This document shows positions 1 through 34,892 of a DNA stretch of 34,892 nucleotides, piece after piece. The DNA lies in assembly GCA_021372895.1 (NCBI GenBank), contig JAJFTP010000014.1:1-34892 (forward strand), given 5' to 3'. How positions within the stretch are numbered: position 1 is the stretch's first letter; each line of letters opens with the position of its first letter. The DNA comes from Synergistaceae bacterium. Lineage in GTDB: Bacteria; Synergistota; Synergistia; Synergistales; Synergistaceae. The translations under genes and the position numbers were made by a program. The notes under the pieces were generated by a model. That model was not told the DNA's origin and made no database searches. It saw only the letters and a list, made by a program, of their open reading frames with translations.

Positions 1-116
1 CAAGTCCTTCGCCGATGGTACTGCAGAGGGTATCTGTGGGATGAGTGAGACAGGAAATTTAAGATTTCCGTTGTCGAACTTAGTTTTTCCACCCAGAGTA
101 GGTCGCCGCCGGGATC
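1..116 (+). rRNA. rrf: 5S ribosomal RNA, 3' part, with an extra helix
   Basis: The window opens inside a 5S rRNA gene. The segments CGCCGATGGTACTGC (10-24) and AGAGTAGGTCGCCGCCGGG (95-113) match the usual 3' half of bacterial 5S. The 5' half lies outside the window. In a normal 5S the strand ending GTGGGA (36-41) would run straight into GAGTAGG (96-102). Here about 54 extra bases (42-95) intervene. The insert folds as an extension: 36-39 pairs with 89-92, 42-46 with 78-82, 49-52 with 72-75 and 53-58 with 64-69, with loop TTAAG and facing GA/GA internal mismatches. The 3' end is approximate, because the acceptor stem partner is not visible. A pseudogene is possible but less likely, since both core flanks are intact and a terminator follows. 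Confidence 0.8.
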
Positions 117-135
117 GATCCAAGAACAGAGCTTT

Positions 136-162
136 CAGCGTTTTGCAGAAGCGCTGTTTTTT
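136..162 (+). terminator. Intrinsic terminator after the 5S gene
   Basis: CAGCG (136-140) pairs with CGCTG (152-156), and the stem can extend inward through T-A and G-T pairs to a GCA loop. Six Ts follow directly (157-162). It is placed to end the rRNA operon before gspG. Confidence 0.75.
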
Positions 163-212
163 AATGATATAATTAACAAAAGCTATATGATTTTTTGGGA
201 GGCGGTTCCTTG

Positions 213-662
213 ATGGGCAAAAGTAAAGACGATCCTGGTGCTATAAGAAGACATCGCGGTTTCACGCTTATCGAGATAATGATAGTCGTCGTTATCATAG
301 GTCTGCTGTCCGCGCTGGTAGGGCCGCGTCTTATCGGGCAGAGCGACGATGCGAAGCGCAAGACGACAGCAACACAGATAGCGCAGCTTGAACAGGTCCT
401 GGGGCTCTTCCATCTTGACAACGGCTTTTATCCTACTACGGACCAAGGACTCGAGGCACTTGTCAAAGAGCTTACTATGCCTCCTGAGCCGCTTAACTAT
501 AAAAAAGGCGGTTATATGAAAAAAGTACCTAAAGATGCGTGGGGGCGCGAATTTTTCTACGAATGTCCCGGCGAACATGGAGATTTTGACATTATCTCCT
601 ATGGTTCTGACGGGAAGGAAGGCGGAGAAGACTCCGCTGCTGACATCAAAAACTGGGAGTAA
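213..662 (+). CDS. gspG: Type II secretion major pseudopilin GspG
   Basis: This is a pseudopilin of the type II secretion family, an inner-membrane protein processed by prepilin peptidase and assembled into a periplasmic pseudopilus. A 16-residue basic leader ends in Gly, followed by FTLIEI with Glu at mature +5 and a hydrophobic helix (about residues 17-40). The C-terminal half carries the GspG pattern: YPTTDQGLEAL, then PKDAWGREF, then the acidic/glycine loop GSDGKEGGED that binds calcium in characterised GspG. The ATG at 213 is preferred over the upstream TTG at 195, because GGAGG (198-202) sits about 10 bases before it. The gene lies between an rRNA terminator and a deaminase; no other secretion genes are visible. 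GspG is more likely than a type IV pilin because of the C-terminal motif. Confidence 0.9.
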   Translation: MGKSKDDPGAIRRHRGFTLIEIMIVVVIIGLLSALVGPRLIGQSDDAKRKTTATQIAQLEQVLGLFHLDNGFYPTTDQGLEALVKELTMPPEPLNYKKGGYMKKVPKDAWGREFFYECPGEHGDFDIISYGSDGKEGGEDSAADIKNWE

Positions 663-669
663 GAGGTGA

Positions 670-1218
670 ATGAGAAAAATAGAATGCATAATCAAAGCCA
701 TACAAAATGACCTTTTGCCGCTTACGCGTAAGAGCGTTGCCGCGGGCAACCATGTCTTCGGAGGTCTCGTTATCGATGCACGGACACTTGAAACCGTTGT
801 CGCCGGTACTAACAACAGACAGAGTAACCCCATTTATCACGGGGAGATCGACACGATTCAGCGGTTCTTCGCACTTAAGGATCGTCCTGCACCGGAGGAC
901 TGCATTTTTGTTGCAAGCCACGACCCTTGTTCTATGTGCATCTCTGCGATAGCATGGTCCGGCTTCAGGGAGATCTGGGTGCTCTTCGGCTATGAAGACG
1001 TAGCTAAAGATTTTGACATGCCTGTAGACCTTATGATGTACCATGATATCTTCGGCGCAGCCGGAGCCAACCCAGACAACAGCTTTTTTAAGAAATACAG
1101 TTTGAAGGACGAAGCGGCAAAAGAACAGGATTCCGCCGTTTTAGCTGCAGAGATGGAAGAAATAGCCGCGGCTTATGCAGCGCTTGAGGTTCAGGATTTC
1201 GATTATCCCGGAATGTAA
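670..1218 (+). CDS. Cytidine/deoxycytidylate deaminase-family protein
   Basis: This is a zinc-dependent deaminase of the CMP/dCMP deaminase fold. The zinc and proton-shuttle motif is HGE (His57, Glu59), and the second zinc motif is PCSMC (Cys87, Cys90). A C-terminal extension of roughly 65 residues, acidic and alanine-rich at the end, goes beyond the compact domain. The protein starts 7 bases after gspG with GAGGTGA as ribosome binding site, so the two are probably co-transcribed even though no functional link is obvious. The substrate cannot be read from sequence: guanine, cytosine, nucleoside or tRNA-adenosine deaminases share these motifs, and the lack of a clear TadA-type N-terminus argues against tRNA deamination. 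Confidence 0.85.
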   Translation: MRKIECIIKAIQNDLLPLTRKSVAAGNHVFGGLVIDARTLETVVAGTNNRQSNPIYHGEIDTIQRFFALKDRPAPEDCIFVASHDPCSMCISAIAWSGFREIWVLFGYEDVAKDFDMPVDLMMYHDIFGAAGANPDNSFFKKYSLKDEAAKEQDSAVLAAEMEEIAAAYAALEVQDFDYPGM

Positions 1219-1253
1219 TATTGTTGCCGTTAATTATGTATATGGCAAAAAAA

Positions 1254-1288
1254 GATGACTCCACGTATGCGGAATCATCTCATTTTTT
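1254..1288. terminator. Bidirectional intrinsic terminator
   Basis: GATGACTCC (1254-1262) pairs with GGAATCATC (1271-1279) with one G-T pair. Seven As precede the stem and a T-run follows it (1283-1288), so it can terminate both the deaminase (plus) and rnfB (minus) transcripts between these convergent genes. Confidence 0.8.
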
Positions 1289-1310
1289 GTATGGATATTT
1301 GATCTCTTAG

Positions 1311-2150
1311 TTAGGCCTGAAGGCTCGGCTCAGCCGATAAAGCATCTTTCTGAGGTCTGCGGTCCGTGATACAGCCGGTAGGGCATTTTGTCGCGCAGAG
1401 TCCACAGTTTATGCATTTTTCGGGGTCGATGTACGCAAGGGCGTCCTTCATCTCTATGGCTTGCACAGGGCAGGTCTTTACGCACAATGTACAGCCGATG
1501 CAGCCAACTGAGCAGGATTTTTTGACATCAGGACCCTTTAGTGGTGAGTTACAGGAGACCTGGACCTTCGCCTTGCGCGGCACAAGAGCCAGGACATCAC
1601 GTGGACACTGTCCCACACATGCGCCGCAGCCTACACACTTTTCCACATCTACTACTGCGAGGCCATTCTCGATCTTTATTGCACTGAAAGGGCAGACTCT
1701 GACGCAAGTTCCAAGCCCCATACAGCTAAACTTACAGGAGGTTGGGCCATTGCCCGGGACAACCGCGGCTTCGCGGCAGTCATATACTCCGACGTAGACG
1801 CAGTTCTTTACTGTCTTGTCGGGTGAACCCTTGCATTTGAGAAAAGCGATCTTAGGCTCTTCGGTTGACACTTCAACTCCCAGAATGTCCGCGATTTTTT
1901 CTGCAAGCGCAGTTCCGCCCGCAGCGCAGCCGCTGACCCTGGCGTTGCCGGCGACAAGGGCCTCCGCAAAACTGTCGCAGCCGGGGAATCCGCAGCCGCC
2001 ACAGTTCGCACCAGGCAGTGCGGCGCGTATATCAGCCTGACGAGGGTCAATCTTCACAAAGAATTTTTTTGATGCAAAAGCAAGAAGGATCCCGAATATG
2101 AGTCCGAGTCCTCCCATTATGATCGTAGGATAAAGTATTCCGGTCATCAT
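1311..2150 (-). CDS. rnfB: Rnf complex iron-sulfur subunit RnfB
   Basis: This is the ferredoxin-type electron entry subunit of the Rnf complex, which couples ferredoxin oxidation and NAD+ reduction to Na+ or H+ export. One N-terminal transmembrane helix (about residues 5-27) anchors it. A four-iron Fe-S domain follows with Cys50, Cys53, Cys58 and Cys75. The rest contains several CxxCxxCxxxCP-type clusters, including CVGCGACVGQCP, CIGCTLCVKTCP and CINCGLCATKCP, so it has more clusters than the short proteobacterial RnfB. The start ATG at 2150 follows a GGGGGG-type site. It is the last gene of the operon, 16 bases after rnfA, and is closed by the terminator at 1254-1288. Confidence 0.95.
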   Translation of the reverse strand: MMTGILYPTIIMGGLGLIFGILLAFASKKFFVKIDPRQADIRAALPGANCGGCGFPGCDSFAEALVAGNARVSGCAAGGTALAEKIADILGVEVSTEEPKIAFLKCKGSPDKTVKNCVYVGVYDCREAAVVPGNGPTSCKFSCMGLGTCVRVCPFSAIKIENGLAVVDVEKCVGCGACVGQCPRDVLALVPRKAKVQVSCNSPLKGPDVKKSCSVGCIGCTLCVKTCPVQAIEMKDALAYIDPEKCINCGLCATKCPTGCITDRRPQKDALSAEPSLQA

Positions 2151-2166
2151 CTCATAAGCCCCCCTA

Positions 2167-2745
2167 CTACTTTATGATCCCGCTGAAGCCCATGAAAGCA
2201 ATGGACATAAGGCCCGCGGTTACAAGCGCTATTGGGAGCCCGCGCAGACACTTAGGCATGTTCTGGCTGATCTCTATCCTCTCACGTATACCTGCCATCA
2301 AAATAATTGCGAGAAGGAAACCCGTCGACGCACCCAGCGCATGGACAACGGATTCGGCGAGTGTGTATTTTTCGTTCATATTAATGACGGCAACGCCAAG
2401 TACCGCGCAGTTTGTCGTAATGAGCGGGAGGAATATACCGAGCGACTTATAGAGGCCCGGCTGCACCTTCTTGAGTACTATCTCCACGAACTGTACCAGC
2501 GCCGCTATTATGAGAATGAACGAGAGTGTATAGAGATATTCGAGACCGAGCGGAACAAGTATAAAGGTGTAAGCCAGCCACGTCATCGTCGACGCAAACA
2601 CAATTACGAAGATGACAGCAATACCCATCCCTTTTGCGGTCTCAAGCCTGCTTGATACCCCAAGAAACGGGCAGCAGCCGAGGAAGCGCGCGAGAAGTAT
2701 GTTGTTTACAAATATGGCTCCGAAGAAGAGGGCAAGCAGCGACAT
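2167..2745 (-). CDS. rnfA: Rnf complex membrane subunit RnfA
   Basis: This polytopic inner-membrane protein has about six helices and pairs with RnfE in the complex core. Conserved cysteines appear in LGCCPFLG near residue 24 and TTNCAVLG near residue 113; in studied Rnf/Nqr complexes the RnfA and RnfE cysteines hold an intramembrane [2Fe-2S] cluster. The ATG at 2745 shares one base with the rnfE stop (TGATG), and a GGAAGGTG site lies upstream. A GTG at 2748 would add one residue. The length (192 aa) is typical. Confidence 0.95.
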   Translation of the reverse strand: MSLLALFFGAIFVNNILLARFLGCCPFLGVSSRLETAKGMGIAVIFVIVFASTMTWLAYTFILVPLGLEYLYTLSFILIIAALVQFVEIVLKKVQPGLYKSLGIFLPLITTNCAVLGVAVINMNEKYTLAESVVHALGASTGFLLAIILMAGIRERIEISQNMPKCLRGLPIALVTAGLMSIAFMGFSGIIK

Positions 2746-3479
2746 CACGCATCACCTTCCTTTTGCTCTTTTGCGCATGGAACAGTGGCGTTGCCGCCTC
2801 CGCAGACTGCTCTGAGGCTGCAGCCTTCGCATGCGTTAAGTTTTTCCCATCCGTCAAAAGCTGGGGCGAACCCTGTCACCGACTCTTCCTTGCGCATCTG
2901 AATGTGTCTGAAGAGCGCAATAAGAATGCCAAGTGTGATAAAACCGCCGGGAGCAAGGATAACAAGCAGTGCAGGCTGATATAACGCCGGTATGACAGCG
3001 TGATCGAATATTGAGCCATTGCCTAGAAGTTCGCGGAGGCCGCCGATGAAAGTCAGCGCCAGCGTGAAGCCCAAGCCCATGCCGACTCCGTCAAACAGTG
3101 AGTCTATAACACCGTTCTTGAACGCGAACGCCTCTGCGCGGGCCAGGATTATGCAGTTGACGACAATCAGCGGTATGAAAATTCCAAGCGACTTGTTAAG
3201 CGCAGGGGCGTAAGCCGAGATCAGAAGCTGTACCACCGTAACGAAACCTGCAATAACGACTATAAACGCCGGGATGCGTATCTCGTCCGGTATGAACTTG
3301 CGTAGCGCGGAAATCATTATGTTAGAACCAATGAGTACCGCAGTTGCGGCAATTCCCATGCCGAAGCCGTTTACGGCACTTGTAGTCACCGCGAGAGTCG
3401 GACAGAGACCAAGCACCAGTACAAATGTCGGGTTTTCTCTGATTACCCCGTTTGTGATTAGTCTGAGAGGATTCATCAT
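2745..3479 (-). CDS. rnfE: Rnf complex membrane subunit RnfE, with cysteine-rich tail
   Basis: This polytopic membrane protein is homologous to RnfA, with the paired cysteine motifs VLGLCPTLA (N-terminal part) and VNCIILA (middle) expected to share the intramembrane [2Fe-2S] cluster. It is longer than RnfA because of a hydrophilic C-terminal tail of about 45 residues containing four cysteines (NACEGCS, AVCGG, VPCA). The start is ambiguous among GTG 3482, ATG 3479 and ATG 3476; AGAGGTG upstream fits the ATGs best. The GTG would overlap the rnfG stop by one base. The tail cysteines suggest an additional metal or disulfide site, which is inference. Confidence 0.93.
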   Translation of the reverse strand: MMNPLRLITNGVIRENPTFVLVLGLCPTLAVTTSAVNGFGMGIAATAVLIGSNIMISALRKFIPDEIRIPAFIVVIAGFVTVVQLLISAYAPALNKSLGIFIPLIVVNCIILARAEAFAFKNGVIDSLFDGVGMGLGFTLALTFIGGLRELLGNGSIFDHAVIPALYQPALLVILAPGGFITLGILIALFRHIQMRKEESVTGFAPAFDGWEKLNACEGCSLRAVCGGGNATVPCAKEQKEGDA

Positions 3480-3481
3480 CA

Positions 3482-4126
3482 CTAATTCACACCTCTTTTC
3501 TTTGATGCGGAGCTTACTGCGTCAATTGCAGTGGAAACAGGAACGGCAATAGAAACATGCTTATTCCCGCCGCCCTTGAGATTTATTTTCCAGTAGTTGA
3601 GCGCGGTATTAACGCCTGTCACAACAGCGGTTGATGTTATTGTCGCACCGGAGATTGCCTGGATCTCGTTGTCAGAAGCCGCAGAGGTCTTAGTTACATT
3701 CAGTCTGCTGACTTTCCTGTTCTTGAACTGGCCGGAGAAAGCCGGATCCGGCGCTTTTGCGCCCAGTCCAGGGGTTTCGTTGTGGGTAAGTATCCTGATG
3801 TCCATCAGCTGTCCCTCACTGCTGATCCCGACGACCATTTCGATCGGTCCGCCGTAGCCCTTAGGTGTTACGGTTATGGTATAACCGACAAGCTTGCCGC
3901 CGGAAGTGCCCTCGTTGATCTCCTTGATTATCCCCGGGTTACCTGTGATCTTTACTGTTTTAAAATCTGTTGCTCCGGGAAGCGTAGCTGCCAGAGCCTC
4001 CATCTTTTCCCGCTCTTTTGCTGTCCGGATCGGCTCAAGCGTCATAGTGTAGACGCCGCCAAGTATGAGTCCGGTTACCGCGGTGATGATGAAGAGTACT
4101 ACTCCAAGTCTGATTATCTTAGACAT
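3482..4126 (-). CDS. rnfG: Rnf complex flavoprotein subunit RnfG
   Basis: This membrane-anchored subunit carries covalently bound FMN. An N-terminal transmembrane helix spans about residues 4-26 and an FMN-binding domain follows. The flavinylation motif SGATITS is at residues 159-165; in the NqrC/RnfG family FMN is joined by a phosphoester to a threonine in this motif. GGAGGTGAAG lies just before the ATG at 4126. The gene overlaps the end of rnfD by 8 bases, consistent with translational coupling. Covalent flavinylation needs an ApbE flavin transferase, which is not in this window. Confidence 0.95.
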   Translation of the reverse strand: MSKIIRLGVVLFIITAVTGLILGGVYTMTLEPIRTAKEREKMEALAATLPGATDFKTVKITGNPGIIKEINEGTSGGKLVGYTITVTPKGYGGPIEMVVGISSEGQLMDIRILTHNETPGLGAKAPDPAFSGQFKNRKVSRLNVTKTSAASDNEIQAISGATITSTAVVTGVNTALNYWKINLKGGGNKHVSIAVPVSTAIDAVSSASKKRGVN

Positions 4127-5048
4127 GTTTCTTCACCTCCCCGAAGATACGCGGTACAGCGAATCTGTCTATAAGAGGGACAGTGAGGTTCATGATAAGT
4201 ATTGAGTAAGATACGCCCTCGGGATATCCGCCGAAAGTCCTTATCAGAGAGGTAAGCACCCCGCAGCCAAGCGCGAATATGACCTGTCCCTTCCTTGTCA
4301 TCGGAGATGTGGTATAATCTGTTGCCATGAAAATCGCACCAAGGAAAAGTCCGCCTGTAAAAATCTCATATAAAGGGCCTGCCGCTCTGCCGAATACAGC
4401 GCTTAGGGCCGCTACCGTCGCTATATAGACGACGGGAATATGCCAGTCGACTATATCTTTATAAAGAAGGATCCCGAACCCTATGAGAAGTGCAGCGGCT
4501 GAAGTTTCCCCTATACATCCCCCGACGTGCCCGATGAATATATTGTAGAGATCAGGAAGATTGGCTGTCGTGCCTGTCTTTATCACTGCAAGGGGAGTGG
4601 CTCCTGATACCCCGTCAATAGCCCATGTTGTCATCGGAACGGGCCAGCTTGTAAGCATCATCGCACGTCCTGCGAGAGCGGGGTTTACGATGTTGCAGCC
4701 TATGCCGCCGAAGAACTGTTTGACGATTATAATCGCGAAAACACTTCCGACCGATGCCATCCAGAGGGGTATCGCCGGCGGGAGGTTATAGGCCAAAAGT
4801 AGCCCTGTGACGGCGGCAGACATATCCCCAACCGTTATGGTCTGTTTTGCCATCTTCTGCCATATAAACTCGGAAATTTTGCAGCTTGCTACGCAGACCG
4901 CCATAACCAGAGCTGCCCGAAGCCCGAAGAAATAGATCCCCGCAAATCCGGCGGGAGCCAGGGCAATAAGCACCCATGTCATGATCTTGCGCGTATCAAC
5001 CGGAGAATGGATATGAGGTGAGCTTGATACTGCCAGGAGGCGTTCCAT
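4119..5048 (-). CDS. rnfD: Rnf complex membrane flavoprotein subunit RnfD
   Basis: This polytopic subunit belongs to the NqrB/RnfD family, with about ten hydrophobic helices. The second covalent-FMN motif, DGVSGATPL, places SGAT at residues 148-151. A longer open frame upstream is rejected: the ATG at 5048 gives the family N-terminus (MERLLAVSSSPHIHSPVDT), and TAATG shares one base with the rnfC stop. The resulting 309 residues are normal for RnfD. This subunit is part of the likely ion-translocation path. Confidence 0.95.
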   Translation of the reverse strand: MERLLAVSSSPHIHSPVDTRKIMTWVLIALAPAGFAGIYFFGLRAALVMAVCVASCKISEFIWQKMAKQTITVGDMSAAVTGLLLAYNLPPAIPLWMASVGSVFAIIIVKQFFGGIGCNIVNPALAGRAMMLTSWPVPMTTWAIDGVSGATPLAVIKTGTTANLPDLYNIFIGHVGGCIGETSAAALLIGFGILLYKDIVDWHIPVVYIATVAALSAVFGRAAGPLYEIFTGGLFLGAIFMATDYTTSPMTRKGQVIFALGCGVLTSLIRTFGGYPEGVSYSILIMNLTVPLIDRFAVPRIFGEVKKHV

Positions 5049-6385
5049 TATTTGTTCGCCGCCTTTCTGCGCATTGCCATAACGGCAGCCTTGCCGTCGC
5101 GGCATGACTGTGTGAGGTGCCGGTTGGCCGGACACACATATGTGCAGCTCCCGCACTCTATGCAGTTCATTCCGCCTTTTTCTTCAAATGTCTTATAGTC
5201 GCGCATCAGAACGAGGGGGTTCAGCACGTTCGGCATGACGCCCATAGGACATGCTTTGATGCACCGTCCGCAGCGGATGCACGATGATTCAGGCGCTAGA
5301 TATGCCGAATCTGCTGTCAGCGCCAGAATGCCGGATGTACCCTTGACGACCGGGACATCTATGGTACGAAGCGCTATCCCCATCATAGGCCCGCCTGAAA
5401 GGATCTTGACCGGCTGCTCCTTGAAGCCGCCGCACAGATCGATCAGCTCGCGTACCGAAGTTCCGAGAGGAACGTGAATGTTTTTCGGATTTGCAACAGC
5501 TTCGCCGGTAACCGAAACTACCCGTGTGACTGATGGTTCTCCTTCTGCTATTGCTTCCCATATCTGGTGGACAGTGCGCACATTCAGTATGATGCAGCCA
5601 ACGTCGGCCGGGAGTGCCGTAATGACGTATTCCTGTCCGGTCAGTGTTTCTATGAGCATTTTTTCCGCACCCTGGGGATATTTTACAGGGAGAGCCCTGA
5701 CTGTCATTTTCACTGTGCCCTGTTTTTTGATCTCGGCCTCCATAATATCGATAGCCTGAGGTTTATTGTCCTCTATGGCGATTATCCCCTCTGCATCAGG
5801 AAATAACCTCATGACAAGACGCAGCCCTCCGACAATTTTACCGGGCTGTTCAAGCATGAGACGATTGTCACAGTTAAGGTATGGTTCACACTCCGCACCG
5901 TTCACGATGAGCCACTTAATGATTTTATCCGGCGGAGGTGAAAGTTTTACCGCCGTCGGGAAAGTTGCGCCGCCGAAACCGACTATGCCTGCTTCGCGAA
6001 TGCGCTTGAGGTATTCCTTTGGATCTGCTTCCTCATAGTTATCCATAGGGGTCCAAGACGGATCCTTCTCGTATCTCCCGTCGTTCTCTACGATCACGCA
6101 GTTCTCAAGTGTACCGGAAGATGTCATCCGCATAGCTACATCCTTAACTGTGCCGGATACGCTCGAAAGGACCGGGGCGGACACAAAAGCGTCATTATTC
6201 CCTAGTTTCTGTCCCACAAGCACATTATCACCCTTTTTAACCACAGGCTGACACGGGGCTCCAAGATTCTGCGCCATCGGGAAAACAAGCTCTCCCTTTG
6301 GCAGATACTCAACAATAGATTCATTTAATGTAAATTCTTTCTTCTGCGGCGGGTGTATGCCGCCCCAGAATGTCGGAAGTTTCAT
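5048..6385 (-). CDS. rnfC: Rnf complex NADH-binding subunit RnfC
   Basis: This peripheral subunit reduces NAD+. The N-terminal part begins with the typical GGIHPPQKK stretch. The nucleotide/FMN-binding region includes GFGGATFPTAVKL (about 136-148) and NGAECEPYL (162-170). Two [4Fe-4S] motifs sit near the C-terminus: Cys369, 372, 375, 379 and Cys408, 411, 414, 418. It has 445 residues, like the clostridial form, without the long repeats of the enterobacterial one. It is the first gene of the operon; the ATG at 6385 follows a GGGGGAAGG site. The promoter and a palindromic operator lie 60-90 bases upstream. Confidence 0.96.
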   Translation of the reverse strand: MKLPTFWGGIHPPQKKEFTLNESIVEYLPKGELVFPMAQNLGAPCQPVVKKGDNVLVGQKLGNNDAFVSAPVLSSVSGTVKDVAMRMTSSGTLENCVIVENDGRYEKDPSWTPMDNYEEADPKEYLKRIREAGIVGFGGATFPTAVKLSPPPDKIIKWLIVNGAECEPYLNCDNRLMLEQPGKIVGGLRLVMRLFPDAEGIIAIEDNKPQAIDIMEAEIKKQGTVKMTVRALPVKYPQGAEKMLIETLTGQEYVITALPADVGCIILNVRTVHQIWEAIAEGEPSVTRVVSVTGEAVANPKNIHVPLGTSVRELIDLCGGFKEQPVKILSGGPMMGIALRTIDVPVVKGTSGILALTADSAYLAPESSCIRCGRCIKACPMGVMPNVLNPLVLMRDYKTFEEKGGMNCIECGSCTYVCPANRHLTQSCRDGKAAVMAMRRKAANK

Positions 6386-6442
6386 CTGTTTCCTTCCCCC
6401 TTGGCTTTAACAAATAGTGATTTTTAAAAACAACACCAAAAT

Positions 6443-6473
6443 GCGCCAAATTTTGGCGCTAGAGTAGATTCTA
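6443..6473 (-). promoter_or_regulatory. Predicted rnf promoter -10 and adjacent palindromic operator
   Basis: On the minus strand TAGAAT (6473-6468) is a good -10 box; the -35 is weak. Directly downstream, around the predicted start point, lies the 17-base palindrome GCGCCAAATTTTGGCGC (6443-6459; 8-base arms, one central base). A further CACCAAAA half-site-like stretch is at 6434-6441. The position suggests a repressor site controlling the whole rnf operon. The factor is unknown, and the sequence is not a Rex-type site. Confidence 0.55.
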
Positions 6474-6581
6474 TCATTTATGCGGAAAAAGGAAAGACGT
6501 AGATAAAAATTTAATTGAGGCAGAATATATCGCTGAACTTATATTGCCTGAAAAATATCTTATCACTAAAGTTATACCATT

Positions 6582-8108
6582 TTAAACTTTGATGCCTGCC
6601 ATCATAAGGCCGAGGGTCTCTGCATCCGTGTTCTGGGGATCATCTATGATTCCTGTCACAGAACCGCAGTACATGACTGCGATCCTGTCGGAGATCGACT
6701 GAAGTTCCTGAAGGTCTTTCGATATGAGCAGTATGGCGACACCTCTGTCGCGTGCCTCCATGAGACGCTGGTGTACGAACTCCGTGGCTCCCACATCAAG
6801 GCCCCAGGTCGGCTGCATTGCGATTATGACCTTTGTGTCGTCGGATATCTCTCTTGACAGCATGAGTTTCTGGAGGTTTCCTCCTGAGAGTACTCGTACA
6901 GGCGCACGCATCGAAGGAGCGCTGACGTCGTATTTTTTGACGCGCTCCTCAGCAAATCCGGAAATGTATTTCCAATCCATGAAAAATTTTTTTATTTCGA
7001 CAGGCGGTTCCCAATAGTTTTTGAGAGGCATATTTTCCTCTAAATTCATGTTTGGGATGAGACCGACCCCCTTCCTGTCTGCAGGGATATAGCTTATGCC
7101 TGAACCTATAAAATCACGGGTACACCTGCCTGTTAAGTCTTTGCCGCCGACTATGACCCGGCCGCTTTCAGGAACCCGCAACCCTGCAATGACATCACAA
7201 AGCTCATCCTGCCCGTTGCCGTCGACGCCTGCCACACCGAGTATCTCGCCGGCGCGTATCGAGAGCGAAAGGTCTGTGAGCGCCGGTATGTTCCTGTCGT
7301 TTTTCGCACAGATGCCGCTGCATTCAAGCATAGTGCCGCCAGGCGCCGGCCTGTCAGGAGAGAGGGTTATGCCATGGAGCTGATGCCCGACCATCATTTC
7401 CGCGATTTGTTCTTTTGAGATGCCCTTTGCAGGCACAGTGCCGATGTTTACGCCCTTGCGCAGCACGGTGAGCCTGTCTGATATCTCCATTATTTCTTCT
7501 ATCTTATGTGAAATGAGCACGATCCCGTGTCCCGACGCAGTCATATTTTTCAGAGTGAAAAAAAGTTCCCGTGTCTCCTGAGGCGTAAGGACGGATGTCG
7601 GTTCGTCGAGGATCAAAACCTTCGTGCCGCGGTAAAGCATCTTCAATATTTCGACCCGCTGCTGCTCTCCTATGGAAAGCTGCCAGATCTTTGCCTCAGG
7701 GTCGACCTTCATGCCGTACTTCTCCGAAAGCGCCCGTATCATGGAGATGATTTTACTTTTGTTGAGGGAGAAGGGTTCATCGTTAAGCCCAAGGACCATA
7801 TTTTCCCAGACGGAGAAGACGGGAACAAGCATGAAGTGCTGATGGACCATGCCAATCCCGTTGGCTATCGCGACACGCGGGTTAGAGAGCACGACGGACC
7901 TACCACCTACTTCTATGGTTCCGGAATCGGGCCTGTATATTCCAGCGAGGCAGTTCATAAGAGTTGTCTTCCCCGCGCCGTTTTCCCCGAGGATGCTGTG
8001 GACCTCTCCTGGCATCAGGTCAAAATCCACATCACGATTCGCATAAGAATCGTAGAAAATCTTGTTGATGCCCTTCATAGAGACAAGCGGTGTTATCTTT
8101 TCGTCCAT
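6582..8108 (-). CDS. ABC importer ATP-binding protein, double NBD (BMP/nucleoside or simple-sugar type)
   Basis: This cytoplasmic ATPase has two fused nucleotide-binding domains, as in YufO/NupO and RbsA-like importers. The first domain has Walker A GENGAGKTT (residues 41-49), signature LSIGEQQR and Walker B VLILDEPTSVL. The second has a degenerate Walker A (GVDGNGQDEL) and signature LSGGNLQKLML, normal for this family. The ATG at 8108 (MDEKITPLVS) is chosen over an upstream-extended frame, because GGAAGGGG lies just before it and the extra N-terminus has no family match. The length of 508 aa is typical. No permease or substrate-binding gene is adjacent: rnfC lies downstream and an unrelated exporter is divergent. 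The substrate therefore cannot be assigned. Confidence 0.88.
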   Translation of the reverse strand: MDEKITPLVSMKGINKIFYDSYANRDVDFDLMPGEVHSILGENGAGKTTLMNCLAGIYRPDSGTIEVGGRSVVLSNPRVAIANGIGMVHQHFMLVPVFSVWENMVLGLNDEPFSLNKSKIISMIRALSEKYGMKVDPEAKIWQLSIGEQQRVEILKMLYRGTKVLILDEPTSVLTPQETRELFFTLKNMTASGHGIVLISHKIEEIMEISDRLTVLRKGVNIGTVPAKGISKEQIAEMMVGHQLHGITLSPDRPAPGGTMLECSGICAKNDRNIPALTDLSLSIRAGEILGVAGVDGNGQDELCDVIAGLRVPESGRVIVGGKDLTGRCTRDFIGSGISYIPADRKGVGLIPNMNLEENMPLKNYWEPPVEIKKFFMDWKYISGFAEERVKKYDVSAPSMRAPVRVLSGGNLQKLMLSREISDDTKVIIAMQPTWGLDVGATEFVHQRLMEARDRGVAILLISKDLQELQSISDRIAVMYCGSVTGIIDDPQNTDAETLGLMMAGIKV

Positions 8109-8190
8109 GGATGTTTTGCCCCTTCCGTTATTCAGGAAAATCATTACGCTCCTGATGTCTTCTATATGCATGTATTGTATGAGCAACGGC

Positions 8191-8215
8191 ATTATATGAA
8201 AAGATATGCCGGCAT
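8191..8215 (-). promoter_or_regulatory. Predicted promoter of the ABC ATPase with palindrome in the spacer
   Basis: TATAAT on the minus strand (8196-8191) lies about 83 bases before the ATPase start. The perfect palindrome ATGCCGGCAT (8206-8215) sits in the expected -35/-10 spacer. The -35 hexamer itself is poor, as expected for an activator- or repressor-dependent promoter. Confidence 0.4.
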
Positions 8216-8282
8216 TTCTTTTTTGAGCTAACAGTATTGCCGATAAAATAAAATATGCCGGGTTATACGCCGGCGTAAAAAC

Positions 8283-8297
8283 GGTATACAATATACC
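8283..8297 (+). promoter_or_regulatory. Inverted repeat overlapping the likely -10 of the EamA gene
   Basis: GGTATACAATATACC is a 6-3-6 perfect inverted repeat 35 bases before the EamA start and contains a -10-like TACAAT (8287-8292). A TTATAC (8263-8268) could serve as a weak -35. This suggests an operator on the promoter. Confidence 0.4.
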
Positions 8298-8331
8298 CTG
8301 CATATTTTGAGGCATTGGGGAGAACGATCAT

Positions 8332-9207
8332 ATGAAATTCAAAGGAAAAAACCTTGTTTACCTGACAGCACTGTTTGTAATATTTATCTGGAGCATAACT
8401 TTTGTATCAACAAAAGTACTCCTCAGATTCCTATCTCCCACAGAGATACTTGTCTACCGGTATATAATTGCCTATCTGATATTCGTGGTATCAGACCCGA
8501 AATTCATCAAGCCGAGGAGCGTACGGGAGGAATGTATTTTTGCCCTTGCCGGATTTTTAGGTATCACGCTCTATTTTCTATGTGAAAATTTTGCGCTCTC
8601 ATACAGCACAGCGTCAAACGTTGCGTTGCTGGTCTCCACTGCACCGATGCTTACCGGCGTAGTCGCTCATTTTATGACGAAGAACGAAAAAATCACAAAA
8701 AATTTCCTCTGGGGCTGTGTATTCGGTCTTGCCGGAGTTTTTCTGCTCGTGTTCAATGGGCATTTTGTCCTGAAACTGAACCCGATCGGCGATTTTCTGG
8801 CCATAGGAGCGGCGCTCTCGTTTGCGTTCTACTCTATCGTGATAAGGGATATCAATAAGAGCTACTCTTTGGCTGTAATCACCAGAAAGAGTTTTTTTTA
8901 TTCCCTTGTGTCGCTGGTACCGCTGCTTTTTACCCAGGCTTTTCACTGGAGGCCGGATGTTTTGATGCGCTTTGATGTCATGGCGAACCTTATTTTCCTC
9001 GGAGTGTTTGCCTCCGCCGTCTGTTTCCTGCTTTGGAACAAAGTCATCTGGAGTCTGGGCGCTGTCAAGGCGAACAACCTTATGTACCTATCGCCGCCTA
9101 TGGCAATTATAGCCGCGACGGTTGTCCTGAACGAAAGGATCACGTTATTTTATATAATTGGCGGACTGCTGGTGCTGACAGGGGTTTATATTTCACAAAA
9201 AGCCTGA
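8332..9207 (+). CDS. EamA-family (drug/metabolite superfamily) transporter
   Basis: This integral membrane exporter has 291 residues and about ten hydrophobic helices arranged as two EamA repeats. The family motif region FIWSITFVSTKVLL is at the N-terminus, and the C-terminal repeat contains FLLWNKVIWSLGAVKANNLMYLSP. Members export amino acids, purines or other metabolites; the substrate cannot be told from sequence. The ATG at 8332 has GGGGAG (8317-8322) upstream. The gene is single, divergent from the ABC ATPase and convergent with cysE. Confidence 0.88.
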   Translation: MKFKGKNLVYLTALFVIFIWSITFVSTKVLLRFLSPTEILVYRYIIAYLIFVVSDPKFIKPRSVREECIFALAGFLGITLYFLCENFALSYSTASNVALLVSTAPMLTGVVAHFMTKNEKITKNFLWGCVFGLAGVFLLVFNGHFVLKLNPIGDFLAIGAALSFAFYSIVIRDINKSYSLAVITRKSFFYSLVSLVPLLFTQAFHWRPDVLMRFDVMANLIFLGVFASAVCFLLWNKVIWSLGAVKANNLMYLSPPMAIIAATVVLNERITLFYIIGGLLVLTGVYISQKA

Positions 9208-9281
9208 CCCTATAAGAGAAGCTCAGGTGCGCAGGCTTTCCATGCCGCATTGCCATATACGACTGCACATCTCGATCGCAG

Positions 9282-9998
9282 CTAAGGCCGATGTCTCACT
9301 TCGACCTCCACGTCAGCACGAGGTCCACTTTCGGGTCCCTCTTCACCCTTTAGATGCCGTACCTCCCTCTTCAGTAGAAATAACTCTTCTTCGAGGCGGA
9401 ATATCTTTGCCCAGAGTTCCTCCGGGTTGATGCAGGCAGAGCATTCATTGATCCTTTTGCCGTCTATCTTGACTATACGTGCCCTCATGCCGGTAACGGT
9501 CGCGTTGCGCGGAACATCCTTCAGCACGGCGCTGTTAGCTCCGATACGTGAATTAGCTCCGATGGTTATAGGACCTAATATCTTTGCCCCGCTTCCTACG
9601 AAGACATTGGATTCCAGCGTAGGATGGCGTTTTTTCCCTTTTTCGTTGCCTGTGCCGCCGAGAGTGACTCCCTGATAGAGAGTTACGTTGTCTCCGACAA
9701 TAGCTGTCTCGCCTATTACGACGCCGGCCCCATGGTCTATGAAGAAGCCGCTGCCTATCTCAGCGCCAGGATGTATCTCCACCCCGGTCCACCATCTGAC
9801 GATAAGGGAGAGAAAACGGGGTATAACGGGCAAATGCATCGTTGAATGAAGAAAGTGCAGCCCCCTGTGACAGGTTATGGCCAAAAATCCCGGTGTGCAG
9901 AAAACCACTTCCAATACTCCGCGGAATCCGCGCGGGATCGCGGGGTCATTTCTCATTGCCGCTTCAAAATCGCTTTTTATGTACTCCCATGCTGTCAT
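9282..9998 (-). CDS. cysE: Serine O-acetyltransferase
   Basis: The enzyme makes O-acetylserine from serine and acetyl-CoA, the first step of cysteine synthesis. A short N-terminal helical domain is followed by left-handed beta-helix hexapeptide repeats (about residues 72-170). Catalytic histidines are His89 in FIDHGAG and His125 in KKRHPTL, with the signature VTLGGTG between them. The C-terminal tail is unusual: about 50 residues, charged and coiled-coil-like, with an ECSAC pair. It differs from the short Ile-ended tail of enterobacterial CysE that docks CysK. The ATG at 9998 is chosen because AAGGAG (10012-10007) is 8 bases before it; GTG 10007 would overlap that site. A structured leader with an internal terminator precedes the gene. 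Confidence 0.93.
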   Translation of the reverse strand: MTAWEYIKSDFEAAMRNDPAIPRGFRGVLEVVFCTPGFLAITCHRGLHFLHSTMHLPVIPRFLSLIVRWWTGVEIHPGAEIGSGFFIDHGAGVVIGETAIVGDNVTLYQGVTLGGTGNEKGKKRHPTLESNVFVGSGAKILGPITIGANSRIGANSAVLKDVPRNATVTGMRARIVKIDGKRINECSACINPEELWAKIFRLEEELFLLKREVRHLKGEEGPESGPRADVEVEVRHRP

Positions 9999-10090
9999 TG
10001 AAATCACTCCTTGTGTGTTTGTTTTTATATATTACAAACTTCAGAAATAAAAAAACATACTGAAACCCGATAAATTATAAAATACAGGTT

Positions 10091-10128
10091 AAAAACAGGC
10101 CTGTCGCTGTTTATGCGGCAGGCCTGTT
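10091..10128 (-). terminator. Intrinsic terminator or attenuator in the cysE leader
   Basis: On the minus strand AACAGGCCTGCCGC pairs with GCGACAGGCCTGTT (one G-T pair), followed by a U-run (10095-10091). It lies 93 bases before the cysE ATG, so it would stop transcription before the gene unless antiterminated. Confidence 0.75.
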
Positions 10129-10283
10129 CGCCAAAAGCTTATCCCATGAAACTAAATTGCACCTGCTGTCCGTCTATGACCGCAACAGCAGAACCCAGCC
10201 GTGCGGGTTATCCTTTCGGACCCTCCGTACAGCAACAACAAAACACCGATTGAAAATTGACTGAAGTCGTATTTTTTATCATG
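10091..10283 (-). ncRNA. Structured leader RNA or small RNA upstream of cysE
   Basis: From the predicted start near 10283 to the terminator at 10091 about 190 nt would be transcribed towards cysE. Reading the minus strand, hairpin 1 is GGGTCC-GAAA-GGA-taa-CCC (10223-10205). A compound helix follows: GCAC at 10204-10201 (plus GTGC) pairs with GTGC at 10162-10159 (plus GCAC), and CTGCTGT (10191-10185) pairs with ACAGCAG (10169-10163). The terminator is last. I searched by eye for a T-box (TGGNACCGCG), SAM-I, cobalamin, TPP and FMN cores and found none. Two readings are open: a terminator-controlled leader for cysE, or a free small RNA. 6S RNA seems unlikely because the two ends do not pair. Confidence 0.5.
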
Positions 10284-10289
10284 CGGATT

Positions 10290-10318
10290 ATTCTAGCTTA
10301 ATTCCATGTATTGTGCAA
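10290..10318 (-). promoter_or_regulatory. Sigma-70-type promoter for the cysE leader
   Basis: On the minus strand TTGCAC (10318-10313) and TAGAAT (10295-10290) are separated by exactly 17 bases. The predicted start is near 10283. Confidence 0.65.
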
Positions 10319-10321
10319 GTC

Positions 10322-10378
10322 GTGGTATTGGTACGTGTTGTGGTATTGGTACGCCAAAAGAAAACACCCAAAAGAAAA
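10322..10378. repeat. Two sets of tandem direct repeats before the met promoter
   Basis: GTGGTATTGGTACG occurs at 10322-10335 and 10340-10353 (18-base period). CCAAAAGAAAA occurs at 10354-10364 and 10368-10378 (14-base period). They end six bases before the -35 box and could be regulator sites (first pair) and an A-rich UP-like element (second pair). Confidence 0.7.
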
Positions 10379-10383
10379 GGTGC

Positions 10384-10412
10384 TTGACATTTGCAATAGG
10401 CATGGCTATAAT
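10384..10412 (+). promoter_or_regulatory. Consensus sigma-70 promoter of the metNIQ operon
   Basis: TTGACA (10384-10389), a 17-base spacer, and TATAAT (10407-10412) match the consensus at every position. The start point is expected near 10419, about 29 bases before the leader peptide ATG. Confidence 0.9.
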
Positions 10413-10447
10413 GCTCGGCAATATATTCAGGGGAAGGAGGAACCATA

Positions 10448-10528
10448 ATGAAACATAGCGCAGCAAATAGCAGCATGATGATGTGCATGTACACCCGAGG
10501 CTCCTCTCCTGATCCAGTGGACGCCTAA
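10448..10528 (+). CDS. Methionine-codon leader peptide of the metNIQ attenuator
   Basis: This is a 26-codon reading frame that begins MKHSAANSSMMMCMYTRG and ends TAA at 10526. The ribosome binding site GGGGAAGGAGG is very strong (10430-10440) and 7 bases from the ATG. Codons 10, 11, 12 and 14 are ATG and codon 13 is TGC (10475-10489). It follows a perfect promoter and precedes an intrinsic terminator and the methionine ABC transporter. A control-codon run at this place is the hallmark of ribosome-mediated attenuation, with methionine (possibly also cysteine) as the sensed amino acid. The peptide itself probably has no other function. The stop codon forms the loop of a 6-base-pair hairpin (10520-10534). 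Confidence 0.8.
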   Translation: MKHSAANSSMMMCMYTRGSSPDPVDA

Positions 10529-10554
10529 GGCGTCGTTGCTGTAAAATCAGAGAG
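10504..10554 (+). promoter_or_regulatory. Antiterminator pairing of the metNIQ attenuator
   Basis: CTCTCCTGAT (10504-10513) pairs with ATCAGAGAG (10546-10554) with one bulged C, enclosing the small hairpin GACGCC-TAA-GGCGTC (10520-10534). The 3' strand overlaps the 5' arm of the terminator, so the two structures exclude each other. A ribosome stalled at the Met codons leaves 10504-10513 free and allows antitermination. A ribosome reaching the stop at 10526 would cover it. Confidence 0.65.
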
Positions 10555-10583
10555 ACCGGGCCTCGAGCCGGGTCTCTTTTTTT
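10551..10583 (+). terminator. Attenuator terminator before metN
   Basis: AGAGACC (10551-10557) pairs with GGTCTCT (10571-10577), and an inner GGC/GCC pair continues beyond a G-G mismatch. A T-run follows (10577-10583). It is 31 bases upstream of the metN start. Confidence 0.85.
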
Positions 10584-10613
10584 GTGCTTTTTTTTAACGA
10601 AGGGAGAAATTTG

Positions 10614-11582
10614 ATGATACACATTAAAGGACTTGGGAAATATTACAGCGATATGAAGGTGCTTCAGGATATTTCCCTGGATGTTGAGCAGGGTGATGTT
10701 TTCGGCATCGTCGGGCACTCCGGTGCAGGCAAGTCAACGCTGCTGCGCTGTCTCAACGGTCTTGAGGACTACAGCGAGGGCTCCGTCAGGGTTATGGGAC
10801 ATGAGGTCTGCGAGCTTACGCCGGATAAGCTGAAGGAGCTGCGCCGTGAGATGGGTATGATTTTCCAGAACTTCAACCTCATGAACAGGAAGAACGTCTA
10901 CCAGAACATAATGTTTCCGCTCGAAGTCTGGGGTGTTCCCAAAAAAGAGGCAACCGCGCGCGTGGAGGAGCTCCTGGCGCTTGTCGGGCTCACGGAGAAA
11001 CGCGACGAAAAGATACGGAACCTCAGCGGAGGGCAGAAACAGCGCATAGGTATTGCAAGGGCGCTCGCACTGAAGCCAAAGATACTCCTATGTGACGAGG
11101 CTACCTCTGCACTCGACCCAAAAACGACGATCTCAATACTCGAACTACTGATGGATATCAATATGAAGCTTGGAGTGACTATTGTCGTTGTGACGCACCA
11201 AATGGAGGTTGTGAAGATGGTCTGCAACAAAGTGACCATACTCGATGGAGGCAGGATCGTGGCTTCCGGCGAGACGGACAATCTCTTTCTGGCACCGGGC
11301 GAGGAACTGCGCAAGCTCATCCACGACGACTACACGATCATACCGTCCGGCACAAATATAAGGCTTGTCTTTCCGCGAGAGATAGCGAATGAGAGTATTA
11401 TCACAAGTATGGCGCGCGAACTTGACACGAACTTTTCCGTCGTGGGTGGAAGGATAGAGAGATACCGGAACGATATTATGGGATTCCTCATCATAAATGT
11501 AGCAGATAAAGACCTTGACAGGGTCCTTCAATGGCTTAAAAACAAAGGTATGGTATGGGAGGTAATGAAAGATGGTGAATGA
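10614..11582 (+). CDS. metN: Methionine ABC transporter ATP-binding protein MetN
   Basis: This is the ATPase of the MetNI-Q importer for methionine. Walker A is GHSGAGKST (residues 34-42), the signature is LSGGQKQRIGIARAL and Walker B is ILLCDEATSALDP. The last roughly 70 residues form a NIL domain (NTNFSVVGGRIE through MGFLIINV), the regulatory module that binds methionine and inhibits transport in characterised MetN proteins. The ATG at 10614 has AGGGAG (10601-10606) upstream. The longer open frame beginning at 10584 lies in the terminator U-tract region and is rejected. The 322 residues are slightly short of the enterobacterial protein (about 343). The gene overlaps metI by 11 bases. Confidence 0.95.
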   Translation: MIHIKGLGKYYSDMKVLQDISLDVEQGDVFGIVGHSGAGKSTLLRCLNGLEDYSEGSVRVMGHEVCELTPDKLKELRREMGMIFQNFNLMNRKNVYQNIMFPLEVWGVPKKEATARVEELLALVGLTEKRDEKIRNLSGGQKQRIGIARALALKPKILLCDEATSALDPKTTISILELLMDINMKLGVTIVVVTHQMEVVKMVCNKVTILDGGRIVASGETDNLFLAPGEELRKLIHDDYTIIPSGTNIRLVFPREIANESIITSMARELDTNFSVVGGRIERYRNDIMGFLIINVADKDLDRVLQWLKNKGMVWEVMKDGE

Positions 11583-12207
11583 GCTTCTGTATGCACTCTG
11601 GGAAACGGTCTATATGGTCGCACTCTCGACGCTTTTTTCGGGAATTTTCGGTTTTGGGGTCGCGATAGTTATGATACTGACAGGTGCAAACGGACTCAGG
11701 CCCAACAGGGCCGTATACTCGACACTGAGTCTTATTGTCAACCTGCTGCGCTCGTTCCCTTTCATCATCCTGATGATTGCGATAATCCCGCTCACAAGGC
11801 TGATAGCGGGGACTTCGATAGGGAGCACTGCGTCAATAGTCCCGCTTACTATTGCAGCTACGCCGTTTGTCGCCCGTCTTATGGAGGGCAGCCTGCTTGA
11901 AGTCGACCCGGGAGTTATTGAGGCGGCGCGTTCCTTCGGCGCAGGCGATATGCAGATCGTCTTCGGCGTAATGGTGAGGGAGGCAATGCCATCAATAGTC
12001 CTTAACTGGGCGGTAGTCGCTATAAATCTTCTCGGATACTCGGCTATGGCCGGTGTCGTGGGCGGCGGCGGACTTGGCGACCTGGCCATAAAGTATGGCT
12101 ACAACAGGTTTCAGACGGACGTCATGATCTACTCCGTCGTGATACTGATAATCATCGTTCAGATTATACAGAGTATCGGCAATGCAATGTATGAACGGAT
12201 AAAATAG
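11572..12207 (+). CDS. metI: Methionine ABC transporter permease MetI
   Basis: This inner-membrane permease of the MetNI importer has 211 residues and about five transmembrane helices. The EAA loop that contacts the ATPase reads EAARSFGAGD (residues 117-126). The frame starts inside the end of metN (ATG at 11572, metN stop at 11580-11582), which implies coupled translation. The length and helix pattern match MetI. Confidence 0.94.
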   Translation: MVNELLYALWETVYMVALSTLFSGIFGFGVAIVMILTGANGLRPNRAVYSTLSLIVNLLRSFPFIILMIAIIPLTRLIAGTSIGSTASIVPLTIAATPFVARLMEGSLLEVDPGVIEAARSFGAGDMQIVFGVMVREAMPSIVLNWAVVAINLLGYSAMAGVVGGGGLGDLAIKYGYNRFQTDVMIYSVVILIIIVQIIQSIGNAMYERIK

Positions 12208-12258
12208 AGGGGGGATCTGCATAGCCTGCGATATGTCCAAGGTGCGGTCTAATGGGGG

Positions 12259-12285
12259 ACTTTATGCATTAAGTATGCATAAAGT
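12259..12285 (+). repeat. Perfect stem-loop between metI and metQ
   Basis: ACTTTATGCAT (12259-12269) and ATGCATAAAGT (12275-12285) form an 11-base-pair perfect stem with a TAAGT loop. No U-run follows, so it is not an intrinsic terminator. It is well placed to protect or process the mRNA so that the binding protein and the membrane components are made in different amounts, or to act as a protein-binding dyad. Confidence 0.65.
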
Positions 12286-12342
12286 AGAAATATCATCAAT
12301 ATAGAGGTTTCCGCCTCGTGAAAGGAAGGAAGGAAGATAAAT

Positions 12343-13122
12343 ATGAAAAAGATAATATTCGCACTGCTTTTCGCGCTCGTTATTCCGACAGCGGCATTTG
12401 CCGCAAACAAGACCATCACGATCGGAGTTACACCATTCCCACATAAGGATATCATGGTCGTGGTCAAGGGCCTTCTTGCCAAAGAGGGCTATGACCTCCA
12501 GATAAAGGAGTTCACCGATTACGTGACGCCAAACATCGCGCTTGCAGAAAAGAGCCTGGACGCGAACTTCTTCCAGCATGTCCCCTACCTTGAAAACATG
12601 AACAGGGAAAAGAATCTTAATCTCGTCTGGGTCGCGAAGGTACACATCGAACCGCTTGGTCTTTATTCACAGAAGATAAAGAAGCTGAATGAGCTGAAAA
12701 ACGGAGCGCAGATAGCGATACCCAACGATGCGACGAACTGTGCCCGAGCTCTTCGCCTGCTTGAAAAGAACGGACTCATCAAGGTAAAACAGGGAGAACT
12801 TGTGACGGCAAAAGACATAACAGACAACCCCAGGAAGATAAAGTTCCGCGAGCTTGATGCCGCGCAGCTCCCGCGCACTCTGCAGGACGTTGACGCAGCT
12901 GTCATTAATACGAACTTTGCAGTAGAGGCAAAACTGATCCCATCAAAGGATGCGATCATCATCGAAGGCAAGGACTCGCCCTATGCAAATGTCATAGCGG
13001 TCCGTGCCGCAGACAGGAACACACCGGCAATCAAGGCGCTTGTAAAGGCCGCAAACTCAAAGGAAGTAAAGGAATATATTATAAAGAACCTAGTCCCGAA
13101 GGGGATCGTACCTGCGTTCTAG
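12343..13122 (+). CDS. metQ: Methionine-binding periplasmic protein, NlpA/MetQ family
   Basis: This is the substrate-binding protein that delivers methionine to MetNI. An N-terminal signal peptide (about residues 1-20, ending PTAAFA before ANK) is followed by the NlpA-family domain, with the typical GVTPFPHKDIM opening and the N-terminal-half segment EFTDYVTPNIALAEKSLD. Most family members are lipoproteins with an LxxC lipobox. None is present here, so this one is predicted to be soluble in the periplasm after signal peptidase I cleavage. The ribosome binding site is a run of GGAAG repeats (12322-12335). It lies 135 bases after metI, separated by the stem-loop. The exact ligand (L- or D-methionine) is not readable. 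Confidence 0.92.
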   Translation: MKKIIFALLFALVIPTAAFAANKTITIGVTPFPHKDIMVVVKGLLAKEGYDLQIKEFTDYVTPNIALAEKSLDANFFQHVPYLENMNREKNLNLVWVAKVHIEPLGLYSQKIKKLNELKNGAQIAIPNDATNCARALRLLEKNGLIKVKQGELVTAKDITDNPRKIKFRELDAAQLPRTLQDVDAAVINTNFAVEAKLIPSKDAIIIEGKDSPYANVIAVRAADRNTPAIKALVKAANSKEVKEYIIKNLVPKGIVPAF

Positions 13123-13269
13123 GAAATTTCGGCCGTCGCATGGCTGGCAAACGCCGATAAATAGATTTGCTACGATCCAGACATGTCGGGTGCGGTTTCT
13201 TAGCAGCCACGGAATAGTTTGACATCAATTACCTCTATATCGATCATTTAACGTCGGATCGGCAAGATC

Positions 13270-13317
13270 AGCGGGAGGATCCAGGAGTGTCTCTGTACTC
13301 TGCCGGGGCCTCCCGCT
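13270..13317 (+). repeat. Long stem-loop upstream of the secreted protein gene
   Basis: AGCGGGAGG (13270-13278) and CCTCCCGCT (13309-13317) are perfectly complementary. An inner helix, CAGGAGT with ACTCTG (one bulge), carries an 8-base loop. There is no U-run. It could be the end of the metQ transcript, a non-canonical terminator or a processed RNA element. The rest of 13123-13441 shows only a TATAAT (13402-13407) suited to the next gene. Confidence 0.5.
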
Positions 13318-13441
13318 GCTTATGCAGTCTTACGGCAATGAGGTGAAAAAATCCCTTGCAACAATAGGTAAAGCACGCATAAAGGTCAAAGGCGGGCGGT
13401 GTATAATAATTATCGAAAATCCTATCGTAAAAGGTGATAAC

Positions 13442-14098
13442 ATGAGACGTTATATTTTGACAGCGGCTGTTATTTCAGCACTTCTGGGGTTCTGCGCAGC
13501 GTCATTTGCGGCAGATATGGCAACGGAATTCAGCGCCAGTTTTATCGAGAAGGACGCTGGGGCGGAACAGAAGGGCAAGGTCTACATCGCAGGTGATATG
13601 TCCCGCTACGAAATAGCCGGCAGCAATGAGATAGTGGTGACCAGAGAGGATAAGAAGGTAATATGGCTTATCTTCCCGAAACTCCGGCGTTATGTCGAGC
13701 AGGAGTATATCGGAGCGCCGAAGCAGAATCTAAGCAGTCCTCAGGAGATTGACACAGGTGACCTGTCCAGGGAATTCATCGGACACGAAATGGTCGACAG
13801 TTACAGATTGAAGAAATTTCTGGTTACAGTAAAATACAACAAGGGAGAGACAAAAGACCAGTATTACGAATGGTACCGCGATAATTTCCCCGTTCCGGTC
13901 AAGACCCAGTCCTTGGACGGCAGGACCTCCTATGAATATACGAACATTAAGCTCGGGAGGCCAAACATGGAGCTCTTTGCTGAACCAAAAGGCTATAAAA
14001 AAGTAACGATCGAAGAGATCGATGCAATGGAAGCTGCTGGGAAAAACAAGGGAAAATCCGAGACCGTGGGAAAATCAGCGGACGTTGTTAAAGGATAA
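13442..14098 (+). CDS. Secreted DUF4412/LolA-like protein
   Basis: This is a periplasmic protein of 218 residues with a clear signal peptide (MRRYILTAAVISALLGFCA..., cleaved near residue 23 before DMATEF). The mature part has features of the LolA/DUF4412-like beta half-barrel group: a KVYIAGDMSRYEIAGSNEIVVTR strand pair, IWLIFPKLRRYVEQ, then YYEWYRDNFPVPVK. The C-terminus is lysine- and glycine-rich and probably disordered. The ATG at 13442 is chosen because the signal peptide begins there and AAAGGTGATAAC precedes it; an open frame extends further upstream without such support. TATAAT at 13402-13407 may be its -10. The function is unknown; a role in envelope maintenance is a guess from the fold resemblance. 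Confidence 0.75.
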   Translation: MRRYILTAAVISALLGFCAASFAADMATEFSASFIEKDAGAEQKGKVYIAGDMSRYEIAGSNEIVVTREDKKVIWLIFPKLRRYVEQEYIGAPKQNLSSPQEIDTGDLSREFIGHEMVDSYRLKKFLVTVKYNKGETKDQYYEWYRDNFPVPVKTQSLDGRTSYEYTNIKLGRPNMELFAEPKGYKKVTIEEIDAMEAAGKNKGKSETVGKSADVVKG

Positions 14099-14112
14099 AA
14101 CAATACAACCAT

Positions 14113-14138
14113 CTATCTTTCTTATACCCTAAAGATAG
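14113..14138. terminator. Possible weak bidirectional hairpin between convergent genes
   Basis: CTATCTTT (14113-14120) and AAAGATAG (14131-14138) form a perfect 8-base-pair stem between the DUF4412 gene and recQ. No T-run follows on either strand, so its terminator role is uncertain. Confidence 0.35.
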
Positions 14139-14175
14139 GCCCGTGCTTCATTCACAGAGGGGGCAACGCATAACG

Positions 14176-16002
14176 TCAGTGCCTGCGGGCTGTATCCCCT
14201 CTCCATGAGTTTATCGCGTAGATAAATGCATCCCCGTACTTTTCCAGCTTTGCCTGTCCCACTCCCGGGACTTCAAGCAATCCGTCTTTGTCTGACGGCA
14301 GCATATCGCACATCGCTGCCAGGGTTTTGTCCGAGAAGACAATATATGGAGGAACTCCTTCAGCCGCCGAGAGTTCTTTCCGCAATGAGCGCAGTACATC
14401 AAACAGTTCCTCGTTGACCGTTTCCGTATGCCGGTTTTTCTGAAGGGGTCTTTTTTCAGCCTTCTCCTCCTGTTTCCGCATAAGAAGTTTTGTCCTGCTT
14501 TTCAAAAATGGCAAAGAATTCTCAGTGAAAGAGAGGAAGGGGAATTCGCCGGCCTCTGTCTGCAGAAAACCCTGAGCGACGAGGAAATCTACGATCCCGC
14601 GGACATCGTCGACGCGGTATTCTTTCATGAGTCCCCATGTGGATATTTTATCAAAACCGAGAGATTTTATCCGGGCCTTCTGTGAGCCGCGCAATACATC
14701 AGTTAGGACAGCACTCCCAAACTTTCTCCCGCCGGTATGTTCCGCCATACGGTAAACGCAGGATATTATCTTTTTAGCCTCTGTCGTCACGTCGACAAGC
14801 TCCGTCTGTGAAGTGCAGCTGCCGCATGAGCCGCAGTTCCCCGGAGCATCTTCTTCCCCGAAATAGTTCAGTATATATGATCTGAGACAGCCGGTAGTGT
14901 GGCAATAATCGACCATGTCGCGCAGTTTTCGGTATGCCGATTTTTTTGTCCCGCTGTCCTCGCACTGTGAGATAAAGAAGCGTGCGGTCATGACATCTTT
15001 TGGACCGAAGAGCAGGATGCAGTCTGCCGGCAAACCATCCCGTCCGGCACGTCCGGCCTCCTGGTAGTATGAATCCATGTTTGCAGGCATGTTGTAGTGG
15101 ATCACATAACGCACGTTTGATTTGTTTATGCCCATTCCGAAAGCATTTGTGGCAACCATTACACCTGCCTTGTCATATATGAAAGCCTCCTGGTTGCGCA
15201 GCCTCTCGTCATCGTCCAGCCCTGCGTGATAGCGTACCGCGCTTATGCCTGTGCGGCAAATTTTATCGCATACCGATTCAACCTGCTTCCGTGTCGAACA
15301 GTAAACTATGCCTGAGGCATTAGGAATTTTACTCACATAGTCGAGCAGAAATTTTGTCTTGTCGGCAGGGTGCTCCACCTGAAAAAATAAGTTCTCACGG
15401 TCAAAACCGGTTGTAACGGAGAAGGGGGATTCAAGCCCAAGCTGACGGATGATATCGTCGCGAACCTCGGGGGTGGCGGTTGCGGTGAACGCCGCAACGA
15501 CGGGACGCCGTTTCAGGGATTTTATGGCCGGCGCGATGTTCAGATAAGAGGGGCGAAAGTCATGGCCCCACTGAGAGACACAGTGAGCCTCGTCCACGAT
15601 GACAAGTCCGATCTCTATCGAATGAAAAAACTCCCGAAAACCATTGTTCTCAAAACGTTCAGGAGCTATATAAAGCAGTTTTATCCTGCCGCTGCTCACT
15701 AGGCGGAAAATTGAGACCACATCATCCCACTCCATGGAACTGTTTATGGATGCGGCCTGTACTCCGTTCTGCCTGAGTGCGTCCACCTGGTCTTTCATAA
15801 GGGAAATAAGCGGAGATATTATTATCGATGTTCCGTCGGTAAGAACAGCCGGGATCTGGTAGCAAAGGGATTTGCCTGCGCCGGTAGGCATTATTCCGAG
15901 TGCGTCACGTCCGCTCAGGATATTGCTGATTATCTCCTCCTGTCCAGGCCGAAATGAAGTATAACCGAAGATATTTTTAAGTATATCAATTGGCTGCCGC
16001 AA
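14176..16002 (-). CDS. recQ: ATP-dependent DNA helicase RecQ
   Basis: This is a 3'-5' superfamily 2 helicase for recombination and replication-fork repair. The Q-motif region is FGYTSFRPGQ, Walker A is PTGAGKS (39-45), the DEAH box is at residues 137-140, and the family-specific SQWGHDFRPSY follows. Helicase motifs V-VI read VMVATNAFGMGINKSNVRYVIHYN and QEAGRAGRDG. The RQC zinc site has four cysteines in CLRSY ... NCGSCGSC. A winged helix and a C-terminal HRDC domain (FSDKTLAAMCDMLP ... LLEVPGVGQAKLEKYG) complete the full-length 608 residues. The start is TTG at 16002 with GAAGGGA upstream; a nearby ATG is followed at once by a stop. The gene is monocistronic. Confidence 0.96.
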   Translation of the reverse strand: MRQPIDILKNIFGYTSFRPGQEEIISNILSGRDALGIMPTGAGKSLCYQIPAVLTDGTSIIISPLISLMKDQVDALRQNGVQAASINSSMEWDDVVSIFRLVSSGRIKLLYIAPERFENNGFREFFHSIEIGLVIVDEAHCVSQWGHDFRPSYLNIAPAIKSLKRRPVVAAFTATATPEVRDDIIRQLGLESPFSVTTGFDRENLFFQVEHPADKTKFLLDYVSKIPNASGIVYCSTRKQVESVCDKICRTGISAVRYHAGLDDDERLRNQEAFIYDKAGVMVATNAFGMGINKSNVRYVIHYNMPANMDSYYQEAGRAGRDGLPADCILLFGPKDVMTARFFISQCEDSGTKKSAYRKLRDMVDYCHTTGCLRSYILNYFGEEDAPGNCGSCGSCTSQTELVDVTTEAKKIISCVYRMAEHTGGRKFGSAVLTDVLRGSQKARIKSLGFDKISTWGLMKEYRVDDVRGIVDFLVAQGFLQTEAGEFPFLSFTENSLPFLKSRTKLLMRKQEEKAEKRPLQKNRHTETVNEELFDVLRSLRKELSAAEGVPPYIVFSDKTLAAMCDMLPSDKDGLLEVPGVGQAKLEKYGDAFIYAINSWRGDTARRH

Positions 16003-16133
16003 TCAAAACATCCCTTCGCGATAAGTCTGGGAAAGAGTATAGCATCCAAACTAAGGTCATGAGGAAGAGAACGATATTAATTGTACAGGATATGGAATTT
16101 TTGTAATTTTAAGACAGGAATGCTATCTTCCAT

Positions 16134-16148
16134 TATAATTATGATAGC
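16134..16148 (+). promoter_or_regulatory. Possible promoter of the polysaccharide-side glycosyltransferase gene
   Basis: TATAAT (16134-16139) lies between the inverted GCTATC (16122-16127) and GATAGC (16143-16148). No good -35 is visible. The remainder of 16003-16219 shows nothing else recognisable. Confidence 0.3.
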
Positions 16149-16219
16149 TTATGTGTTTTCAGTACTTACGCTTCTGATAAATCATAGTCCATACCTCCGT
16201 CAAAGCAGGTGTAATCACA

Positions 16220-17149
16220 ATGAAATATTTTTCTGCGGATAATGATATTTATGCATCCATTGTCACATATAATCCAGACATTTCCCGTCTTAAAAAAAAT
16301 ATTTCCGCACTTCTGTCAAACGGAGTCAAAAGGATCATTATCGTGGAAAATGGGTCAAAAAACATCTCTGAGATTGAAAAAATGCTGGCAGGCTGTTTTC
16401 AGGGAAAACCCATACTAATAAGAAACCCTGAAAATATGGGCATCGCATATGCATTGAATCAATCTCTCAACACCGCAAATAAACAGGGTTGCAGGTGGCT
16501 ATTGACTCTTGATCAGGACAGTATCTGCGGTAAGAATTATTTCGCAGGCATGTCTGAATATCTGTCACGGAGCGACATCGGGATCATATATCCAAAGATA
16601 TATGACCCCGATGTCAAATCTGAACGCAGCATAAAAATAAGCAGGCTCCAATCTTTCTTTAGGGGGCACTCAAAAAATGATAACTTGCCTATGCCCATTA
16701 CATCCGGAGCTCTGACGAACGTATCTGCCGGTATCAATTCAGGCGGTTTTACAGATCGCCTTTTCATTGACTGTGTGGATCATGACTTCAATTTAAAATT
16801 ATATGAGCATAATTTTAAGATTATCGAAAGTCCAACAGCCATCCTCTACCACTCTTTGGGAAAACCGAAGGGATACCGTTTTCTTGGATGGTACTTTATT
16901 TCAAACGGATACCCTGCCTGGCGATATTATTACATAACAAGAAATGCGTGGCTGCTCAAGCAGAGCCATCCTTCCGATTTATACAAAAAATGGTGTAATA
17001 AGAATCTGCGGCGCTCTCTTTCCCCTCTTCGGATTCTGCATGTTTTTATCGCTAACCATTTTGATTTTCATTACATCTCCTACATGTTTAAAGGCCACTA
17101 TGACGGTATCTGTAAAAAAATTCGCCCGCATAACGAAATTATCAAATAA
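16220..17149 (+). CDS. Glycosyltransferase family 2, rhamnosyltransferase-like
   Basis: This cytoplasmic GT-A-fold sugar transferase probably adds a residue to a lipid-linked repeat unit. The N-terminal nucleotide-sugar region reads ASIVTYNPD, then IVENGS, then NMGIAYALNQSL, with the metal-binding LTLDQDS in place of a classic DXD. ITSGALTNVSA and FIDCVDHDFNLKL belong to the acceptor region seen in WbbL/RfbN-type rhamnosyltransferases. This fits the dTDP-rhamnose genes nearby. At 309 residues it is full length. It is the only plus-strand gene of the locus and is convergent with the flippase gene (33-base gap). Confidence 0.85.
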   Translation: MKYFSADNDIYASIVTYNPDISRLKKNISALLSNGVKRIIIVENGSKNISEIEKMLAGCFQGKPILIRNPENMGIAYALNQSLNTANKQGCRWLLTLDQDSICGKNYFAGMSEYLSRSDIGIIYPKIYDPDVKSERSIKISRLQSFFRGHSKNDNLPMPITSGALTNVSAGINSGGFTDRLFIDCVDHDFNLKLYEHNFKIIESPTAILYHSLGKPKGYRFLGWYFISNGYPAWRYYYITRNAWLLKQSHPSDLYKKWCNKNLRRSLSPLRILHVFIANHFDFHYISYMFKGHYDGICKKIRPHNEIIK

Positions 17150-17182
17150 AAATGTAATGCCCCGGCTGTTCATGCCATCATT

Positions 17183-18727
17183 CTATTTTTGGTCAGGGCT
17201 GCCATGTCCATAGTTTTTTAAGACGCTGCGCAAAATTCTTTTAAGGTCTGAGATATATCTGGTACGCGACCATAGTGTGAAAACAATGATATTTGACACG
17301 CACAGGCATATAAGGGTCTTGATTATAAAGTCCGCTATGCTGCTTTCGATCCTTACAAATGAGCACAATGAAGATGCAGTGGCAAGACAAGCCGATGTCG
17401 ATAGAATAAACGCTAAAAGCAACCTGTAATAGAGCCATGCCTTTTTTTCAAATAGATATTTATAGACGATATGAGGTAACACCCCGATCTCTTTTATACA
17501 GATACAAATCAGACTTCCTATAAAAACACCGGTAATCCCGATAATTTTTACAAGTGTGATTGAAAGTCCGAGATTTATACCTGCAATCAGTATGTGCAGA
17601 TACCGGTCCGGTTTGAAGATGCCGGCGCTTGCTCTTATCGCGCCGAGAGGTAGAGATATCCCGCTTAGGTAGAACGCAGCTACTATTATTGAGACAGCAG
17701 AAAATGGAAGTACCCCCGACTCCCCCATCCACATCCTGACAAAAGGTGTAATAAGAACGAATGCGGTGACTCCCGCCATGTTATATATGATGAAATTGAC
17801 GAAAAATGAAAGCTCAAAAACGCTGAGTATGTTATCCTTGGATTCCCTGGCTATCATGTTGCCAAAGCTTGCCGTTATCCCGCCGGAGAACTGAGAAATC
17901 ATACCCGCTGCGGCAAGGATTATGGCGCTGTAGTTGCCGTATATCCCAACGGCCGCCACGCTTATGAATGCTGAAATTACGATGTTGTTTATTCCCGCGG
18001 TCAAATAATTTCCGATATAGTGAAATGCCAGTGCTTTTGTGTTGTCAAAAATGCCATTTCTGATATCCGGTGCGAGCGGTTCCGCCTTGATTTCCTTTAA
18101 ATATGAATATTTTCTGTTTGCAATATACGTTATGATGGAATTTTCTATTATTCTGAATATTACGCGGATTGAGAAAAACAGGAGGATGCCGAAGTGGTAT
18201 TTGGCTATGAGCATCTGTACGGACAGAAGTCCGACACTATAAACGGCATAGCATATAGATAATATGTATCCGTTTTGGTCTGCAAGTAAAATAGACCTTT
18301 TGTATGAAAAAAGATATGAGATCACGATATCGGCGACAAAAATGATAAATATCGCTCTGAGAAGGTTCGGAGAATACGTGGCTCCCTTTACCAGGTTATT
18401 GATGAACGGAAGGAGCACGATCCCAACAGTCAGGATAAAGAGTGCAAGCAGGCGGTAAACCTTTTCATAAAATGCCATCAGAGAACAAATCTGGGGGCGG
18501 TCATCAAACGCAAGCGGCTTATACAGTGTGCATATTATCGCAACCCCGATGCCGCAATCAGATATATTCAATAAAGAAACGATATTCTGGAAAAGCCCCT
18601 GAATACCCAGAACCTCGTACCCCAGATAATCCAGAAAAACCTTTCTGGAAACAAAGCCCAGTAACAGCACTGCCAGCTGAGCGGCAAAGCCCCAAAAAAT
18701 ATTCCTGATTGAGCTCTCTGTCCTCAT
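17183..18727 (-). CDS. Wzx-type polysaccharide flippase (MOP superfamily)
   Basis: This integral membrane protein of 514 residues has about 14 hydrophobic helices. It begins with NIFWGFAAQLAVLLLGFVSRKVFLDYLGYEVLGIQGLF, split here by nothing but typical of O-antigen/EPS flippases of the polysaccharide_synt family. It should flip undecaprenyl-linked repeat units to the periplasm for a Wzy-type pathway. No Wzy polymerase or Wzz length regulator is recognisable in the window. The ATG at 18727 is preceded by only a weak site. It lies 25 bases after rfbC and is probably the last gene of the minus-strand polysaccharide operon. Confidence 0.87.
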   Translation of the reverse strand: MRTESSIRNIFWGFAAQLAVLLLGFVSRKVFLDYLGYEVLGIQGLFQNIVSLLNISDCGIGVAIICTLYKPLAFDDRPQICSLMAFYEKVYRLLALFILTVGIVLLPFINNLVKGATYSPNLLRAIFIIFVADIVISYLFSYKRSILLADQNGYILSICYAVYSVGLLSVQMLIAKYHFGILLFFSIRVIFRIIENSIITYIANRKYSYLKEIKAEPLAPDIRNGIFDNTKALAFHYIGNYLTAGINNIVISAFISVAAVGIYGNYSAIILAAAGMISQFSGGITASFGNMIARESKDNILSVFELSFFVNFIIYNMAGVTAFVLITPFVRMWMGESGVLPFSAVSIIVAAFYLSGISLPLGAIRASAGIFKPDRYLHILIAGINLGLSITLVKIIGITGVFIGSLICICIKEIGVLPHIVYKYLFEKKAWLYYRLLLAFILSTSACLATASSLCSFVRIESSIADFIIKTLICLCVSNIIVFTLWSRTRYISDLKRILRSVLKNYGHGSPDQK

Positions 18728-18752
18728 CCCGGATTACCGGATCACGCTATCT

Positions 18753-19313
18753 TCAAAGACCTAGATCTGTACCGCATATTTCTTTAAAGCTGAGGTTATC
18801 CATATCTTTTTTCCCAAGTATGATTTCTTCCACTTCCGGCCACCGGATCCCGATTGTCTCGTCATTCCAGATGATCCCGCATTCGTCCTCAGGATGGTAG
18901 AATTCATCGCACTTGTAGAAAAATTCAGCTTCGTCAGAAATTACAAGAAAACCGTGTGCAAATCCCTTAGGAATAAAAACCTGTTTGTTGTTTTCCGCTG
19001 ACAGCATTGCTCCTACCCATCCGCCAAATGTCTGACTGCCTTTGCGTATGTCAACGGCGACATCGAAAACTTCTCCGCTGATTATGCGGACAAGCTTTGC
19101 CTGCGAGTATTTTTTCTGAAAATGGAGCCCACGCAAAACACCCTTCTTTGATTTTGACTGGTTGTCTTGAACAAAAATATTATTAATGCCGGCAGATTTG
19201 AATTCGTTATAGTTATATGTTTCCATAAAATAGCCGCGTTTGTCTTTGTAGGCCGTAGGTTCAATTATCAAAACGCCTTCTATCGCTGTCTTGTTAAATA
19301 TGAAGTTGGCCAT
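18753..19313 (-). CDS. rfbC: dTDP-4-dehydrorhamnose 3,5-epimerase
   Basis: This cupin-fold epimerase is the third step of dTDP-L-rhamnose synthesis. Recognisable motifs are VLIIEPTAYKDKRGYFMETY at the N-terminus, FVQDNQSKSKKGVLRGLHFQ with the catalytic His in GLHFQ, and VDIRKGSQTFGGWVG plus IPKGFAHGFLV. At 186 residues it is typical. GAGGAGG sits before the ATG at 19313. It lies 17 bases after a GT2 gene in the same operon. Confidence 0.95.
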   Translation of the reverse strand: MANFIFNKTAIEGVLIIEPTAYKDKRGYFMETYNYNEFKSAGINNIFVQDNQSKSKKGVLRGLHFQKKYSQAKLVRIISGEVFDVAVDIRKGSQTFGGWVGAMLSAENNKQVFIPKGFAHGFLVISDEAEFFYKCDEFYHPEDECGIIWNDETIGIRWPEVEEIILGKKDMDNLSFKEICGTDLGL

Positions 19314-19330
19314 TGATTATCCTCCTCATT

Positions 19331-20308
19331 TTACTGATAATTATACAAAAAAAGGTCCAGTCCATAGCTTAAAATTATATCATAAGACATTATGCTGCTA
19401 TTTTTTAATAAATTTTTACCCCAAAGGAATATGTTAAGGTTTTCCAGAGATTCAAGTCTTGCGGTATTAAAACAGGCCCATTTTCTTGCAAATTCAGCCT
19501 GTGATTGAGTAACGGCTGCCTGTTTTACAAAATCAGTCAAGAATAGTTTTTCATATAAGGATATTTTAAAAATATTTACCCTTAAATTTATATCCAAAAT
19601 CTTTTTATTGCAGATACAAAGCCCAATGGTATTTTTTTCGTGTATGCGGTAATATATAAGTTGTTTATTTATTGCTCCAAGGCCGTTCCTTAGTGCTGTA
19701 TGCATGTTTATTTGATAATCATGGGGGACTGTATCGACGAAACAATTTAAAAAAACCTCTTTTATTTCCTTGCGCATCAAAGAAGTACAACCCTGGAAAT
19801 AATTTCCTTTTATCATTTTTCTATAATCTATTTTAACAACTTCATTTAAATTGGTGTTTTTGCTGAATAATTTATTTATTCTATTGATATTGTAAATAGT
19901 TTCTTGCTTGATTGTATCTTCACAGTCCTCACTATCAATTATTTTATATGTTGAACACAAAACCAGAATATCTTTATTATCAGATATAACATCGTTCATA
20001 ACTTCAATTTTATTCGGCATCCAGATATCATCATGGTCACATAGAAAAATCAGGTCGCCTCGAGTTTCTGCAATGGCTGTTTTGAATGTTTTTTTAAAAC
20101 CGCGGTTTTTATCGTTAGATAGTAATTTCCATCTAGTCAAACCATTTTCAGATATATAAGTCTCTATTCGTTCTTTAGTCCCGTCCTGTGAATAATCATC
20201 CACTATAACGACCTCGTCCGGCTCTCTAGTCTGTACGCGGAGGCTGTCTAGCTGCTTATATAGAAAACGCGGGATGCTTTTGTAAGTCGTCATTGCGACA
20301 GATATCAT
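19331..20308 (-). CDS. Glycosyltransferase family 2 (AT-rich)
   Basis: This GT-A transferase has MISVAMTTYKSIPRFLYKQL at the N-terminus, VVIVDDYSQDGT, and the LCDHDDIW stretch corresponding to the metal-binding DXD. It resembles the alpha-L-Rha/WfgS-type transferases of O-antigen clusters. At 325 residues it is complete. Base composition is visibly more AT-rich than in rfbC and rfbD (many AAA, TTT and ATA codons), suggesting separate acquisition. The sugar and acceptor are unknown. The 118 bases upstream (20309-20426) are AT-rich with no recognised element. Confidence 0.86.
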   Translation of the reverse strand: MISVAMTTYKSIPRFLYKQLDSLRVQTREPDEVVIVDDYSQDGTKERIETYISENGLTRWKLLSNDKNRGFKKTFKTAIAETRGDLIFLCDHDDIWMPNKIEVMNDVISDNKDILVLCSTYKIIDSEDCEDTIKQETIYNINRINKLFSKNTNLNEVVKIDYRKMIKGNYFQGCTSLMRKEIKEVFLNCFVDTVPHDYQINMHTALRNGLGAINKQLIYYRIHEKNTIGLCICNKKILDINLRVNIFKISLYEKLFLTDFVKQAAVTQSQAEFARKWACFNTARLESLENLNIFLWGKNLLKNSSIMSYDIILSYGLDLFLYNYQ

Positions 20309-20426
20309 ATTCTACGCCCCATGTACTTTTTATTTATGTTATGCAAGATAATAACAAATCGCATGATACCTCAAAAAAATAAAAGGAACATGTCATATTG
20401 TTTCCTTAAAAAATCTCGGGAATTAA

Positions 20427-21311
20427 CTATTCTCCATCATATCGTTCCAAGAAATATTTTAGTGCGTCCTGCCATTTGCGCATTTCATCCCCAACGCTGC
20501 AGCGCAGCGCCATATGTTCAAGTGCGGAGTATTTGGGGCGTTTTACAGGACTTTGATACTCATCTGAAGAGCAGGGAAAAACAGATGCTTTAATTCCCGA
20601 ATACTCGATTATCTTATCTGCAAAATCATACCATGAGCATGTCCCTCTGCCTGTGCAGTGATATATGCCGTATTCACCGGCAGAAGCAATTTTAAGTATG
20701 TGATGCGAAAGGTCGGCTGCATTTGTGGGATTCCCTGTCTGATCGCTTACGATTTTTATAGTGCCTCTTTCTCTGGCAAGCCGCATTATGGTTTTCACGA
20801 AGTTTTTGCCGTTATATCCGTAAAGCCACGATGTCCTGACTATAAACCAACGGGAGCAGAAGTCTCTGACGAACCTTTCTCCTGCCAGTTTTGTGGCGCC
20901 GTATACATTTTGAGGCTCAGGTCTGTCATACTCACGATACGGACTCGAAGCATCCCCTGAAAAGACATAGTCGGTAGAAAGATAGATAATTCTTGCCCCT
21001 ACCATTTCCGCACCGACAGCCATATTGCGTGCTCCCAGAGAATTCACCTTGAAAGCATCATCCTGATGGGTCTCGCATGCATCGACATTAGTGTATGAAG
21101 CACAGTTTATTATAAGTTGGGGTGCAAATTCACAAACATGCCGAGAGACATCCGAAAGATTTGTTATATCCAAATCCTCAATATCAACACAATCAAGCTT
21201 TGCATCAATAAAACACTTTGGAATAGGGCCGAGTTCAGACACACCTTTTTGTAGGATTCTCCGGAGCTCGCTTCCAAGCTGTCCATTGGAGCCTGTAATC
21301 ATTACTTTCAT
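20427..21311 (-). CDS. rfbD: dTDP-4-dehydrorhamnose reductase
   Basis: This is the last step of dTDP-L-rhamnose synthesis, an NAD(P)H-dependent SDR-type reductase. The nucleotide-binding motif GSNGQLGSEL is at the N-terminus. The catalytic Tyr-x3-Lys is in YGATKLAGE, and LSTDYVFSGD and PQNVYGATK are family signatures. The ATG at 21311 is preferred over GTG 21320, because GGGGTG is correctly spaced before the ATG. The 294 residues are normal. It is 14 bases after rfbA. Confidence 0.94.
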   Translation of the reverse strand: MKVMITGSNGQLGSELRRILQKGVSELGPIPKCFIDAKLDCVDIEDLDITNLSDVSRHVCEFAPQLIINCASYTNVDACETHQDDAFKVNSLGARNMAVGAEMVGARIIYLSTDYVFSGDASSPYREYDRPEPQNVYGATKLAGERFVRDFCSRWFIVRTSWLYGYNGKNFVKTIMRLARERGTIKIVSDQTGNPTNAADLSHHILKIASAGEYGIYHCTGRGTCSWYDFADKIIEYSGIKASVFPCSSDEYQSPVKRPKYSALEHMALRCSVGDEMRKWQDALKYFLERYDGE

Positions 21312-21325
21312 GTAGGACACCCCGA

Positions 21326-22210
21326 TCAGTAGTGAATTTTCCCTTCGGCGACACGCATCAAATGTTCACCGTAAGGTGAGTTGCCGTAGCGTTTTGCGGA
21401 AGAAAGAAGATTGTCTTTATCAACCCAGCCATTAAGCAATGCGATTTCTTCCGGTGCAGAGATCTTGATCCCCTGGCGTTTTTCGATCATGCGTATAAAG
21501 TCCGCGGCATCAACCAGGCTATCCATAGTACCGGCGTCAAGCCACGCAAATCCCCGGCCAAGCAGCCGGACTTTAAGTTTTTTATTTTCAAGATAGATTC
21601 TGTTAATATCTGTGATCTCAAGTTCCCCTCTTGCGGAAGGCCTCAATTGTTTGGCATATCGAACGACACTGTTATCATAGAAATATAGGCCCGTTATACA
21701 ATAATTTGATTTGGGCCGTTCGGGCTTTTCTTCCAAAGATATGACCTCGCCGGTCTCAGTAAATTCGACAATTCCGAACCTTTCAGGGTCATTGACATAG
21801 TATCCGAAAATCGTGGCATTGCCGTTCTGTGCGTTATTCGTGGCCTCTTTAAGCATGGGGCGGAATCCATTCCCGTAAAAGATATTGTCGCCTAAAACCA
21901 TAGCGCAGCAGTCATCGCCTATGAACTTCTCGCCGATAAGAAAAGCCTGAGCCAGCCCGTCAGGCGAAGGTTGGACCTCGTATGAGAGCTTTATGCCAAA
22001 CTGGTTTCCGTTACCAAGAAGTTTCTCAAAATTTGGCAGATCAGCAGGAGTGGATATAATCAGAATATCCTGTATTCCCGCAAGCATAAGGGTCGACAAT
22101 GGATAATAGATCATCGGCTTGTCATATACAGGGAGCAATTGTTTGCTTGTTATCAGTGTCAGTGGGTAAAGACGGGTGCCAGATCCCCCTGCCAATATAA
22201 TACCTTTCAT
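21326..22210 (-). CDS. rfbA: Glucose-1-phosphate thymidylyltransferase
   Basis: This enzyme makes dTDP-glucose from dTTP and glucose-1-phosphate, the entry step to dTDP-rhamnose. The signature [18 protein letters not shown] is at the N-terminus; further motifs are [27 protein letters not shown] and [13 protein letters not shown]. The ATG at 22210 has GAGGAGG upstream; an in-frame ATG at 22231 overlaps that site and is rejected. The 294 residues are typical. rfbB (dTDP-glucose 4,6-dehydratase), which should act next, is not in the window. Confidence 0.95.
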
Positions 22211-22246
22211 GCGCGGACCTCCTCTTTGCAAAAGAAATGGACCAGT

Positions 22247-23155
22247 TTATATCAACCCTAAAATTGCCAGTACGGAAAAAATCATTGAGTCAGTTTTGTG
22301 CGACATATATATATCATCAGAAATTGCCAGTTTTATCCTGCTCATAACGGATAAATGATATTCTGCTATCAAATCCAGGATCCTCTTGTTTTTTTCTGAT
22401 AATTCCTCGTAATATATATTTTTAATATTTTCTGCAAAAGCCGACCTGATTCTATAGTATTTTTTGTCCCTGATTCTGTTGAACCGCGCGATCCATTTTT
22501 TTATGCCGCGGTTTGAAAAACCTATAACGTTGTTTCCATGCTGTCTATAAGCTATATGTGCATTTTCATCATAAATCACAATGCCGTCAAACGCCATAAT
22601 GATCCTGTAAATTGCCCAATCATGCATATCGACATATTCTGACTTGAAGTTTTTGAATTTCTCTAGTGATTCTCTATTGAAGACGAAGGTACATCCGGGG
22701 GCAATGTTTTCTGCCAATGATAACCCGAATGAAGGCAGGACTTTTGTTTTTGTATCCGTATTCGGCAATATGTTTAAATCGCAGTCTACAGGCCGTACGG
22801 CAGAACAGTACATGGCAGGCAAATCAGAATTTATTTCGCACAGACATTTCACTGCCGCTTCGATCTTATCCGGATCCCATACATCGTCTTGATCTGCAAA
22901 TGCGTAAAAATCAGATGGAGGCGAGTTCTGAACAAGATCAAAAAAACTTCTGCCGGGTCCCAGATTGGCTCCTCTGTACCAGGCAAGGTGCCCCAAATCT
23001 CCATAGTATTTTAAAATATCTAAAGTTGAATCGGAGGACCCGTCGTCACGAACCAGCAATCTGAGATCCGTGTAAGTTTGGCGGAGTATGCTTTCAATTT
23101 GTTCAACGAGGTATTTTTTGCCGTTATAAGTGGACATCAACACCGTTACAGTCAT
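22247..23155 (-). CDS. Glycosyltransferase family 2
   Basis: This GT-A sugar transferase opens with TVTVLMSTYNGKKYLVEQI, then RLLVRDDGSSDST, NLGPGRSF and the FADQDDVWDPDKI metal-binding stretch. It looks like an O-antigen rhamnosyl- or galactosyltransferase. The ATG at 23155 is only four bases from the stop of the preceding gene, with a GGGCAGGG site. The alternative ATG at 23194 would overlap that gene by 35 bases. With the preferred start it is 302 residues. Substrates are unassigned. Confidence 0.86.
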   Translation of the reverse strand: MTVTVLMSTYNGKKYLVEQIESILRQTYTDLRLLVRDDGSSDSTLDILKYYGDLGHLAWYRGANLGPGRSFFDLVQNSPPSDFYAFADQDDVWDPDKIEAAVKCLCEINSDLPAMYCSAVRPVDCDLNILPNTDTKTKVLPSFGLSLAENIAPGCTFVFNRESLEKFKNFKSEYVDMHDWAIYRIIMAFDGIVIYDENAHIAYRQHGNNVIGFSNRGIKKWIARFNRIRDKKYYRIRSAFAENIKNIYYEELSEKNKRILDLIAEYHLSVMSRIKLAISDDIYMSHKTDSMIFSVLAILGLI

Positions 23156-23159
23156 ACGT

Positions 23160-24320
23160 CTATGCCCTGCCCATATTGTTGTAAATAGTTTCATGTTCTC
23201 TTATGATCCGTTTTAAATCATATGTCCGGACTTTAATGCGTGCCTTTTCAACCATATCTTTACATGCTTCTTCCGACAAAGCAACAAAATTCAATATCTC
23301 CGATAACCTTTTTATATCTCCGACAGGATAAATCAATCCGCAGCCGTCTGATATCAGATCTCTTGTGCCCCTGGCATCTGCCCCGATGACAGGAATGCCG
23401 AGCGCCATGCTTTCCATTACCGAACGCGGCAGTCCTTCCTGTTCCGATGTGAGCAATGTGGCCCTTGACGCGGCAATAAGAACCGGGATGTCTTTCCTGA
23501 AGCCAAGAAAATGTACTTGTTTGCTCATGCCGTATTCCTGAACCAGCCTCTTTGTTTCTTCCAATAAAGCACCGCTGCCGGCAAAGGCGAGATGGAGATC
23601 AGGGTTTCCGGTTTTTACCAAAGCTTCTATTGCGTCCTTGTGGCGTTTTCTTGCTATAAACTCGGCAATCATAAGTATCATTATATCCTCGCGCGCTAGT
23701 TTCAGCTCTTCCCGTATTTTACTGATCGCCCCGCAGCTGATTTTCTCAATGTTATAATTATCCAGATCAATGCCGATGCCGTCCATCAATGTTACCTGGT
23801 TCTCAGGATATAGGTATTTTACGGCTGCATCGTAATCTTCCTGATTTAATACGATGATATGGTCTGTCCATCTTGCTGCGATTTTCTCCGCTGTAAAATA
23901 AATCGCATTTTTTATCTTTGGTCCTCCTTTATAAAAATGAAAGCCGTGTGCCGTATAGATAACTTTTGTCCCTTTCCTGCGTGCATCACGCGCAGCAAGG
24001 CGGGCAAGCAATCCGCCTACCGGCGTGTGGGCGTGTATGATATCAAAGTGATTTCCATCGATAATTTTTTTCAGCTGACGATAGGCCGATATATTACGGA
24101 TCGTTATTGGAGAGCGTGTGAAACATACGTTGTGGAATTCATCGCAATTTGGGATAAAACACTCTTCATCTATAAAGTCATTACTCGCCGCAACATGTGT
24201 TTCCCATCCATGTTTTTTAAACCACTCCAGATAGGGCAGATGAAAGGAATTGATATGAGTTTTGACCACAGTGGCAACAAATAATACTTTTTTGTCTCTT
24301 TTAGTTTTATTATTCAGCAT
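23160..24320 (-). CDS. Glycosyltransferase family 4, EpsD-like
   Basis: This GT-B-fold transferase has KKVLFVATVVKTHINSFHLPYLEWF at the N-terminus in the style of EpsD/CapM proteins. FDIIHAHTPVGGLLARLA forms the acceptor domain edge. The donor-site EX7E-like region is SEQEGLPRSVMESMALGIPVIG. It probably adds an early sugar of the repeat unit. The start is uncertain between ATG 24320 and GTG 24329; neither has a strong ribosome binding site. The 152 bases upstream (24330-24481) are AT-rich without a recognised element. Confidence 0.88.
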   Translation of the reverse strand: MLNNKTKRDKKVLFVATVVKTHINSFHLPYLEWFKKHGWETHVAASNDFIDEECFIPNCDEFHNVCFTRSPITIRNISAYRQLKKIIDGNHFDIIHAHTPVGGLLARLAARDARRKGTKVIYTAHGFHFYKGGPKIKNAIYFTAEKIAARWTDHIIVLNQEDYDAAVKYLYPENQVTLMDGIGIDLDNYNIEKISCGAISKIREELKLAREDIMILMIAEFIARKRHKDAIEALVKTGNPDLHLAFAGSGALLEETKRLVQEYGMSKQVHFLGFRKDIPVLIAASRATLLTSEQEGLPRSVMESMALGIPVIGADARGTRDLISDGCGLIYPVGDIKRLSEILNFVALSEEACKDMVEKARIKVRTYDLKRIIREHETIYNNMGRA

Positions 24321-24481
24321 TTTAATCACAACCTAGGATATTATATGACATAAAAAAATAATTTAAAAGAAAAAATGAGTAAAATTTCTTTAAATTACAG
24401 CTCTGCCGATAAGCAAATAGTAAATTTAAGATGCAGTTATTTCATTATAAACCTACACCTTAACAACACAACAGAACGTTC

Positions 24482-25855
24482 TTACTTTTTGTCTCCTTGT
24501 GTCTGAGTAGCCGTATTTTCCCCGCTTTTTATACCTTCCGTGCTATCCTTTGAAAGGACCGACCTAATAGTCATCAGCAGGATTTTGAAATCCTGCATCA
24601 GTGAATATGTCTGGATATAGATAAGGTCGAGTTTAAGCTTGTCTTCCGGGGTAGTGTTATATCGGCCTATAACCTGCGCATAGCCCGTGAGTCCGCACTT
24701 TACGCTTAACCTGTAGTCGAACTCGGGGACGATTTTTTTGTACTGTTCGATTATCTCCGGTCGCTCCGGTCTTGGTCCTACAAAGGACATATCGCCTTTC
24801 AATATATTGAAAAGCTGCGGCAGCTCATCGATTCTGTATTTTCTTATAATACGCCCAACAAGGGTGATCCTGGGGTCGCCTTCTTCTGAAAGCCTTGCGA
24901 CTCCGTCCATTTCCGCATCAATTTTCATACTGCGGAATTTTAAAATATTAAATCTCCTGCCGTATTGGGAACAGCGTTCCTGCCGGTAAATAATCGGGCC
25001 TCCGTCACAGAGCTTTATACATACAGCTGTTATCATGATAAGCGGGCAAAATAACATGATTAAAAAAAGTGAACACAGGACATCAAACAACCTCTTGAAA
25101 AAACGCTGCCCCAAATAGAGTCCCTCGTTTTTTACGATGAAAAGCGGAGTATCAAAAAGGTACATGATTTCTGATGTCCTAAGGAGGATATCGCTGAGGG
25201 ATGGAAGGAGATAACAGCAAATGCCATTTTCGACACATAATTTTAAAATCTCAGCAGTGCCTTTGTCCTGTAGATTGTAGATAACAACTCCGTCTATTCC
25301 TGCTATTAAATCAAGGATCCGATTGTCTTCCGGGCCGACCTTATGTATTCCCGCTATATGGAACCTTTCCGGCCGGGCATTAAACTTATTAATTATATTG
25401 TCCGGGTAATTGCCGTTATAAAGGAATATTAATTTTTTCGGAGTAAAAATCCTGATGTATACACGATTGGCAATATTAGCCCAGAGAGAAATCAGCGCCA
25501 GTTGTATGACTGTAACAATCGCAAATAATCCCAGCGGCATAAATTTCCGGCCGATAAGGCTTATCTGAAGATACGTAACGGAATTTACAATGACAAGGGA
25601 GAGCCAGTTGGAGTAAATTATATCTGTGAGCCTCTGGCTGCCGACCTTGTATCCGCCGTAAAGAGTGGTAAAGAGGTGGTAGAGTACTATATAAAGAACT
25701 ATGACCGCCCAGTTGCCTTTTCTGAAGAACGGATTTATGATGACCTCGCTGTAGTATTCATTCCACATTAAAGCAAAACAGCAACCCACAATTATTGTTA
25801 CGCTGCGCTGCAAAAAAAACATTATCGTCTCTTTGATTTCTTCAATTTTGTGCAT
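24482..25855 (-). CDS. Undecaprenyl-phosphate sugar-1-phosphate transferase (WbaP/EpsE type)
   Basis: This is the initiating enzyme of lipid-linked polysaccharide assembly, transferring a sugar phosphate to undecaprenyl phosphate at the inner membrane. Four to five N-terminal helices and a Rossmann-like middle region (PKKLIFLYNGNYPD ... VVIYNLQD) precede the bacterial sugar transferase domain. That domain has KRLFDVLCSLFLI, PIIYRQERCSQYGRRF, ILKFRSM and RKYRIDELPQLFNILKGD plus MSFVGPRPE. The ATG at 25855 is chosen because AGAAGGA is 9 bases before it, whereas the ATG at 25864 abuts that site. At 457 residues it is the first minus-strand gene of the polysaccharide operon. Confidence 0.92.
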   Translation of the reverse strand: MHKIEEIKETIMFFLQRSVTIIVGCCFALMWNEYYSEVIINPFFRKGNWAVIVLYIVLYHLFTTLYGGYKVGSQRLTDIIYSNWLSLVIVNSVTYLQISLIGRKFMPLGLFAIVTVIQLALISLWANIANRVYIRIFTPKKLIFLYNGNYPDNIINKFNARPERFHIAGIHKVGPEDNRILDLIAGIDGVVIYNLQDKGTAEILKLCVENGICCYLLPSLSDILLRTSEIMYLFDTPLFIVKNEGLYLGQRFFKRLFDVLCSLFLIMLFCPLIMITAVCIKLCDGGPIIYRQERCSQYGRRFNILKFRSMKIDAEMDGVARLSEEGDPRITLVGRIIRKYRIDELPQLFNILKGDMSFVGPRPERPEIIEQYKKIVPEFDYRLSVKCGLTGYAQVIGRYNTTPEDKLKLDLIYIQTYSLMQDFKILLMTIRSVLSKDSTEGIKSGENTATQTQGDKK

Positions 25856-26219
25856 GAGTTCCATTCCTTCTCATGATCCATATTTATTGTTTAAGAAAAA
25901 GAGTTTATCAGATTTATAAATTTGATTATGGATAGAATACGATCAAGTTCGCAATTTTAGGCAAAAAAACACTGCTGTCCGAAATATACAAAAACAAAAA
26001 AACGGATCCGGTTGCAGCAAGGTTTTTCTGTAGTATTTTGTACAAATTCAAAATCAGGTTGCCGATGCGGCATAAGAGCTGATTTTTCTTGATATAGCTA
26101 CTTGGATCGACCTTCGTAAAAATTCATCTTGGACATGTGCGGCAAAAAAAGATATAACAAAGCCATTAGGGCTCCTTTAAACTAAATGCAGTCAAAACAC
26201 TTAAAAAAGGAGGATCCCA
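25856..26219. other. AT-rich intergenic region between the polysaccharide operon and IS remnant
   Basis: No gene is seen. On the minus strand TTGCGA followed 18 bases later by CATAAT (about 25926-25955) may be the promoter of the sugar transferase gene. No ops/JUMPstart-type element is recognisable. The last 50 bases lead into a strong AAAAAAGGAGG ribosome binding site for the short frame at 26220. Confidence 0.4.
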
Positions 26220-26372
26220 ATGGCTTTGAAAAAGAATAACACAGAACTTGAAGAATTACTACTGCAGTGTTTGTCTAACCCTGCCCGAGGCTCCCCATGC
26301 CGGGCCGGCTCTATGGCAGGTTTATGGCTGACGTTGTACAGTCAGCGGTACAGGAAAATCCAGTCAATGTAG
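26220..26372 (+). pseudogene. Truncated gene start, possibly a transposase N-terminus
   Basis: A strong AAAAAAGGAGG site precedes an ATG at 26220 and a frame that begins MALKKNNTELEELLLQCLSNP. It then continues into unrelated sequence and crosses the left inverted repeat of the IS remnant at 26328, stopping at 26372 after 50 codons. The first 21 residues look like a genuine acidic helical N-terminus, and some transposase families start this way, but I cannot name the family with confidence. No continuation is recognisable beyond the right end of the IS. Confidence 0.4.
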
Positions 26373-26395
26373 TCATAGACTACATTGACTGGATT
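26357..26395. repeat. Perfect 18-base-pair hairpin inside the IS left end
   Basis: The arms 26357-26374 (AATCCAGTCAATGTAGTC) and 26378-26395 are perfectly complementary around an ATA loop. It lies just after the transposase stop on the minus strand. It may be the element's own terminator or insulating stem; no T-run follows. Confidence 0.75.
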
Positions 26396-26401
26396 TATCC
26401 T

Positions 26402-27110
26402 TCATAAAAAGTTGTACTGCGAGTTTTTCTCTACGGAGAGCACGTTCTGAGGAGGAGTGATCTTCAGTTTCTCAAATATCTCAGCCGCTTCGGCTGTAAT
26501 ATCAGAGGTCATCCAAGAGGTATAGCCACCGGATCCGATAGCCCCTGCGGTAATACAGGACATTGCCTTTTCTGTTCTGTGCCAGGTCATCCCTGTCTCG
26601 TTTTCCGCGACCCGCATCAGTATCATCGCCACCCAGCAGATAAGGACATGGCATTTTATTCTTTCCTCAAGCCTGTGATAGACAGGCCGTATGTTCAAAA
26701 TATTCTTCATGTCCCTGAACAGCCGCTCTATTACCCATAGCTGCTTATAACCCATTACGATATCTTCGGACTTCATCTTCATGTTGGAGGCACTGACAAG
26801 GAATTTGCCATCAAGAAGTGAATCCTCCGCTATCTTCTCCCGATCTAATGAAAGAACCCCGCTTTTGCTTTGCCTTACGTACCTGCCAAAAGTACCATGG
26901 GATCTCAGGGCACAAACCGCCTTTGCATGGTCCTCTCCTTCTGTCTGAGCAAGCGAGTCAAGCCTGAGCTGAACCTCTTTTACTACTATAACCACATTAT
27001 AAACTCGGTAGACAGTTTATCCTTTCGCCCCAGGTTAAGAAAGACCTTGTAACAGTTTTGTCAGTGACTTTCTCCCTGTGGTTGTGTTCGCTTTTGTCAT
27101 ATCGACTGGA
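26402..27110 (-). pseudogene. IS1634-family transposase, internally deleted and frameshifted
   Basis: The C-terminal 197 residues (26402-26995) are open and carry the family's conserved block YKQLWVIERLFRDMKNILNI and then RPVYHRLEERIKCH, containing the catalytic Glu of the DDE triad. In frame upstream, VYNVVIVVKEVQ continues to a stop. Further upstream, in other frames, RYDKSEHNHREKVTDKTVTR and then CYKVFLNLGRKDKLS are recognisable as N-terminal transposase sequence. At least one frameshift and a deletion of several hundred bases therefore separate the pieces. The first catalytic aspartates are lost, so no active transposase can be made. Confidence 0.75.
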
Positions 27111-27124
27111 CTGTACAACGTCAG

Positions 27125-27549
27125 TTAAAACATATATCATCTGGTTGTCCAGTGGCTTGTGAGGAAACGCAGTGGTGCGCCAGACATATGGTATCAGTAA
27201 TATCAGGGAAATAGAGGGGGCGTCGTATGAAATAATTAGCAGGGAGGAAAACGAGAAGTATTTTTTCGGCCATATATAATTTCGTCAGGATCGTTTTTGA
27301 AACGGTTAAAGCTTAGAGCAGGATTTTGTGAACGAGTTACGTAGCGGTGTAATTATCAAGGGTTGCGTATGGGCAAAGAGACCGGCCGCATCTCAGTGTT
27401 TCTTATCGGCGGCCATGTTTAAAACGCATGTGCGATATCTGATGAATATGTTCTGGCGTGTGGATTAGTTCCCGGCGCCCTTTTGGGAACTAAGGGGAAT
27501 AATTTTCTGGCAGTAGAAATAAAAGTATGATTATGAAGGGAGATTTGAG
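27125..27549. other. Non-coding region between IS remnant and the SpmA-type gene
   Basis: No convincing gene is present in 425 bases. AGTTCCC (27467-27473) and GGGAACT (27485-27491) form a 7-base-pair inverted repeat about 60 bases before the next start and could be an operator. GGCCGC and GCGGCC flank 27391-27416. No clear promoter is recognised. The sequence next to the IS may contain decayed coding remnants. Confidence 0.4.
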
Positions 27550-28182
27550 ATGTTAAATATTATTTGGCTGGGATTGATAGTAATAGGAGTTTTAACAGCT
27601 TTTTTTGGCGGCAATGTGCAGGCAGTTACGGATGCGGCGATTGGTTTTTCCAATACCGCGATAGAAATATGCCTTGGCTTGATAGGAACTATGACTTTAT
27701 GGCTGGGACTTATGGCCATCGCGGAAAAATCCGGGTTGACAAAGGTTTTTGGAAAAGCACTCAGCCCGGTAATGAAAAGGCTTTTCAGAGATGTACCTGA
27801 AGACCATCCGGCTATGGGGGCTATGGTCATGAATATTGCAGCCAATGTCCTCGGACTGGGAAATGCTGCAACGCCTCTGGGTATTAAAGCGATGAAGGAA
27901 TTGGATTCGCTCAATGATCATAAAGGGGTGGCAACCGATGCCATGGTAATGTTTTTAGCGATAAATACTTCTTCCGTAACACTGATACCGGCGACAGTTA
28001 TTGGTTTAAGGGTGGCGGCGCATTCAGCGAATCCAACAGAAGTGATAGGGCCGATTATTTTGGCAACAACAATATCTACCGTGTCTGCTGTTATCCTTGC
28101 AAAACTTTTTTCCAAATTTAATAGATATAAAATTGAGAAATTTGTTGATTCTGAAGAAAAAACGGATTCCGAGAATGTGTAA
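27550..28182 (+). CDS. SpmA-like membrane protein, nucleoside-recognition (Gate) domain
   Basis: This integral membrane protein has 210 residues and about five helices. The Gate-domain region LGLIGTMTLWLGLMAIAEKSGL is followed by VPEDHPAMGAMVMNIAANVLGLGNAATPLG, which closely follows SpmA of Bacillus. SpmA and SpmB affect spore-core dehydration there, but homologues are common in non-spore-formers; in E. coli the YjiH/YjiG pair lies beside the isoaspartyl peptidase gene iadA. GAAGGGA precedes the ATG at 27550. It forms an operon with the next gene (12-base gap). A transport role is inferred from the fold and peptidase neighbours. Confidence 0.85.
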   Translation: MLNIIWLGLIVIGVLTAFFGGNVQAVTDAAIGFSNTAIEICLGLIGTMTLWLGLMAIAEKSGLTKVFGKALSPVMKRLFRDVPEDHPAMGAMVMNIAANVLGLGNAATPLGIKAMKELDSLNDHKGVATDAMVMFLAINTSSVTLIPATVIGLRVAAHSANPTEVIGPIILATTISTVSAVILAKLFSKFNRYKIEKFVDSEEKTDSENV

Positions 28183-28194
28183 GGAGGAGATAAT

Positions 28195-28728
28195 ATGTTG
28201 CAGACTATTTTGAATGCGTTGTCATTATATGCGATCCCCGTCGTACTCCTGGGGATACCGCTATACGGATATATAAAAAAAGTAAAGGTATATGAGGTAT
28301 TTGTTGAAGGTGCAAAAGAAGGGTTTACTACAGCTGTCCAGATCATGCCTTATCTGGTGGCAATGTTAGCTGCAATTGGCATATTCAGAGTATCCGGCGC
28401 AATGAATGTCCTTGTGAAAATAGTTGATCCTGTTACTTCCTTAATGGGTATGCCCGCTGAAATATTGCCCATGGGGATTATGCGGTCGCTATCGGGCGGC
28501 GGGGCTGAAGGCATGATGGCTGAGCTGTTTAAGACATATGGACCGGATTCGCTTATAGGCAGAATGGCTTCTGTGGCAATGGGTTCAACTGAGACAACTA
28601 TGTATGTCCTTGCGGTATATTTTGGAGCCGTCAAAATCAGTAAAACCAGACATGCGCTGCCAGTAGGCCTGCTAGTGGACGCAATAAGCCTCATTGCAGC
28701 TGCTGTAATAACAAATATAGTATTCTGA
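28195..28728 (+). CDS. SpmB-like membrane protein, nucleoside-recognition (Gate) domain
   Basis: This is the partner of the SpmA-like protein: 177 residues with about four helices. Recognisable family segments are VYEVFVEGAKEGFTTAVQIMPYLVAML, the middle IMRSLSGGGAEGMMAELF, and SVAMGSTETTMYVLAVYFGAVKISKTRH. AAGGAGG lies before the ATG at 28195. The two halves likely form one hetero-oligomeric membrane complex. The gene is followed after 27 bases by an LD-carboxypeptidase, which points to murein-peptide or peptide handling rather than sporulation; no sporulation gene is seen in the window. Confidence 0.86.
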   Translation: MLQTILNALSLYAIPVVLLGIPLYGYIKKVKVYEVFVEGAKEGFTTAVQIMPYLVAMLAAIGIFRVSGAMNVLVKIVDPVTSLMGMPAEILPMGIMRSLSGGGAEGMMAELFKTYGPDSLIGRMASVAMGSTETTMYVLAVYFGAVKISKTRHALPVGLLVDAISLIAAAVITNIVF

Positions 28729-28755
28729 TCAGAATTTGGAGCAGAAGGTGTAAAA

Positions 28756-29673
28756 ATGATTTTTCCTGATAAATTGAAAAAAGGCGATACAGTTGCTATT
28801 GTGGCGCCATCTTCTCCTGTATCAAAAGAAAACGCTGATTTATGTAAAAAACTTGTGGAAGATATGGGCTATAAGGTGAAAATGGGCAGATGCAACTATC
28901 GCTCTGTTCATGGCTACTCAGCCGGCACAGGCGAAGAAAAAGCGGAAGATATAAATCAGATGTTTGCGGATAAAGAGGTAAGGGCAATATGGTGCATCAG
29001 GGGCGGAGATACAAGTTCTCACGTAATGGACAAGATCAATTTTGATATTATAAGCAATAATCCTAAAATTTTCGTGGGGTACAGCGATATAACAAATCTG
29101 CATGTAAATTTTAACCAGAAATGCCATTTGATAACTTTCCACGGACCCATGGTATTTTCAAATATGCTCAATGATTATGATGAATTTACAAAAAACAGTT
29201 TTGAAAAAGCGCTGAACATGGACGATGAACTGTTATTGGAAAATCCGGACGGCGAGGACTTTAAGGTTATGTCGGATGGACATGCGGAGGGAATAATCAC
29301 AGGCGGGAATCTGTCATTATTGACGTCGATGATCGGCACTCCCTACGAGGTGGAGACAAAAGATAAAATACTGTTCATTGAAGATGTGGATGAGGCTGTA
29401 AGAAGATTGGACAGAATGATGCATCATCTGAAATATTCAGGCAAAATAAAAGGTTCGGCTGGTATCATCTTCGGTGATTTCACGAATTGTATAAACGATA
29501 CAGATGATGCTTATACGGCAATAGATATGCTGAATGATATCCTGTCCGATTATGGGAAGCCTGTGATGTATAACATTAAATCAGGACATTGCCATCCTAC
29601 TTCTACGATCCCGCTTGGTGCAAAATGCATAATGGACACTAAGGATAAGCTGATCAAATTTATCAGGCAATAA
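28756..29673 (+). CDS. ldcA: LD-carboxypeptidase, peptidase family S66
   Basis: This is a serine peptidase of the muramoyltetrapeptide carboxypeptidase/MccF family, which removes the terminal D-Ala from L,D-linked murein tetrapeptides or cleaves related amide bonds. The nucleophile is Ser110 in the elbow VGYSDI. The remaining catalytic residues are Glu209 in FIEDVDE and His278 in KSGHCHP. The N-terminus DKLKKGDTVAIVAPSSPV is characteristic. At 305 residues with no signal peptide it is cytoplasmic, as expected for murein recycling. GCAGAAGGTG lies upstream of the ATG. The MccF-like immunity function is an alternative within the same family. Confidence 0.9.
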   Translation: MIFPDKLKKGDTVAIVAPSSPVSKENADLCKKLVEDMGYKVKMGRCNYRSVHGYSAGTGEEKAEDINQMFADKEVRAIWCIRGGDTSSHVMDKINFDIISNNPKIFVGYSDITNLHVNFNQKCHLITFHGPMVFSNMLNDYDEFTKNSFEKALNMDDELLLENPDGEDFKVMSDGHAEGIITGGNLSLLTSMIGTPYEVETKDKILFIEDVDEAVRRLDRMMHHLKYSGKIKGSAGIIFGDFTNCINDTDDAYTAIDMLNDILSDYGKPVMYNIKSGHCHPTSTIPLGAKCIMDTKDKLIKFIRQ

Positions 29674-29761
29674 GGTATTTCTGTTTATCCTATGCATCAT
29701 CGAAGCCCTTTTGGCTCAGGCATAGGTTATAGATTGGCAGGAAAGGATCGACGACCTTATC

Positions 29762-30955
29762 ATGACACCTGATTTTATTAAACTTGCACAATCAGAAAAA
29801 GAATGGCTGGTAGGCATAAGAAGGGATATCCACCGTCATCCGGAGACAGGGTTTGATTTGGATAGAACAGCAGCCATAGTTGAAGATACTCTGGAAGGGC
29901 TAGGGATTCCTACAAAGCGCATCGCCCGGACAGGAATCATAGGAAGGCTGCGAGGAGGAAAACCGGGACCGGTTTCCGGTTTCAGGGCAGATATGGACGC
30001 CCTTGAACTGAACGATGAAAAACAGGTCTTATATGCTTCAGAAGTCCCCGGCAAAATGCATGCCTGCGGACATGATGCCCACACCGCTATACTTCTCGGG
30101 GCTGCAAAGCTTTTATCCCCTTTAAGGGGAGAACTTGCCGGAGAGGTGCGTTTTCTATTTCAGCCCGCCGAGGAAACGGACGGAGGGGCGCTTCCCATGA
30201 TCAGGGATGGTGCAATGGAGGACCCGGAAGTCGACGCTGTTTTCGGTCTTCACGTTGCACCGGGATACCCGACAGGGAGCATCGGCCTTTCCTTCGGCAA
30301 ACTCCACGCTTCTTCCGATATGTTCGATCTTGAAATCCAAGGACGGGGGAGCCATGGCGCGGCGCCCCACCTTGGCGTTGATGCGCTGGCGGCAGGCTGT
30401 CAGGTCGTTTCCGCATTACAGCAGATCACAAGCAGGGAGGTCGATCCGCTCAATCCCATCGTAGTTACGGTCGGAACCTTCCTATCCGGCACACAGAGAA
30501 ATATTATCGCAGGCAAGGCAGAGATGAAGGGGATTATCAGAACGTTGGATCCGCAGACACGTCTTTGGGCGCGGGACAGGGTCCGCAAAATAGCCGAAGG
30601 AGTTGCCTCCGCACTGGGTACAAGTGCTCATCTGAATTTTACAGAGGGATATCCTTGCGTGATTAATGACTCAAAGCTTGCCGGCTTTGTGGAGTCCATA
30701 GCCCACGAACTTCTGGGGCCAGATTCGGTGAACATTATGAATCAACCGACCATGGGAGTGGATGATTTTGCCTACTTTATTGAGAGGAGACAAGGTGTTT
30801 TGTTCATGCTTGGTGTCGGAAATGCAGAAAAGAAAACTGATTATCCCCTGCACAGCAATCTTTTTGACATAGACGAAGATTGCCTGCCTTTGGGGTCTGC
30901 CATTTTAGCGAGGATCGCCTATGATTTCCCGAAAAGGCCTGAAGCGCGGATATAG
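29762..30955 (+). CDS. M20-family amidohydrolase/aminoacylase
   Basis: This is a dinuclear metal hydrolase of the M20D group (N-acyl-amino-acid amidohydrolase, carboxypeptidase or N-acetyldiaminopimelate deacetylase-like). Motifs are RRDIHRHPETGF, FRADMDAL, HACGHDAH with metal ligands Cys102 and His104, QPAEE with Glu137/138, and GLHVAPGYPTG. The dimerisation domain starts around GRGSHGAAPHLGVDAL, and the terminal ligand His is in YPLHSNLFDID. At 397 residues it is full length and cytoplasmic. The ribosome binding site is weak (AAAGGA, 15 bases before ATG). An 88-base gap with a hairpin (CCTATGC with GCATAGG) separates it from the LD-carboxypeptidase; they probably still form one unit. Confidence 0.9.
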   Translation: MTPDFIKLAQSEKEWLVGIRRDIHRHPETGFDLDRTAAIVEDTLEGLGIPTKRIARTGIIGRLRGGKPGPVSGFRADMDALELNDEKQVLYASEVPGKMHACGHDAHTAILLGAAKLLSPLRGELAGEVRFLFQPAEETDGGALPMIRDGAMEDPEVDAVFGLHVAPGYPTGSIGLSFGKLHASSDMFDLEIQGRGSHGAAPHLGVDALAAGCQVVSALQQITSREVDPLNPIVVTVGTFLSGTQRNIIAGKAEMKGIIRTLDPQTRLWARDRVRKIAEGVASALGTSAHLNFTEGYPCVINDSKLAGFVESIAHELLGPDSVNIMNQPTMGVDDFAYFIERRQGVLFMLGVGNAEKKTDYPLHSNLFDIDEDCLPLGSAILARIAYDFPKRPEARI

Positions 30956-31334
30956 GGAGGAAATGTACATATAAAATAAAAGAGAGATTATTCGGCTGTC
31001 AAGCGATATACATGTGCAAAGACAGGAAATGATATGTTGCTGCATCGTTCTGGGTATTAAGGTAAAAAAATGAACTCCGAATATAAAATGTGGAAAGAGT
31101 CCTGTCTATTTCATGTCTGTTCCCCGTGCTGATCTGCATTTCCGAATACAGATTCTTTAGATATCGGTTTTAGCGGTGATTTATCCAGAATTATATAGGA
31201 ATGGGTCTGCCCGTATTTGGCAATCTCACAATATACGATATTAATCATATGTAAATATTGATGACCCTTGTGTATTTATTATAGTGCATACTGCAACAGA
31301 GCTAAAAATATATTCTTGAAGGGGTGTATTTTTG
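30956..31334 (+). promoter_or_regulatory. Intergenic region with a predicted promoter for the next gene
   Basis: The region is AT-rich without a gene. TTGATG (31258-31263) and TATAGT (31280-31285) with a 16-base spacer form a credible promoter; transcription would start near 31292, 43 bases before the ATG. No strong terminator for the M20 gene is seen. Confidence 0.5.
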
Positions 31335-32489
31335 ATGAAATCTGTACAGATAGGCTGTGGGTTAGTGGGAAGCATCATCGCAAACGACATGAGCAGCAGC
31401 GGTTTTGACGTTACGGTGGCTGATCTGAACGAAAAAGTCCTTGCCGGCCTTAAGTCGGAAAACCCTGCACTAAAAACAGTTGTTGCATCCTGCACAGACG
31501 AGGTGAGGCTCCCGGAGATCCTTAAGGATGCGGATGTTGTGACAGCAGGTGTGCCCGGAAGATTTGGGCGCAAAATGATGGAGACCGTCATCAAATCAGG
31601 GAAAAACCTATGTGACATTTCCTTCATGCCTGAGGATTTTGAGGAACTGGACGGGCTTGCGAAAGAACACGGCGTTACGGTGATACCCGATATCGGTGTG
31701 GCTCCGGGTATGTCCAATTTCCTGGTAGGCAGGGGAGCCGCTTTGCTTGACGAAGTGGAAAATGCCGTCATCTATGTAGGTGGGATCCCGCATAAGCCGG
31801 TGCCTCCCTTCAATTACCAGATAACATGGTCGCCTGCGGATGTTATTGAAGAATACACGAGGCCTGCCCGTTATATAAAGAATTACAAAATTGATGTCAT
31901 CGAAGCTATGGGAGACCTGGACCAAAAGGATTTCCCCGGCGTGGGCAGGCTTGAGACCTTTATAACAGACGGGCTTCGCTCACTGATGAAGAACATAAAG
32001 GCCAAAAATATGCAGGAGCGCACGATGCGCTGGCCCGGTCATGTTGAACAGATGAGACTGCTTCGCGACATGGGCCTCTTCGAAGAAAAGAAACGCGTTC
32101 TCGGGGGATTTGAAGTCGTGCCGCGTGATATAGCCTGCGACCTGCTTTTCCCACTGTGGAAAATGGATCCCGAAAAGGGAGACAGGGATCTCACCGTCAT
32201 GCAGATCGAGGTTTCCGGTTATAAAGGACACGACTTGGTTACCTATACCTGGGATCTTTGCAACATGTTCGACGAAAAGACATGGCGAAATTCAATGGGA
32301 CGCTGTACCGGCTCAACCTGTTCAATCTTCGCCCAGGCGCTTGTCAAAGGGCTTATTAATGGAAAAGGAGTGATATCACCGGAAAAGCTCGCGAGCTCGG
32401 ATGAACTGTACGAATTTGTAATGGCCGAACAGTCAAGACGAAACATCATCTACACAGAGAGCGTTAAAATCGTCAAAAACGTGAAATAA
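31335..32489 (+). CDS. Saccharopine dehydrogenase-like NAD(P)-dependent oxidoreductase
   Basis: This Rossmann-fold enzyme of the saccharopine dehydrogenase/homospermidine synthase-like group opens with QIGCGLVGSIIANDM (dinucleotide motif GxGxxG-like: GCGLVG), then VTVADLNEKV with the acidic residue that binds the ribose. CDISFMPEDF, VIPDIGVAPGMSNFLVGRG and GGIPHKPVPPFNYQITWSP are strongly diagnostic of the family. At 384 residues it resembles the carboxynorspermidine/lysine-pathway dehydrogenases without being assignable. The ATG at 31335 has GAAGGGGTG upstream; TTG at 31332 is rejected. It is monocistronic with its own promoter and close to an amino-acid permease, so amino-acid metabolism is likely. 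Confidence 0.86.
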   Translation: MKSVQIGCGLVGSIIANDMSSSGFDVTVADLNEKVLAGLKSENPALKTVVASCTDEVRLPEILKDADVVTAGVPGRFGRKMMETVIKSGKNLCDISFMPEDFEELDGLAKEHGVTVIPDIGVAPGMSNFLVGRGAALLDEVENAVIYVGGIPHKPVPPFNYQITWSPADVIEEYTRPARYIKNYKIDVIEAMGDLDQKDFPGVGRLETFITDGLRSLMKNIKAKNMQERTMRWPGHVEQMRLLRDMGLFEEKKRVLGGFEVVPRDIACDLLFPLWKMDPEKGDRDLTVMQIEVSGYKGHDLVTYTWDLCNMFDEKTWRNSMGRCTGSTCSIFAQALVKGLINGKGVISPEKLASSDELYEFVMAEQSRRNIIYTESVKIVKNVK

Positions 32490-32544
32490 CCGTACAAAGG
32501 CTTAGGTCCCTTTATGAAAAATACGAGGGTGGTATAATAATATA

Positions 32545-32628
32545 CAGCAGTGAGACAGTTACGGTTTTCCATAACTGATTTTGTATGCAGGATCCGCCAA
32601 AGCTTCGGCTTTCGGATCCTGTTTTTTT
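32545..32628 (+). ncRNA. Candidate small RNA with terminator
   Basis: TATAAT (32533-32538) with a weak TTTATG (32511-32516) 16 bases upstream predicts a start near 32545. The roughly 84-nt RNA would contain hairpin CAGTTA/TAACTG and the strong terminator at 32588-32628. It could equally be only the 3' end of the upstream oxidoreductase mRNA. Confidence 0.35.
32588..32628 (+). terminator. Strong intrinsic terminator
   Basis: CAGGATCCG (32588-32596) pairs with CGGATCCTG (32613-32621). An inner AAAGC-TTCG-GCTTT helix sits above a CC bulge, and seven Ts follow (32622-32628). Confidence 0.93.
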
Positions 32629-32774
32629 GGGGAAAACTTTGGGGCAATATTTACAAGAACAGGCGGAAACTGCATCCGCCGTGTATTTGCAGCTTTACAG
32701 GCCGCGGTGAATTGGGTCTTAGAGAGTATAAAGTATGGCGTAAGAATGCTGTAGGAAGCGATAATCATTTATCG

Positions 32775-34013
32775 TCATTTCTTTTTCTGTGCCAGATAAG
32801 AAAGCAGATGCATCCTTTCATTTTTTACGTGGAAAGAAAACCCCAGGTTTTCGCCTGAATCAACGGTATAGCCGAGTTCCTCTGAATCAAGAATATTAAA
32901 ACCGTTTCTGATGTTTTTCAGAAAACACTGTTTGTTGAAGTTATTTACATACGATTCGGGATATTCTTTCAGCAGTGTGTGCATAGATTTTTGCCCATGG
33001 TCAAAATAGAAATATGTGCCCAGTGCAAGAGCGTCATTTTTCAGATATGGAGAAAGATGGTCCAGCCAGAAAGTATGGTGATAGAAATTGTGCTCGTTAA
33101 GAGCGAAGAAATCTATGTTTATATCGACCGTCTGTGGTTTAAGCGGCGGTTCCAGTCCGGCATCGGCAATGTAAAGGATATCAAGCCCGCATTTTTGCCT
33201 TTCGATCAGACCCTTGTAAACACGCAAAGTTTCCGAAAATTTGTCGATCACGATTATTTTAGTATCTTTAGGCAGAATGTGCTGGTGGTTGTGGAGAAAG
33301 AACCACGCATTGACATAGGTTTCAAGCAGCACCTTGCCGGACGGCTCCGCATACAGCAATTTTTCAGTCATCCAGTTGTATGAACGCTGAAACAAGCTTA
33401 TCAGATCCGGAGGCAGATCTTTATAAAGTTCACGCACGAGGTCTGGTTTATCATATTTACTTGTATTAAGGTTCGGTGTCTGTAGTATCCCGTCGGCAAT
33501 ATGCGCATGATAGCCACAATGACAGCTGAGATCACCGTTAAAGATATACCTCTGGTTCATATGCACGTTACCGAGCATCAGCTCTTTATGACAGACCGGG
33601 CAACAGATGCAGCGAAGCATTGAGAGAGGAAGCCCTATATCAGACGGACTGTCCATCATATGAATATCCAGATCGGTTATTTTCTTTTCCAGGGAGGCTT
33701 GGGCTTCCATAAGCTGGATTTTGTTTTTTCCCAATGTTTCTATCTGGTGTCTGTATATGTTTTTCAAATCATCCACATCCTGTTTGTCAGCCAGGTTGGA
33801 AACTCTGTACAGGGAAATGATCCGATGGATGACCTTGAGTGAGAAGCCAAGGTTTTTCAAATCCAGGACAAACTCCAGTTCCTTAAGCGTATTGTCGTCA
33901 AAGACATATTGTCCGCCTGCGTTTTTAGGCGGAACAATAAGGCCGTAGCTTATATAGTAATAAATATTGTCTGTTGATATGTGATATTTATTGGATACCT
34001 GACCTATGCGCAT
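32775..34013 (-). CDS. MerR-type regulator fused to a zinc ribbon and degenerate methyltransferase fold
   Basis: Residues 1-70 are a MerR winged helix-turn-helix (MRIGQVSNKYHISTDNIYYYISYGLI ... LGFSLKVIHRIISLY). Residues 75-118 look like the MerR dimerising coiled coil. A zinc ribbon follows with Cys138-x2-Cys141 and Cys164-x-Cys166, in the arrangement of RlmA-type rRNA methyltransferases (CxxC ... CxC, then GYHAHIADGIL). The remaining roughly 220 residues track a Class I methyltransferase: TKIIVIDKFSETLRVYK resembles motif II and VDINIDFFALNEHN motif IV. The SAM-binding glycine loop is replaced by GKVLLETYVNAWFFLHNH, so catalysis is unlikely and ligand sensing more plausible. At 412 aa it is far larger than normal MerR proteins. 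It is divergent from an amino-acid permease that it probably controls. Confidence 0.75.
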   Translation of the reverse strand: MRIGQVSNKYHISTDNIYYYISYGLIVPPKNAGGQYVFDDNTLKELEFVLDLKNLGFSLKVIHRIISLYRVSNLADKQDVDDLKNIYRHQIETLGKNKIQLMEAQASLEKKITDLDIHMMDSPSDIGLPLSMLRCICCPVCHKELMLGNVHMNQRYIFNGDLSCHCGYHAHIADGILQTPNLNTSKYDKPDLVRELYKDLPPDLISLFQRSYNWMTEKLLYAEPSGKVLLETYVNAWFFLHNHQHILPKDTKIIVIDKFSETLRVYKGLIERQKCGLDILYIADAGLEPPLKPQTVDINIDFFALNEHNFYHHTFWLDHLSPYLKNDALALGTYFYFDHGQKSMHTLLKEYPESYVNNFNKQCFLKNIRNGFNILDSEELGYTVDSGENLGFSFHVKNERMHLLSYLAQKKK

Positions 34014-34066
34014 ACATTTATTGTTCCTTTCGATATCGTTCTCCTGTTCTGACTTCCCCGCAGTAT

Positions 34067-34102
34067 ACTATAAACGTTGAGTGGACTCAACCTTTTTATA
34101 GT
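34067..34102. promoter_or_regulatory. Extended dyad operator near the regulator gene
   Basis: GTTGAGT (34076-34082) and ACTCAAC (34085-34091) form a perfect 7-2-7 dyad. Outer arms ACTATAAA (34067-34074) and TTTATAGT (34095-34102) extend it. On the minus strand TATAGT (34072-34067) could be the regulator's -10, giving autoregulation. Confidence 0.65.
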
Positions 34103-34120
34103 TTTTGACAAAATCCTCTA

Positions 34121-34160
34121 TTGACCTTGACCTACATCGAAAGGTTAAAACATATATATT
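34121..34160 (+). promoter_or_regulatory. MerR-style operator-promoter of the permease gene
   Basis: TTGACCT is repeated at 34121-34127 and 34127-34133 (sharing one T). The second copy pairs with AGGTTAA (34142-34148) as a 7-8-7 dyad with one mismatch. TTGACC (34127-34132) as -35 and the ATATAT/TATATA around 34152-34158 as -10 give a 19-20-base spacer, the stretched geometry typical of MerR-activated promoters. A further TTGACA is at 34105-34110. Confidence 0.55.
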
Positions 34161-34200
34161 CCAGACGTCTGAAAAATCAAAAAGTCAGGGGGCATTTATT

Positions 34201-34892
34201 GTGGATGAGAACAAGATATTGAAGCGCAGTTTCGGTATGCGTGAAGCTGTTACCATTACAGTAGGAACTGTAATAGGTGTCGGATTGTTCACTGTCGGTG
34301 CCAATGTAGTTGGCCTTATGGGCGCATCGGTGATACTGGCAACGTTTGTTGCTATGCTGATCAGTATATATCCCGCATTGCTATACGCCGAGATGGGTGC
34401 GGCCCTGCCGTATGCAGGCGGCACATATAAATACGCTTCCGTAGGTCTGGGCAGACCTTTCGGCATGCTCGCCGGATGGAATTTCATAATTTCACTGGTC
34501 TCCGTGACCAGTGGTGAAGCGCTGGCTTTCAGTTTTTACTTTAAAACGATTTTCAGTGCTTTCGGCGTTGAACTTCCGATAAGCGATGTGGCGATAGCAA
34601 GTGCCGCTGTCGTCGTATTTATTTTTACAAACATCCGCGGCGTTGAAATGACCGGCCGGTTACAGAACGGGTTCATGTTTTTCTTCTGGGGCGTGGCGCT
34701 TATATGGTTTGTAATGATGCTTCCGAATGTGTATCTTGGCAATTTTGTAAAAATACCTGATTTCGTCGATTTTTCCCCTAAAAGTTTTATAGGCAATGTC
34801 GCCCTGATATGGTGGTGTTTCGCAGGATTCGAGACCTGCTGTGCCATGGGTGAAGAGATCAGGTACCCGCATATCAACATTCCGCGCGCACT
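34201..34892 (+). CDS. APC-superfamily amino-acid permease, 3' end outside the window
   Basis: This is an inner-membrane amino-acid transporter. The visible 230 residues begin MDENKILKRSFGMREAVTIT, followed by VGTVIGVGLFTVGANVVGLMG, the glycine-rich first helix (GTVIGVG) typical of AA_permease_2. ALLYAEMGAALPYAGGTYKY is the diagnostic second-third helix region, and RGVEMTGRLQNGFMFF and WWCFAGFETCCAMGEEI complete the match. The start is GTG at 34201 with CAGGGGG upstream; the frame stays open to the window end. About seven helices are visible out of an expected 12. Expression is probably governed by the divergent MerR-type protein. The substrate is unknown. Confidence 0.9.
   Translation, partial: MDENKILKRSFGMREAVTITVGTVIGVGLFTVGANVVGLMGASVILATFVAMLISIYPALLYAEMGAALPYAGGTYKYASVGLGRPFGMLAGWNFIISLVSVTSGEALAFSFYFKTIFSAFGVELPISDVAIASAAVVVFIFTNIRGVEMTGRLQNGFMFFFWGVALIWFVMMLPNVYLGNFVKIPDFVDFSPKSFIGNVALIWWCFAGFETCCAMGEEIRYPHINIPRA

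Follow-up and report, generated by a model that had tools for sequence, protein, structure and literature searches.

Background

Leader-peptide attenuators were described in a 2013 survey of RNA regulons for His, Leu, Thr and Trp, plus Ile/Val and Phe only (PMC3766115). For methionine, a leader named metL was proposed in 2021 from RNA-seq upstream of metNIQ in Streptomyces lividans, with the Met/Cys-containing peptide MSTTSDRTPATEATTTPGARCMCRRMCAF, and no functional test of it was found in that paper (PMC8079986). A further report describes a SAM-I riboswitch of Xanthomonas campestris that senses uncharged initiator tRNA and acts mainly on translation (PMC7270179). No methionine leader attenuator besides that of S. 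lividans was found in open-access text, and subscription papers could hold precedents. As far as we found, attenuation at Met codons has barely been proposed before and no test of it came to light. The earlier note on this DNA called such a leader rare or undescribed; given the 2021 proposal, it is not wholly undescribed (PMC8079986). Methionine is an awkward case for leader-peptide attenuation because translation of the sensor cannot begin without it.

The locus described here lies in a window of 34,892 nucleotides, which is the whole stretch of DNA that was analysed, from the genome of a Synergistaceae bacterium. Judged from the sequence, the leader that precedes metNIQ in this window is a ribosome-mediated transcription attenuator, with a run of methionine codons as its sensor, with a probability of about 0.86.

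Organization of the leader and of the metNIQ genes

The features of the locus are the following.

10384..10412, + strand: sigma-70 promoter, TTGACA-17-TATAAT, 12/12 consensus matches
10427..10441, + strand: region 1, the Shine-Dalgarno stretch, pairs with region 2 (full-leader MFE and swap test)
10430-10440: Shine-Dalgarno sequence GGGGAAGGAGG, upstream of the leader ATG at 10448
10448..10528, + strand: leader peptide frame of 26 codons, MKHSAANSSMMMCMYTRGSSPDPVDA, start ATG 10448, stop TAA 10526-10528
10475..10489, + strand: putative regulatory codons Met-Met-Met-Cys-Met (84 methionine-gene loci from 57 genomes have a Met run)
10496..10513, + strand: region 2, 5' strand of the antiterminator and anti-Shine-Dalgarno strand (fold with the upstream part masked, coevolution)
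10520..10534, + strand: stop-codon hairpin, TAA in the loop (fold, alignment A2)
10546..10565, + strand: region 3, 3' strand of the antiterminator, overlapping the 5' arm of the terminator (fold, swap test)
10549..10580, + strand: intrinsic terminator (regions 3:4) and U tract (folds, swap test, pattern scan)
10614..11582, + strand: metN, methionine ABC transporter ATPase with NIL domain (TIGR02314 as best match, below the curated cut-off; PF09383)
11572..12207, + strand: metI, permease (PRK10782 as best match, just below the cut-off; PF00528)
12343..13122, + strand: metQ, substrate-binding protein (PF03180, E = 1e-94; TIGR00363 and PRK11063 matches)

The consensus promoter, the strong ribosome site and the 26-codon frame with four Met codons and one Cys codon at positions 10-14, all pointed out in the earlier note, could be read in the sequence, Met occupying codons 10, 11, 12 and 14 and Cys codon 13. 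The core of region 2, GGCTCCTCTCCTGAT, spans 10499-10513. The stop-codon hairpin is enclosed by the antiterminator and its loop is exactly the stop codon. The terminator hairpin (10549-10579) ends 34 nt upstream of the metN start codon, which is the ATG at 10614, where the alignments of orthologues begin, and not the GTG at 10584 chosen by the ORF caller. The sequence ATGATGATGTG is present in one copy in the window against 0.04 expected.

Two further observations were made around the locus. Just 5' of the leader promoter, at 10322-10356 of the window, the direct repeat GTGGTATTGGTACG occurs in two copies about 17 nt apart. On the 3' side of metQ, at 13322-14098 of the window, a protein of about 220-258 residues is encoded that is predicted to be exported and has no Pfam or NCBIfam match.

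Folding and proposed switch

The full leader folded more stably than its shuffled versions (z = -2.3), and its MFE structure represents the off state, in which the ribosome site (10427-10439) is paired with region 2 (about 10499-10512) and the terminator is formed as well. When the RNA up to 10493 was removed, which mimics a ribosome stalled at codon 12, the antiterminator became the MFE structure (-37.3 kcal/mol) and the terminator was lost; masking of region 2 brought the terminator back in the fold (-32.9). The antiterminator proposed in the earlier note does exist, but the pairing given there (10504-10513 with 10546-10554) was too short: its extent is 10496-10513 with 10546-10565, that is 17 bp. 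It is mutually exclusive with the terminator, as had been claimed, the hairpin being now placed at 10549-10579 followed by the U tract. A third pairing, between the uORF ribosome site and region 2, completes the 1:2 / 2:3 / 3:4 arrangement of an attenuator.

Several of the elements by which an attenuator is recognized are found together. An intrinsic terminator stands before the first structural gene, the putative sensor is a short frame with codons for the amino acid of the operon, and the Met-codon run is placed so as to leave the antiterminator strand free under a stalled ribosome. From the third Met codon to region 2 the distance is 15 nt in 51 loci and 18 nt in 27, which accounts for 78 of the 83 measurable leaders. 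A ribosome protects about 12 nt beyond the start of its A site, so that with these spacings a stall at the third Met codon just clears region 2. The folds, this spacing and the three pairings agree with the classic attenuation geometry suggested beforehand.

The switch would operate as follows. By default, and when methionine is plentiful, the ribosome would get past the Met codons and, at the stop codon, cover the 3' half of region 2; after its release region 2 would pair with the leader's ribosome site (1:2), and the terminator (3:4) would form before metN. When methionine is poor, charged elongator Met-tRNA would become too scarce and the ribosome would stall while a Met codon occupies its A site. 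In this position its leading edge would end just short of region 2, which would be free for region 3, and with regions 2 and 3 paired as the antiterminator RNA polymerase would continue into metNIQ. The Met-codon leader very probably switches metNIQ on when a lack of methionine makes ribosomes pause, and the signal sensed would be charged elongator Met-tRNA. The sequences themselves show the parts and their conservation, the mutual exclusivity of the pairings, their coevolution and the match of codons to genes; that ribosomes stall when Met-tRNA is scarce, and that read-through changes in consequence, is what we infer. One consideration counts against the attenuator reading, namely that a shortage of methionine should slow initiation on the leader too, as the initiator Met-tRNA is charged by the same synthetase.

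Coevolution of the pairings

Registers shift between clades, which makes the wide alignment A3 unfit for column-based covariation, and an alignment-free partner-swap test was therefore used, with 94 non-redundant loci and 20000 permutations. In this test, which ignores shared ancestry, the antiterminator (2:3) reached -25.5 kcal/mol for native against -18.6 kcal/mol for swapped partners (z = -18.6), while the terminator (3:4) gave z = -24.9 and the pairing of the ribosome site with region 2 (1:2) gave z = -9.1. For all three pairings, none of the 20000 permutations was as good as the native pairs. The signal was also significant inside the metN, metQ and metY groups, being weakest for 1:2 (z = -2.8 to -5.2). 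Compensatory change in both hairpins, one of the checks that had been proposed for this locus, is thereby borne out in the swap tests.

Conservation across Synergistota

In Synergistota, a Met-run leader was found before metN, metQ, metY, metX or metB/C at 84 loci, which come from 57 genomes belonging to 32 genera and 5 families. A cultivable member of the phylum, Synergistota bacterium L-13 (CP074691; complete genome), carries two of these leaders, each before a metQ gene. The covariance model R1, which includes the ATG run, matched in 94 of the 188 Synergistota genomes, often several times per genome, and the window's own genome has a second copy of the Met leader before a solo metQ (L061). 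Among the full-length metN orthologues of the same family 11 of 13, the window's own counted, have the leader; it is absent upstream of the other two compared (L004 and L012). The homologous frames have 26-29 codons in 10 same-family genera, and a promoter resembling that of the window is present in most homologous leaders. The other check proposed in the earlier note, conservation of the Met run in relatives, also spoke for the attenuator, since at least three Met codons follow the start in 84 of 85 scored methionine-gene loci; the exception, L069, has a MMMYY run in a frame other than the one scored.

The codon after MMM is Cys in 69 of the 76 distinct peptides, Arg in 6 and Gln in 1, and with such a near-invariant codon cysteine may be co-sensed. 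A leader that responds to cysteine, or to sulphur amino acids generally, and in which the Cys codon is indispensable as a second sensor would moreover agree with the presence of cysE, divergently encoded, next to the leader locus, and with the mixed Cys/Met runs found before some metN genes (L185, L191, L213). Such sensing is nevertheless unlikely. Arg, Gln, Tyr or Ile take the place of Cys in intact-looking leaders of metQ, metY and metB/C in which the Met run is kept (Cys is replaced in L066, L073, L074, L091, L174, L176 and L196), the target genes are methionine genes, and a single Cys codon faces at least three Met codons.

In another family the metN leaders L185, L191, L203 and L213 keep the Met run as MMMCMC... 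and have no GSS-type region 2; as the downstream layout differs, the RNA switch there may differ too. A TMMMCTTM leader was also seen before a 420-residue protein that has no Pfam or NCBIfam match at the thresholds used (L094:1143-2402, L090, L162), and such a leader suggests that the regulation of this protein is linked to methionine or threonine.

A search of all GTDB genomes with the pattern ATGATGATGTGC-N6-15-GGNTCCTC returned 56 stretches, and good R1 matches came from Synergistota only. One other full-length match stood out, in the Spirochaetes MAG L143, where no leader frame with a downstream gene is found on that strand, so that it looks like chance.

Short frames can appear in any GC-rich leader, and the frame could in principle be incidental, the terminator being then an ordinary one or part of an undescribed riboswitch. 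Such a coincidence is hardly credible: conservation over 32 genera extends to the frame and its Shine-Dalgarno sequence, to the Met codons and to their distance from region 2, and the sequence upstream diverges freely, unlike an aptamer. In addition, no Rfam family matches the leader, a scan of the window at gathering thresholds having returned no riboswitch, T-box or known leader, with zero matches to the SAM aptamers (RF00162 and others) and to the T-box (RF00230).

Relation to SAM-I riboswitches and T-boxes

Methionine genes had been said to be usually under the control of SAM riboswitches or T-boxes. Both do occur in the phylum, but the Met leader is used alongside them. SAM-I riboswitches were found in 113 of the 188 Synergistota genomes, the window's genome having two, and T-box matches are likewise present in Synergistota and in that genome. 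As these sensors co-occur in the phylum and in the genome, the Met leader adds to their control and does not replace it.

At six loci (L075, L080, L088, L098, L180 and L205), which precede metQ, metX or metY, a SAM-I aptamer precedes the Met leader at a distance of 77-115 nt, both being on one strand. A clear hairpin with U tract lies between aptamer and leader in 5/6 of them, and a promoter precedes the aptamer in 4/6; with a simple pattern, a promoter was found in the gap between aptamer and leader in 0/6. This layout points to a single transcript on which the two sensors follow one another. The SAM-I aptamer upstream of the same leader in six loci also ties the leader to methionine independently. 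On balance it appears probable that the leaders form a phylum-wide Met-codon regulon which discriminates elongator from initiator Met-tRNA and which, in some lineages, is set in series with SAM-I, so that transcription would pass only if SAM and charged Met-tRNA are both scarce.

Other amino-acid leaders with the same framework

Model R1 holds the ATG run and is thus biased towards Met, for which reason a second model was built (R2), covering region 2 to the terminator only and leaving out the codon run; its training set consists partly of Met members. R2 matched in 137 of the 188 Synergistota genomes, and 58 new matches were read. In these, ilvN and ilvC are preceded by Ile/Leu/Val runs, aspartokinase by MTMTS or TTMTS, homoserine dehydrogenase (hom) by Thr codons with or without Met, and aromatic-linked genes by Phe/Tyr/Trp runs, the gene names resting on recognisable similarity to annotated proteins, save for ilvC and the aromatic-linked genes, which were read from sequence. 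In the R1 set, runs of Ile/Leu/Val codons precede leuA and ilvD, and MMMMT occurs in one aspartokinase leader. The window's own genome carries a homologous attenuator with the leader LVLVLVLLI before ilvN (L272; G000:C64:33232-33315, minus strand). Met-rich frames were found in 84/85 methionine loci of the R1 set versus 0/15 branched-chain loci (Fisher p = 6e-17). With a shared framework and matching codons before other amino-acid genes, the codon run is the exchangeable part that is matched to the gene.

Aspartokinase and homoserine dehydrogenase leaders that mix Thr and Met codons (L167, L170, L187, L182, L251, L254, L259, L257 and L278) were observed, and such a mixture fits branch-point enzymes. 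The leaders with Phe/Tyr/Trp runs (YYFYFWF and similar; L252, L276, L279, L289, L291, L295 and L301) have, where the downstream gene is readable, a phenylacetate-CoA-ligase-like gene or a transporter behind them.

These relatives bear on the possibility of an arrest peptide, in which the nascent chain would stall the ribosome on a bound metabolite (methionine, SAM) or on a metal. The MMMC core is near-invariant, and Met/Cys-rich peptides are able to bind metals. An arrest peptide is very improbable all the same: the residues at -9 to -1 relative to MMM vary, which favours the codons over a nascent-chain signal, the same RNA design is used elsewhere with ILV, T/M and F/Y/W runs matched to the genes, and stalling on plentiful methionine would turn the importer on in times of plenty, which is the wrong sign.

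Comparison with known systems

That a Met-codon regulon is conserved suggests that methionine attenuation evolved all the same, and it makes testable whether elongator Met-tRNA loses its charge before initiator Met-tRNA. Synergistota have a wide range of homologous attenuators in which the codon run is interchangeable, some of them stacked behind a SAM-I riboswitch.

With the classic attenuators (his, trp, thr, leu, ilv, phe) the leader shares a regulatory codon run, an overlapping antiterminator and terminator and an operon for the matching amino acid. It differs from them in that the regulatory amino acid is methionine, which has a single codon and is also the initiating residue, in that the leader's own ribosome site serves as region 1, and in that the stop codon is found in the loop of a hairpin within the antiterminator. 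The metL leader of S. lividans is similar as a proposed Met/Cys-containing leader peptide upstream of metNIQ, whereas its transcript is leaderless, with no typical terminator and no Met run (PMC8079986), and it shows no evident sequence similarity to the leader in the window. SAM-I riboswitches (S-box, RF00162) also govern methionine genes, but they bind SAM directly and do not need translation. The Met-specific T-box (RF00230) senses tRNA charging and serves methionine genes as well, although it binds uncharged tRNA directly and has no leader frame. The SAM-I riboswitch of X. campestris likewise is reported to couple the charging of Met-tRNA to the expression of methionine genes; there the initiator tRNA is sensed (PMC7270179), whereas the leader described here would sense the elongator tRNA by way of the ribosome.
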